Below, piece after piece: positions 1 through 64,000 of a stretch of DNA of 64,000 nt (the stretch's first letter is position 1; each line of letters starts with the position of its first letter). Position numbers and translations under genes: made by a program. Location: NCBI GenBank assembly GCA_036936605.1, contig JAUPFV010000001.1, positions 315,844,809 to 315,908,808 of the forward strand. The letters run 5' to 3'. Origin of the DNA: Limnanthes douglasii subsp. nivea (lineage: Eukaryota; Streptophyta; Magnoliopsida; Brassicales; Limnanthaceae). Below the pieces are notes generated by a model. It did not search any database. It was not told the origin of the DNA and saw only the letters and a program-made list of their open reading frames with translations.

Positions 1-251
1 TAGAGGAAAAATAGACGAGCCTTCTCACCAAAATTAAAGCCGATCGGACAACCGGAGATAGTCCGATTGAAAGCACAAAGTTCCGCCTCGAATCATCTTT
101 TTCTCTCAAAAACTGCACCATAGAATATGGTGCTCGTCTCCTAAAGACACTGTATAAATATATATTTATACATAAACCAAAATCCTCTGTGTTATCCAAA
201 TTGAGCTTAGTCCATATGATAATTGGACTCCCACATAGGAAGAGCCCAACA
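1..251 (-). repeat. Copia-1 3' LTR, cut by window edge
   Basis: The sequence matches 2959-3209 along its whole length. Read on the minus strand it starts TGTTGGGCTCTTCC, with the canonical TG end. The purine-rich stretch GAGGGGTAGATT at about 252-263 (minus) abuts it and is the polypurine tract. The distal 3' part of this LTR lies outside the window. Confidence 0.93.
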
Positions 252-254
252 AAT

Positions 255-1747
255 CTACCCCTCACGACTATGTGGGAGGATTCGCCATCCCGATGATCAA
301 TCTACAATGTTCAAGCTTTCCCCTAAGCAATGCCTTTGTCATAATATCAGACCCATTATCATCTGTATGAACCTTATCAACCTCCATTAGTTTAGCATCA
401 AGAATATCTCGAATTCAATGATATCTCCCATCAATATGTTTCAACTTTGAGTGAAATGATGAATTCTTCACGAGATGGATAACACTCTGATTATCACATA
501 ACAGTACATACCTGTGTTGCTCAAATCCAAGTTCTCTCAAGAACTTCTTCATCCATAGTAGCTCTTTACTCGCTTCTGTTACAACAATAAATTCAGCTTC
601 TGTCGTTGAAAGAGCAACACACTTTTGTAGTCTTTATTTCCATGAAACAACACCACCACAAAAGTTAATCAAATATCCATAAGTAGACTTGCGAGTATCA
701 ACATCTCCAGCCAAGTCTGAATCAGAATAAGCCAACAACTCAAGTTTCTTCATCCCAAAACTGAGCTTTAAATTAGAGGTTCCTCGCACATACCTCATAC
801 TCCATTTCACGGCTTCCCAATACTCTCTACCTGGATTTGACAAAAATCTGCTCACATCACAAACACTATGAGCTAAGTCAGGACGAGTACATACAATGGC
901 ATACATGAGACTTCCAACTGCAGATGCATATGGAATATTAGCCATATATCTCTTTTCTTCATTAGTTGAAGGACATTGTTTCTTGCTTAACTTGAAGTGA
1001 CCGGAAATTGGTGAGCTAACCACTTTAGCTTTGCCCATATTAAACTTCTGAATAATTTTCTCAATTTATTTTTCTTGTGATAAGAACAACTTCTTCAAAT
1101 CTCTGTCTCTAGTAATTTGAACGCCGAGAATCTGCTTTGCTAAGCCTAAATATTTCATTGCGAAAGACTTACTTAACTGTTTCTTCAAAGAATCAATCCG
1201 CGAAGTATTCTTCCCAACAATAAGCATATCATCCACGTAAAGTAAGAGAACAATAAAATCGGCATCGGAAAATTTCTTCACAAATACACAATTATCAGAA
1301 GAAGTCTTCTTGTAGTCCTGCTCCCCCATAACTGACATGAACTTTTTATAACACCGTTTCGGAGCTTGCTTCAAACCATATAGACTCTTTTTTCAGTCTG
1401 CATACATAATCTTCTTTTCTTTTAACCATAAAACCTTCAGGTTGTTTCATAAAAATCTCTTCTTCCAAGTCACCATGCAAGAATGCTGTTTTTACATCCA
1501 TTTGATCAATTTCCAAGTCTAGACTCGCTGCAATGCCTGGAACCACACGAATAGAAGACATTTTTACAACTGGAGAAAATATTTCATCAAAATCAATACA
1601 TTTTTTCTGACCAAAGCCTTTGACTACCAATCTTACTTTGTACCGAGGTTGCAGAGAACTATCATCTTGCTTCAACCTATACACCCACTTGTTACTCAAG
1701 GCTTTTCTCCTTGTTATTTTCTTCTTTACAATTGTTGGATTTCCCAA
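255..1747 (-). pseudogene. Copia-1 pol remnant: reverse transcriptase and RNase H
   Basis: This is the RNA-dependent DNA polymerase and RNase H part of a Copia polyprotein. The RT segment at 1346-1747 contains NKWVYRLK, DEIFSPVVK, MDVKTAFLHGDL and EEIFMKQPEGF. The frame breaks near 1370. The next segment (1066-1374) carries the catalytic YVDDMLIVG box. RNase H follows at 634-1038 (AYSDSDLAGDVDTRKSTYGY) and continues to about 290 in other frames (ALSTTEAEF, CDNQS). At least two frameshifts and several stops make it non-functional. In the intact family several hundred residues of protease and integrase precede NKWV; here they are absent. Confidence 0.92.
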
Positions 1748-1754
1748 AATTATT

Positions 1755-2511
1755 CTTCTTTCTCAACTTAGGAGAAAATTTCTTAGTGTGCCCGATCTCA
1801 TGACAGTAGTAGCACTCTCAATCTGCAAATTTATTAGACTTGTTCTGACTTTTGCTTCTACATTTTACCTCTAGTTTTCCAACCGCGATTTTCATTTCTT
1901 CCACGTTTCTCAACGACTATAGTTTCTGAATGTGAAGAGAAGCCAACTGTTTTTCTTCTCATATCTTCATTCAACACACTACTTTTAGCTAATACCATTG
2001 AGATATTACCTTCAGGAGCTGAATTAGAAAGAGACATTCTGAAAGTATCCTATGAGTCTGGCAGCGAACCAAGCAACCATAACGCCAAAACTTCGCCATC
2101 AAATTTGATACCCATAACAACCAACTGATTAATCAAGCCTTGAAAGGTATTCGAGTGATCTGTAAGAGGTGATCCATCTTGATACCTCAAATACATCAAC
2201 TGTTTGAACAAAAGTAACTTACTGTTTCCTGTCTTCCGAGCATATAACTCCTCAAGTTTACTCCACAATTTCCTTGCATCTGTTTCGTCTACAACATGAT
2301 TCAACACATTATCATCAACCCTTTGCCGAATAAAACCACAAACCTGTCGATGAATAATTATCCATTCTGCATCAGACTTATCTTTAGGTTTTTCATTACC
2401 GAACACTGGTAAATGAAAACTTTTAACATAAATAAGATCTTCCATCTTCGATTTCCATATATGATAATTCGAACCATTCATCGTCACCATTCTGGTTGTA
2501 TTCACCTCCAT
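1755..2511 (-). pseudogene. Copia-1 gag remnant (UBN2/DUF4219 type) with zinc knuckle
   Basis: This is a capsid/nucleocapsid-type protein. The likely start is the ATG at 2511 (MEVNTTRMV), about 30 nt after the primer-binding site; the longer open frame upstream runs into the LTR and is not expected to be used. It contains [25 protein letters not shown] and LLGSLPDS, typical of plant Copia gag. An in-frame TAG follows LPDS where this family normally has Trp (SWDTF). A zinc knuckle (CYYCHEIGHTKKF) lies near 1790-1830; its final Cys is replaced by Phe, so the CCHC ligand set is broken. Confidence 0.9.
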
Positions 2512-2542
2512 ATTTGATACAAGACAAGTACACAACCACTCA

Positions 2543-2553
2543 CTCTGATACCA
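2543..2553 (-). other. Copia-1 primer-binding site
   Basis: On the minus strand the sequence is TGGTATCAGAG, the usual Copia primer-binding site complementary to the 3' end of initiator tRNA-Met. It lies three bases inside the LTR end at 2557, which fixes the LTR boundary. Confidence 0.88.
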
Positions 2554-2556
2554 CTT

Positions 2557-3209
2557 TGTCAGGAGATAGAAGCACAAACGAAATCTTCCTTTTTGTATCA
2601 AATATGACTAGAGATAATGATCCCAAACAAAATACCAAGTCTGAATAAAATAAACGCAAACAACACATACCACTTTTTATGCGGAAAACCCTCCCGGTGT
2701 AGGAAGTAAAAACCACGGGACTTATTTCGGAGTCCAACCAAATATTCACTATCAGTAGATGGGTTACAAAACTATTCTCTAGATAAAACTAGAGTATACA
2801 CCACGCAAAGTATGACAACTTCATACACAACCCCAATACACAAGATAGTGAACCGAAATCAGAAAACTCACTGAAATATCCCCAAAACCCAGTTAGAAGA
2901 AGATGATCAAAAAACATACTTAGATGACTCTAAATAAAAAACCCTCTGGAAATATTGTAGAAGACAAATAGACGAGATTTCTCACCAAAATTGAAGCCGA
3001 TCGGACAACCAGAGACAGTCCGATTGAAAGCACAAAGTTCCGCCTTGAATCACCTTTTTCTCTAAAAAACTACACTATATAAAATGATGCTCATCTCCTA
3101 AAGATATTGTATAAATATATATTTATGCATAAAACAAAATCCTATGTGTTATCAAAATTGGGCTTAGCCCATATGATAGTTGGACTCCCACATAGGAAGA
3201 GCCCAACAC
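2557..3209 (-). repeat. Copia-1 5' LTR (653 bp)
   Basis: It is bounded by TG and CA. Read on the minus strand it starts TGTTGGGCTCTTCC at 3209 and ends just before the primer-binding site. A TATA-like stretch lies near 3108-3125. Bases 2959-3209 are duplicated at 1-251. The target-site duplication cannot be tested because the other end is outside the window. Confidence 0.92.
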
Positions 3210-3602
3210 TTTTGTGGTCTTCGACCAGCCTTTTTCTGTGGTATTGATCAACATCACAATTTTTTCTGAACCAGCAGGTATCCCATCCGTGCTGATCCGA
3301 TTTGATGGGATATGGATTTCAAAATATTTTAAAAAATTTATTAGCCGCATAAACTGAAATGGGTTATGGGTTAAAAAAAAATCGATGGAAAACCTAAACC
3401 TGATCCGTAGATTATGGGTCGGTTATTCTATTATTTAAAAATTATTCCATGATATATTATCATTTTATGATTTTTAAAACTACAATATAATGTATTGTAA
3501 TTTTATTTTATTTTTATTTTTTATAATTTTGATGACCAAGAAAACTCTGGAGATGAAGTTTATGTATTTATTATTTTGCTTCTGATAGTTTTGTTGTTAT
3601 TT
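3210..3602. other. AT-rich sequence split by the LINE insertion (left flank)
   Basis: No gene is visible. Between the Copia LTR and the LINE there is AT-rich DNA with several GGGTTATGGGTT/GATGGGATATGG-like words. The right flank (from 9574) has comparable GGGTAYCC words, consistent with one older sequence interrupted by the LINE. I cannot assign it to a family. Confidence 0.5.
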
Positions 3603-3620
3603 AACAATTATTAAGATTTA
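3603..3620 (+). repeat. LINE target-site duplication, left copy
   Basis: The 18-bp word AACAATTATTAAGATTTA is repeated exactly at 9556-9573, immediately after the LINE's short A tail. Such 10-20 bp direct repeats are the mark of target-primed reverse transcription. Confidence 0.93.
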
Positions 3621-3769
3621 GGTTCTATTTGTGACATGACAAACTGAGATAGAAGAAGGGGATGACTCCAAGAACCAAGAACCTTTCTTCTCCGATTGAA
3701 TTTTCGGTGAGGCTTTAACCTTTAATTCTCTTCTAGTCTCTCGTCTTCTTCTTCCTTTCTCCTCTATTC

Positions 3770-5176
3770 ATGATCTCTGCCATGGAGATAAGAAACAATG
3801 CATTATTTGAAGAAGATACCTTTCCGGCTTTGTATCAGAACTTCAGACATGAAAATTCCAAGCAAAACTCAGGAAAAAGACCCTACATTGGTTTATTCAA
3901 GCAACAATCAATCAGTCAGCAAAGAATAAAGTTCAAACCTGATAGTGTTCAAAGAATATCTAATCAATATTTTGTCCAATATTTGAAACATGTCAAGGAT
4001 GCTCTGTTAGTTGACTTAAAAACTACGTTAATCGGTAAATTTTCTTTGGGCCTTCTAAAGAAAGTTGTTATAGATAGTTTCTTGACTTTGTTAAAGTTAA
4101 AAGGAAACTACCGAACTGTCAATTGGGATTCTCATCATATCCTTATTGAAATTGATTTAAAAGAAGATGTCAGTAGGATGTGGGCAAGAATTTTTTGGAA
4201 GGTTGGAGTTTTTACAACGAGATTCTTACGTTGGACGCCAAATTTTCATATCAAGATTGAAAGCCCGATTACAATGGTGTGGGTTAAATTTGAAAGAATC
4301 CCAAAGTTCTTATATGATAATGACTTTCTTCATGAAATTTCAGCAACCATAGAAACTCCTTATAAAGTGGAAGTTCTAAAGGAAAACAGAGCATCTAAAA
4401 ATGCAGCCTTTGCATTGATTGAGTTAGATTTGTCCAAAACAATTCCCAGTAATATATGGATTGGATTTGGTGTAAACGATGGGTGCTGGAGTTATGTTTA
4501 ATACAAGAATTTCCCTTCCTATTGCAGCTTATGCTACCATATTGGACATAATATGGATTAATGCAAGAAAAATTCAATGAAGAACAATACTAGTGATAAG
4601 GAAAAACAAAAACTGATAAGGATAAATGGTATTCAACCTTAAAAAGGCAAAGAAACCAAAGAAACTGAATTAAAAGAGTCTGGTACGAATATTCAAGAAG
4701 CAGTTGGCTCCAATACAGACTTTATTCCTAATGTTAAATCTATTATGGTTCACAAGGACAAGCAGAAAGATCTTTCGAAAGAAATTTTTTACAGAAGAAA
4801 GCAAATGGTTAACACTGCATCTGAAAGTGGTTCGAAATCAAAAGACATAAACCATGATACTTTGCCAGAAGATACAGAAGTTATTGAAGCTATACAACAA
4901 CTGGATAGGCATTATGATCAACTTGGTGTTCAAGATGGCTTAAACTTTACTTCTGGTTTAAATTCTCCAAACCTAAAGAATATTGGTAGTATTCAACACT
5001 CCTCAACTAGAAGAGAATCACCTCCAAGGGGCCAAGACTTCACCAACATCATTAGGAAGAAACTTAAATCTGCAAGGAAAATAAAAAAACCAAGCGCAAG
5101 AATTATGAAGTCTCTGAAATATGCAGGGATAAACAAGAAACATAAATCATTATCTCATAATGATAAATATTCTTAA
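3770..5176 (+). pseudogene. LINE ORF1, DUF4283/zinc-knuckle gag-like protein
   Basis: One frame runs from the ATG at 3770 to the stop at 5174, broken by in-frame stops at 4499, 4559 and 4640. The N-terminal part has the DUF4283-type core (KVVIDSFLTLLKLKGNYRTV, WARIFWKVGVFTTRFLRWTP, VWVKFERIPKFLYD) found in plant LINE ORF1 and related proteins. It is followed by a CCHC knuckle (CSLCYHIGHNMD-stop-C) whose last Cys sits just after a stop. The C-terminal part is basic and polar and probably binds RNA. The original length would have been about 468 residues. The segments at 3770-4501 and 4745-5176 are one gene. Confidence 0.88.
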
Positions 5177-5179
5177 CTG

Positions 5180-8100
5180 AAATTTGCGTGGTATCAACAA
5201 AATTTTAACAGTCAGTAGGCTGAAGGATATCATTTTTTTAAAAAGTCAGCATTGTTACCATTCAAGAGCCTATGGAAAAGTCTGATAAAATTGTTGAATT
5301 TGCTTTGGTGTTGGGTTTCCCTAATCATGCTCTTAATCTTTCTAATAAACTTTGGGTGTTTTGGGCTGATGATTTATGTATTAACCAACTTGTTAATCAT
5401 GATCAGTGCCTGAATTTGGAGGTTAAAACTCATGCCAACATCTGTTTTCATATAATGGTGGTTTATACTAAGTGTAACAGGTTCCTTAGGCTGGATTTAT
5501 GGAAACCGTTAAAGTTTATCTCTATAGCTGACCGAACATGGCTTATTGTTGAAGACTTCAATGTTATTGCCGCATCTGAAGAACAGCTTGGGTGTAATGT
5601 TATAGACCAGAATAATATTGATGACTTTGTGCATATTATTGGTGACTGCCAGCTGGAGGATGTTGGGCTTGTGGGCTCAAATTTTACCTGGAACAGAAGC
5701 TTGAAGTGGAAAAGACTTGATCGAGCAATGTTCAAATCCAACTGGTCAAGTCTTTTCAATAAAACTCAGGTTCATCACATGGTCAGGACTTGTTCTGACC
5801 ATGCACCTATTCTAATATCTGCTTATAATGATCCTACTGGTTTCTCTAATTATAAAAACAAAAGCTTCAAGTTTATGAATATGTGGTTAAACGATCAATC
5901 CTTTCTAAGAGTGGTGGATCAAAACTGGAATTTGCAAATTAGTGAAAATCCTAACGAGATTTTCTGGTTTAAGCTTAAGAGACTCAAAAGTTGGAACGTA
6001 AAATTTTTTGGTAACATTTTCAGTAAACTAAAAGAAACTGAAGATAATGTAAAGAAAGCTGAGTTGCTTCACTCTATGCTGAACAATCAAAATAAAAATG
6101 TTGCTTTGAAGAAATCTAATCCCTTATACATGCAGGCTTTGAGAATTAAAGCATATTTTTGGAAGTAAAAGTCTTACGATTCTTGGCTCATAAAGGGTGA
6201 CAGTAATACCAATATGTTTCATGCTTACGTTTCTAAGAAGAGAAGAAAAAACACCATCAAGGGAATTAAAGAGGATAATGATTGGATTTATAACACTGAT
6301 GAGATTCGAAGATCTGCAGAGAAGTATTTTAAATCCCACTTCACTAAAAGGCCTTATGAAAACGTTGAGGAGGAGTTTAACTGTATGCAGGATGACATTA
6401 TGCATGCTATTCCTAGTTGGATTACTGATTCTTAAAATGAGTCTTTAATGAAAGCTATTAATGAAGATGAGGTTTGGAGAATTTTAAACTCTATGAATTC
6501 TGCTAGTGCAGTAGGCGTTGATGGGTACAATGTTCCTTTCTATAAAGCTTGTTGAAACATCATTAAATCTGATCTGATCATGTCTATAAATGCTTTCCTC
6601 TATTGTCATAAGATTCCTAATGAGATTTTTGCTACTAGCCTATGTATAATTCCCAAGACTGTGAACCCTATATACTGGAATAACTATTGTCCCATTAGTT
6701 TTTGTTCAATGACTAACAGAATCCTTTCAAAATTAATGAACACTAGGCTAGCTAGTATTCTCCCTAATATCATCTCCATTTCTCAAGGAGCCTTTATTAG
6801 GAACCGTTCCATCTATGATAATATTTTAGTTGCTAAAGAGATGTCTTAGGAAGCCTAATAAAGGAAACATAATGGTCAAATTAGACATGTCTAAGGCATT
6901 TGACATGATATCTTTTCCTTTTATTATCAAGGTCTTGACTTTGTTTGGTTTCTCTAATCAATTTACTAAGATCATTTGTGATATGATTAAAGAGATTAAC
7001 ATCTCTATATTAATCAATGGCAAGTCTCACGGTTATTTTCAAACTTTAAGAGGCTTGAGACAAGGTGACCCCTTGTCTCCAAGCCTCTTTATCATTTGTG
7101 AAGAGGTGTTGTTACATGGGCTGTCTATTCTTTATAACTCTAATAAAAACATGATATTTACACCTATATCTTATTTCATTGTCCCTAATATTGCATTTTC
7201 AGATGATATCTTAGTATTTACTAATAGTTTGAACTCATCTATCAATATTTTAAGCTCTTTTCTAGACAGATATCAACTGGTATCAGGGCAATCTATTAAC
7301 AAGGAAAAGACTCAAATCATTACTTCAAACAAGCTTAATCAAAGTAGAATCCAAATCCTGGAGACCAATACTGGTTACAAGACTGAGCAACTTCATATAA
7401 GATATTTAGGGATCAACCTCAGCTGCAATAATAAAGCTAAGAACTTTAGCAAACTATTAGACAACATCAATGACAAAATCACTGAATGGGATAGCAAATT
7501 TATTTCTTTTGGGGGACGAATCTCCTTAATCTCCTCTATTATTATGTTCATACCTTATTATTGGATGCACAATACTTTGTTGCCTGTTTGTGTCATTAAA
7601 AGACTCGAAAAAACCTTCAACGGGTTCCTTTGAAGGACAAAGTTTAATATTAAAAGTGTTCACTGGACATCTTGGGTGAATCTTTGTAAGCCTTTCGATG
7701 AAGGTGGTCTGAATATCAGAAGATTAACTGATATTTAGAACACCATCTCTCATAAACTGTGGTATAATTATAGGAAAAATGAAACTTTATGGTCCCATCT
7801 GATGCATGATATTTACAATAATGGAGTCCATCCTCTCAAAGCTAACTTTTCTAAACTAGGCTCTCTTACTTGGAAACGATTGATTAACATTAAAGATGCA
7901 ACTGAACCTAGTATTCGATGGTTATTGGGCAGGGGAGACATTAATTTTTGGATAGAGAACTGGCACAACCAAGCTCCTATCATTGATCAGTACAATGCTG
8001 ATGCTAATCTCTGGTTCATGGATGCAAAGGTTAATTCTTTCTAGAAAGAAAACAAATGGGATAGTGATTCCATGAGAAGCTTTCTTGATGATGACAGAAT

Positions 8101-9268
8101 AAACCAAATCAGTCTTTACAAAGTTGATCCTGACAAGAATGATAAAATAATCTGGACCATTTCTCCTAACAAAGAATTCAACTCTAACATCACTTGGGAC
8201 AACACGAGGCAGCACTTCAACAAGTCCTCGCTGTATAAGAAAATATGGAATAAAATTGTTCCCAAGAAGTTTTCCTTTCTCTTTTGGAAACTTATTAAAA
8301 AAAATCTGCCTATTAACTCCACTCTTCAATATAGACACACTAGCCCAGCCTCTAAGTGTCTATTTTGTTCTAACTGTGAGAATGTGAACCACTTATTTAT
8401 GAACTACAATTTTGCGTGGAGCATATGGAAGCACTTTAGTGTTCTGTTTAATGTTAAAATAAAAAAAATACACGACTTTAACACATGTTGTTAGCGTTTG
8501 GTTCTGGTTTTCAAACCAAAAGGTGCATATCAGCCATGTTCTTCCTCAAATTATCTGATGGGTGATATGGAATAGTCAAAACGATTTGAAGTTTAATAAC
8601 AATAGTGTTTCAACTGTATCTGCTATTCACCATATTAATAAAATTATTTCTAGTTTTAATTCATCGAATAAACTAACTAGAAAGCATTGGACCAATGTCA
8701 CTGATGCAGGCTACTCTTTAGGATGTGTTTCAATGTATAATAGAAAAAAGAAAGAGACTTACATGAAGTGGAGTGCTCCTGCTGGTGAAAGAATGAAGCT
8801 TAATGTGGACGCTGCCTGCATCTCCAATGACGAATCTGGTGGTGGCATGTTAATCCGAAACAACAATGGTGATATTGTTAAGAGCATAGGAAAAATATTT
8901 GGTAAGTGTCTCCAATTATGGAAGAAACTTGTGCATTGCTTGAAGGCTTGCTGATTTGCAGAGAGGAAAACTGGTACAAAGTTGATATAGAATCTAACTG
9001 TCAAATGGTAATCGATATCCTTACGAAAGGGAAAAGCCCTTGCTATCTGCATTCTATCATCTCGATTTGTAGAAGACTAATTCATCTATCAATGACCATC
9101 AAATTCATTCCTCGAACGCAGAACAGAGCTGCAGATTGGCTCGCAAAGTGGACATTGAACTATAAACAGAAAGTTGAGTTTACCCAGTACAATTCACCCA
9201 CAGATCTTCTTTCCATTGCTCTCCTGGAGAGTTTGGGTATAGGGTACATAAACCCGAGCTCGAATTAA
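5180..9268 (+). pseudogene. LINE ORF2: endonuclease, reverse transcriptase, RNase H
   Basis: Domains in order: AP-type endonuclease from about 5185 (N-LRGINK with a TGA where the family has Trp, then IQEPMEKS, DFNVI, SNFTWNR, RLDRAM and CSDHAPI near 5800). The reverse transcriptase runs about 6480-7630 (SASAVGVDGYN, QGAFIRNRSI, KLDMSKAFD, LRGLRQGDPLSP, FSDDILVF near 7197). A zinc-binding linker (CLFCSNCENVNHLF) lies near 8360. RNase H is at 8770-9230 (LNVDAACI, MEETCALLEGL, ADWLAKW). In-frame stops are at 6166, 6433, near 6553, 7631, near 7736, 8042 and 8492, with frameshifts near 5240, 6840, 8500 and 8910. The Asp of the RNase H ESDC-like motif reads ESNC. Confidence 0.92.
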
Positions 9269-9531
9269 CTTGTTCCGTGATTTCAAGTTTTGATTTGACT
9301 CCTCAAATGTTTCATCTGATTTTCTATTGGATTATCTGTTTGGGAAGTAGTTTGTTTGGGTTGAAGATTTCTATCTATGATGGCTGTTAAAGCTTCAAGG
9401 TTCATGTTTTGGAGGTTGAAGACGACCCTGTTTCTGGAATGTAACGGCTAGTTCAGGTTTTATTAATTTTTGGGTAAATAACTTGTGTATCCCTGTAATT
9501 AAGACTAATTGTTCTATTTGGTCCATTTAAT

Positions 9532-9537
9532 AATAAA
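9532..9537 (+). terminator. LINE polyadenylation signal
   Basis: AATAAA lies about 18 bases before the short A tail and target-site duplication that end the LINE. Confidence 0.6.
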
Positions 9538-9555
9538 GTTTCAATTTTGTCAAAA

Positions 9556-9573
9556 AACAATTATTAAGATTTA
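9556..9573 (+). repeat. LINE target-site duplication, right copy
   Basis: Exact repeat of 3603-3620 (AACAATTATTAAGATTTA). Confidence 0.93.
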
Positions 9574-10068
9574 AATTAAATAAATTTTAAAAATATAATT
9601 TTAAATAAATTTATATATTTAAATCAAATATAATTTATTAAAAATTAATAAATATGAATTGTAAATAATAAATATGTTTTACTAAATTTAAGTGTTTATA
9701 TTATTATATTATTTTTTTATTTTTTATTTTTTTTAACTTTTTATTGGATAATTAATTACAATAAAATATTTTATAGATAAATAAATAATTAATGGGTATC
9801 CACGGGTGGGTACTCGTACCCAATGGGTTTAGGCATGGAAAAAAATATATTTTCCGAACATATACCCGAACCTGTGGGGTTTTAAAAAATAAAGACATGA
9901 TGAATTACGGGTTTAACAATACCCGCATGCATCCTCACCCATTGCCATCGACATCATTGACTGAAACATCTCTGGGATACTTAGCATACTTTTCAGCCAT
10001 GATAAAAGTTAAGTATAGTTTTTTCGTGTGAAGATAAAATGGAATGACAAATACAATTTGGATATACA
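9574..10068. other. AT-rich right flank of LINE, GGGTAYCC words
   Basis: No gene is visible. The sequence is very AT-rich to about 9790. A cluster of GGGTATCC, GGGTACTCGTACCC, ATACCCGAACC and GGGTTTAACAATACCC words, partly mutually palindromic, spans 9790-9950. The words resemble terminal repeats of unassigned plant DNA elements, but I cannot name the family. Confidence 0.45.
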
Positions 10069-10319
10069 TGTTACACCATGATTTTGAATCAGAGAGAGAT
10101 TTCAAGCAATGACAGATCGGTAATTCTAGAGAAAGAAAGTAATTGTAGCTTTCAGAAAGAGAATGCAATTAAGAGTTGTAGTAAGTCAAAGTGTCAATCA
10201 CCTTTATTTACAAAGTCCATCCAATATTTATAGGTATGGGTGGTTATAAGTAACAAATTCAGTTATAAGTTATGATATTTTACCTAACTTCTATATTTAG
10301 TAAAAATATATTTATAACA
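10069..10319 (-). repeat. Probable solo LTR
   Basis: On the minus strand this 251-bp block starts TGTTATAAATATA and ends GGTGTAACA, so it has the TGTTA...TAACA inverted ends of a Copia-type LTR. In the same orientation it has a TATA box (TATAAATATTGG) and downstream an AATAAA signal, in LTR order. No retrotransposon coding sequence adjoins either side. I do not see a convincing 5-bp target-site duplication, which lowers confidence. Confidence 0.5.
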
Positions 10320-10619
10320 AATTGCACTCTTAGAACCTGATATTTACATTGTGCATTAGATTTATCATTTATTTACAAAGTACTCAAATTATAATACTTT
10401 TAATAATTGATTTCACTTCTCAGTTATTTATATCCTTATCAATGATGATGAGGGAAAACACAAAAGAACACATATATTATCTTCTCTAATTTCATGATTT
10501 ATGCGGATGATGTGGATATGGTCACCACTTTGTGTTAAAAAGCATGCATAATTTAATCATACCAAGAGATTATTAATGTGAGAAACTCATGACCATATAT
10601 TATTTGAATATATGTTCTT

Positions 10620-10935
10620 CCACGAGGTTGATCTTGACGATGCATTTCCCGTGATCGATATGAAATTTGGGATAGTAAAGGCTTGGGTTTTCTTTAAAGA
10701 GTGCTCATCTTGACGATACATTTCCCGTGATCGATATGAAAGTTGGGATAGTAAAGGAATGCAAAAACGTTCCAACAGAACTTGTGACATTAGTAGGATG
10801 CTAATTGTATCGACGATGCAAGAATTAAAATATATGCAGCTGTTGCGCATCTCAAAGATTCTTGTTTGTTATTAGGAAAAAATATCGATATAGTTAGAAT
10901 GCATGACACGGTTCATCGATTTGCCTTATAAATTT
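10620..10935 (+). pseudogene. NB-ARC (NBS-LRR resistance-gene) fragment
   Basis: Two short frames match the conserved end of the plant NB-ARC domain. The first is VKECKNVPTELVTLVG near 10750-10800, in the position of the GLPL region (usual form KECxGLPxALxTxG). The second is YAAVAHLKDSCLLLG near 10830-10875, like RNBS-D, followed by VRMHDTVHRFAL near 10895-10930, which contains the MHD motif. Frames shift and stops intervene. A 50-bp internal duplication sits just upstream. This is a relic of a CC-NBS-LRR-type gene; no P-loop or LRR is present nearby. Confidence 0.7.
10631..10756 (+). repeat. 50-bp duplication inside the NBS-LRR relic
   Basis: Bases 10631-10680 and 10707-10756 are near-identical 50-bp copies, 76 bp apart, starting ATCTTGACGAT and ending GATAGTAAAG. 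They encode the same segment just upstream of the GLPL-like motif, so the relic has a small internal tandem duplication. Confidence 0.85.
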
Positions 10936-11359
10936 CCTCTAATAAAGATAGTTTTTTAACAGAACTTTATGTAAGTGACTCAAATAGTTGGTCCATGCAC
11001 AAGTCTCCTCAATCTTATTGGATCCCTCGTCAATGATTAAGTGTTTATCTTTAGTGATTTGGAATTTGAAGTGTATAAAAATAAAGAGTGAAATGAAAGT
11101 AGTGACACATGGGCTGTAGTGACATACACAAATGTGATATACAACAGTACACGTACATATTATAGATATTAGAATACGATGAAAATAATATGTAGATGGT
11201 AGCAAGAAATAAATTCAGGAATACAAAACACATGGAACGTAATGATATAAGAAATAAAAGAAACGAAAAAGATGAGAATAATATAAATAAAGAAGACAAC
11301 GACATGATGGAATGAGAGGAAGGAAAAAGATAAAATAATCCCGTCAAATACAAAGAACA

Positions 11360-11445
11360 AACTAGGAGCAGGGTTTGAACCTATGATTTTTGGTTTTGTA
11401 GACCAACACTGCAAGTACCTTACCAGCAAAGACTCATGTCAACAA
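11360..11445 (-). repeat. tRNA-like SINE head (candidate)
   Basis: On the minus strand the stretch has GGTTCAAACCC, which fits an RNA polymerase III B box. About 45 nt upstream is GCTGGTAAGGTACTTGCAGTG, an A-box-like region. The order and spacing are those of a tRNA-derived SINE head. No clean cloverleaf, CCA-compatible acceptor or tail can be assigned, so it is not called a tRNA gene. Apart from this, 10936-11860 is AT-rich without a recognised gene. Confidence 0.4.
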
Positions 11446-11868
11446 ATACCGGTGTTAACTAAATAAGCTCTTTCATTAACATTATAATAAAGTATACGAC
11501 CCTGTATTTAAACCATAAACATATTCGACTCTTTTTCATAAAAGTGAATATCTAACATAACTTCATCAAAAGATATTTCAAAAATAATTTGTGGTCCTCG
11601 TCAAAGGTTTCACATTATAACTCAAACTGTAAAAATTCAAATTTAAAATATGAGGTATATCTTATAACTCGGATCATCATAAGATATTTTAGTAAATATG
11701 CATATATTTGAGAAGAATTCATCGTTTTGCATATAGATGTAACATACATTGTGTATGATTTTATATGAGGCTATAAGCCAAAGTTTGTCATCAACAAAAA
11801 AAAGGTGTGTAATATGCCTTAAAATGAAATTTGTCAACCTAACTCCATGATATAAAGTCTATAAACTA

Positions 11869-12215
11869 AATGATCTCCATGACAGAAAGGTTTTACGCCA
11901 AATGATCTTCATAATAGAAGTGTTATAAGCTAAATGATCTCCACGACAGAAAGGATATAAGCAAAATGATCTCCATGATAGAAAGGCTATAAGTGAAATA
12001 ATCTCCTTAAATAGTAATACTATAAACCAAATAATCTTCATGACAGAAAGGTTATAAGACACATGATCTTCATAACATAATTCTATAAGCCAAATGATCC
12101 CCATAATAGCAAGGATATAAACCAAGTGATCTCCTTGATAGCACGACTATAAAAAAATGATTTCCACGATAAAGATGCTATAATTCAAGTGATATCCATG
12201 TCAATGAAGATGTGA
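11869..12215 (+). repeat. Minisatellite, about 32-bp unit, 11 copies
   Basis: Degenerate tandem units of the form AATGATCTCCATGATAGAAAG plus a variable TATAAGCC part. The AATGATCT word recurs at 11869, 11901, 11933, 11965, 11997, 12030, 12062, 12093, 12124, 12157 and 12187, a period of 30-33 bp. The apparent minus-strand reading frame here is a product of the repeat. Confidence 0.9.
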
Positions 12216-12260
12216 AAAATATATATATAAAAAGGATCGTATATGATGATAAGTAAGCGA

Positions 12261-12515
12261 ACATGGTTAATAAACCAAGCTTGAGGTTGAAAAAGCATAC
12301 AATTATGCTAGAGGCTATAATGAGCCCTGACCTATGAGATCAAATAGCAAATATGGTTAATAAACCAAGCCTGAGGTTGAAAAACTCATACGGTTATGCA
12401 AGAGGCCATATTGAGCCCTGACCTATGAGGTCAAATAGAGAAATGGTTAATAAACCAAGCCTACAAGACCACACAAGAGGTCATATTATACCCTGACTTA
12501 CGACTTAAACATATA
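12261..12515 (+). repeat. 90-bp tandem repeat, three copies
   Basis: Units begin at 12261, 12351 and 12441 (ATGGTTAATAAACCAAGC), exactly 90 bp apart. They share the words GAGGTTGAAAAA, CATAC, TATGC, GAGGC, ATA, TGAGCCCTGACCTATGAG and TCAAATAG. The last unit is shortened and more diverged. It lies just upstream of the Gypsy-A LTR relic. Confidence 0.85.
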
Positions 12516-12540
12516 TACCTGATCGGATCGGATATCGTCA

Positions 12541-12897
12541 AACGAGTATAATAGTAATTCTATTTTTATCCGAAGAGGTAGTTCGGAGAGGATGAATGAA
12601 TTCAGTGAGTGAACAGTATCTGGAATAGACCGATGACTTAGTAGTGTGCCTAACACTCTAAATCTTAGGCTTAAGGGCTCAGAAGAAGGATCCGAATATA
12701 AAATCAGACCTGGAAGACCATAGATCCTAGAAAAAGTATAAATACCCTAACCAACAACATTAAATGGGTTGGACTTTTAACAAAAATATTAAATAAAAAC
12801 ACTTCTTTTCTCTATCTATTCTCTATAAAAAAACTTAAATATTAAATTACCAGAGTATTTTTCTACTTTACCTTGAAAATATTTTTTACCCTCATCA
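12541..12897 (+). repeat. Gypsy-A 5' LTR relic (3' part)
   Basis: The end CTCATCA followed by AAT and TGACGACCAC has the same layout as the Gypsy-B LTR end (CTCACCA, AAT, TGGCGACCAC). A TATA-like GTATAAATACCC lies near 12738-12750, matching the B LTR's TATA position. The start of the LTR cannot be fixed. Confidence 0.6.
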
Positions 12898-12999
12898 AAT
12901 TGACGACCACAGTAGAAGCTCGAGGTGCCTGAATAACTATATTCGAAACCTTACTTGTAATTCAAAGTTCGGAAATCTTTGAGTTATGGATATGAATAT

Positions 13000-14560
13000 A
13001 CAAAAAGTTAGACCTCATGAAAATGAAGGAATAAGAGATGATAATGAGCATGCTACTGTATCTCATGTTAACCAGAACACATAGGAAAGACCATTCATAC
13101 ATGATGAACGTGATTAGTTGAGGGCTGAGATTGAAGCTCCGAGATCCTAAAGGCTAGCTGAAAGAGCATTAAAAAAATCCGATGCGGGAGGTATATCTAC
13201 AGATGAGACTAGTGATAATAACAAAAAAGGTGAAAATGATCAGTCTCCAAAGGCTCATATTAACTATAAAAAAAAGCATAAGAATAAACAAGTGATAAGT
13301 ATGTCGGATCTGCTGAAAGTTCAACGACAGTATCTGACTCTGATGGGTCTTCTTCACCAAACAATGACCAGGGTCGTCAAAGAAAGTAAGGTTAACTAAG
13401 ATACATAATAGAAAAAGGGACAAGTAGGGAAAATAAGAAGAATAAATATCCAGGAAAAATAAAAGGATCGGTGGATCACGGTATTGATCATTATTAAGTG
13501 ATCAATTTGTTATCCAGTCCGAACCGAGTGTATTTTCCACTCATGATGAAGACAAGGTGTTTAGTCGTAACCATAATTTGAGGCAATCACCTTTTTCCTC
13601 AAATATACTCTTTGCACATCTGTCAAGGCATTTTGACAGCTCTAAAAGGGAAAAATACGATGGCAACAAAGATCTGGTAACCACCTTGAGAAATTCAAGA
13701 ATTTTATGATGAATTTTGATGATGATGATAATAAGGTTTCATGCCAGGCGTTCTCACAAAATTTCAAGGGTAGTGCTTTATAATGGTATAATAGTTTACC
13801 ACAAAGATCTATTAAAAACTTTGCTGTCTTCTGGATGGCCTTTCAGAGATAATTCATGGGAAGAAAGAGCTTAAATGGAATGGTGATACTATCATCCATT
13901 GTGCTCAAGAGTCGAACAAGTCTTTGAAAGAATATATCAGCCGTTTATGAATACTAAGAACGGATTGACCGATTGTTTTGAACATATAATTGTTGCTTCT
14001 CTGAGACAATGATTGAATCTTGGTAAGTTGGTTGATTCAGTGACTCGGAAAAAATCAATGACATGGGGAGGGGAATTATTAAATTAGGTTGGAAAACAGA
14101 TTACGGTGGAGGAAACTAAGAAATATAGAGTACAACACCAGAATAGCTCTGCTCCTACACCATCAATTCTACAAACCAGTACTCAATCCCAGACCACCAT
14201 TAATTATAGGCCTAAAGATTCAGGATACGACTCACATCGACGAAGATATAGTTAATCAAGTTGAGCCTAATAATTTAAACCCAATAGGGGTCCGTGGATT
14301 CAACCTGAATGGTTTGCTGAGTTGGGTGAAATTGTGGCTACCATATATGATAAAACTAAGAACGTTGTGCATTTTAGAAGGCCATCACCAATTCAATCTC
14401 CTAGAGAGAATCAGAATACACGCTTTTTTAAGTACCACATTGGTGTGGGCCATGATACCCAGGATTACCTCGCCTTAAAACAAGAAGTACAAAATTTGAT
14501 TGAGAGAGGGAATTTATCACCTTTCGTCAACAAGAAAGAAAGCATCTGAAAGTTAATACT
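13000..14560 (+). pseudogene. Gypsy-A gag remnant
   Basis: Homologous to the Gypsy-B gag at 19147-20911. The recognisable parts are the capsid-type segment around 13650-14080 (the same WYNSLPQ-like and FWVAFRRQF-like positions, broken) and the nucleocapsid-type CCHC-like region near 14420-14500 (HIGVGHDTQDYLALKQEVQNLIERG at 14442-14513, with a Tyr where B has the last Cys). Many stops and frameshifts occur. Gag would form the particle and package RNA in the cytoplasm. Confidence 0.78.
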
Positions 14561-14879
14561 CACTCTCAGTCTTATGCGAATATAGCACGAGCAGCATCAC
14601 CAACTGGTCTAGGGAAAAGTATGGTTGTATCTAAAAAAGAAGATGTTATGGTCATTATAGAGAGATTTTATGTGGATTCAGAATATCTAGACCATAATCC
14701 GGATCAGAATCAAGTTGGGATGATTGTGGAAAATACTTCAACAATTTTTAATCTATGTAACTTCTTCAAATCTTTAACCCTTTTGGGGGAGACACTATGA
14801 CTGCACCCTCAAGCTGTACAAGAAAGAGACATGCATATAGTCTGACAACTCATATAGAATAAAATATGTCTAAGCATAT

Positions 14880-16875
14880 TTATCAAAGCCCTGCTCCATT
14901 CATTGTCTTTGATGAAGATTATTTAAGGGATATTGCGGGCCCACATGAAGATTTTGTGGGTATCCATTGGAGGTAATGATATACGTCGGATTTTAATTGA
15001 TACTGGAAGTTCGGCGAATATATTGTTTCTATCGACTTATAAACAATTAAATAACCCTAAGTAATTTAGCATTCAAATAAGACCATAGTAGGATTCACTG
15101 GGAGTTCAGCAGATTTAATTGGAGAATTCGAAGAATAGGTCTTTTTGGGAAAAAACCATTTAAAAAATGGTAAGGATTTTGTTTATAATAGTTGATTGTC
15201 CAACATCCCACACCGCAATATTCGACATATCTTGGTTATCTAGAATGCACCAGTAGCTTCCACCTTCCACCAATGTTTGAAGTATGTTGTGGGAAGACAG
15301 GTAGGCGTTGTCCGAAGTAGACAAAATGTAGCTCGTGAATGTTATGTCACTTCTCTTGCTCCAAAGTTAACAGAAGTTGTGAAGGTTGACAAGAAATAAT
15401 AGTCAGTTGAGCCGTCTGCTATACAATATGAGATAGATGATCCAAATGAGGCTCTTAGTGTGATAATCCCATATGAAGAAGTTGAAATTCATTCGTTAAC
15501 AGAAGGTAAAAGTGTTAGGGTTGGATCTAAATTATCTTTAGAGCTAAACAAAAATTACTATCCTTTTTATCCCATAATCTACATATATTTTCTTGGTGTA
15601 ATGGGATGTGACCGAAGTACCAACCAAATTAGTTAATCACAAACAGTCTGTAAAATCCGATGCTAGGCGGGTAGTGTAAAAAATAAGAGCTTTTTCGAGG
15701 GAAAAATCTGGAGCCATTATTCAGGAAGTAGATCGGTTAACCAAAATGGGGCATACCAAAGAATCTCAATACCCTGTTTGGACAGCTAACCCAGTTTTAG
15801 TCAAGAAAAGAATGAAAATGGCGTATATGCATTGAATTCATAGATCTCAATAGAACTTTTCCTAAAGACCCATCTCAAGTGCCCAGATAGATCAGTTAGT
15901 GGACTCTACATCAGGAAAAAGTTGTTGTCCTCTATGGATGCTTTTTCTGGGTATAATCAAATACAGATGAATCTGAACGATCAAGACCACACTACGTTTA
16001 TTACCGACATATGACTCAATTATTATAAGGTCCATTTGGGTTCACAAATATTGGAGCTACTTATCAATGAATTGTGAACAAGGCATTTGCTAATCAAATC
16101 GACATAAATATAGAAGTTTGCATTGATGATATGATGGTAAAAACACCTAAGGAGGAAGATCACATATCTGATCTCCAAGAATTTTTTTGTAACTTGAAAG
16201 TCATCAATTTAAAGTTAAACCCATAGGAATGTACCTTCAGAGTCCGATTTGGTAAATTTTTGAGGTATATTATAAGTGAGAAAGGGATTCAGGCTTATCC
16301 AGATCAGTTAAACGCTTTGTTAGCTATGGATCCACCTTGAAATACTAAAGAATTTCAGATGTTAACTGGAAGATTGGCTGCATTGAACTGATTTATTTCA
16401 AGGTCATCAGACAAATATGCACAATTCTTCCAAGTTTAGACAAAATGCTAAAAGACTTCAATTGGTCTCCTAACTGTGATCAAGCTTTCTTTGAAATAAA
16501 AAAACACTTATCTTCACCCAAGACGATGTTCAAACCTGTTGAAGGAGAAATTCTTTATATGTATCCTGCCATGTCAGAGTATGCGATAAGTGTTGTATTA
16601 GTTTGAGAAGTAGATAATTACCCACGACCAGTTTATTATATAAGAAAACGTTTGCTGGAAGTTGAGAAACAGTACTTGAAACAGGAAAAATTAGCTTTAG
16701 CATTAATGATAGCAACTAGAAAGATAGGCCCTTATTTTCAAGCACACTTTATCACAGTTCGAACTTCTTTTCCACTAAAAAATGTGCCATAAAAGGCTGA
16801 TATATCAGGGAGAATGACCAAATGGTCAGCTGAGCTTGGGGATTATGATATTGACTTTGCACATCGAACTGCAAT
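14880..16875 (+). pseudogene. Gypsy-A protease, RT and RNase H remnant
   Basis: The retropepsin motif LIDTGSSANIL is readable near 14993-15024. RT fragments follow (SQYPVWTANPVL near 15765, a CIDDMMV box near 16119 where Tyr of YIDD is Cys). The Gypsy RNase H region runs to IDFAHRTAIKA near 16878. At least a dozen stops or frameshifts occur. Immediately after IKA the sequence becomes the integrase zinc-finger region of the younger element, skipping about 780 bp (end of RNase H, the second RNase H and spacer) relative to Gypsy-B. Confidence 0.82.
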
Positions 16876-16876
16876 C

Positions 16877-17899
16877 AAAGCTCACTGCGGATTAAGGGCC
16901 CTAACAAGAAGAGTTTTGTTAGCTGGGTACTACTGGCCCTCCATAATGCAAGATGCTAAGAAGTTGGTAAAAAAGTGTGACCCATGCCAAAGATATAGCA
17001 ATGAAATTCACACCCTAGCTATTCCTTTAGAGTCAATTTCTGAACCAATACCTTTTGCTCGTTGGGGTTTGGATTTGGTTGGGCCTCTACCTATGGCATC
17101 CAGAGGGTGTAGAACTATAATCGTTGCTATTGATTACTTCTCCAAATGGATAGAAGCAGCTCCATTTGCAGGTACAACTTTAAAAGCTGTTATAAAATTC
17201 ATCTTATCCAATATCTGTTGCATATTTGGAGTTCCACAAAAAATAACCACAGACAATGGGCCATAGTTCGACAACAAAGAAATGGAGAATTTTTGCGCCT
17301 CTAGAGGCATACAACATTTCCTCTCTTCTCATTTCCACCCACAAGCAAATGGTCAGGTTGAAGTCGCCAACAGGACAATACTGTCTGGTCTAAAGAAGAA
17401 TTTAGAAGGGGCTGGTGGAAAATGGCCAAGTTATTTGTAAGAAGTTTTGTGGGCTTACCGGACCACTCTCGGGGATGCAACACAAGAGTCTCCCTTTGCC
17501 TTAATATATGGGATGCATGCCATAGCTCCTATAGAAGCTACTCTCCCTTCATTTCGAGTTCATAATTTTTCCGAACACGCTAATGAAGTGGCAATCAGAG
17601 GCCAACTTGATTTAATAGAAGAAAGAAGAGTTAAGGCTCACCTTAGAGTTGCACACTATCAAGGTTTGATGAGAAGCAGGTTTGCTTCTAAAGTTAAGAG
17701 AAGGGATTTTCAACCGGAGGATAAGGTATTGAGAAACGTTTTCCTACATACTAAAGAGAAGCAGTTCGGTAAGTTGGCTCCAACTTGGGAAGGACCCTAT
17801 GTGGTCATAGAAAAGCTTAAGCCTAGGACATACAAGCTCCAAGACAAAGATGGAAGGATTTTGAATCACCCCTGGAACATCGAGCACCTCCGTTTGTAG
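16877..17899 (+). pseudogene. Gypsy-C integrase
   Basis: One continuous frame (about 340 codons) covers the zinc-binding region (CDPCQRYSN), the catalytic core (first Asp in WGLDLVGPLP, second in TTDNGP, Glu in HPQANGQVEVANR) and the C-terminal GPY/F-type module (WEGPYVVIEKL), ending HLRL-stop. Only two nonsense codons break it, near 17264 (TAG where Gypsy-B has CAG) and near 17438 (TAA where B has CAA). Both are C-to-T changes. Integrase would insert the cDNA into nuclear DNA. It lacks its upstream RT and RNase H. Confidence 0.88.
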
Positions 17900-18419
17900 T
17901 TGGAGTAAAAACTATGTAAATATTTACTTGTTTGAGAATTCATGTAAATATTTGGGGGCATACTCTTTCCTCCCTGGTGGCTCGGGGAGGTTTTAATGAG
18001 GTGTCCAGTCTTTTTTATAAAATATGATGCCTTCTTAAAGTATTCGGAGTATTTTCAGTTAATAGTTTTCATCGAAATTTTTTATTAAACAGACCGGATT
18101 AAATTGGAGGAATGATGACTACTTAAACATATATCATCGGAGAATTTAAACACTCTCACTTTAAAATACTTGTGAAATAACTAAGGGTTGTTTAAACATT
18201 AGCCAGCAAAGTTGAAAATATGAAAGAATGCAAGAGTTGTGCAAAATGAAACTACCCATTAAAACATACGAAATGCCTTGGCCATCCAAGGACTTTGAAT
18301 TTTCAAAACAAGAAAGGTTTATCCGGACAAGGACCAGACATGATTACGAAAAACGCCTTGGCCATCCAAGGACTTTGGTTCAATCACAAGAAAATTAAAA
18401 AAGATAATTGAAATTCTAA
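17900..18419 (+). other. Gypsy-C 3' spacer between pol and antisense gene
   Basis: Non-coding stretch conserved with 24794-25300 of Gypsy-B (for example CATACTCTTTCCTCC, and GCCTTGGCCATCCAAGGACT repeats near 18275 and 18355). It separates the convergent pol and antisense genes and probably holds both transcripts' 3' ends. Confidence 0.7.
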
Positions 18420-18694
18420 GACTGAGCTTTTTTAGATGGCTCAGCCTCACTTGACTTTTTCTTCTTTGGGTCATCATTCGGACTTTCCCCTGTCTCTTCT
18501 TCTTCATTAGTGGTGTCATAACTGGAGTAGTTGTACTTATCACCAACAGACATGGTATGATGAGGAATGTCTTTGTACTACACGAATCGCCATAAATCTC
18601 CCAAGTTCTTCTTCGGAAATTTTTCATGAAAGAGCAGAACCATATATGACCTGACCTCACCATACCTTGCCTCCTGAGAATCTATTACCTCATT
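18420..18694 (-). pseudogene. Gypsy-C antisense gene, C-terminal end (split by Gypsy-B)
   Basis: It is homologous to the acidic/basic C-terminus of the antisense protein seen whole at 25302-25570 (KFPKKTLGDLWRF, SVGDKYNYSS, TDEEEETGE, DDPKKKKSSEAEPSKKAQS) but with frameshifts. The coding sequence stops at 18694-18699, where the Gypsy-B LTR begins, and resumes at 27761 (AAGCATCCATCC). Confidence 0.85.
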
Positions 18695-18699
18695 GGTAT
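18695..18699 (+). repeat. Gypsy-B target-site duplication, left
   Basis: GGTAT immediately before the LTR. The right flank at 27756-27760 reads GATAT, four of five matching. Joining the flanks rebuilds the continuous antisense-gene sequence seen in the sibling copy at about 25575-25590 to within one base. Confidence 0.7.
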
Positions 18700-19074
18700 T
18701 GATGAGTCCGGAATTTATTGCCACTCTTTATTAGAACTGTACAGGGGCAATTCGAACATCATCCACCCACTGAACCATCCAAACTGAACTAATGTACTAA
18801 AAACGTAATCACTTCATGACTAAGCTAATTACCTACCTGCTTAAAACTAACGGGTCTTTGAACTCGACCCCGATCCATAAGTCAACCCGAAAGCCCATTT
18901 GGCCCACAATTAAGGGTATAAATACCCAACCACTTTTATTTAATGAGGGTAATAAAAATTAAATACAACCAGGCAGCTCAAGTCTTTCACTATAATCTAT
19001 ACAAACATTAAATACCTTTGAAACACCACAAAACTCTAGACAAAATTACCCTTAACCAAAAATAAACCTCACCA
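18700..19074 (+). repeat. Gypsy-B 5' LTR (375 bp)
   Basis: It starts TGATGAGTCCGGAATTTATTG and ends CTCACCA. The complete Gypsy-C LTR at 30817-31191 has the same length and the truncated copy at 27437-27755 aligns to its 3' part. A TATA box (TATAAATA, 18917-18924) sits inside GGGTATAAATACCC. Confidence 0.93.
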
Positions 19075-19077
19075 AAT

Positions 19078-19095
19078 TGGCGACCACAGTGGGAG
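19078..19095 (+). other. Gypsy-B primer-binding site
   Basis: TGGCGACCACAGTGGGAG lies three bases after the LTR end and starts TGG, as expected for pairing with a tRNA CCA end. The particular tRNA is not identified here. Gypsy-A has the same site at 12901 with changes. Confidence 0.75.
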
Positions 19096-19146
19096 TAGAA
19101 GGTGCCCGAATCTAGCATTCAAAACCATTAGGAAAAACCAGTTCGG

Positions 19147-20911
19147 ATGAATCCGGACGTGCAAGAAATACCACCAGCTTTGGCAGAAGTGGTGGGTAAA
19201 AATGATGAATATACGATTGAGGAGCGAGATAGATTAAAAGTTGAAATAGAAGCTCTGAGGGTTGCCAAGAAGGCAGATATGGGCATGAAAGAAAAAACAA
19301 AGGCGTCAGTTGCTCATCATATTGACAACCCAAGCGAACATGAGCCCTCAAAAACCCATGTGAGTACGAAAAAGACTCATGTTAGCTCAAAAAAGTCTCA
19401 CCGGTCTAAACCGGTGGAGGGATCTGATTCAGACTCAGAATCTTCCAGTAGCTCCTGAGGTGAAGATGGAGTCGAAGAATCCTTGTCATCCAGCAGGGAT
19501 GAAGGCTGTTCTAAAAAGAAATAAAAGTTAGTCAAAAAGTACTCAAGAAAAAAGGATAGGCATGGAAGGTTAAAGAGACATATAGGCAAAGGATCGTCTC
19601 ATAGCCGGGGACACGTGGATCGGATGGTGATGGATCCTTTTGCCTTCCATGATGAGCCAGGAATCTTTGCAACTCCTAACGAAGATACGGTGTTCAGTCG
19701 TGGACGAAATTGGAGACAATCTCCATTGTCCTCCAAAATAATATCCGGAAATCTTCCTAAGAGGTTTGAAAGTATGAAAATGGAAAAATATGATGGTAGC
19801 AAAGACCCGGATAACCACTTAGAATAATTCAAAAAATTTATGATGAATTTGGACGATAACGACAAATTACTTTGTAGGGCATTCTCCCAATCTTTTACGG
19901 GGAGTGCTCTGAAATGGTATAATAGCTTACCACAGGGCTGTATCAGGAATTTTGACACTTTTTGGGTAGCCTTTCGGAGGCAGTTTGTTGGAAGTAAGGA
20001 AGTGAAGGGCAATGGAGACACGATTATCCATTGTGCCCAAGAACCAAACGAATCTTTAAAAGAATACATAAGTTATTTTGTGAATACCAAAAATGGATTG
20101 GCTAATTGCTTCGAGCAAGTAGCAATAGCTTCTTTGAGGCATGGCTTAAACCCTGGAAACTTGGCTGATTCAGTAACCAGAAAAAAGGCCATGACATGGG
20201 GAGGTCTGCTGAATCAGGTCGGAAAGCAGATTAATGTAGATGAGACAAAGAAAACTAAGGTGCACAGGCAGGTGAGGTCTGCTCCGGTTGCACCAAATCC
20301 AAACCAAAACCAGTCCGGAAACAAGGCTAGGGAAGCCAGGTAGGGTCATAATAGAGCCAAAGCTCAGTCTCAGCCAGCTGCACCAGGCCAGAGTCAACAA
20401 TCTAGAAATAAACGAGGGCCTTGGGGTTCAACCGGAGTGGTTTGCTGAGTTGAAAGAAAATGTAGCCACCATTTATGACAAAACGAAAGAAGAAGTACAC
20501 TACAGAAGGCCTGCTGCATTACATTCTCCTAGTGAGAGCCGTAATAATTGTTTTTGCCAGTATCACCCTGATACTGGTCATACCACTGAAGATTGTATTG
20601 CGTTAAAACAAGAAGTGCAGAACTTGATTGAAAGAGGCAAGTTGGGGGCATATGTTAAAAGAAGAGGTGGAAATAGGTCTGATAGTGCTCATCGGGCTGG
20701 TCTATATAATGCAGGCACATCGGCTCCAGATGGGGCTATGGTGATAATCGAGAGGTTCGATGTAGAGTCAGAATACTTGGACCCTGATCCGACCCGGAAT
20801 AACGTGGGTATTATCGTGGAGCATTGCAAGACAGTGTCCGGACTTATTAACGTTTTTGAATCACTTACAATATTCGGATGGGACACCATAACTTCACCAA
20901 CTGCTTCTTGA
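19147..20911 (+). pseudogene. Gypsy-B gag
   Basis: One frame from the ATG at 19147 runs to about 20410, with stops at 19456, near 19522, 19825 and 20341, then shifts frame and continues to 20911. The N-terminal part is charged and Ser-rich with short THVSTKK/THVSSKK/SHRSK repeats. The capsid region (19615-20290) has ALKWYNSLPQG, FDTFWVAFRRQF, ESLKEYISYF and ASLRHGLNPG. The nucleocapsid-type motif (CQYHPDTGHTTEDC followed by ALKQEVQNLIERGKL) is at about 20555-20645 and has the CX2HX4HX4C spacing common in Tat/Athila gags. It would build the virus-like particle. Confidence 0.9.
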
Positions 20912-20956
20912 AGAAAGAGGCATGTTTATACTTTAGATACCCAGCTCGAACGAGGC

Positions 20957-23900
20957 ATGACCTCCTATCAATCGCAAATTCCTTTTCCTTTTATTGTTTT
21001 TGACGAGGATGGTCTGAGGGATATTGCTGGTCCACATGAAGATGCTGTGGTTATAGGAGCATCCATTGGAGGCAATGATATAAGGCGAATTTTGGTGGAT
21101 ACCGGAAGTTCAGCCAATATTCTCTTTTTAACTTCCTACAAAAAAATGAAGAATCCAGCAGTGATTCAGTGTTCGAACAGATCAATTGTGGGTCTCACTG
21201 GAAGCTCAGCAGATGTGATCGGGGAGTTCGAGGAGGAGGTGTTGTTGGGCAAAGGCCATTTTAAAAAGATGGTTAGAATACTATTCGTTATGGTGGATTG
21301 TCCCACTTGTTATAACGCTATTCTAGGGAGATATTGGCTCTCTAGGATGCATGCCGTGGCCTCAACAATCCACCAGTTCTTGAAGTATGTTGTGCAAGGA
21401 CAAGTGGGAGTTGTTCGGAGCAGCCAAAAGGTAGCAAGAGAATGTTATGAAACTGCACTGGCTCCTCGGACGTTGGGGGCAGTTCGGATCAATGAGGAAT
21501 AGCAATTTGAGGGGCCCTCTGGGGAAGAGGGTGAAATAGATGACCCTGGAGAGACCTTTGGTGTTATAATACCAATTGAAGAAGTTGAAACTCACTCTCT
21601 GGCTGAAGGAAAAAGTGTCAAGATAGGATCCAAGATGACATCGGAATTAAAAGGTAAAATGTTAAAATTCTTGAAAGACCATCAGCATGTTTTTGCTTGG
21701 TGCAATGCTGATGTTACTGGAGTACCAGCAGATATTATATCACACCGATTGTCCATTCGAAGAGACATAGAACCTGTGGTACAGAAAAGAAGAGTCTTTT
21801 CTAAGGAAAAGGCTGATGTCATAGTTCAAGAGGTCGATCGGCTTACTAAAATGGGGCACATAAAGGAATCTCAATACCCTTTATGGACGGCCAACCCAGT
21901 ATTGGTAAAAACGAAAAATGGCAAATGGCGTATGTACATAGATTTCACAGATCTCAACAGAGCTTGCCCAAAGGATTTATACCAGGTCCCCCCGAATTGA
22001 TCAGTTGGTGGACTCCACATATGGAAACAAGCTACTATCCTTTATGGATGCATTCTCTGGGTATAATCAGATTCAAGTGGATCCAAAGGATCAAGAACAT
22101 ACTACATTTGTTACTGATAGGGGCCTTCATTGTTACAAGGTGATGCCATTTGGGTTAAAAATGATGGGGCTACTTATCAGAGGTTGGTAAACAAGGCTTT
22201 TGCTAATCAAATTGGAAGAAAGATGGAGGTTTACATCGACGACATGATGGTGAAAAGTGTGGATAAAGAGTTACACTTGGCAGATATCCAAGAAACTTTT
22301 ACTAACTTAGTAAAAGTAAATTTGAAATTAAACCCAGAAAAGTGTCTTTGGAGTGCAGTCCGGGAAATTCTTGGGATATGTGATAAGTGAGCAAGGGATA
22401 CAGCCTGATCCGGACCAGCTTAATGCTTTACTACAAATGGAGCCTATTCAGAATATTAAAGAAGTACAACGATTGACTGGGAGGCTGGCTGCACTAAACC
22501 GTTTCATTTCAAGGTCTTCGGACAGGTGTGCCCCGTTTTTTCAGACTTTGAAAGGTGCAAAAGAATTTGATTGGTCCTCACAGTGTGATGAGGCCTTCGA
22601 TGAAATCAAGAAGCATTTGTCCTCCCCCAAGACTTTGTTTAAACCCGTTGATGGAGAGACTCTTTTCGTATACTTGGCAGTCTCTAGCTGTGCGATAAGT
22701 GCAGTGTTGGTAAGGGAAGTAGATAATTATCCCCGCCCGGTGTATTACATCAAGAAGAGTTTGATTGATGCAGAAAAACACTATTTGAAACTTGAAAAAA
22801 TAGCACTAGCCCTGGTGATTGCTGCGAGGAAGTTGAGACCTTATTTTCAGGCTCATCCCATTATTGTCCGGACGTCTTTTCCCTTGAAAAACGTTCTCCA
22901 AAAGGCCGACATTTCAAGTAGAATAACCAAGTGGTCAGTGGAATTACTACGATATTGATTTCTCCCCTCGGACAGCAGTCAAAGCCCAAGCGGTGGCAGA
23001 TTTCTTAGTTGAATTTTACCCACATAGAGCTACTGAACAAGCCACCAGAGTAAAAGATAAAAAAGTATGGATTATCCGGACTGACGGTGGATCAAACACC
23101 ATGGGTTGTGGTGCTGGGATATGTTTAACCTCTTCGTACGGTGACAGAATGTACCAGGCTATCTGCTTTGCATTCAGGGCTTCCAATAATGAGTCTGAAT
23201 ATGAGGCTGCTATAGCTGGTTTAAAGTTGGCTCTCATTTGTGGAGCCAAAAGAGTCATGTTAATGAGCGACTCCCAGCTTCTTATCCATCATGCGCAAGG
23301 TCAGTCCGAAGCTAAGAAAGAACAACTGATTAAATATTTACTGATTCTTAAAGAAGTGGCACTCAATTTCAAAAGTGTCACTTATGAGCACATACCTCGA
23401 ACAGAAAATACACTAGCAGACTCCTTGTCAACCATAGCCTACTCTGAGTCATACCCTTGGATACATGTGAAAGAATGCCCATCAATTCAAATCAATCCGG
23501 ATAAAGAAGGAGAAAGTTTGAATATACAGATAAAGCAGCCTCAAGATTGGAGATTTCCCCTACTACAATATCTTTCAGATGGTATCTTGCCTCCGGAAAA
23601 AGCAATAGCAAGAAAAGTAAAGTACAAGGCTCGTGGTTTCGTCATCCTAAGAGATATCCTTTATAAGAAGTCTTATAGTAAACCCATCTTACGATATTTG
23701 GGGGTCGATGAGTCTCAAATAGTGCTCTCCGAGTTACATGATGGTGAGGGATCAACTCACTGCAGATTCAGTGCCCTAACAAGAAGAGTTTTGTTAGCTG
23801 GGTACTACTGGCCCTCCATAATGCAAGATGTTAAGGAGTTGGTAAAAACGTATGACCCATGCCAAAGATATAGCAATGAAATTCACATCCCAACTATCCC

Positions 23901-24793
23901 TTTAGAGTCAATTTCTGAACCAATACCTTTTGCTCGTTGGGGGTTGGATTTGGTTGGGCCTCTACCTATAGCATCCAGAGGATGTAGAACTATAACCGTT
24001 GCTATTGATTACTTCTCCAAATGGATAGAAGCAGCTGCATTGGCAGGTACAACATCAAAAGCTGTTATAAAATTCATCTTATCCAATATCTGTTGCAGAT
24101 TTGGAGTTCCACAAAAAATAACCACAGACAATGGGCCACAGTTCGACAACAAAGAAATGGAGAATTTATGTGCCTCTAAAGGCATACAACATTGCTTCTC
24201 TTCTCCTTTCCACCCACAAGAAAATGGTCAGGTCGAAGTGGCCAACAGGATAATATTTTCCGGTCTGAAGAAAAATTTAGAAGAGGCTGGTGGAAAATGG
24301 CCAAGTTATTTGCAAGACGTTTTGTGGGCTTACCGGACCACTCCCGGGGTGCAACACAAGAGTCTCCATTTGATTTCGAGTTGCCTTAATATATGGGATA
24401 GATTCCATAGCTCCCATAGAAGCTACTCTCCCTTCATTTCGAGTTCATAATTTTTCCGAACACGCTAACGAAGTGGCAATCAGAGGCCAGCTTGATTTAA
24501 TAGAAGAAAGAAGAGTTAAGGCTCACCTTAGAGCTGCACACTATCAAGTTTTGATGAGAAGCAGGTTTGCTTCTAAAGTTAAAAGAAGAGATTTTCAACC
24601 GGGGGATAAGGTATTGAGAAACGTTTTCCTACATACTAAAGAGAAGCAGTTCGGTAATTTGGCTCCAACTTGGGAAGGACCCTATGTGGTCATTAAAAAG
24701 CTTAAGCTTGGGACATACCGGCTCCAAGACAAAGATTAAAGGATTTTGAATCACCCCTGGAACATCGAGCACCTCCGTTTGTACTTGGAGTAA
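20957..24793 (+). pseudogene. Gypsy-B pol: protease, RT, dual RNase H, integrase
   Basis: Protease at 20957-21502 (ILVDTGSSANILFL). RT at 21635-22400 (QYPLWTANPVLVKTKNGKWR, SFMDAFSGYNQIQ, VYIDDMMVK). Gypsy RNase H at about 22570-22960 (DEAFDEIKKHL, EKHYLKLEKIALALV). Second RNase H at 23065-23440 with all four acidic positions visible (TDGGSN, NNESEYEAA, MSDSQL, ENTLADSLS). Integrase at 23720-24400 (WGLDLVGPLP, TTDNGPQF, HPQENGQVEVANR), then WEGPYVVIKKL. Breaks: TAG at 21500, frameshifts near 22000, 22130, 22360, 22960 and 24345. The integrase zinc finger reads YDPC where Gypsy-C keeps CDPC, so one Zn ligand is lost. Confidence 0.92.
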
Positions 24794-25301
24794 AAACTAT
24801 GTAAATATTTACTTGTTTGAGAATTCATGTAAATATTTGGGGGCATACTCTTTCCTCCATGGTGGCTCGGGGAGGTTTTAATGAGGTGCCCAGTCTTTTT
24901 TATAAAATATAATGCCTTATTAAAGTATTTGGAGTATTTTCAGTTAATAGTTTTCGTTGAAATTTTTTATTAAATAGACCGGATTAAATTGGAGGAATGA
25001 TGACTACTTAAACATATGTCATCGGAGAATTTAAACACTCTCACTTTAAAATACTTGTGAAATAACTAAGGGTTGATTAAACATTAGCCACCAAAGTTGA
25101 AAAACTATGAAAGAATGCAAAAGTTGTGCAAAATAAAACTACCCATTAAAACATTCGAAATGCCTTGGCCATCCAAGGACTTTGAATTGTCAAAACAAGA
25201 AAGGTTTATCCGGGCAATGACCGGACATGATTACGAAAAATTCCTTGGTCATCCAAGGAATTTGGTTCAATCACAAGAAAATTAAAAAAAAAATTGAAAT
25301 T
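24794..25301 (+). other. Gypsy-B 3' spacer between pol and antisense gene
   Basis: Non-coding, nearly identical to 17900-18419 of Gypsy-C. It carries the duplicated word TGCCTTGGCCATCCAAGGAC/TTCCTTGGTCATCCAAGGA near 25161 and 25240. Pol (plus) and the antisense gene (minus) converge on it. Confidence 0.7.
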
Positions 25302-27443
25302 CTAAGACTGAGCTTTTTTAGATGGCTCAGCCTCACTTGACTTTTTCTTCTTTGGGTCATCATCCGGACTCTCCCCTGTCTCTTCTTCTTCATCAGTGGT
25401 TTCATCACTGGAGTAGTTGTACTTATCACCAACAGACATGGTATGATGAGGAATGTCTTTGTACTCCACGAATCGCCATAAATCTCCCAAGGTCTTCTTC
25501 GGAAATTTTTCATGAAAGAGCAGAACCATATCTGACCTGACCTCAGCATACCTTGCCTCCTGAGAATCTATCACCTCATTGGGATAAGCATTTATCCTAG
25601 CCTGGATTGTTTTCTCCTGCTCCCTTAACAAGTCAGTCTTTTCTTGCTCAGCCTTGCACACACTATTCTCAAGAGAGATTTTTTCATTAGTTAAGGCCGG
25701 AATGGTGCTATCTTCGGCCTTCACCTCCTCTTTTGATGAAAGTAGGTCTCTTTCCAAGATGAATTGCTTTAATTGGAGTTCTTTGACGACTCCTTCCGAA
25801 GTGGCTAACCTGTTGGCCAAGTCCTTCTGTCGTTTCTTCAACTCCTCTTTCTCTTTCCTTAATGCCTCAGTATTTTGGTTGGCGCTAAGAAGGTCGCTAG
25901 ACAGTTTCTCCTTGTCATAATTTAGGGTATTGATGATAGTTGTCTGATTGCGCACTTGCTTCTCCAAGATAAGCACTGGCTGGACATTGCTCAATAAAGA
26001 GTGAGCAATGATGTCTCTTTCACTTTAGACAGAAAAAGACCTACCATTGAATGTGACAAGGTTCGAAGAACTTAGGGGGAGGTATGGCCCAACAAAATCA
26101 TCTTTGGGGAGGTTTTCGAAGTAAAGACCAATCCCCTCAAGCCCGCTAATATCGACACCAACGATGCTGATATCCCTTCCTGCACCCCCTCCGGTTTGAA
26201 AGTCACCAGGGATCTCTTCTGCTTGAGTGGGGTCAGTAGGGTCAACAGGAGGTATTGGCTCCGAAGCCTGGAGAGAAACCTCGTCTCCCATGGAGGTTTT
26301 CTTTTTCTTGGCATCCCGGTCTCCATCTTCTGCTCCCCGTTTTCTAATATTTTTGGAGACCTTTTGAGATTTTGGAGACCCAGCTGCTTCCTTGGTGCTC
26401 TCGTGCTCCACTACTTGTAATAAGGAATCATCAATCTGCCCTTGATCTTGTCCCTCTGGGTTTATTGGGACAGCTTCCTCCATCTCGGTAGGGTTAGCCT
26501 CTACCACACCTTGCTTGGCCTTAACATTTTTGCATTTCATCTTGCTTGGGGCTTTAGCTCTGTTCGGCAAGGCCAATTTCCCATCTTTCTCCTCTGTCTT
26601 CCGGAGAATCACTCCCGGAGGGGGTGGGGTGGTTAATTCCTCCCAAGACAGATCCCTCCGGTCGGTGATATTCAAAAGATAGGATCTGGTTAGATTTCCT
26701 CCAGTAAAGCATTTGTGGAATCGGTACCTAAGTGATCGTTGAAATCCTTGGGCAGCACTACCAAAAAGCAAAATAAAAAAGAATTAGATAAAAAAGTTTT
26801 TATAAGTAAAAGTAGAAGTATCTGGTGAGATTGTTACCATCACTTCACCATCTACTGGTGAGCATGCTTCGGTTGACACCAGCTTTAATTTTCTTCCCAT
26901 TCTCCCAAGCACCGCTGACGAACAGAAATTGAGTCTTCCAGCCTTTCTCCGACTCGAGTAAGTCATCCACTACCTTGTAGTTGTCACCCATGTTGAAGTG
27001 ATAGAAATGGACCCGGAGCTAGTAGTTGGCTCAGTAGGCCCTCCGGATTGTTAAGCATCATTTCCCTCTTGTGGTCTAGAGTCCGGCTGGGGCTCGGACC
27101 CGGAGGTCTCTTTTCGAAGACTTGAGCTAGTTGCCTCCGGACCGGACAGTTTGTCCTTGGAAATTTTGATAGGTGCTTCTGACCCTGTGGTTTTACTTTT
27201 TGCCTCGGATTTCGAAGGCGTGGATTGTGGTTTAGGCTGTGTGCCAGCAGCGTGCCCTTTTACCAGACGACCCCTTCGTCTATCTACCAGTTTCTCCGGG
27301 GAAATATCAGCATCTGAACCCATAGCAATGAATGGGGAAGATTTCTTAAAGCTTGTGACTGCCTGCCCTGATTCAATAACAGGCTCTGACTCCTGGACCG
27401 ATGAGCCCGAAACGATTGGTGAAAGGTTGGACTGGAACAACAT
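25302..27443 (-). pseudogene. Gypsy-B antisense gene (coiled coil, Transposase_28-like, internally deleted)
   Basis: From the N-terminus (27443): a Ser/Pro/Lys-rich disordered part to about 27060, a short remnant of the Transposase_28-like region (DDLLESEKGWKT, SSAWENGKK near 26900-26980), a linker with ELTTPPPPGVILRK, and a nuclear-localisation-like RKRGAEDGDRDAKKKK. A long heptad-rich coiled coil follows (25640-25990, ending ISLENSVCKAEQEKTDLL), then an acidic/basic tail. About 590 bp present in Gypsy-C (29238-29830) are deleted near 27015. Segments 26025-26771 and 25302-25994 are one frame broken by a single TAA at 26025 where C has TCA. The role is unknown; extra antisense ORFs here are known in Tat elements. 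Confidence 0.8.
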
Positions 27444-27755
27444 CCACCCACTGAACCATCCGAACTGAACTAATGTACTAAAAACTTAATCACTTCATGA
27501 CTAAGCTAATTACCTACCTTCTTAAAACTAATGGGTCTTTGAACTCGACCCAGATCCATAAGTCAACCCGAAAGCCCATGTGGCCCACAATTAAGGGTAT
27601 AAATACCCAACCACTTTCATTTAATGAGGGTAATAAAAATTAAATACAACGAGGCAGCTCAAGTCTCTCACTACAATCTCTCCAAACATTAAATACCTTT
27701 GAAACACCACAAAACTCTGGACAAAATTACCCTCAACCAAAAATAAACCTCACCA
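27437..27755 (+). repeat. Gypsy-B 3' LTR, 5'-truncated
   Basis: It matches the last ~319 bp of the 375-bp LTR and ends CTCACCA, with TATAAATA at 27598-27605. Its first ~56 bp, the polypurine tract and the adjoining 5' end of the antisense gene are missing. The junction falls on ACAAC, present both in the antisense gene (30249-30253 in Gypsy-C) and in the LTR (30873-30877), so a 624-bp deletion through 5-bp microhomology explains it. Confidence 0.9.
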
Positions 27756-27760
27756 GATAT
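27756..27760 (+). repeat. Gypsy-B target-site duplication, right
   Basis: GATAT immediately after the LTR, compared with GGTAT at 18695-18699. The antisense gene of Gypsy-C resumes directly after it. Confidence 0.7.
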
Positions 27761-30399
27761 AAGCATCCATCCTAGCCTGGATTGTTTTCTCTTGCTCCCT
27801 TAACAAGTCAGCCTTTTCTTGCTCAGCCTTGGACACACTATTCTCAAGAGAGATCTTGTTATTAGTTAAGGCCTTAATGGTGCTATCTTTGGCCTTCACC
27901 TCCTCTTTTGATGAAATGAAGTCTCTTTCCAAGACATATTGCTTTAATTGGAGTTCTTTGACGACTCCTTCCAAAGTAGCTAACCTGTTGGCCAAGTCCT
28001 CCTAACATTTCTTCAACTCCTCATTCTCTTTCCTCAATGCCTCAGTATTTTGGTTGGCGCTAAGAAGGTCGCTAGACAGTTTCTCCTTGTTAGAATTGAG
28101 GGTATTGATGATAGTTGTCTGATTGCGCACTTGCTTCTCCAAGATAACCACTGGCTGGACATTGCTCAATAAAGAGTGAGCAATGACGTCTCTTTCACTT
28201 GAGACAGAAAAAGACCTACCATTGAATGTGACAAGGTTCGAAGAACTTGGGGGGAGGTAGGGCCCAACAAAATTATCTTTGGGGAGGTTTTCGAAGTAAA
28301 GACCAATCCCCTCAAGCCCGCTAATATCGACACCATCGATGCTGATATCCCCTCTTGCACCCCTCCGGTTGGAAAGTCACCAGGGATCTCTTCTGCTTGA
28401 GTGGGGTCAGTAGGGTCAACATGAGGTAGTGGCTCCGGAGCCCGGAGAGAAACCTCGTCTCCCATGGAGGTTTTCTTTTTCTTGGCATCCCGGTCTCCAT
28501 CTTCTGCTCCCCGTTTTCTAACCTTTTTGGAGACCTTTTGAGATTTTGGAGACCCAGCTGCTTCCTTGGTGCTTTCGTGCTCCACTACTTGTAATAAGGT
28601 ATCATCAATCTTCCCTTGATCTTGTTCCTCTGGGTTTGTTGGGACAGCTTCCTTCACCTCGGTAGGGTTAGCCTCTACCACACCTTGCTTGGCCTTAACA
28701 TTTTTGCCTTTCATCTTGCTTGGGGCTTTAGCTCTGCCCAGCAAGGCCAATTTCAAATCTTTCTCCTCTGTTTTCCGGAGAATCACTCCCAGAGGGGGTG
28801 GGGTGGTTAATTCCTCCCAAAACAGATCCCTCCGTTCGGTGGTATTCCAAATATAGGATCTATTTTAGATTGCCTCAGGTAAAGTAGTTGTGGAAGCGGT
28901 TTCCCTAAGTTTTAGCAGCCCAAGCATTTAGCTTGGCACATGTAATCTGCCCAGCCTCTAAGTGATTGTTGAAATCTTTGGGCAACACTACCAAAATGTA
29001 ACTTAAAAAATATTAGATAAAAAAGTTTCTATAAGTAAAAGTAGAAATATCTGGTGAGATTGTTACCATCACTTCGCCATCTACTGGTGAGCATGCTTGG
29101 GTTGACACCAGCTTTAATTTTCTTCCCATTCTCCCAAGCACTGCTGACGAACAGACATTGAGTCTTCCAGCCTTTTTCCGACTCGAGTAAGTCATCCACT
29201 ACCTTGTAGTTGTCACCCATGTTGAAGTGATAGAAAGGGATGACATGATTTCTGCAGAGGCTTGCCCCAATAGCAAATTGCTCCATCGGAAGAGGAATTC
29301 CTGATAGCCTTGAAGCCATGATACATGCCATGAGGGTGAACCATGCATTAGGGCTTAGCTGGCTTGGGCAAAGCTTAATCAGATGGAAATATCTGACTAT
29401 TTCTGGGTCTAAGGGAAACCTCAGTCCCCATTTGAATAACTGAGTATAGAAGACAATCTCGATGAGCTTACAGTCTATGGGCGTCTCCGGATCGATTGGA
29501 ATCCTTACTTTAACATTCTCTGGAATTCCCCATTTCGTCCTCATCCGGCCAAGTTCAACTATGTGAATGAAAGTTTACTTGATTTTCTCCATGGCCAGCA
29601 AATATTTAACACTTATTTTATGGAAACAAGGCCCCACCTTTCCCACAAGGCACTCCGGCAGGTCCGGATGTTTCAAACACACTTTTTTCTTGCCTTTGCT
29701 CTTCATAGTAGTTGTAGTCTCGCTTGTTTGCCCAGAGACGTCAGTCTCGAAAGGGGCTTCTTCGATGCTTTCCTCCATTACATCATCCATTACCATGGAG
29801 GGATTGTCAACTATTTTAGGAAGAGAAGAGCTAGTAGTTGGCTCAGTAGGCCCTCCGGATTGTTGAGCATCCTTTCCCTCTTGTTGTCTAGAGTTCGGCT
29901 GGGGCTCAGACCCGGAGGTCTCTTTCCGAAGACTTGAGCTAGTTGCCTCCAGACCGGACAGTTTGTCCTTGGAAATTTTGATGGGTGCTTCTGACCCTGT
30001 GGTTTTACTTTTTGCCTCGAATTTCGAAGGCGTGGATTGTGGTTTAGGCTGCGTGCCAGCAGCGTGACCTTTTACCAGACGACCCCTTCGTCTATCTACC
30101 AGTTTCTCCGGGGAAATATCAGCATCTGACCCCATAGCAATGAATGGGGAAGGTTTCTTAAAGCTTGTGACTGCCTGCCCTGATTCAATAACAGGCTCTG
30201 ACTCCTGGACCGATGAGCTCGAAACGATTGGTGAAAGGTTGGACTGGAACAACCTCCTAGGTTTAGCACTCTTAGTTGAAGAAGAACCCCGGTCAGGCTC
30301 TAAGCTTGGTATTTCCGGTTTATCAACAGGGGAAACAGGGGGGCCTGTAGCGATGCGCCTTTCTCGTTCAACCTTTTGAGCTTTTTCCAACTCTGACAA
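27761..30399 (-). pseudogene. Gypsy-C antisense gene, N-terminal and central parts
   Basis: Starting at 30399 (MSELEKAQKVERERR) it reads through a disordered Ser/Pro/Lys-rich part to a stop at 29575. A globular segment follows at 29029-29544 (KWGIPENVKVRIP, FYTQLFKWGLRFPLDP, YFHLIKLCPSQLSPNAW, GIPLPMEQFAIGA) that I recognise as the plant Transposase_28 (putative gypsy-type transposon) family. A GT...AG stretch of about 78 bp (about 28990-29067 on the minus strand) may be an intron. Then come the linker with ELTTPPPLGVILRK, the KKVRKRGAEDGDRDAKKKK basic cluster and a coiled coil, with a frameshift near 28370 and a stop near 28006. It is cut at 27761 by Gypsy-B. Confidence 0.82.
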
Positions 30400-30816
30400 A
30401 TTGAGTCACCCACCTTTTACTAAAGCATTTCTTGCTGTGAACTTAAACTCACACCAAAAGAAAGGTTTTTTGAGAGATGAAAGCTTTGAAGTTTAACAGA
30501 GTAGAGATAATGAAGATGATAAAATAGTGAAAAGTGAACTGATTTATACTAATGAGATAAGCGATTCTTTGATACCTAGGAGAAGACGAAAAGATAGTGG
30601 AAGCGCCTTTCTAGGAGGAAAACGGTTGGTGAGGCGAAGCAGAGGAGGACACGTGTCCTACTATCTCTGGCAAAACTGCTCAGCTTCTAAGGGTTTTAGT
30701 CTGTCCGGATAAAGTCGTTACGCTTTTCAAACCATCCGGACGAAGTTATGATTACACTTGAAATATTTTTTAGGTCTTGCCAAAGGCCTTCGAACACAAC
30801 CTAAAAAAGGGGCTAC
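30400..30816. other. Gypsy-C 3' region: antisense-gene promoter side and polypurine tract
   Basis: No ORF is supported here. It lies upstream of the antisense gene's ATG (30397-30399, minus strand), so its promoter should be in or near this stretch or the LTR. AAAAAAGGGGCTAC (30804-30816) directly precedes the LTR and is the plus-strand polypurine tract. Confidence 0.6.
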
Positions 30817-31191
30817 TGAGGAGTCTAGAATTTATTGCCACTCTTTATGAGAACCGGACAGGGACAATTCGGACAACATCCACCCACTGAACCATCAGAA
30901 CTGAACTAATGTACTAAAAACTTAATCACTTTATGACTAAAATAATTACCTACCTGCTTAAAACTAATGGGTCTTTGAACTCGACCCGGATTCATAAGTT
31001 TACCCGAAAGCCCATGTGGCCCATAATTAAGGGTATAAATACCCAACCACTTTCATTTAATGAGGGTAATAAAAATTAAATACAACCACACAGCTCAAGT
31101 CTCTCACTACAATCTATCCAAACATTAAATACCTTTGAAACACCACAAAACTCTGGACAAAATTATCCTCAACCAAAAATAAACCTCACCA
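30817..31191 (+). repeat. Gypsy-C 3' LTR (375 bp, complete)
   Basis: It starts TGAGGAGTCTAGAATTTATTG and ends CTCACCA, with TATAAATA at 31034-31041. The same length as Gypsy-B's 5' LTR with only scattered differences by eye. The next five bases (GACGT) should be the target duplication, but the matching 5' copy is not found because the element's 5' end is lost. Confidence 0.93.
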
Positions 31192-31660
31192 GACGTGACT
31201 AGTAATAAAACATGAATATTTTAGAAATTATAAAAAAGAATGGGTATTAGATATTAAGCAATAATTATATATCATATAACTAAGTAGTTAATTTGATAAT
31301 TAAAATAAATAAAATTTAAATTTGGATGTATTTAGATATAATACCATATATAATACTCCATATACCATATTCATTAAATATTTTATGATATTAGTCATTT
31401 AAGAAAAATAAAAACTTACGAAGAAGTTCATATTTTGAAACCGGATATCAGTGGTTATATTATAGGGTATGGTTAAACCATTCCCAATTTTTTTGTAAGT
31501 ATTTCTAAAAATGTGAATCTTTTTCAATTTTTAGTCTTTTACTATTTTACCTTTTTTACCATTTTTTTGTGAAAACTGGGTACATTTTGGCTAGACTAAG
31601 TTTTGGTATGACTAAACTGCTAGTTTGTTAACCAAACCACTAATTGCATGGAGAGCGTTC
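31192..31660. other. AT-rich stretch, no gene seen
   Basis: No motif, ORF or repeat is recognised. Several T-runs occur near 31490-31570. Confidence 0.5.
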
Positions 31661-31664
31661 ATTT

Positions 31665-33235
31665 CGCCCTCAAGTGTTTCCTTGGTATCAACAAAGGTAA
31701 TTTCGAGTCTTTTTTGTTGAAAGTGCATACTTTGATCGAATTACAACACAAAGAAATTAAAGCCTCATTTGAAAAGAGTTGATTGTTAGCCCTACATAAA
31801 TTCGCTAGCAATATGTATAGAAAGCTAAAAACCAACGTCTCAAACTATGTTTTGGAACATTTTTCTGACAAAGTAAAATGTGCCCGAACAATAACAGTTA
31901 CGCACGGTATGCCTTGTGGTTATGCAATACGAAATAAACATGGTATACCTTGTTCATACGACATCTACGAATTTGTAACCAAAGGCTTAGAGGTAACTTT
32001 ACATTTTTTTCATGATCATTGGAAGAGATTAGATATAGTTTTCCGTACTGATTTGACGACGATCGAGAAATTGAAATAAAAATTTGATAAACTCGTACTT
32101 GGTGTCATGGAAACCAAGGAATCTAGCACGCATAAAGCTTTTTTAAAAAAAAAATTATTAGCCATAGTCTAGCCGGAAACAACTTCCCTTTTATATCCTT
32201 TGAACAAAGTAAAAGTGTGTGGTGGTCCACCTTCGAAACGTAAGTTATCTATAACTGCTTATGATTCATCCACTAAACGCGAAAAATTGTATCACGAGCA
32301 TGTGATAGCTTCCGAGAAAGAGAGTGCGCCATCACTAGGAAAATATTTCAAAAATCTATCGGTCATTTTGCGTAGACGGAGCAAACGTCGGGTTGCAAAT
32401 TTGGTAGGGGGAGCATAGTTTATAAACAAGGGAGCGGTTATCTTATACAAGCAAGAGCAAAAATGCATTCTAGTAGAATGTTCAGTTGTAGATCAAGTGT
32501 TACAATGTCGGTTAAATAATTTTTGGTTGATCTCAACGATCACTTAAACCAATTCCCCATCTTGTTTAGACATTTTATAACATCGATTAACAATATTAAA
32601 GCCGATGGCCGTTGCAGGTACCATTTGATTTCTTTTTCCTTGAATTGACAACAAGAGGGAAGTAGCTTGATTAATGATGTCCTCTACAACAAGCTTATGG
32701 ATTTTGCATTCGTGTATGCAAAGATACTTACTAGCATGGAGGATTTAATAGATATGGCGGAACGTGTGAAGTGCTCTAGCGATGCAGCTACTACGGAGAA
32801 TTGGATCACGATACCAATATGGGAGTCACGATCGTATCTATGTTTAACTGCATACTCTATTTCGTAGGACAATCAAATACCGTTGATATTAGTTTCACTT
32901 TTCTACCGTTAAGAAATGAAACTCTTCGATGTCACATCGGATTAGTTTGGATCAATACCAACCACTTTGTCAACGTAAGTATTTCATATCATCAAACATT
33001 CGTTTAAACTTATAGACATCTCACTGATTATGTTATTGTATTTTTTGTGTTTTTGTTTTGTAGCTTTCAATTGCGATTGATGCCCCATGTGCAATGATAC
33101 ATCATTGTTGCCTAAAATTAGGTTCAACGGATGCAAAAAGTTGGGCATTACCAATTCAGTCTTTTTGCAAGAGATATGGAGAAATTAAAATTCGTAGGCT
33201 CGAAGTAACCGATTTAGTCGCTTTCGTTTAAAAAC
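31665..33235 (+). pseudogene. MULE-OTU transposase relic (MULE-a), C-terminal half
   Basis: Collinear with the C-terminal half of the intact homologue at 59.7-61.3 kb. Recognisable are a degraded SWIM-finger region (HGIPCSYDIYEF near 31950), HDHWKRLDIVFRTDLT near 32015 (homologue DEHWKRLDIIPRVKLT), an OTU-like segment with KADGRCRYHLISF near 32600 (homologue MPDGNCGFRAIA), and FNCILYFVG...WINTNHFVNVS near 32840-32980. The tail WALPIQSFCKRYGEI is near 33150. The catalytic Cys position reads GRC, and frameshifts and stops are frequent. The 5' half (zinc finger and most of the DDE core) is missing. Confidence 0.75.
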
Positions 33236-33860
33236 TTTGTAAATGCTATCTACTTACAATTTCTCATGATAAAAACTTGTATTCTTTGAAGATTACGATA
33301 ATGGTAATTCAAAAACAATAACATTAAACATTTATTAGTTCACATAATATAGAAAATTAAATAATTCGAAATAAAAATGCAAACAGCCAAAATAAATAGA
33401 TAGTTAACATAATCGACGTGAAAGACGCGTTTGTTGGGACTGATAATTCCATCCTTGATAAGACCATTTCTCGAAATAATATTCCTTATCCTCGCTATTT
33501 CCATCATAATTTAGTTAAATGGCGACGCAGTTAGCTTCTGCATCTATTTTATCATGTAGTTCTTGCACAACATGCTCCAAAATATCTTTTGTAATAGTAC
33601 TTTGAAAACTCATAATAAAAACATCACAAATGTCCCATTAGATTTCATAACGGAGCAACACAATCAGTATACTCTAAGCAGTTTACAAATAATCTAGCCC
33701 GAAAGTGACTTTTTCATGTCCGCCTGGTCGGGGAATCGTACACGTCGAACATGTTGTTTCTATACCGTGCATGAATTATATTCTGCATCTAATAATATCG
33801 ATAAAACCATACATCGTTTGTGTCATCATGCGTTTCAAGAATTCAAAAGCTTTCAGTAAA
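33236..33860. other. AT-rich stretch, no gene seen
   Basis: No supported ORF. It lies between the MULE-a relic and the 3' region of the minus-strand PMD relic. Confidence 0.45.
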
Positions 33861-33879
33861 TGCTTATCATCATTTTAAA

Positions 33880-34115
33880 CTGTCAATTGAAATCTCTGCC
33901 AATTGAAATCTCCCCCAGGTGAGAAATTTCCTCACCAATGGTTTGTTTAATCCAACCGGCGGTGGAGAACTACCCTACCACCAATGAATAAAACCAAAAC
34001 TTATAAAAATTATTTTTTTAGGCCACCACATTGGCGATAGATAATGTAAACACCAATGGTAAACATTGCTAACTGGCGGTGCGGGTGTTCCACACCAATG
34101 GTAAAGAGGCATAAA
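33880..34115. repeat. CACCA/TGGCG palindrome-rich region
   Basis: Repeated CACCAATGGT-type short inverted words and at least one site of the 6-6-6 form (AGGCCA, six bases, TGGCGA at 34020-34037). It looks like a decayed relative of the regular arrays at 37.9, 42.0, 45.2, 58.2 and 61.5 kb, but the 14-nt spacing is not maintained here. Confidence 0.5.
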
Positions 34116-35249
34116 ATAGTGTAGCCTTATTAAATTGTAATGAACCCTCTTTATAGAGTTTGTCAATCACAAACAACAACAAAATGAATTCATAACAATA
34201 TCAATACAAAGAAAAAGTGAAACAAAATAATCAAATTTATGTTCTATAACATACATGTCCATCAGTAAAAAAAACGTTATGTTATACAACTTTCTGGAAA
34301 AAAAAACAACAAACAATGCAAACAACGCGTTCGACAATAGTTCTAAAAAAATAAAATACATCACTAAATAAACAAACATAATACTAAAATAAAAATGAGC
34401 CATGGACTTGTGATTTGCAACACTCTCTTTATGAAATTGATCGCCTCTTCTTCAGTGTCGTCAAAAGGTCGAATATGATTTATCGTATTATTTTCCTCTA
34501 CAACAGAACAATGGTCAAGGATATGTGGGGTCATGTGAAACAATTTGTACTTTACAACATAAGTTGCAATTGAGGCGTTATCATTCTACGACTTCCCATA
34601 AAATGTCTTGTATACCTCTCAATGACATGCAAATGCCACCGTCAGTTTTTGCAGCCCCAAAAGTCACGATGATATCGTACATTATCTCATTTTCTGATAA
34701 CCGGTCGAGGTGCAATAGGATCTAGTGGCTTTTTATGGATCTAACAAAATTGTTATATCAGTCGATCCGACAGATATACTTCAATCGTCTTAATAATCTG
34801 GATATGATTGCAAAACAAGCCAATAACCTGATCCGAAAACCCCTCTCTCATATCAATATAAAACTGGAAAATCACTTGCACAACAAACAAAAACATAACT
34901 TTGGAAGAAACTAATTGGTGAATTTAAAATTAATAGTAGTTAAATAACACGTCATACATCCTTCTCCTCTTGAGAGACAAGGACGTCATGTTAGTAAGTC
35001 TATGGAAGAATATTTATCTCAGTTATATTTTTAGACAACTAGCTTACAATCTTAGGATTTGATATACTATATGCATTGTATAAAGGAGGCCGTAAACATA
35101 AGAAATGGTTGTAGATCTAGCAATCTAACAAGCAGGAGAAACTAATTAGAATGTTGAGCGACAACTTTAAAATTTCTCCCCAACCTCTATAAAGCCATGC
35201 CAACGCGCATGTACCCACGCTATCTCACCAAGCATATCCATGTGCACTA
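34116..35249. other. No gene recognised
   Basis: AT-rich sequence without a supported ORF or repeat. It is probably the 3' part of the minus-strand PMD element. Confidence 0.4.
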
Positions 35250-36240
35250 AAAATAGGAGAAAATCTATTTGTATGGATTTTTAGCTCGTGTTGGTGAATA
35301 TGGTACAACCAAGCATGATCAAGATATAGGCACGTGCGACATGTAAAATCATAGCATCGATATGCACACAATTAGAATCCAAATAATTATCTCCCGTAAA
35401 GTGCTCCTTGAACCATCTAAGCCAAAAAATGACCGCATCTTGGTCTTCTAGTTCTTCTTGAATCTCCTTATGCGTAACTCCCAACAGAGTACTGTATTTA
35501 TTATAAATCTAACCGTAATGGGTGCTTGCATCAGCCTTGATTATTCTCCCCACCATTGGGAGGCCGGTAATGACAAACACGCCGACCAACGTGATATTTT
35601 TCTCGCAAAATGAGAATTGGAACGTGTTTGTCTCCTTATGAAACTGTTTAATAAATACCTCGTCTAACTGCGATTTTGAGTTGAATTTAGGCAAGTGGCG
35701 AATCATCGGCTAGAATGGAGTGGCTTTAAGGATAGTTTTCACAAAAACATATCAAGTTACAAAATTAAGATGGATTTAAACTAAACAAAAAAAGAAAATA
35801 ATGTGAGACAAAAATTATATGACTTACATTAGCCTAATGAAAGTGTGGTAAGCCTCATGGTGTAGGTAGTAAGGAAACATAATGACACTGTTTTGAGCAA
35901 GAAATAAAATTTTGAGGCTCTCTGAACCGGTGGCACGTACTTGGGCATGAATTTGAGGCTCATCTTTCTCGTTACGCGAATCCTTGGTAGGTGATTCATC
36001 TCGAGGACTATGTTTATCGTGAACGCTACCCTGACCTTTTTATATGGCAGTTTCTAACCTAATATGTTGTGTTGACCGCTCTGTATGCTTAGAACACTCT
36101 GCTCGACTATCTTCCGCCGTATGGGAGCCACTACCACTACCCTATTGCGTACGATCGTTTTTCAAACTAGGTTTCTTGACCTCTTTCTGGCCTTCATCAC
36201 ATTGAGTTTTAAAAGGTTTTTCGGCCTAGAAATTTGTTGC
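35250..36240 (-). pseudogene. Plant mobile domain (PMD) protein relic (PMD-0)
   Basis: An upstream exon-like block (36240 down to 35828, flanked by GTTGCAG and GTAAGT) encodes a polar, disordered stretch ending IMFPYYLHHEAYHTFIRLM. The next block has IRHLPKFNSKSQLDEVFIKQFHKE and NTFQFSFCEKNITLVGVF (35509-35706), then EEL-EDQDAVIFWLRWFKEHF and LHVARAYILIMLGCTIF (35281-35484). These match the PMD core (WRPETHTFHLPFGEMTITL-type and ARAYLLYLLG-type motifs) known from MAIN/MAIL proteins and from transposons. Several stops. Homologous to the PMD gene at 38.2-40.2 kb. Confidence 0.75.
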
Positions 36241-36354
36241 CTGCAACAACAAGAAACTATTTTGGTTGGTTTCACATTTAGAGGAAAAACGGTGAAGAAC
36301 ATAAAATTGGTATTTTCTCGCCGGTTTGAAGCCCTAGAACCGTCAAGTTATGAT

Positions 36355-36511
36355 CTTCACACCGGGGAAGACTAAATTTTAAGCAAATATAATTTAGTCC
36401 CTGTCAACCAGCCTCGGCGATTGGAAAAAATTTCCACCGTTGTGGCTGGTAACCAGCACTGGTGGGGACTAAATTATACCTGCTTAAAATTTAGTTCTCG
36501 CTGGTGTGAAG
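36355..36511. repeat. Imperfect inverted repeat, about 50-bp arms
   Basis: Left arm from 36355 (CTTCACACCGGGGAAGACTA...) pairs with the reverse complement of the segment ending at 36511. Both arms contain ACTAAATTTTAAGC and TATAATTTAGTCCC. It sits upstream of the PMD-0 coding exons, in the position of a first intron or leader. Confidence 0.75.
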
Positions 36512-37181
36512 ACAATAACATGGCGGTTCTAGTGCAAAACCAAAAAAAACACCCATTATTCTTTGAGAAATAACTCTATCTCGAATCATAAAACCCCAAT
36601 CTAATATAAATCAAACCAAATCAAGGAGAAATCTACCCAAAATCCAATAAAAACCAATGAAGGAGAAATCTACTTACTCTTTTCCTTTAACCATTGTCTG
36701 TTTAGTATACGAAGATGTAGAGTTGTTTTTTCGAAGCCGAAATTGAAATGTTTTAAATTTTTTTAGTTTTGGTTCTCGAGAGTTTGAGGGAAAAATGATA
36801 AAAAGAAAAAAAGAAGAAGAAATGGTGGGTGAAAAAGTGTTTTTAATTTTAGGACTCGTTAGTTGTTTAGAGTGTAACTCTATGTTTTCAATAGGAATAA
36901 TTTTAATAAAAATTAGAACTACTTATAATAATTTAATACTCATAATTGGAGCTAGTTAACCAAATGGTTATTGCATTTTCATCTTTCGAAGTAAGTTAAA
37001 AAATTTAACTAAGCAAGCATGGTAAAAATAAAATTTAGAAAAAGTTTTATTGATATGCATACAATTTTAATTAAAAATGCATATATATTTTTAAAACACC
37101 AAGTGAAGAATGGCGGCCACTCAGATTTAAAAATGCGTAAACTTTTGTTGCTTAACCCTAAATGCGGTTTTAGTTTTGGAA
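36512..37181. other. No gene recognised
   Basis: AT-rich leader-like DNA between PMD-0 (minus) and PMD-1 (plus). No supported ORF. Confidence 0.4.
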
Positions 37182-37898
37182 GAATTGCTAAAAACGACCG
37201 AAATTACTTCGCGCAATAACTTTTATTTTTTAAAAAACTACTCCACGAAGTTATTTTGTTTGATGATTTTACCTTTACGAAATTGTAGAGATAGTTAAAT
37301 TTATTGGGCGAAGTTACCATAATTTCAAAAAAAATCTAATTCTCTACTTTCTCTTTACCTTCTCTCTAACAAAAACTTATTTTTAAAACCTTAGTATAAA
37401 ACCTAAAAAAAATAAACCAAAAATATATATAAACCTAAACTAAATTATTAATAAACTTAAAGTAAATTATAACTAAATCATTAATAAACCTGAACTAAAC
37501 TATAACTAAATTATAAATTTAAACTAAAATTAAAACATAACCTAAAACTACCACCATCAACGTAACCCACCCCCTAAACTAACCCCTTCCCAATCTACCA
37601 AAACCATACTCCTCCATTAACGAAATCCTCCACACTCAAGCTTATCCAAATCAAAATCCTCGTCGACCTAACCCAAAGCTAAGTCGACACCGAAAGCGGC
37701 GAGAGAAGCATCGAGAAGGAACGAAAGCACCGAATTGAAAGCCTCGTAGATCCGTCTAAAAGCTACTGTAAGTTGTATATTTTGGTTAATTTAGGCGGTA
37801 ATGTGTCTATTAGGGTTCTATTAGGTTTTAGAGTGTAGATTTAGACCCTATTTGAGATTGCAAAAATTTGGTGTTTCATTAATGTAGTGTGGTGTTCT

Positions 37899-38017
37899 TC
37901 GCCACAAAGGGGCGAAAAACACGTGTTGTACGCCACATTAATCGCTATGGCGTGGACTATAATGGTTAGCCCACCAGTGTGGCGTAGCCACGTGAACGCA
38001 CGCCAGAGCAATGGCGT
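37899..38017. repeat. Phased palindrome array, four sites (PMD-1)
   Basis: Sites at 37899-37915 (TCGCCA, 5 nt, GGGCGA), 37930-37953 (ACGCCA, 12 nt, TGGCGT), 37968-37985 (AGCCCA, 6 nt, TGGCGT) and 38000-38017 (ACGCCA, 6 nt, TGGCGT). All three gaps are exactly 14 nt. It probably lies in the first intron, between a GTAAGT at 37768 and the acceptor at 38173. Confidence 0.85.
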
Positions 38018-38173
38018 TGGCCGTTCCGGTCACCAGAATAATCAGGGACCAATTTATTTTTGTTGGTTGGTGTGTGTTTAACGCGTTTTTGTTATTATTT
38101 CTTTAAAAATATTTCGTGATTGAAAATTGGTATTTCGAACCACCTTTGGCATTTTGTACGTTTTTTATTTCAG

Positions 38174-40160
38174 GTTATAGATCCCGGTAACGCCCTCGGG
38201 TCTGCGGATGGGTCACGGACGAAGAGAATCAAGAAACGGACGAGGGTACGGGAAGCTAGCCAGCCTGTTTTAGTACCCGTTTCAGCGGTTCCGAAGGAGG
38301 AGTTGCCTAAAGTTTCCGGACCACCGCATGCTTTCGGATCCAATTCCGCATCCGCTTCCCGTGGAGGATACCATCTTCCCCCACCTAGAGGGCAGTCTAA
38401 AGCTCCTCCCCCTTCCAGACTACCACCGCTATTCGACGAGACGTTCATCTCCCATCATGTGTACCACCTTTGGATGGGAGAGGTAATATTTATATTTGCA
38501 TTTAATATTTTACTTTGGTTGATTTGTAATATATACTAATATATTTAACTAATATTCAGGAGCGCGAGATGCGGCTATATTCCCATTATCTCAGCCATAG
38601 AGCTTCGATTTTTGGCGCACAGAGTAGGGTGCGCGCCGTAGTTGACGCCAATCCTTTCGGTCGACTGATAGAGCCGTTCTATTACATGCGCACACACTCC
38701 AACATAACGGCGGTTGTTTTGGAACGGTGGCATATAGAAACAAATATTTTCCACTTTTCCTTCGGCGAGATGACGATCACACTCAACGACGTGCACACCA
38801 TATTGGGACTCCTGGTTTGTGGTCCACCTGCTATTATTCCTATTATATCGGACAAGTTATGGCCATGCATGGGTGCGCTGAGTTGTTTATGTTGGACGAG
38901 GTATACTTCGTGACGGAGGTTGAGAAATGGAAGGGCGTCGGTTTGGGGTTCAAATGGCTCCAAAGTAGGTTTAGTCGACCATATTTCTGCGACAACATCA
39001 CTGATATTACTGATCTTATATTAGATGCGGCTGCGTGTGCCTACATATTACATATGTTCGACACCTCTATATTCCTGGACAAGAGCAACATGTACGCCAA
39101 TTTCAAATATTTGTTTATGTTGCGTGATTTGACTCTGGAGGGTGTTAGACGCTACTCATAGGGGAGTGTTGTGCTTGCTTACTTGTATCACCATCTAGGT
39201 GAGGCCTCGCTACCCGACACCAGGACTATGGATGGATGTATCGGTTTGCTGGACACGTGGATACTGGAATATTTTGTCATGATACGCCCTGTTACTTGTT
39301 CCACTTACACCGAGCACCAACCCACTTTTGCTAGATGGGATACAGGTGACGCAGCATCTAACTCCCGACCAAAGTTTAACCTCCGGATCACCGTCAACAA
39401 CCTATATGAGACAGATGCAAGTCTTTTTATTGAGTAATGCGAAAACTTATTTATAGTTTAACCTAGTGCGATAGTTGGATAGGGTAAAATTGTTTAATAG
39501 TTTAACCTAGTGTGATAGTTGAATAAGGTAGAACCGCTTTATAGTTTGTTTTGTGCTATGTTGGTCTGGTGTAGTGGCATTTATATGTTTTTTTGTTCGT
39601 ATTGGTTTGTATTGCAGGTACTTTTTTATTTTTATCGTGAGATACGCGATCATTTTTCATTCCAAACTATATCATTGTTACGAGATGTCAGATACGGTGT
39701 AGAGCACTCGCAGGCATACTATCAGGAGCGGGTGCTGAGGCAGTTTGACCGTGTCCAAAGGCTTATCTTCCATCCTTTGCTGCAGATGCAGTCGAGCTCG
39801 AGAAGAAAATTAAAGTCGATGCACTATGCTTTTGATGAGGGTAATTGGGCGACTTGGCGGTATAACCTTTTAGATGGAGTATTCAAGGGAGACTTGGTGA
39901 GAGACGAGATGGAGTTTTTTAATACTCCAGATTACCTTATTCTCCTTTACAAGATTAGTTGGTTCAACCTTATCAATGCTGCAATCTACTCGTTTGATGA
40001 TTATGTTTACGAGGATCGGGAAAGAGCAATCATTCGACATTTCAGTGCCGGTATGTGTATGATCTCCTTGTTTCCCGCATTTGGTGACTTTGACCATGAT
40101 TTTGATCGTTTGGATGGGTCTTACGAGAATTTTGTGTATACTACTAGGAGACTTTCTTAG
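38174..40160 (+). pseudogene. PMD protein gene (PMD-1)
   Basis: Exon 38174-38482 (after TTTATTTCAG) encodes a basic, Pro/Ser-rich disordered part. A 77-bp GT-AG intron follows, then an exon from 38560 with the PMD core (VLERWHIETNIFHFSFGEMTITL, then NDVHTILGLLVCGPP; a frameshift near 38860; LDAAACAYILHMFDTSIF; RRYS-stop-GSVVLAYLYHHL, where TAG replaces the usual Trp; PVTCSTYTEHQPTFARWDT). A last exon starts near 39619 (GVEHSQAYYQERVLRQFDRV) and ends ARRLS-like TTRRLS. Only a frameshift and one nonsense codon are evident. PMD proteins of this type are often annotated as MAIN-like or phosphatase-7 long-form homologues. Their function in transposons is unknown. Confidence 0.82.
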
Positions 40161-40423
40161 ACATTACGTTTTATGTTTTGGATTGTATGATACCATTTAC
40201 AATATTTTTCGGGTCTAGTGTTCGTTCTTTTGGTATGTTGCTAGTGACTTTGATGGTTCGGGGTTCTTGTATGATACTTTATGCTTGTATTTTAATGTCT
40301 TATTTTGGTCTTTTGTTAGAGTTCAAACAATATGAACTAAGTTAAACATAAACTCAAACGTAAACTCAAACATAAACTGAAACATAAGCAATTACTTGTA
40401 CCAATCATATTTTATCTACCATG

Positions 40424-40825
40424 TCAGTGCCATTTCATCAACTTCCTTTCTTCTTTCGCAATCTGGTAGTCACGCATTTCCTCTTCCTTGATGGTAATAA
40501 TGGCAGAACAGACTTGATCCAGCTGCTCTATGAAAGTATCCGTGACCTGGCAGTTGAAACCGTTAAACCCAACATGATGTTCCAAATCGTTGAGGTCATA
40601 AACTAGATGTACACGAAATTTCATTAGGACAGACCACCTAGCTTTCACCTCATGCGAACATCTTGAAATTCTAGGCGGCTGGACGTCATCCCTTCCGTAT
40701 AAGAAATACATATGGCATAACATTACCTCCTAGTATTCCTTACCCCACTCTTTCTAGTTTGTTTTAGCAACTTCGATTGATGCTTTCATCAGATATTCAT
40801 TTTCCAACTCAGTCCATAGACACAT
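40424..40825 (-). pseudogene. SANT/Myb-like small protein, convergent to PMD-1
   Basis: From the ATG at 40825 (MCLWTELENEYLMKASIEVAKTN) to the stop at 40424, about 133 codons, with two in-frame TAG codons where Trp is likely (before KEWGKEY and before EVMLCHMYF). The pattern W-x-E-x-E-x2-L-x-KA, an aromatic helix, and SHEVKARWSVLMKF fits the SANT/trihelix-like DNA-binding domain of plant transposon-encoded partner proteins. It parallels the better preserved copies at 41237 and 62480. The C-terminal third is charged and probably helical. Confidence 0.62.
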
Positions 40826-40960
40826 TTCTGCTTAATTTATTTGTAGTTTATCTTTTAATTGGGTTTAAACATCTATTTATTGAAAATTTCGTCTTTAGAT
40901 AACGTAATCCAGATAGACCAATCAAAACGTGACACATGTAAAGTAAGGATAACGTAAGAT

Positions 40961-41865
40961 AAGGGATAAATTCCTCAATTACTCGGTGAAGTTGCATAAA
41001 TGATTAAATTCGACCGGGACCCAATATCTATTCCCGCCAAAAGAGACTCTCATTAACAAAAAAACTCTCGCCAAAAGCGGCTCTCGATAACAAAATAACT
41101 TCCGCAAAAAATGACTTTTGCCAACATAATAACTCCCGGCAGTAGTAACTCGTCTATATAAAAAGGACAAGAAATCCGGTATGAGAAAATAGAAACCAAG
41201 CATCTACTTACAAAAAAAACACAAAGACTTTAACAGATGGAGTTTACAGCTGACGAAGACTACCATATGCTTAAGGCGGTGAGGGTTGCCAGCCGAGAGA
41301 TGGGGGAAGATAGTAGTGATGCGTTCTTTGACCATGTCTTATGTATGATGTATTTCAACTACGACCGTTTAGGAACATGAGGTCTTGTTGTGCGAAGTGG
41401 TGACAAAATCAGATGTATGTACCTCTTTGTCGAACCACTACAACCTTTGCTTTTCATACCTGCTAGAATTAAGAAAGAAGTGCATTTGGTCTGGAACATG
41501 GCAATTGTAGACTACATCAGTATGGATATGGTGACGTATCTGGAGGATGCGATTTTGACGAGTAAGCATTTAGCTTTCTTTGTTTGTGTTTTTGAGTTGT
41601 TAGGTTTCTAATAGTCTATATTTCAACTATCTTACTTCTGCACGCACCTATTTAAAATTTTCCACGTTTGTTTGGTTTAGATTAAGGTTCCCTTTAACTG
41701 TTGTTTTGAACACTACATTTGTTATGGAATGGAACACTATTTTTTATTGCTGTAGAAGACATCCAAAACTATTCATTGAAGTCGCATTAATAATAAACGA
41801 TTAAAATTATAACGTTTTTTAAATTTTTTATTAATGTAATTAAATATATAATTTATTTAAATTTT
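40961..41865 (+). mobile_element. Truncated PMD-type element: leader and SANT-like gene
   Basis: It begins AAGGGATAAATTCCTC then AATTACTCGGTGAAGTTGCA (to about 40996) and has the same leader as the element at 62.16 kb (CCCGCCAA-rich leader, TATATAAAAAGG near 41154, then MEFT...). It lacks the PMD gene and runs into the 3' end of MULE-b near 41.87 kb, so only one end remains. Confidence 0.55.
41237..41611 (+). pseudogene. SANT/Myb-like small protein (copy 2)
   Basis: MEFTADEDYHMLKAVRVASR and GEDSSDAFFDHVLCMMYFNY closely match the protein at 62480-62857. A TGA interrupts at about codon 48 (LGT-stop-GLVVRSGDKIR), and the sequence diverges after YLEDAILT. The two copies share the leader DNA upstream as well. 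A DNA-binding role is inferred from the SANT-like pattern only. Confidence 0.7.
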
Positions 41866-41887
41866 AAGGGTAAATACTTGGTAGTTG

Positions 41888-41935
41888 CCGCCACACACTA
41901 GCGTACGCAATGGCCATTTCGCCAACCAGTAGCGG
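41888..41935. repeat. Palindrome pair at the MULE-b 3' end
   Basis: Two sites, CCGCCA-5-TAGCGT (41888-41904) and TCGCCA-5-TAGCGG (41919-41935), separated by 14 nt. Total 48 bp, identical in layout to 61692-61739 in MULE-c. The outer flanks can fold into a long hairpin (TTGCCGC...GCGGCAA). Confidence 0.85.
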
Positions 41936-41999
41936 CAATAGGCCAAACTTTTAGCCTCGATTCTGTTTTTGGATAAGATGATGCGAGTTTTGGCTCATT

Positions 42000-42111
42000 T
42001 CGCAACTAGTTTGGCGTAACAGCTGATTCCCACACCAACCGTTGGTGTGGGCCTTCAACCTCACGCCAACCGGTGGTGTGCGAGTCAACACGCGCACCAT
42101 TTCGTTGGCGA
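42000..42111. repeat. Phased palindrome array, four sites, MULE-b 3' region
   Basis: Sites 42000-42017, 42032-42048, 42063-42079 and 42094-42111, with centres of 6, 5, 5 and 6 nt and gaps of exactly 14 nt. Total 112 bp, the same as MULE-c 61518-61629. The second site is ACACCA/TGGTGT, a paired change of both arms that keeps the symmetry. Confidence 0.9.
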
Positions 42112-42288
42112 AAGGACAAATCCATGTAAATGTGGGAAAAAAACTAACGTTTTAGACCACTAAAATTGGTTTAATCTAGGTACTTTAATGGTTCGTTACT
42201 ACAATACGAAGTTAGTTTACAACACAAAAAAACGAAAATAAATACACACTAAATTCGATTTCAATTTAAAATTACAACACGTACTCAA

Positions 42289-45200
42289 TTAAAAGTCTTT
42301 CGTTAAGTCCACTACGGGTTCCTCAAATTCAACGGAATGTGTCGGCATAGGATTTTTTAGTCTTGGAAATACACGGACTCTATCTAACAAGGGGTTGACC
42401 AACAAGTAGCGTCTTCTTTTGCCATGCGCATCCACGTTGGATCGATAGTCGGTAAAGGTGACCCTTTAACCAAATCGACCTACAAATTGACATTGAATCT
42501 TAATGCGTGTTTAGAAAATAAATCATTAAATGCGTAGGAAACTAAAAATTCTTTAGTCACGTGAACAAAATGGTTTTTATTGACGAATGCCACATCGATC
42601 TCCTTTAAAGAATCATCCTTCAGTGGTGCACCGGGAGAGATGCAATATAAAACATAATTGAATGTCGGTGACTAGTTTTCCGCACTAGGAAACGATATCC
42701 AATTTGTGAATGGTGCACTCTTTATTAAAAGTCAACCGGTGTATCTCCTTATCGACTTCGCTTTCATCGTCGTAATATGCAACGCGTTTATACAACACTC
42801 GATCGCTCTTTAGCTCATGAACCATGGCTTCTCTAAGCATTAGCCATCCACTTACGTACCCGACCATACCATGCACGATGGCTCCAAAACCACAATTACC
42901 GTCACGCATAACGTTTGTAATTCGGCTTATGAAAGAACGCATAAATTAAGGTATATCGTTTAAAAATATCGAGTCCGGCACATTTGGTAATCTGATCGAG
43001 ATTGGTTTAACATGGAATGGCGATATAGGGGTAATGTTGTTCGACGCATCCGGAGTTCCTAAACCTATACATGCAACCCGTTTTTTTGTGTTTTTGCTCC
43101 GGAATTACTATGAGTATGTGTGGCGACCGTTCGTCCGGTGCTACCGAAAGTGCCGACCGAGATTCCTAAACTAGCGGCGGGTGATATCATTCTTGGATTT
43201 TCGGCACTATCGTGGGACTTGAACATTTCTTGTGCGCCGTATTCGTGGTATGAAGGATCCATTTTTGTAGAATAATCACGTTGGAGTTTGCTACCTTTAC
43301 CGCGACCCTGACCGCGTCCACAACCGCAGCATCCGACACTTCCGGGAGTTCTACCGCGGGTTTTAACCTTCTCGAGGGGCTCGCAAAGGAGTGTCGTCGA
43401 TGGATCCAAAAAAATTTGAAATGTTTTTAGCCAATGACTTTGTTCGTAAATATCAAACTCTTCAAGTTTAGCATTTAGATTTGAGAAATTAAATTTAACC
43501 TCTTCTTTGCCGGTGAGTTTAACTCGAGAAACAATATCTAGTCTCTTCTAATGCTCGTCTATAATCCGAGTAGGTACATTATCGTCCACTCTTAGGATTA
43601 CCTCAAGTTTGTGGGAACACGGCAAACCATGGATCGCACGATCGGTGCAAACACACGAAGATTTATCATCGCCGCTTTTATGAACAATATTATTGTATAC
43701 TATCGCCAATGCAATAGGTGATACGTACCCCCGTAAAAATTTGAACGGTTTAAAATCTTGAAATTTGTGAATTATACGACACTTGCTAAGCTCCATCGAT
43801 TCTTTAATGGTCGAATGTTGCATCGCTAACAAACCATGTACTTTATCCTAAAACCCATCGAAATCCAATCGGCTTGACCCGATATATTTTTTCAATGTAG
43901 CATGCGAGCTTTCTGCCGTATTAGAGGTGTCATTATTGAAATGCATGATTTTGTTAGTATAAGCGTGAAAGAACCTCTCTTTATAATGTGTAATCCACGA
44001 GTCTACCACATAATCCACCGCCTTATCATGTTCTTTGAACAACGACCGCATCTTAGCCAACCTCTCGTTTATCACCTCAACAGTAGTGGATGAAACGACA
44101 TTTTTCCATGTCGCCAAAAAATTGTGAAACACTTTCCCGTCTTCAAACATATTTTTTGTTTTCCGGTTAACATTCTTGTTGATATGTCACTCGGATAACA
44201 TGTGAATAGCACTAGGAAATATTTTTTCGATGTTATTCAGCAAGGCTAGTTCACGGTCCGTAAGGATAACACAAGACAATTCACAATCATTCTTCTCCAT
44301 TGCCGTTTTCAACAATATCAATGACCATTCGTAGTTGTCTTGTTTTTCACTCACCGTAAACGAGAAACCAATGCACAACATTTTGTTGGTCGATGTTACC
44401 TCAACTACTTCGAACAAAGGCATCCCGTTATGAATAACTTTATACATGATATCCATGATTAGCAAGTGTGAGAAGGTCCGAAGTAAATTAATATTAAGCG
44501 GATGTGCGAAAAATAAATCGGTTATAACGTTAGAGCCATCATTGCCCGTCTGTATCGAATACTTGTACTTGTGCAATTGTAATTTAACTATCAAGCATTG
44601 CATTTGAGATTGACCACCATTTTCAACCATCTTCGTTCTTTGACGGTGATTGTAAACGTGATGGATATTTGAAGCATTCTCCGGATCGGCCTTTTTAAAG
44701 CACCACCGTCAAAAGATCAACAAGCTCTTTTTCCTTCCGTTTTAACTTGGACCATTTCAAATGTCCTTGGACATACTTAATTTTTTCGTGGTTGTGCATC
44801 GCGGAAAGGACACTAAGAGCCCACTTATTGTCGCCTTTTATCGGATTGCCTACCAAATGAAAAAGGCAATTTATGTTTTTGCTAACGGTAGCCTTATGCT
44901 TACGGTCGCACTCTTTAATGCCCAACTTAAAAATTCTGGATCGCTCACACCGATAATCTACTCTCGGTGTTCTCCCTCTTTTCTCAATCTCCTTAGATGC
45001 TATGTTAATCGAAAAACCTAACGACTTTCCCGTATTTTTTACCCACGCGGTCATCGAGTCTAAGCTATACTCGTCGTGAGTGGTGAAATTGTGAGCGTAG
45101 TCCGAAACAAGCAAAATTTCGATTTGGGTTATCTCCTGCGATATGTAAGAAGTAGTTAGACCAATTGAACGGGCATTCTGGATTAGTTTAAGGGGTTTCG

Positions 45201-45500
45201 CCATTAGTATGGCGCAAGACACCACCACCACGTCATTAGATGGCGTAATCAACCAACCGGATGCCACACGTGTGGCGAACAAAAGGGTAAGCACGCCATC
45301 ATATGGCCTGGTGATGGTGTCCTACGCCACTACATTGGCGTCGAGCACAACACGCACGCCAATGAGTGATGACGAATGCAAAAAATAGGTTTTTTAAAAA
45401 AAATCTGTTTTTTGCGAAAATAAGAGGGGAGAAAGGAATGTACCTTCTCGGCATCCATGCTGCTCTGCATGGGAAGTGGTTCCGACTCTTTTCCGGCCAT
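42289..45500 (-). pseudogene. MULE-b transposase-OTU gene
   Basis: Exon 1 is 45500-45444 (19 codons, starting MAGKESEPLP). Intron 1 is 45443-45136 (308 bp, GT-AG). Exon 2 runs 45135-42561, intron 2 is 42560-42480 (81 bp), and exon 3 ends at a TAA at 42289. Features in order: FAR1-type zinc finger (RCERSRIFKLGIKECDRK, NCLFHLVG), DDE transposase (LLIMDIMYKV, ILTDRELALL), the post-core ESSHATLKKYIGSS, SWIM finger (CVCTDRAIHGLPCSH), Gly/Arg-rich GCGRGQGRGKGS, and OTU (MRDGNCGFGAIVHG). Many stops and frameshifts disrupt exon 2 (near 44690, 44190, 43850, 43550, 43060 and 42680). Exon 3 keeps DPTWMRM, showing that MULE-c's stop there was Trp. Confidence 0.88.
45198..45372. repeat. Phased palindrome array, six sites, MULE-b intron 1
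   Basis: Sites 45198-45215, 45230-45246, 45261-45278, 45293-45309, 45324-45341 and 45356-45372. Read along the gene the centres are 5,6,5,6,5,6 nt and every gap is exactly 14 nt. The array starts 71 bp after the splice donor, as in MULE-c. One site contains GCCACACGTGTGGC, a perfect palindrome also found at the equivalent site of MULE-c. Confidence 0.92.
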
Positions 45501-45747
45501 GTTCTGAAGGTCATGAGGTTTTTGACAAAATGGATAAATGAATTGTTGAGTTTTAAAGTTTTTGATAGTTTGGAGAAAATGATTATGGTGGGTGTTTGAA
45601 ATTGTGTTTGCAATTATATAGCGTAGGTTGTAATTAAATGGAATTTTAAGATTTTTTGAATTTTGGACCTAATGACAATTTTATGAATATTGAAAAATAA
45701 AAAAATAAGTTCCCGGAATAATTTTAACCATTTTTTTAACAATTCCC

Positions 45748-46975
45748 TTAGTTTAGTTTTGGGCCAAATTTTTAACCCATTATATATGTTTAACTGTGCA
45801 GGGTCATCAATTTTTGGACTCATGCTTATAAATACAACGCATGTGCATATGTTTATTTTCAGTTTAGTTTAGTATGAGTAAGTTTTCTGTTTATTTAAGC
45901 CTTTTGGTTTCATCTTGTTATGGTGTCCTGTTTTTATTAATTATTATTAGAGATTCGGAAAACGAGTATACGTTTATCACAAGTGTTATCAACAATTTTT
46001 TTGGATTTGTTTAGGTGTTTTAAACCAATGACTTTTTTAGATATAATTTGTGTTACCAACAATTTTTTTGGATTTGAATTAGAAAAAATCTCACTTTTAG
46101 TCTATTTTAAGTTTTTATGGTATTAGATTTTTTTTAAAAAGGTTAGCACTTCATTTTTCTAATTCAAAATCAGAACATTCCAAAAATTGTATAGCACTTT
46201 AGTCTCTTGAATCACTCGGCCATTCTTTCCTACGTAATAATATGAGTAAATACAGTAAATAAGGAGTTATTCATTATTTTGGATGGGATCATAATTTAAT
46301 TATAAAATAAATCGAATTATTTTAATTTATCATAATTTGTAGAATAATAAATTTTGAATGTATTTTTATATTATTTGTATTGTAATTTTTTCTTTATTTG
46401 TGGGATTATTACTTCACGAAAAGTAATAAAAATATATATAGAATAGATTACTACACCCATGCTTTAATTATGTATAAATGGAAAATTTATTGATATAAGC
46501 TTTTCAATTATAGCATCTTATTATAAATAATTCCAACAACCTAGAACTTCAGGAGAAAAAAAGTATATAAATAAAAGTATAAATTTTTTAGTTAATTTTT
46601 CATTTTTTTTATGTTTTAATATACAATCCTAATTTTTCTTTTTGCATTTTACCATTGAAACAATTGAAACAAGAAAAATATGAATACGTAAGAAAAAGGA
46701 GAAATTTTATTTTTTTTATTTAATACAATTCAATATAAAATTAAAAAATATAAAATTAAAAAATTAGAACTTGTAAATGAAAGTTTTTTTCTCACATTTT
46801 CTCTCCACGATTTCATCAAGTGATGTCGCTTCCCAGATCTGATAAAAATGCAAACTTATAGGTGCAGAAGTAGGAATAATGGCACTAGAAATAATATTGT
46901 TTCCGTAAAGTAGATATTTTTTCAAACTTATTGGTGATACCAAGTAAGTAACAGTCAAAACTTTATATTCTTTTT
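45748..46975. other. AT-rich stretch, no gene seen
   Basis: No supported gene. Very AT-rich, with T and A runs, between MULE-b and the plastid-derived fragment. Confidence 0.5.
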
Positions 46976-46977
46976 TC

Positions 46978-47290
46978 ATTATATTATGCATGGATCAGAT
47001 ATATATTGGCGAATTCTTCATACAAAATTATGTCGTCCACCATGGATTCTGATAAGTGAGATTTCGAGTAAGTCTTTACATAATCTTCTTCTGTCCACGG
47101 AAATGATTAATAGAAATAATGAACCACCCTCGATATCGGCACATCTGAGATCACTAAATGTTCAGGAGTTCTTATGTTCGATTATTTTTGTTGTTGTATA
47201 TCTTGTTCTTACATACTTTCTCTTTGTTTCTCGAGCCTATATTGAGTTACACATTGAGAGAGAGTTCGAAAAAGTTGTCTTACTTATAGC
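46978..47290 (+). pseudogene. ycf2: Nuclear copy of a plastid ycf2 fragment (NUPT)
   Basis: The frame from 46986 reads [40 protein letters not shown] and [21 protein letters not shown], then a hydrophobic stretch and [11 protein letters not shown] recognise this as a central part of plastid Ycf2 with perhaps 20-25% amino-acid change. The match fades near FEKV (about 47275). The start codon is internal to ycf2, so the 126-codon frame is not a gene in its own right. This is an old plastid-to-nucleus transfer. Confidence 0.85.
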
Positions 47291-47299
47291 TTCTTTGTT

Positions 47300-48500
47300 C
47301 GTAGACAAAGCTGATTCAGAATTATCTTTCATTCCAGGGCATAACTTGTATTCATGCGCTATTTAAAGCACATAATTGGTTGAAAATCAAAAGGTGTTTC
47401 GAATAATAACGTTTAATAAATTTTTATCAATTTGATTTTGGTTTTATATATATTTGTTTATTCTAATTAATAGTAATTTGTAATTATTTATTGGCTCCAT
47501 CAGCCAAATAAAATAAAATAAAATATGGAAAAATCCAATCAAATAATTCTAGTATTTTATTATATCAAATCAAAAGTAATTAACCGATTTTATTAAGAAA
47601 GATTACTTTTTATAGGTCAATGGGTTGATAGCGAGATATTGAATCAACTTACTGGTCTTATGGTATATCTTACTATAGAGAATAATAACAAAAATATGTA
47701 CTTGTTTATAATTTGTCCTGGCGGATAGGTAATACCCAAAGTAGCCACTTCGTTTTTTTAACATTTCAATACTTAGGTTGTTGGAATTTTTCTATTCCAT
47801 ATTGTAAACAACTCTCTTGCAGCTTTCTCATTAATATCGACATATAATTCCATCCATTTAACGGAAGTTTTAATTTTAGTTCTCTAAAATTAAATTCATT
47901 ATCTCCAGTTAATTTATTAAAATCAAATTTGAGTGAACTCATCTTTATCGATCTTCTTCTTTCCTCTTCATATATATCATCGAGGTTTTAGTTCTACGTC
48001 TAGATCTCTAGGTCATGCAATACTTGGTGAGGAATAAGCCTACATCTCATGGTTTTGGTTTGGAAAAACAACTAACAACCCAACCTTTGGCTTATAAAGA
48101 TATAAAAAACTTAGACATAAATGAGACAAATAACAATCAACATAAGATTTCACGGGGTTCATATTATGGAGTAATTTTACATCCACAACTTATAAATATG
48201 ATTTTATGCATAAAACAATAAAAAAAATATAAGAACATTACATGTAAGCTCACGCACTTTGTACAAAATTTCTTAAAACAGAGTACAAGTTTTCATAGAT
48301 TTCTCTAAAATCATAGTATTTGTTTTCACTGTCTATGATTTTCTCTCAAATTTTTTTAATTTTTAAATCTCTCAATTCTTTTAGATTTTTATCTCGCTCA
48401 CGTTTGTTGCTACAAAATATATTTCTACATGTGTTGTGCCCTAATATATGCTCACATTAGCAAACCAATATTGTTACAATAAACTTGTACCAATATTTTG
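47300..48500. other. AT-rich stretch, no gene recognised
   Basis: Small frames only, without family resemblance. The 3' LTR expected for the following minus-strand Copia element should lie in this stretch, but I could not identify it. Confidence 0.4.
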
Positions 48501-51500
48501 ATCAAAGGCTATGACTAATAGTACAACAATCAGTTATAATAAACTTGTTACCGATATCCAAGTAAACCACAATGATCATATAGTACACCAAAATTTTATA
48601 ACAAACTTGCACCATCTCGACAAATAAATAACACGAAATAGACTTTCTTATGTTGATGCAACTTGCATAATCGAACTCCATATACCCTTTCATTAATATA
48701 TCACCTACATATATTTTTTGATTTTAACACAACCCTACAACAACCAAACCCATCAAGTATCTCATAAGCCAATGGAGTGTATGCCAATACGGCTTTCTGG
48801 ATTTGATATGAAGTTGCTCAAAATACTTACGACATAGGCAAGATCAGGTCTTGTACAAATCATAACATACATAATGCTACCAATAACATTGACATAAGGT
48901 ATTCACAACATATAATTCTTATCATATTTTTTGGTTGGTGTTTGAGTGACACTAATGTTGCATTGGGAACTAATAAACATTCCAATAATTTCTGCTTCAG
49001 ACATCGAGAACTTCCTTAGGACTTTCTGTGTATATTCTTACTAAGATAAGAATGAATACCCTTGCACATGTTCCTCATGATCTCAGTACCAAGTATCATC
49101 TTAACCTCTAGTATATCTTCATCTCAAACTCTTCTTATAGTTGAGTATTTACCGCATGAATCTTCCTCCTAACTTTTCCAATTATTAGTACATAATCAAT
49201 ATACAACAATATGACCTACCTCTCCATGTGTATCTACACATTCTAATATATATAATAGATGTCATACAAGAATTTAATGTTCTATTCAACTGTCTTGGCG
49301 ACTGTTTCAGTCCATAGAGGGGTCTCTTTAACAAAAACACATAATCTTCCTTCCCTTCTTCAAACCCCTTCAGTTGATACATTTAAATTATGTATTTCAT
49401 TTCACCATGCAACAATGCACTAATAACATCCATTTAATATAACTCAAAATTAAATCGAGTAATAATTAGTAGTGAAAACTTGTTGGAGTTTTGTTTCATA
49501 ACAAGGGAAAATATCTCATTGAATTTGACACCGTCATTTTATATAAATCCCTTATCCATTAGTCTAACATTATATATGGGTAACTTCATATAAGGAATAC
49601 ATGGCTTCCTCTTGTATATATATATTTACACCCCAAGAAGTTTATGACTCTTCGATTGCTTCACAAGAATCTAGGTGTTCATCTTCTTAACATATCTCAT
49701 TTATTATTTTTATGTTCATGGGCCACATTTCTTTATCACAACTCCTGATAACATCATGATACGTTTCGGGGTCAAGAACATCTCCATAAATTTCAATAGA
49801 TAAAAAACATAACAAATTATTTTAAAACAAACATACATTTATGGATTTTTATTTCATCTTCGTGCTCTATCCCTCACCAGTTGATAATTGTCAAGATCAT
49901 GTTGCTCTGCCATATGATCATCTGAAGACCATGAAACACCAGAACCTCGGCCAGTTTTGTACTCATGTAGTGGTTGAACTTTCTTAGGACGATCTATATC
50001 AAAACTAGGCCTAAAAGCTTATTTCCAAGAAGTGTCTCTATCTTCATTTTGTATATCAGATCCATCATCAATTGAATATCTCTTCCAAATAGTACTAGTT
50101 TGAGTCCCCACCACCTTCTTCAATAGCATGTCCTCTTCATTGGAAATGAGGTCCCTACTTATCTTCATTTTGTATATCAGATCCATCATCAATTGAATAT
50201 CTCTTCCAAATAGTACTAGGTTGAGTCCCCACCACCTTCTTCAATGGCATGTCCTCTTCATTGGAAATAAGGTCCCTACTTATCAAAGCCTTCTAACGTC
50301 TAGGTTCAAGGCACTTTATACCCTTTTACTCCTTCTAGATAGCCTATGAATAAACATTTTTATGTTTTTTACCTAAGCTTATCTTGCTTCACATATGCAT
50401 AGGCAACACATCTGAATACTCTAAAATGTTCCAACTTAGGTCTCTTTTTTGTTTAAGCCTTTTGAGGACAAATAATTTTAAGTGCCATATATGGACTCAT
50501 GCTAATAATATATGAACCCTTGTCACAAATTATCTCTAGAACCTTTAATACATACGAGTTGTATGAAGCATATATCTAACCCATTCCATTAGGGTTCGAT
50601 TCATTCTCTCAGCAAACCCGTTTTGTTGTAAAGTCTCACTTAGATTTTGGTTTATATCAATGCCAAACTTTTCATATTAACTAGTGAACTCCTTGTGAAC
50701 ATATTCCAAGCCATTATCACTCTGAAGTTTCTTTCAACATTTTCCTCTTTTGATTATCAACTAAAGTCTTCTTTTTCACAAAGGCAACAAATGCTTCATC
50801 CTTGGTCTTCAAAATTAGAACCCATACTTTCCTCGAATTATCATCAATAAACGACATAAAGTACCTTGCACCACCTATGGTAGGCTCCCGTGCTAGACCC
50901 CAACAGTCTGAATGAACATAATCAAGTACTATATTGGATGCCTGGTTGCTGAGCATAAACTTCACCCTATTGCTCTTATCGAATACACATATTTCGAAAA
51001 ATCTTGGCTTCTAAACTGCTGTACTTAACAACCCATGTTTACTTAGTTAATTACGTTATTTCTCACTTAAATGGCCCACCTGATGATGCCACAACCTGGT
51101 AGAAACCTTCACCATACTAGAGATACCCCTACTACTATAAAATCCTCGAGAACTAACATCATTAGTCATTTTGGCTTTCATAACAACATGAGAGCCTTGT
51201 AAGACCCTAAGTCTATCATCTTCACCCTTATAGGTAAACCTTTCCGCATCTAACATCCCAATATAAAAAAGGTTACATTCAACTTCAGGTACATAATTTA
51301 AGCTATTGATTACTCTCTCAAGCCATGTAGACAACTTAAGCCAAATCGTTCCAATCCCTTTTGACATCACAAGATTTATCATTCCTGAGGACGACCCTTC
51401 CATCATCAAGCATTTGCAGATCTTCAAACCAATGCTTCTTGGAAGTAATGTGAAAAAACTCACCCAAATCCAACACCCATTTATTGTCATACCTGCAAGA

Positions 51501-51635
51501 ATAAGAAGTCATTAAACCATCAAAATACTCACAATCATTATACATCATTACAGTATCTACGAGTTTGGTCCTCTGATAATGTTTTAATTTCCCTTCCCTA
51601 TATAATACTGACGGATATGCTCTTTGTTCTTGCAT
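48500..51635 (-). pseudogene. Copia-2 pol remnant: protease, integrase, RT, RNase H
   Basis: Protease-type WVLDLGEFFHITSKKHWF is near 51490 (DSG changed to DLG). The pre-integrase TRLWHHQVGHLSEK is near 51080. Integrase follows (DYVHSDCWGLAR and FIDDNSRKVWVLILKTK at 50717-50965; SDNGLEY and QQNGFAERMNRTLME near 50600-50720). RT has RPLYGLKQSPRQ near 49310, and RNase H has KGYMEFDYASC near 48690. All functions are disabled by stops and frameshifts. The protease Asp is retained but its Ser-Gly context is not. Confidence 0.85.
50041..50282. repeat. 121-bp tandem duplication inside Copia-2
   Basis: 50041-50161 and 50162-50282 are adjacent copies starting TCTTCATTTTGTATATCAGA, differing at only a few positions. 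The duplication lies between the integrase and RT parts and is much younger than the surrounding decay suggests. Confidence 0.9.
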
Positions 51636-51682
51636 GTCTAACAGATTAGTTTTGAACCCGTTCTAACCCTTTTAGACTTTTA

Positions 51683-52390
51683 TCAATATTTTCTTCTCAT
51701 TTCACTTGAATTTCTCTTCCTTAATCGATTCCTCAAACTTAGGTTTTTCCTTTCATAATCACCCTTCATAACATTCTTCTTTTGAAAATATCTAAAGTTA
51801 AATGTGCTCCTGACTTCGGCCATTGTAAGGGAGTCTTTCTCGTAGAGAAAGGTGTCCACAAAGTGTTCATACTGATTTAGCAGAGAACTTAGAAGGATGA
51901 TTGCTTGGTTCTCCTCCTCCACTTTCAAAACAATTGCATTCAAGTCGAGTACGATTTGGTTGTAATCATCTGTATGCCTTTGCATCTATATGTTATTATT
52001 CATAAACAACGTGTGAAGTTGTTTATTTGAGCATAATTGGTTCGCCAATGACTTCTTCATGTAAACTTCCTACATTCGATTTCATATCCTCAGTATCGTA
52101 GGATCTCCAGATACCTCTCGTAGCATTTCATCTCATAAGCTCAATATGTTGGAACTATGAGCTTTAGACTGTAGACATCATCAACTTGTGTATATTTGTT
52201 GTCAATAGAAACAACCAATCTTTTCTATACTATGTAAGCCTTAACCTTAGTACTCTAAAAGTCAAAATCATTAGATCAGTCAATTTTTTCTAGGCTAAGC
52301 TTCATGGAACTCATATTTCATAGATTTATGGTTTCCAGGATATACCTACTTCTTTAACCTTAAAATTTGTGATCAATCTACTTATTATAG
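51683..52390 (-). pseudogene. Copia-2 gag remnant
   Basis: The best part, 51683-51985, reads MQRHTDDYNQIVLDLNAI and LLSSLLNQYEHFVDTFLY, typical of the C-terminal half of plant Copia gag (UBN2). Upstream, LANQLCSNKQLHTLFM near 52020-52060 precedes it in another frame. Multiple stops. Confidence 0.75.
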
Positions 52391-52419
52391 TGTAGATCCA
52401 TGCTCACGATACCAGTTAT

Positions 52420-53190
52420 TGAGGTAAAACCATCGTTCGGTCGAGGCAAGAACCGATGTATCGATTAACAAACCTTTGGAGAAAAAGATTAAGTATGTTC
52501 AAGACGATCATATAATAAAAAAATAGTAAATAAAACCATAAATAAAAGAAATAATAAATAAACCATAAATAAAATAAATAATAAATAAAACCAAGCATAT
52601 AAGATGTTTTTATTATGGAAATAATCCTACATCCACGAGAAACATGCATTTTTTTATTAATGAGTAGGTTAGAGAAAGACTCTTAAACATAAAGACTCAA
52701 TCATTCTTTATAACAAAAGATAATGTGATTTACAAAACCGTATCTTCAATGTTTATCTCTCACTTCACTTATCTCATAAACATTTTATTTCTCTCTCTTC
52801 AAAAATATGTTGTTGTTGAATTTCCTCACACTTTGCATGTCAATATCTTCTTTTATTTATAGAACGGTTGTGATAACTCTTAATCCATTAATTAATGAAT
52901 CTAATTAATATCGAATATCCAATTAATAGAAAATCTAATAAATATAGAATACCAAATCAATAGAAAATCTAACTAATATAGAAAAAAAACTAATTAATAT
53001 AGAAATCTAAATAATATAAGGGATCTAATTAATATTGAAATGTAAATAATATAGAAGACCAAATCAATAAGAAATCTAATTAACATAAAATACATAATTA
53101 GTATAGAAATCTAATTAATATAAAAGATTTAATTAATATAGAAATCTAATTAATATAGGAGATCAATTTAGATAGAATATTGCCTTCAAG
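52420..53190 (-). repeat. Copia-2 5' LTR with AT-rich internal repeats
   Basis: It begins six bases beyond the primer-binding site (TGAGG at 52420 on plus). It contains an ATAAATAAAACC-type simple repeat at about 52520-52590 and a run of AATCTAATTAATATAGA-type units (about 20 bp each) at about 52890-53170. The outer boundary is not clear. Confidence 0.6.
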
Positions 53191-53849
53191 TTACTTCTAG
53201 CCTATACACATTATATATGGTTGAATTCCTAATCTCTTGTATGAAGAGTAATCAATTACCATACTATGATAGATATCCATGCGTTTTTTTCGAATAAATA
53301 TTTCATTTTTTTCTATTCTATATGAATAATTTAAAATATGTTACCAAAGGTATAACAATATTATATACTAACAATAATTAAACATAATCATCGCACGTAT
53401 ATAACATAAAAAGACCGAAGGTTATCAGATTAAAAGTAGTGATTTGGTATTTATATGTACCGCATTGTTCGTAATTAGTAGCGAGGATGGTAGGCCTCAG
53501 TGTGATGTATATTACCTCTAAATCTAATACTTTAAGGTTAGGAAGTGTAGATCTATGCCATATCCGATCACCCAAACCTTTCGTAGAGGTATAACCTAAG
53601 TGATCATGGTAATTAAACAAACTTTTTAACACTAAAAAACAAGTTATATATGAGTATGGTGCTTGCGAATGCATCAACGACATCATGCAATACATGCTCA
53701 CCATCGGGAAATACATGTGGAAGTATTCTGTAAGGGTAGTCATATACACACAACAATCGTTCTCTAAGTTGTAAGGCCCCAAAAAAATTTCTTCTCATAA
53801 CTCGCCTGACACTTCTTAGTAGGTATATTTACTATGTGTGCCAATCAGT

Positions 53850-54370
53850 CATAGAAAATTAGAATCTGAAAGCTTGCATAAATGCATTTATTTTCATGAT
53901 TCGCCTGACATTGGGAGTAGGTGAAGTTACCGTATTTATCAATCGATTACGGGGAATGAGCATTTGAGTGCACAAACGTTTTTCCTTTCATATCTTAACA
54001 GGCAAAATCCCACTATATGGGGTTACGCAGGTTTGCCAATTAGTCACAGAGAATGAGCATCTGAATTCTCACACACACTATTTCTTTCAAGACTTGTCTG
54101 GAAAAATCACACTAGGTGAGGTTACATAGGTTTTCCAATCCGTTCTACAGAATGAGCATCTTAATTTCAGAAAATTCTTTTGTTTCATGATTTTCCTGAC
54201 AAAAGCCCACACCAGCTTGGGTTATGCAAGTTTTCCAATAAGTCCAAGAGAATGAGCATCTGAATGCTCGCACAAACTCTTTTCCTTTCATGGCATTGAT
54301 GGAAAAATTCTACTAGGTGGGGTTACGCATCGATCAGCTCCAGAGAATGAGCATATGAATGCGCGTATTA
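53850..54370 (+). repeat. About 98-bp tandem repeat, six copies
   Basis: The word GAATGAGCAT or a close variant recurs near 53853, 53954, 54051, 54150, 54250 and 54345, spacing 95-101 bp. Units also share TTTCCTTTCATG, CTGACAAAATCCCACTAGGTGG, GGTTACGCAGG and TTTTCCAATCAGTC. Neighbouring units differ considerably, so it is an old minisatellite. Confidence 0.88.
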
Positions 54371-54796
54371 TATTACGTATCGACGCGACTTGATGTCTAT
54401 CATACTAGATAAGGCCTGAATTCATCGTATCACAATACATTTGGAGCGTCTAAATTAGTTCAAGAATGTGATGATCCCATATAGTGCTTAGACCATTAAA
54501 GGGAGATGAATGTCAATTAAAACTCCATGTAACTGAAATAGATAATCCATAGGCATGCAGGTCATCATTTCATACATCATATAGTCCAAGTGCCAGTAGC
54601 AATGGGTAATTACATCACATCATGTGACTATACATTAATAGCTCTAGATGCTTCCTAATGCACATATAATATGGTCACATAACTGCGAACCCCTAAAGAA
54701 TTAGTACAACACCCAAAAATCGTAAATATTTGAATAATCGTCATGCCTAAATGTGTAAAACATACTAAATATCGCATTATAAACATGTTGTTCCAT

Positions 54797-54845
54797 CATA
54801 CATACATACATATATACATACATACACACATACATACGTACGTAC

Positions 54846-54876
<31 letters not shown>

Positions 54877-54897
54877 CATACATACGGACATACATAT
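54797..54897 (+). repeat. Microsatellite (CATA)n/(TA)n
   Basis: Compound CATA/CATACA/CGTA and TATATA tracts. The Tyr/Ile/Met/Cys-rich reading frames over it on the minus strand are products of the repeat. Confidence 0.97.
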
Positions 54898-54982
54898 TGC
54901 CATATTATAGATATTTAAAAGAAACAATGTTTCCCTTATTGCAAGAAAATATACAACAACAAAAGACATAAAGAAGATAAGA

Positions 54983-55330
54983 TCAGGATTCATGGATGAC
55001 ATATACATATGTGAGAGCCTTACTACCCCGATAATAACTACCAGTAAATATATATCGCAACCATACCTGACGAACGACGTTATTTCTCCTACTATTATGC
55101 CTATTGGCCTCTCTACTAAGACCTCTCTCAGAAATACCAAATATTTGGGACATATATATGCACCTCATAATATCATTCTATAACTCGTGAAGATCAAACC
55201 ATAAACCTTTAATGAGAAGACCCGTAGTCACATGGTCTAGTGTCACCGTTATTTCGAGTGTTAACTCTTGATGAATGCCTCAATGAGGGGAAAAGTTTTA
55301 GACAAACTTCGCATGTAAATGATAAGAGGA
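54983..55330 (-). pseudogene. Possible PMD-like relic
   Basis: On the minus strand near 55190-55260 the frame ELTLEITVTLDHVTTG followed by LLIKGLWFDLHEL resembles the PMD motif EMTITLxDVxxLLGLPxxG. Nearby downstream is VRQVWLRYIFTG. Only this short resemblance supports the call. The surrounding 53.4-55.8 kb may be the rest of such an element, but nothing else is recognisable. Confidence 0.35.
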
Positions 55331-55399
55331 CTGAAGGGCGTCATCATAATCTTCATGTTTAGTTGATTTTGACTATCAATATATCATGTACGAAGAGTA

Positions 55400-57817
55400 T
55401 CGTACATAACAAAACACCGTAATGAACCTCGATGCTAAAAAATATATAAAAATATAACAAAAAAAATCAATTTTTTATTCACACATATGATTTTGATAAA
55501 CTTACAATCCTAATTAATACGTTGTATGTCTCGTGAATGATGTAATCTCGATTCAAAGTACTAGTGTGAGGTAAGATGTCAATAAACACCATGTCATGGT
55601 TCGGTCCTAAAAGACTATTAGGGGTAACATTGCTCGACTATCTTCCCACATCAAAATGGTTTTAGTGGGAGAATGAGTATCATCTTCGTATTCTTCAAAA
55701 TCACGCAAAGTCTGTAGCTTTGCTTATGTATGCGCACACTACGAGAAGTCTGACCATGTATGATTAATGGTCATCACTCAGGCGGACGTGTTACTTCTAA
55801 AAAGCTTTCTATGAGGCGATATCATGCAAAAACAAACAAAAATTAGGTTATAAACATTTTAACGAATAAGTTTTCAACCAAAAATATTTTTAAAAACTCA
55901 AAAATACAAGTGATCCGTTATTTATCAAAATGGTATATCGGAAGTAGTATAAACTATCCTGCAATGTGTCAAAAGCAAAGAAAAAACATATTCATGTAAT
56001 AATCTCATATAATCAAATGCATCGTCTTTGTTTATCGTATATATGGTGCAAAATTTACTCACCATTGTCGCACATATATGGGCTACTAACTTCGTCGTCA
56101 CCGTGACAGTCGCATTCTACGTGCGATTCGCACATATAATTCGTCTTCGCACTGGATAACAATCAAAATTTCAAGTATTTGAAGCGAACCCAAACCGCTA
56201 TAATCTATCCAAATTTTGAAAAATATAGATTTAAAACATACAATAACTTCGACCATACGTTATACAACTATCTAAACATTCCATAAACAAATACAAATTT
56301 CTTTTTTAATTTTTTTTGAAAAACTAAAACTTAAATAACAAACAAACTAAAAAACGAAAATTGAAATCAATTTGAAAAAATATATCAACTTTAAAAATAG
56401 ATAAATTTAAAAAAAATTAAATAGTAAAAAGAATACGACGGATGATCTAGCAAATTCTTTTTATAACTTTTGAGAAAAAGTAAAAAAAAACGTTCAATAT
56501 AAATAAAAACACTATAACATTGTAATCAAATATAGTGGTGGAATATTTAAAAATAATACGCCATGATATATAATATTAAAACGCCAAAAATAATATTAAA
56601 ACGCCATGATATATAATATTAAAAATAAAACGCCAAAATTAATATTAAAATTCAATATAAAAAAATAAAAAATTTCCTGCTTTGTCCTTTAAATACATTT
56701 TCAGAAAATAATTTATCGCTTCACCGACATTGAAACCACATATTTTAAGTGGTTCCTGTCCACAATTTACAGAAAAAGCTTCAAATTTTGAGAACCATAA
56801 GTAGTACATATAATGAACAAAAAGAGGAGGATACGATCATATACAAACGTGATTAAGTAGTCGTGCACTACATAGTCAAGGAAATGGAGCTAGCTGGCTG
56901 GCACCAACTCTTTCTGGACCATCCTGGTGTATTTTTGAATCACATGCATCATTTTGACCTTATTCATCTTTCTTTTTCAGCTTTCCATACGTGTCGTTGA
57001 CCATTTCACCAAAAAATGCATGACATGAAACTCTGTCTTTTCGAATTATTAGCACCAATGCTGTTTCTTTCGACCTACGGACGAATATGACTCAAACATA
57101 ACAAATATATTTATGAGATATATAGTGGTAGTTGATTTTTTTATAAAAGGGTTAAGGAAAGTTTACAATAAAAATTATAATACTAATGAATGTCAGGTTC
57201 TTTTTGTAATTAGATGGATTAGTCAATTAATATAGTTAAGTGATATTGTTATTTTGAAATTTTATTTTTTTTTTATTTTTTTTATTATTTTACATAATCC
57301 ATCCGGTTTTTGACATGTATGCATGTATATGGTTGACAATTTTATTAATCGGTTGTATGTCGGTTTGGTAAGTTTGGTCGAGATATATGTTTTATTTTTG
57401 GTTAAGAGAACACACGAAAATTATTTTCAAAATTAAAAAATAATAATTTTATCCGATTGAAATTTTTGGATAATCACTAAAAATATTTCAGTGCTGGTAA
57501 ATAATAGTGCATAAGCATTTATTAATAATTTTATTGTTAATAAAAATAATCTACAACTTTTTTTAATATGAACTTGTATATGATAAAGTTAGATAATTCT
57601 TAGGTAAGTTTATATACAGAAATGTTCATGCTTCAGTCTAAAAAATGTTCGTATAAGGTAGTTATAATTATACCATAAGTGTTTTGTAGAGTTTGGAAGA
57701 GAAAAAAATATGTAGCAATAATTGACTAATCATTGGCCCTTTTCTAAAAAGTGAATGTCCTTTCTCACCCCACTTTTTTTACTATTTACAGACAAGTTTT
57801 TAAGGTATATCACTTAA
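55400..57817. other. AT-rich stretch, no gene seen
   Basis: No supported ORF. A local cluster of AATATTAAAACGCCA-type words occurs at about 56550-56650. The rest is non-descript AT-rich DNA up to the MULE-c left end. Confidence 0.5.
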
Positions 57818-58080
57818 GGGAATTACTAAAAAAACAGCCAAAACTACTCCGCGAAGTCGCATGTTTCTGATTTTCAATATTTACAAAAATGCCACTAGGC
57901 AAAAAACCCAAAAAACCCTTTGGAGTCTAAATATTTACAAGTCATGCCATTTTGGAGAACCAAACTACTCCATGAAGTTGCGAACATAATTTCAAACTTC
58001 ATCTTCTCCAAACCTACTAAAAATAGAAACTTAACAACCAACAAAACCCATTTTTAAAAAAAATTCAAAACCTTTACAAC

Positions 58081-61000
58081 ATGGACGGAAAAGAGTCGGA
58101 AGCACTTCCCACTCAGAGCAGCATGGTCGCCGAGGAGGTACATTGCATTTCCCTCTTTCATTTTCGCAAACAAATAGATTTTGTGAAAAATCCCATATCT
58201 GGTATTCGTCGCTACCCTCCGGCGTGTACCACTGGCCGTACGCCATCCAGAAGGCGTATGGCACCTTCCCTTCGCCAGCTATTGGCGTGGGGGACCCTCC
58301 GTACGCCACACGTGTGGCGTACAGTCTATCGCTAACGCCAGTGTATGGCGAAGGGAAGGTGGCATGCGCCTTGTGGATGGCGGAATATGCTTCCCTTATC
58401 CGGAATGTCGGTTTAATTTGTTTTTCTACTTCTTACGTATTGCAGGAGGTGAACGAATGCGATATTTCGCTTGTTTTGGACTACGCTCACCATTTCACCA
58501 CTCACGACGAGTATAGCTTAGAGTCGATGACCGAGTGGGTAAAACTTAGAGGGAAAACGTTGGATTTTTCGATAAACGTAGCATCGAAGGAGGTAGGGAA
58601 GAGGGGGAGAACACCGAGAGTGGATTATCGGTACGAGCGATCCGGAATTTTCAAGTCGGCCGTTAAAGAGTGCGAACGTAAGCGTAAGGCTACCGGTAGC
58701 AAAACAATAAATTGCCCTTTCTATTTGGTGGGTAATCCGGTAAAAGGAGACGATAAGTGGGCTCTTAGTGTCCTTTCCGGGAAGCACAACCACGAACCGA
58801 TCAAGTATGCCGAAGGACATTTGCAATGGTCCAAGTTAAAACGTAAGGAAAAAGAGTTTGTTGATCTTTTGACGGTGAACGGGACAAGTCCGCGACAAAT
58901 ATTTGGTGCTTTGAAAAAGGCCGATCCGGAGAATGCTTCAAATATCCGTCACGTTTACAATCACCGTCAAAGAACGAGGATGGCTGAAAACGGCGGTCGA
59001 TCCCAAATAAAATGCTTGTTAGTTAAATTACAATTGCACAAGTACAAGTATTGGACACTGACGGGGAATGACGGTTCTAACGTCATAACCAATTTGTTTT
59101 TCGCACATCCTCTTAGTATTGACTTACTACGAACCTTCCCACGCTTGCTAATCATGGATAGCACATATAAAGTTATTCGTTACGGGATGCCTTTGTTCGA
59201 AGTAGTCGGGGTAACATCGACCAGCAAAACGTTTTGCATTGGTTTCACGTTTATGGTGAGTGAAAAACAAGACAACTACGAATGGTCTTTGGGATGCTTG
59301 AAAACGGTAATGGAGGAGAATGATTGTGAATTACCGTGTGTTATCGTTACGGACCGCGAACTAGCCTTGATGAATAGCATCGACAAATTTTTCCCTAACG
59401 CTAGTCACATGTTATGCAAGTGGCATATCAACAAAAATGTTAGCGGGAGAACGAAAAAAATGTTTGAAGACGGAAATGTGGCTAAAAGTTTTTTGGCGGC
59501 TTGGAACGACGTTGTTTCATCCGATACCGTTGAGGTTATGAACGAGAGGTTGGCTAAGATGCGGTCGATGTTCAAAGACCAAGATAAGGCGGTGGATTAT
59601 GTGGTTGACTCGTGGATTACGCCATATAAAGATTGGTTTGTTCACGCTTATACTAACAAAATCATGCATTTTAATAACCACGCCTCTAACATAGCCGAAA
59701 GCTCGCATGCTACATTGAAAAAATATGTGGGGTCTAGCCGATTGGATATCAATGGGTTTTGGGATAAAGTGCATGGCTTGTTAGCGATGCAACATTCTAC
59801 TATTAAAGAATCGATGGAGCTTAGCAAGTGCCGTCTAATTCACAGATTCCAAGATTTCAAACCGTTCAAATTTTTACGGGGGTACGTATCACCTATTGCA
59901 TTGGCGATAGTATACGATAACTATGTTGATAAAAGCGGCAGTGAAAAATCTATGTGCGTTTGCACCGATCGTACGATCCATGGTTTGCGGTGTTCGCACG
60001 ACCTTGAGGAAATCCAAATAGTGGACGGCCACGTACCTACTCGGATTATAGATGAGCATTGGAAGAGACTAGATATCATTCCGCGAGTTAAACTCACCGG
60101 TGAAGAAGAAGTAAAATTTAATTTCACAAATCTAAATGCGAAACTTGAAGAGTTTGATGTTTACGAACAAAGTCATTGGCTCAAAAAATTTCAAAATTTT
60201 TTGGATCCTTCGACTACACTCCTTTGCGAACCCCTCGAGAAGGTTAAAACCCGTGGTAGAACTCCTGGACGTGTTGGAAGCCGTGGTCGTGGACGGGGTC
60301 GGGGTCGCATTAAGGGTAGCAAAGTCCAACGTGATTATTCTAAGAAAAGGGATCCTTCGTATCACGAATACGTCGAACAAGAAATGTTTGAGTCCCACGA
60401 TAGTGCCGAAACTCCACGAATTGTAACACTCACCGCTAGTATAGCAACCCCGGTCGACACTCTCGGTAGCACCGCAAGAACGGTTGCCGCACATACTCCG
60501 ACTAATTTCGGAGCAAAACCACCAAAAAATATAGCAAAACGGGTACAATGTGTTAGTTTAGGCACTCCGGATGCGTCGAACCACATCAAGGCTATACCGT
60601 CATTCTCGGCTAAACCATTCCCGACTAGATTACCAAATGTTTTGGACTCGAGATTTTCAAAATACATACCTCAATATATGCGTCCTTTCATAAGCCAAAT
60701 TACAAATGTAATGCCCGACGGTAATTGTGGTTTTAGAGCGATCGCGCATGGTGTGGTTGGTAACGAAAGTGGATGGCTAATGGTTAGAGAAGCCTTGGTT
60801 CACGAGCTAAAGAGCGATCGGGAGTTTTATAAACGGGTTGCATATTACGACGATGAAAGCGAAGTTGATAAGGAGATAAACCGGTTGACTTTTAATAAAG
60901 AGAATGCACCTTACACAAAATGGATGTCCTTGCCTAGTTGCGGAAAACTAGTCGCGACTACATTCAATTGCGTTTTCTATTGCCTCGCTCCCGGTGGATG

Positions 61001-61364
61001 TACGACTTACCTACCGGTGAAAAATGCACCGCCGAGCGATGGTTCTTTAAAGGAGATCGGCGTGGCATTCGTCAATAAAAACCATTTTGTTCATGTGAGT
61101 AAATAACTTTAACTTTTGCACGCATTTAAGCATTTATTTTGTTAACGCGCATTGATATTGAACGGAAATGTTTAGGTTGAGTTGGTCAAAGGGTCACCCA
61201 TACCGACTATAGATCCTACGTGAATGAGATCGGCGAGAGAAGACGCTATTTCTTGGTCAATCCATTTGCTAGATAGAGTCCGTGTATTTTCAAGACTGCA
61301 AAATCCCACACCGACACACTCCGTTGAACATGATGATTCGATAGTGGACTTAACTAAAGATTGA
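58081..61364 (+). pseudogene. MULE-c FAR1-type transposase with OTU protease
   Basis: Exon 1 58081-58137 (MDGKESEALP..., 19 codons), GT-AG intron of 308 bp, exon 2 58446-61094 (883 codons, fully open), 81-bp intron, exon 3 61176-61364. Domains in exon 2: FAR1-like zinc finger (KECERKRK, NCPFYLVG, GKHNHEP), whose first Cys is Tyr here (YRYERSG; MULE-b has Cys); DDE transposase (LLIMDSTYKV near 59150, VTDRELALM near 59347, LCKWHINKN, ESSHATLKKYVGSS); SWIM finger (CVCTDRTIHGLRCSH, 59955-60000); Arg/Gly-rich GRGRGRGRIKGS; OTU cysteine protease (MPDGNCGFRAIAHG near 60712, with His in NKNHFVHV near 61080). Exon 3 has one TGA at 61221 where MULE-b has Trp. The exon-2 frame also reads upstream through the intron, which is not coding. 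Confidence 0.9.
58209..58383. repeat. Phased palindrome array, six sites, MULE-c intron 1
   Basis: Sites 58209-58225, 58240-58257, 58272-58288, 58303-58320, 58335-58351 and 58366-58383: ACGCCA-like arm, centre of 5,6,5,6,5,6 nt, TGGCGT-like arm. All five gaps are exactly 14 nt. Total 175 bp, as in MULE-b (45198-45372), and 71 bp from the splice donor in both. The fourth site is a perfect palindrome; it and its flanks (58301-58322) read GTACGCCACAC followed by its reverse complement. Confidence 0.93.
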
Positions 61365-61517
61365 ATTTATTTTAAAATCGAATTTATTTTGTGTTCGGTT
61401 ATGTTTTTGCTTTTTTGGTTGTAAACTAACAATGTGTTGTACCCTTTAACCACATTCCTTTTAATGAATATTTTTCTTTTAAAAAAAATTGACTCATTAA
61501 ATTCGACATAGTAGTTT

Positions 61518-61629
61518 TCGCCAGCCGAATGGCGTAACTGACGCTCCGCACGCCAACCGTTGGCGTAACTGACGCTCCGCACGCCAACGAATGGCATGGA
61601 CAACGTCCCCTACGTCATTCGCATGGCGT
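61518..61629. repeat. Phased palindrome array, four sites, MULE-c 3' region
   Basis: Sites 61518-61535, 61550-61566, 61581-61597 and 61612-61629, centres 6,5,5,6 nt, gaps exactly 14 nt. Two of the gaps are identical (AACTGACGCTCCGC), so this array has partly homogenised. Layout and total length (112 bp) equal those of MULE-b 42000-42111. Confidence 0.92.
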
Positions 61630-61684
61630 AGAAGCCATTTTCGGAGCCTCTGTCCCAAATGAACAAAGGCTAAAAAAAAATAAG

Positions 61685-61746
61685 CCTATTGCCGCCACAC
61701 GTTGGCGAAAACGGCTATCCCTACGCCGTTGTGTGGCGGCAATAGG
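61685..61746. repeat. 62-bp hairpin containing two palindrome sites, MULE-c 3' end
   Basis: CCTATTGCCGCCACAC (61685-61700) is perfectly complementary to 61731-61746, with a 30-nt centre. Inside are two sites of the array family, 61692-61708 (CCGCCA-5-TGGCGA) and 61723-61739 (ACGCCG-5-TGGCGG), 14 nt apart. Confidence 0.93.
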
Positions 61747-61760
61747 GTAGACTTAGTAAA

Positions 61761-62164
61761 TTTTTTTTTTTTTTTTCTAAAATTTTTAAATTGAAGTGCT
61801 ATTTGACTTTAATTTTAGGCATAATAACTCCAGCAATATTTTTTAACTGCTATTTTACTTTAATTTTACTTTATTTTACTTTAAATTTTTGCTATTTTTT
61901 CTAAAAATTTTAAATTGACCCGCAATTTTTTCGGATTGTAATATTTAGTTTCGAATCGAATTATTTTGTGTTTGAATTATTATGTTGTTTTCTTGTTCTA
62001 AACTCATTATGTATTGTATTCACGTTCCAATTTATGTTCAACAATATTTAAATTCAAAATTCGAATTCAAAATTTATGAGGTAGACGAGTTACATGACCT
62101 TAAACATTAACTTGTCATAAACCAAAACATCAACTGAAACACAAACAGGAATACAAACATCAAC
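61761..62164. other. AT-rich spacer, no gene seen
   Basis: T-rich and AT-rich DNA between MULE-c and the next PMD element. No supported ORF. Confidence 0.5.
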
Positions 62165-62276
62165 CCAAATTACTCGGTGAAGTTGCATAGATTATTAAAT
62201 TCAACCGGGACGCACAAATAACTCCAACCGGGACGCACAAATAACTCCAACCGGCATAATAACTCCCGCCAACACA

Positions 62277-62386
62277 AAAACTCCCGCAAAAAAAAACCCG
62301 CCAATGTTTAATCCCCGCCAACACAAATACTCCCGCCAAGGAATATCCGCCAACATTTTAAATCCCCGCCATCCGTCCCCGCCAAA
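62277..62386 (+). repeat. CCCGCCAA-rich leader of the SANT-like gene
   Basis: About eight copies of CCGCCAA or close variants at irregular 13-22 bp spacing, upstream of TATATTATATAAA (near 62392) and the ATG at 62480. The homologous leader at 41030-41130 has the same kind of repeats. They share the GCCA core of the palindrome arms but are not paired or phased, and may be promoter elements. Confidence 0.6.
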
Positions 62387-62479
62387 AATAACTATATTAT
62401 ATAAACATGTCGCGGAATACAATATTCATAATAGAAGCAAAGAATCCACTTAAGAAAAAAAACACAAACACTTGAACAC

Positions 62480-62857
62480 ATGGAGTTTACACCTGATGAA
62501 GACTATCATATGCTTAAGGCGGTGAAGGTTGACCGCCGACAAATGGGGGAAGACAGTAGCGATGCTTTCTTCGACCGCCTCCTATGTCAGATGTATTTCA
62601 ACTATGGGCATTTAGGAGCAGGAGACGTTCAAGTGCGAAGTCGTGACGAAATCAAATCCAGGTATGACTTCATCCAACCGCTCACTGTTCTGCTTTTCCA
62701 ACCAGCCAGAATTAAGAAAGAATCACCTTTGGTCTGGAACATGACGGTAGTAGACTACATCAGTAGGGATATGGTGGCGTATCTGGAGGATATGATTGCG
62801 GCAAGGAACGAGGGGGATGATTCGGATGACAATTTGAGATACGATTTCGACGACTGA
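62480..62857 (+). CDS. SANT/Myb-like small protein of PMD transposon 2
   Basis: An open frame of 125 codons from MEFTPDEDYHMLKAVKVDRR to an Asp-rich end (DDNLRYDFDD). The pattern FTPDED..ML.AV, GEDSSDAFFDRLLCQMYFNY and VRSRDEIKSRYDFIQPL fits the SANT/trihelix-like domain of plant transposon partner proteins (tryptophans partly replaced by Phe and Tyr). Two homologues lie at 41237 and, minus strand, 40424-40825, both broken. It is the only small gene here without a disabling change, with a TATA-like box about 85 bp upstream. DNA binding is inferred; whether it cooperates with the PMD protein or binds the palindromes is unknown. Confidence 0.65.
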   Translation: MEFTPDEDYHMLKAVKVDRRQMGEDSSDAFFDRLLCQMYFNYGHLGAGDVQVRSRDEIKSRYDFIQPLTVLLFQPARIKKESPLVWNMTVVDYISRDMVAYLEDMIAARNEGDDSDDNLRYDFDD

Positions 62858-63213
62858 TCATTTCACTATTTCGATGTTTTGCCATCGAGTTATTATGTTT
62901 AGTAGTCTGTGTTTAAATTAAGTAACTCCAGAATGTGTGTTGTTTTAGGTAGTACTACTATTTCAATTATGTTTGCTATTGTGTTCAAATTATGTTCAAC
63001 TCTGTTTCAATTACGTTAAAAATTATGTTTCAACTTTCCTTCAATGTTCTATATTTTAAAAACAACCAAAACATCTAACCAATTGCCAAAATACAGAAAC
63101 ATTAATTTCAAACTGAGTAAACCCATAGTACGTGTTCCAAAAAACAAGCAAACCAGCAAACTAACCGACAACAGAATTAAAGTATCATACAAACAAAAAA
63201 TACATCATACTGT

Positions 63214-64000
63214 CTATGCAAGCCTCCTGGCTGTGGACAAAACATCCTCATAAGCCCCAGCCAGACGATCAAAATCATGATCAAATTCGCTCACTCCAGG
63301 AAACAACGAGATCCTCCGCATACCAGCACGCAAATGTCGGATGATAGCTCCCTCTCGATCCTCGTGGACATAGTCATCGAGCGAGTAGATTGCGGTGTTG
63401 ATGAGGTCGAACAAGCTAATACTCTGGTGAAGGAGTAGGTAGTCAGGGTCACAAAAAGACTCCATCTCGTCTGTCAACATCCCTCCTCGATAAGCACGAT
63501 GCAACTTGTTGCTCTCCCGCTGCTCCCAATCATCCGGATTGAATGCATACGCCATCGTCTTCGGTTTTCTCCTTGACTTCGACTGCATGTCTAACAAAGG
63601 ATGCGCGATAGCCCGCTGGACACGGCCAAACTGCCGCTGAACTCGCTCTGGATAGTATGCCTGAGAGTGCTCCACACCGCATATGACATTACGAAATCAC
63701 GATATATCTTCGAACGGGATATGATCGCGTATAGCATGATAAGGATCAAACAATACCTACAATACAAACGGATAGGAACATAAACACATAAATAAATCAG
63801 TTTTGGGATCACTAAAGATTAACACTTACATCGCTCTCTTCCAGGTTTTTGAGGGAGATACGAAGGTTCAGCTTCGTTCGTGAGTCAGATACTGCTGCAG
63901 CTGTATCCCATCTACCAATAGTGGGGTCGCGCTCAGTGTAAGTGCGTCGAGTAACAGGCCAGAGCATGACAAAATGATCCCGAATCCACGTGTCCAGCAT
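63214..64000 (-). pseudogene. PMD protein gene (PMD-2), C-terminal part, cut by window edge
   Basis: The exon from the edge to 63830 encodes TWIRDHFVMLWPVTRRTYTE and RDPTIGRWDTAAAV, then LNLRISLKNLEESD. A 73-bp GT-AG intron (63829-63757) follows. The last exon (63756-63214) encodes VLFDPYHAIRDHIPFEDIS, one TGA (63697-63699), then GVEHSQAYYPERVQRQFGRV and YSLDDYVHEDREGAIIRHLR, ending TARRLA. The homologous gene at 38174-40160 confirms the exon joins. The conserved PMD core lies upstream, beyond the window. Confidence 0.8.

Follow-up and report, generated by a model that had tools for sequence, protein, structure and literature searches.

Dyad-site arrays with a nearly constant 16-nt gap in a Mutator-like element of Limnanthes douglasii

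In the Arabidopsis Mutator-like elements (MULEs) called VANDAL, the protein VANC21 binds arrays of short motifs in introns and upstream regions (PMC5735166), and VANC target regions are reported to diverge fast (PMC5735166, PMC10398659). In maize, TnpA of Spm and MURA of Mu are element proteins which lower the methylation of their own element DNA (PMC10398659). The Arabidopsis plant mobile domain (PMD) proteins MAIN and MAIL1 are tied to the expression of genes with the promoter motif DOWN (PMC7156037, PMC9899485). A further process concerns inverted repeats: template switching between inverted arms is a described mutation process (PMC8794818) and homogenises the arms (PMC8604942).

The locus presented here lies in a window of 64,000 nt from Limnanthes douglasii subsp. 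nivea, the window being the whole stretch of DNA that was analysed. It resembles the VANC target arrays in its short repeated motifs, which occur in noncoding DNA (an intron and regions near genes) of a multi-gene MULE; binding is putative in our case. However, the VANC21 motifs have one orientation and form tandem repeats that expand and contract, whereas the sites described below are dyads; their number and their pattern of centres hardly change for a given array, and the gaps between them are rigid in length and mostly different in sequence. VANDAL elements have degenerate terminal inverted repeats, whereas those of the present element are recognisable, and it carries a PMD gene. Since orientation, rigidity and the presence of terminal repeats differ, we would not file the array system as a VANDAL/VANC member and regard the VANC arrays as its closest working model. 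VANC was not recognised in the stretches scanned with Pfam profiles, where the matches were MULE, PMD and weak OTU and FAR1.

The binding sites of Spm TnpA and Mu MURA lie at or near the termini; unlike these, one array is situated in mid-element here and one in an intron. The likeness to MAIN and MAIL1 is that the element encodes a PMD protein, but direct DNA binding is unproven for these two, and the DOWN motif of the MORC1 promoter (CATGCAGTTT) has no resemblance to TGGCG. Quasi-palindrome correction or template switching accounts for a joint change of inverted arms (PMC8794818, PMC8604942) but leaves the conserved half-sites and the 16-nt gap unexplained. Among titles and abstract starts of part of the matching open-access literature, we found no description of such an array.

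The element and its three arrays

The features are as follows; positions beyond the window are those of locus L010, which overlaps it.

57809..57817 (no strand): left target-site duplication, ATCACTTAA
57818..64000 (+), with its right end outside the window at window-equivalent 65906 (L010 8715): MULE with the arrays, 8,089 bp; ends read from the sequence, left GGGAATTACTAAAAAAAC, right GCAATTCCC
58081..58137 (+): predicted transposase exon 1, 19 codons, alignable in other copies
58138..58445 (+): predicted first intron, 308 bp, GT..AG
58210..58382 (no strand): array I, six dyad sites CGCCA N5/6 TGGCG; centres 5,6,5,6,5,6, gaps 16; sites start at 58210 (centre 5), 58241 (6), 58273 (5), 58304 (6), 58336 (5) and 58367 (6)
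58446..61106 (+): exon 2, predicted to encode the MULE transposase; the protein has a DNA-binding region weakly similar to FAR1 and a C-terminus weakly similar to OTU
61519..61738 (no strand): array II; centres 6,5,5,6 and, after an interval of 64 nt, 5,5; gaps otherwise 16
62480..62854 (+): open reading frame of 125 aa
63217..64000 (-): PMD gene, the part inside the window; its probable start codon lies outside, near L010 7863
L010 8024-8293 (window-equivalent 65215-65484): array III, adjoining the PMD gene at its 5' end; centres 6,6,6,7,6,5,6,5,5
L010 8716-8724: right target-site duplication, ATCCCTTAA
37900-38016, 41889-42110 and 45199-45340: second, decayed copy of the same MULE family, inverted; sites present at all three array positions
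45199..45340, reverse orientation: intron array of this second, divergent copy, five sites with at most one mismatch; centres 6,5,6,5,6, gaps 16

The assignment to the MULEs is based on the ends and the transposase. Both ends of the window copy were read, the two 9-bp target duplications are equal at 8 of 9 letters, and the left end matches the opposite ends of the copies L001 and L002 as terminal inverted repeats with 83-84% over 60-64 bp. The MULE transposase domain was found with PF10551 (E 1.1e-24), while the matches to FAR1 (E 0.0047) and OTU (E 0.049) are below the Pfam cut-offs. Alignment with other copies spans 57815/57816 to about 65743, and the donor T at 58139 is kept in 68 of 69 aligned copies. 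The PMD match covers L010 6624-7490 (E 3.5e-40). For the 125-aa frame, a SANT-like identity had been suggested by the initial annotation and was rejected: neither a Pfam match at E 1 nor a homologue at E 0.001 was obtained, and the structure model (mean pLDDT 39.7) was too poor for a fold search. The nearest of 48 proteins in a public protein collection, from Rosa, Argentina, Camellia and others, are at most 41% identical. Recent activity of the family is suggested by the 78 transposase candidates that were scored among 31,038 first-look ones: each has an open frame of 618 aa or more, and in 70 the matched part contains no stop.

The position of array I inside the 308-bp first intron of the transposase gene, its alternating centres and its constant gap were all found as initially annotated, with the 14 nt given there between six-letter half-sites corresponding to 16 nt between the five-letter cores used here. 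The symmetry of the six sites holds in part: sites 3-5 are perfect, whereas sites 2 and 6 have one core mismatch each and site 1 has two mismatches among its 10 core letters. That all sites lie on one helix face is arithmetically correct, since the half-site centres fall on a 10.5-bp grid with a resultant of 0.989 of 1; the distance from one half-site to the next is 10-12 bp inside a site and 21 bp across a gap. An ordinary tandem repeat was rightly excluded, as TRF reported none at array I.

Arrays II and III and the large dyad treated below are additional to the initial annotation. All three arrays are noncoding, array II being placed between the transposase and the 125-aa frame, and one array stands beside each gene or open frame. 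A perfect 31-bp tandem repeat covers 61530-61588 in array II. Arrays I, II and III are all present in the window element, in L001, in L002 and in an element split over L009 and L017. Eight further copies were read past the transposase; six of them have array II (L044 and L047 are without it), and a chain read as array III, whole or partial, occurs in all eight, with four sites underlying the reading in L044.

The 16-nt gap recurs in nearly every case despite the different centre patterns of the three arrays. Among exact TGGCG to CGCCA distances of up to 40 in 12 sequences (11 fetched loci and the window, with L010 excluded due to its overlap), 42 of 48 are 16. In L052, a still more distant copy, the gaps are again 16, the half-sites are weaker and one centre measures 7 instead of the 6 of other copies. 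Gaps breaking the rule are found in L005 (15 nt) and in L013 (14 nt), a copy that was set aside, and sites were lost in L043, L054, L075 and L081. Exact phasing at 10.5 bp applies to arrays I and IIa, since array III fits a grid of 10.63 bp (resultant 0.925) better than one of 10.5 bp (0.768). In 340 distinct arms, the half-site letters GGCG reach 96-99%, followed by T 0.69, A or G 0.87, G 0.47 and G 0.56, the core figures being inflated because the selection of sites allowed no more than one mismatch in the core. Directly beyond array III (about L010 8306-8336), a perfect 31-letter palindrome with a single central base is located, CCATGGCAGAAGCTTGAAGCTTCTGCCATGG, which was also found with small changes in the other copies of the array III alignment.

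Variation among copies

All counts on 68 or 69 copies were made after removal of L060 and L076, which have no array at that place; L013 was excluded from the length counts and both L013 and L052 from the rates. Gap lengths varying freely in other family members had been named beforehand as grounds for abandoning the pattern. Instead, length is kept in 333 of 340 gaps, i.e. at 16 nt, and in 402 of 408 centres of 68 intron copies, L052 being counted with a centre of 6 by alignment where its motif reads 7. For each substitution, pairwise counts between related copies gave 0.0065 gap events in the array, compared to 0.024 in the 3' intron flank, 0.057 in the 5' flank and 0.065 in exon 1. Pairs of copies differ on average by 0.056 in exon 1, 0.060 in the half-sites, 0.087 and 0.165 in the intron flanks, 0.276 in the gaps and 0.353 in the centres.

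Variants found in one copy only (private variants) were taken as mutations that arose after insertion and were compared with variants shared by at least four copies; those in two or three copies were excluded, as were L013, L052 and win45. In the 66 copies, private variants per column amount to 0.517 in half-sites, 0.500 in spacers, 0.515 in centres, 0.57 and 0.52 in the flanks and 0.39 in exon 1. Shared variants per column are 0.067 in half-sites (4 in 60 columns), 0.812 in spacers (65 in 80), 1.030 in centres (34 in 33), 0.415 and 0.196 in the flanks (38 in 121) and 0.105 in exon 1. For shared variation we obtained P 0.005 for half-sites against flanks and P 2.6e-5 for spacers and centres against flanks, values which serve as a guide since the copies are related and the variants only partly independent; against the 3' flank alone the half-sites do not differ significantly (P 0.15).

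Since the frequency of private variants differs little between half-sites, gaps, centres and flanks, neither do the half-sites appear to be cold spots of mutation nor the gaps and centres hot spots. With similar private rates and with shared variants that are rare in half-sites and abundant in gaps and centres, the half-sites look constrained and the gaps diversified at fixed length. Judged from these sequence comparisons, selection or biased fixation would have acted in the lineages that multiplied. Simple C-to-T decay behind the fast gaps was rejected, because the classes have similar private rates and because transversions, too, are more frequent in gaps and centres than in the flanks.

Long dyads, possible readers and rival explanations

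The centres and gaps of array I had been described as otherwise unrelated in sequence. This was wrong: 58241-58311 and 58312-58382 together form a 142-bp imperfect inverted repeat, in which two gaps change jointly.

58241..58382 (no strand): long dyad with CACACGTGTG at its centre; two arms of 71 nt, 79% complementary
58257-58272 and 58351-58366: co-changing gaps 2 and 5 of array I

In the window copy, gap 2 is complementary to gap 5 at 14 of its 16 positions; in 22 of 69 copies the two gaps are perfect reverse complements, and these copies include several different gap sequences. Within a copy they match at 13.31 of 16 positions and between copies at 10.55, with none of 5000 permutations as high. 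No comparable excess was seen in the other gap pairs (largest 0.49) among 54 distinct haplotypes, drawn from 63 copies with five 16-nt gaps. Similar dyads occur in array III in 9 copies, where the gaps are 83-95% Watson-Crick. Dyads are not a general rule across arrays, as array IIa is near the shuffled level (68.1% Watson-Crick against 65.5% when shuffled; its gap 50.0 against 47.4). Gap 2 pairs poorly with gap 5 in L061, L063, L066, L067, L070, L075, L079, L082-L084 and L086, in which it reads ATGATTCCC (ATTATTCCC in L082); spacing is nearly intact in this group, with small length changes in L061, L075, L082 and L084.

Two interpretations had been offered for array I, a docking platform for a dimeric protein and a row of 6-bp RNA hairpins. 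The former fits, for a putative protein, because the half-sites are conserved in sequence, the spacing is rigid and the same rule is followed in three arrays. The latter was rejected: in seven copies, the 30 pairs of the six local hairpins show no compensatory change (12 are invariant, 5 have changes in one partner, and in 13 every change breaks the pair), so that letters rather than pairing seem to be kept here.

Conserved letters at fixed distances on one helix face, with free letters in between, are the mark that a cooperative DNA-binding protein would leave. Our preferred explanation, to which we give about an even chance, is that the arrays form a half-site lattice read by a putative dimeric or oligomeric protein and regulate the element's genes, working in a VANC-like manner with membership in that group left aside. 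The protein would read the core TGGCG with the weaker extension TRGG and would most likely be made by the element, the candidates being the transposase, the 125-aa protein and the PMD protein. Control of the element's own genes is the best-supported role, since arrays stand beside all three genes or open frames and one lies in mid-element; most likely the lattice would activate these genes or keep them unsilenced. We infer such binding, the identity of the protein and the regulatory or anti-silencing purpose from the layout and variation of the sites. As the half-sites of array I face one side of the helix, adjacent dimers could touch across the rigid 16-bp gap. The large dyads would most simply be made and refreshed by template switching of inverted arms at the DNA level, and gaps that change fast without changing length would be in keeping with evasion of siRNA-guided silencing. 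A related version, which we consider possible but rather doubtful, sees in the arrays a VANC-independent address for anti-silencing or self-activation, read by an element protein, with gaps selected to escape siRNAs: siRNAs from silenced relatives would no longer match the gaps while the protein would still recognise the half-sites, and template switching between inverted gaps would supply the paired changes. If a protein does read the lattice, the arrays offer a clean natural test in which a protein address is kept while almost every other letter changes. The contrast of private and shared variants makes an arms race between element proteins and sequence-guided silencing testable outside the VANDAL system, and the locus is a possible case of paired inverted-repeat changes without RNA structure.

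Subterminal repeats of other plant DNA transposons serve as transposase-binding sites, and the arrays might similarly be bound by the transposase for excision and integration. The location of array I about 390 bp from the left end and of array III about 420-690 bp from the right end, as well as the weak FAR1-like region of the transposase, are consistent with this. However, array II is not subterminal, its distances to the two element ends being about 3.7 and 4.2 kb, and every array adjoins a gene or open frame rather than a terminus, which makes such a role unlikely. A purely passive origin, in which remnants of tandem and inverted duplication are kept alike by template switching and have no present function, would be in line with the known homogenisation of inverted arms (PMC8604942, PMC8794818) and with the 31-bp tandem repeat of array II. 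It appears improbable, as the half-sites mutate like other columns in terms of private variants and yet have few shared ones, and a passive process would not keep five-letter cores amid the turnover of the letters between them.

The remaining alternative, which we rate as improbable, is an RNA structure of the intron array, i.e. a long pre-mRNA hairpin that would affect splicing or yield siRNAs. The predicted intron fold of -139.7 kcal/mol is far below the mean of 100 shuffles (-90.3; z -10.4), but the minus strand folds well too (z -7.0). In seven copies, two-sided changes were counted in 26 of 69 pairs of the long dyad (16.8 in shuffles, 1 of 500 as high) and 83% of its cells are paired, against 34-44% when slid; the better match of gaps 2 and 5 within a copy points in the same direction. 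Gaps 3 and 4, on the other hand, show no excess pairing (53.2% against 52.1% shuffled). A stem tolerating G-U would give an excess of G-T over A-C mismatches, as is seen in the array I dyad (37 to 21; outer gaps 6 to 1; 7 copies) and in gaps 3 and 4 (99 against 60; 69 copies). The covarying gaps 2 and 5 do not follow (44 against 47; 69 copies), nor does array IIa (24 against 35), though IIb does (17 against 9); array III has 10 against 18 on the plus strand, which on the minus strand of PMD would favour G-U. This signal is thus inconsistent across arrays, and the copies it was counted in are not independent. Moreover, the copies with the ATGATTCCC-type gap 2 pair at only 7-10 of 15-16 positions with spacing kept, and a stem leaves the 16-nt gap unexplained. 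With mixed G-T and A-C counts and one group of copies in which most pairing is lost, a long RNA stem as the main function is disfavoured on the sequences compared. For the cause of the paired changes the evidence is mixed as well; we lean towards the DNA level, with template switching as the simplest process.

The pattern in the genome and neighbouring repeats

The site pattern is above chance. In the window, exact CGCCA-N5-TGGCG occurs four times and CGCCA-N6-TGGCG five times, with means of 0.00 and 0.01 in 100 shuffles. The 1.78-Gb host genome contains 7,526 sites compared to 175 for the reversed pattern, and 5,536 TGGCG-N16-CGCCA pairs compared to 132 in the control. Gaps of 17-21 with five-letter half-sites are also numerous (8,104 genome-wide, control 1,214), but this count does not measure the present arrays, the first places listed being other repeats.

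A dispersed palindromic family, TGGCGGAAACAGGGGGT..TGTCCGCCA, has 17 nt between the cores and was noted at G000:C1:24060295, 33158041, 39324322, 39928719 and 46713440. It is possibly a sister family with another motif, and L051 has a related nested dyad. Within the window, an imperfect 32-bp tandem array of 11 copies (71% matches) is located at 11843-12200; its sequence is unrelated to that of the dyad arrays and the likeness in period looks coincidental.
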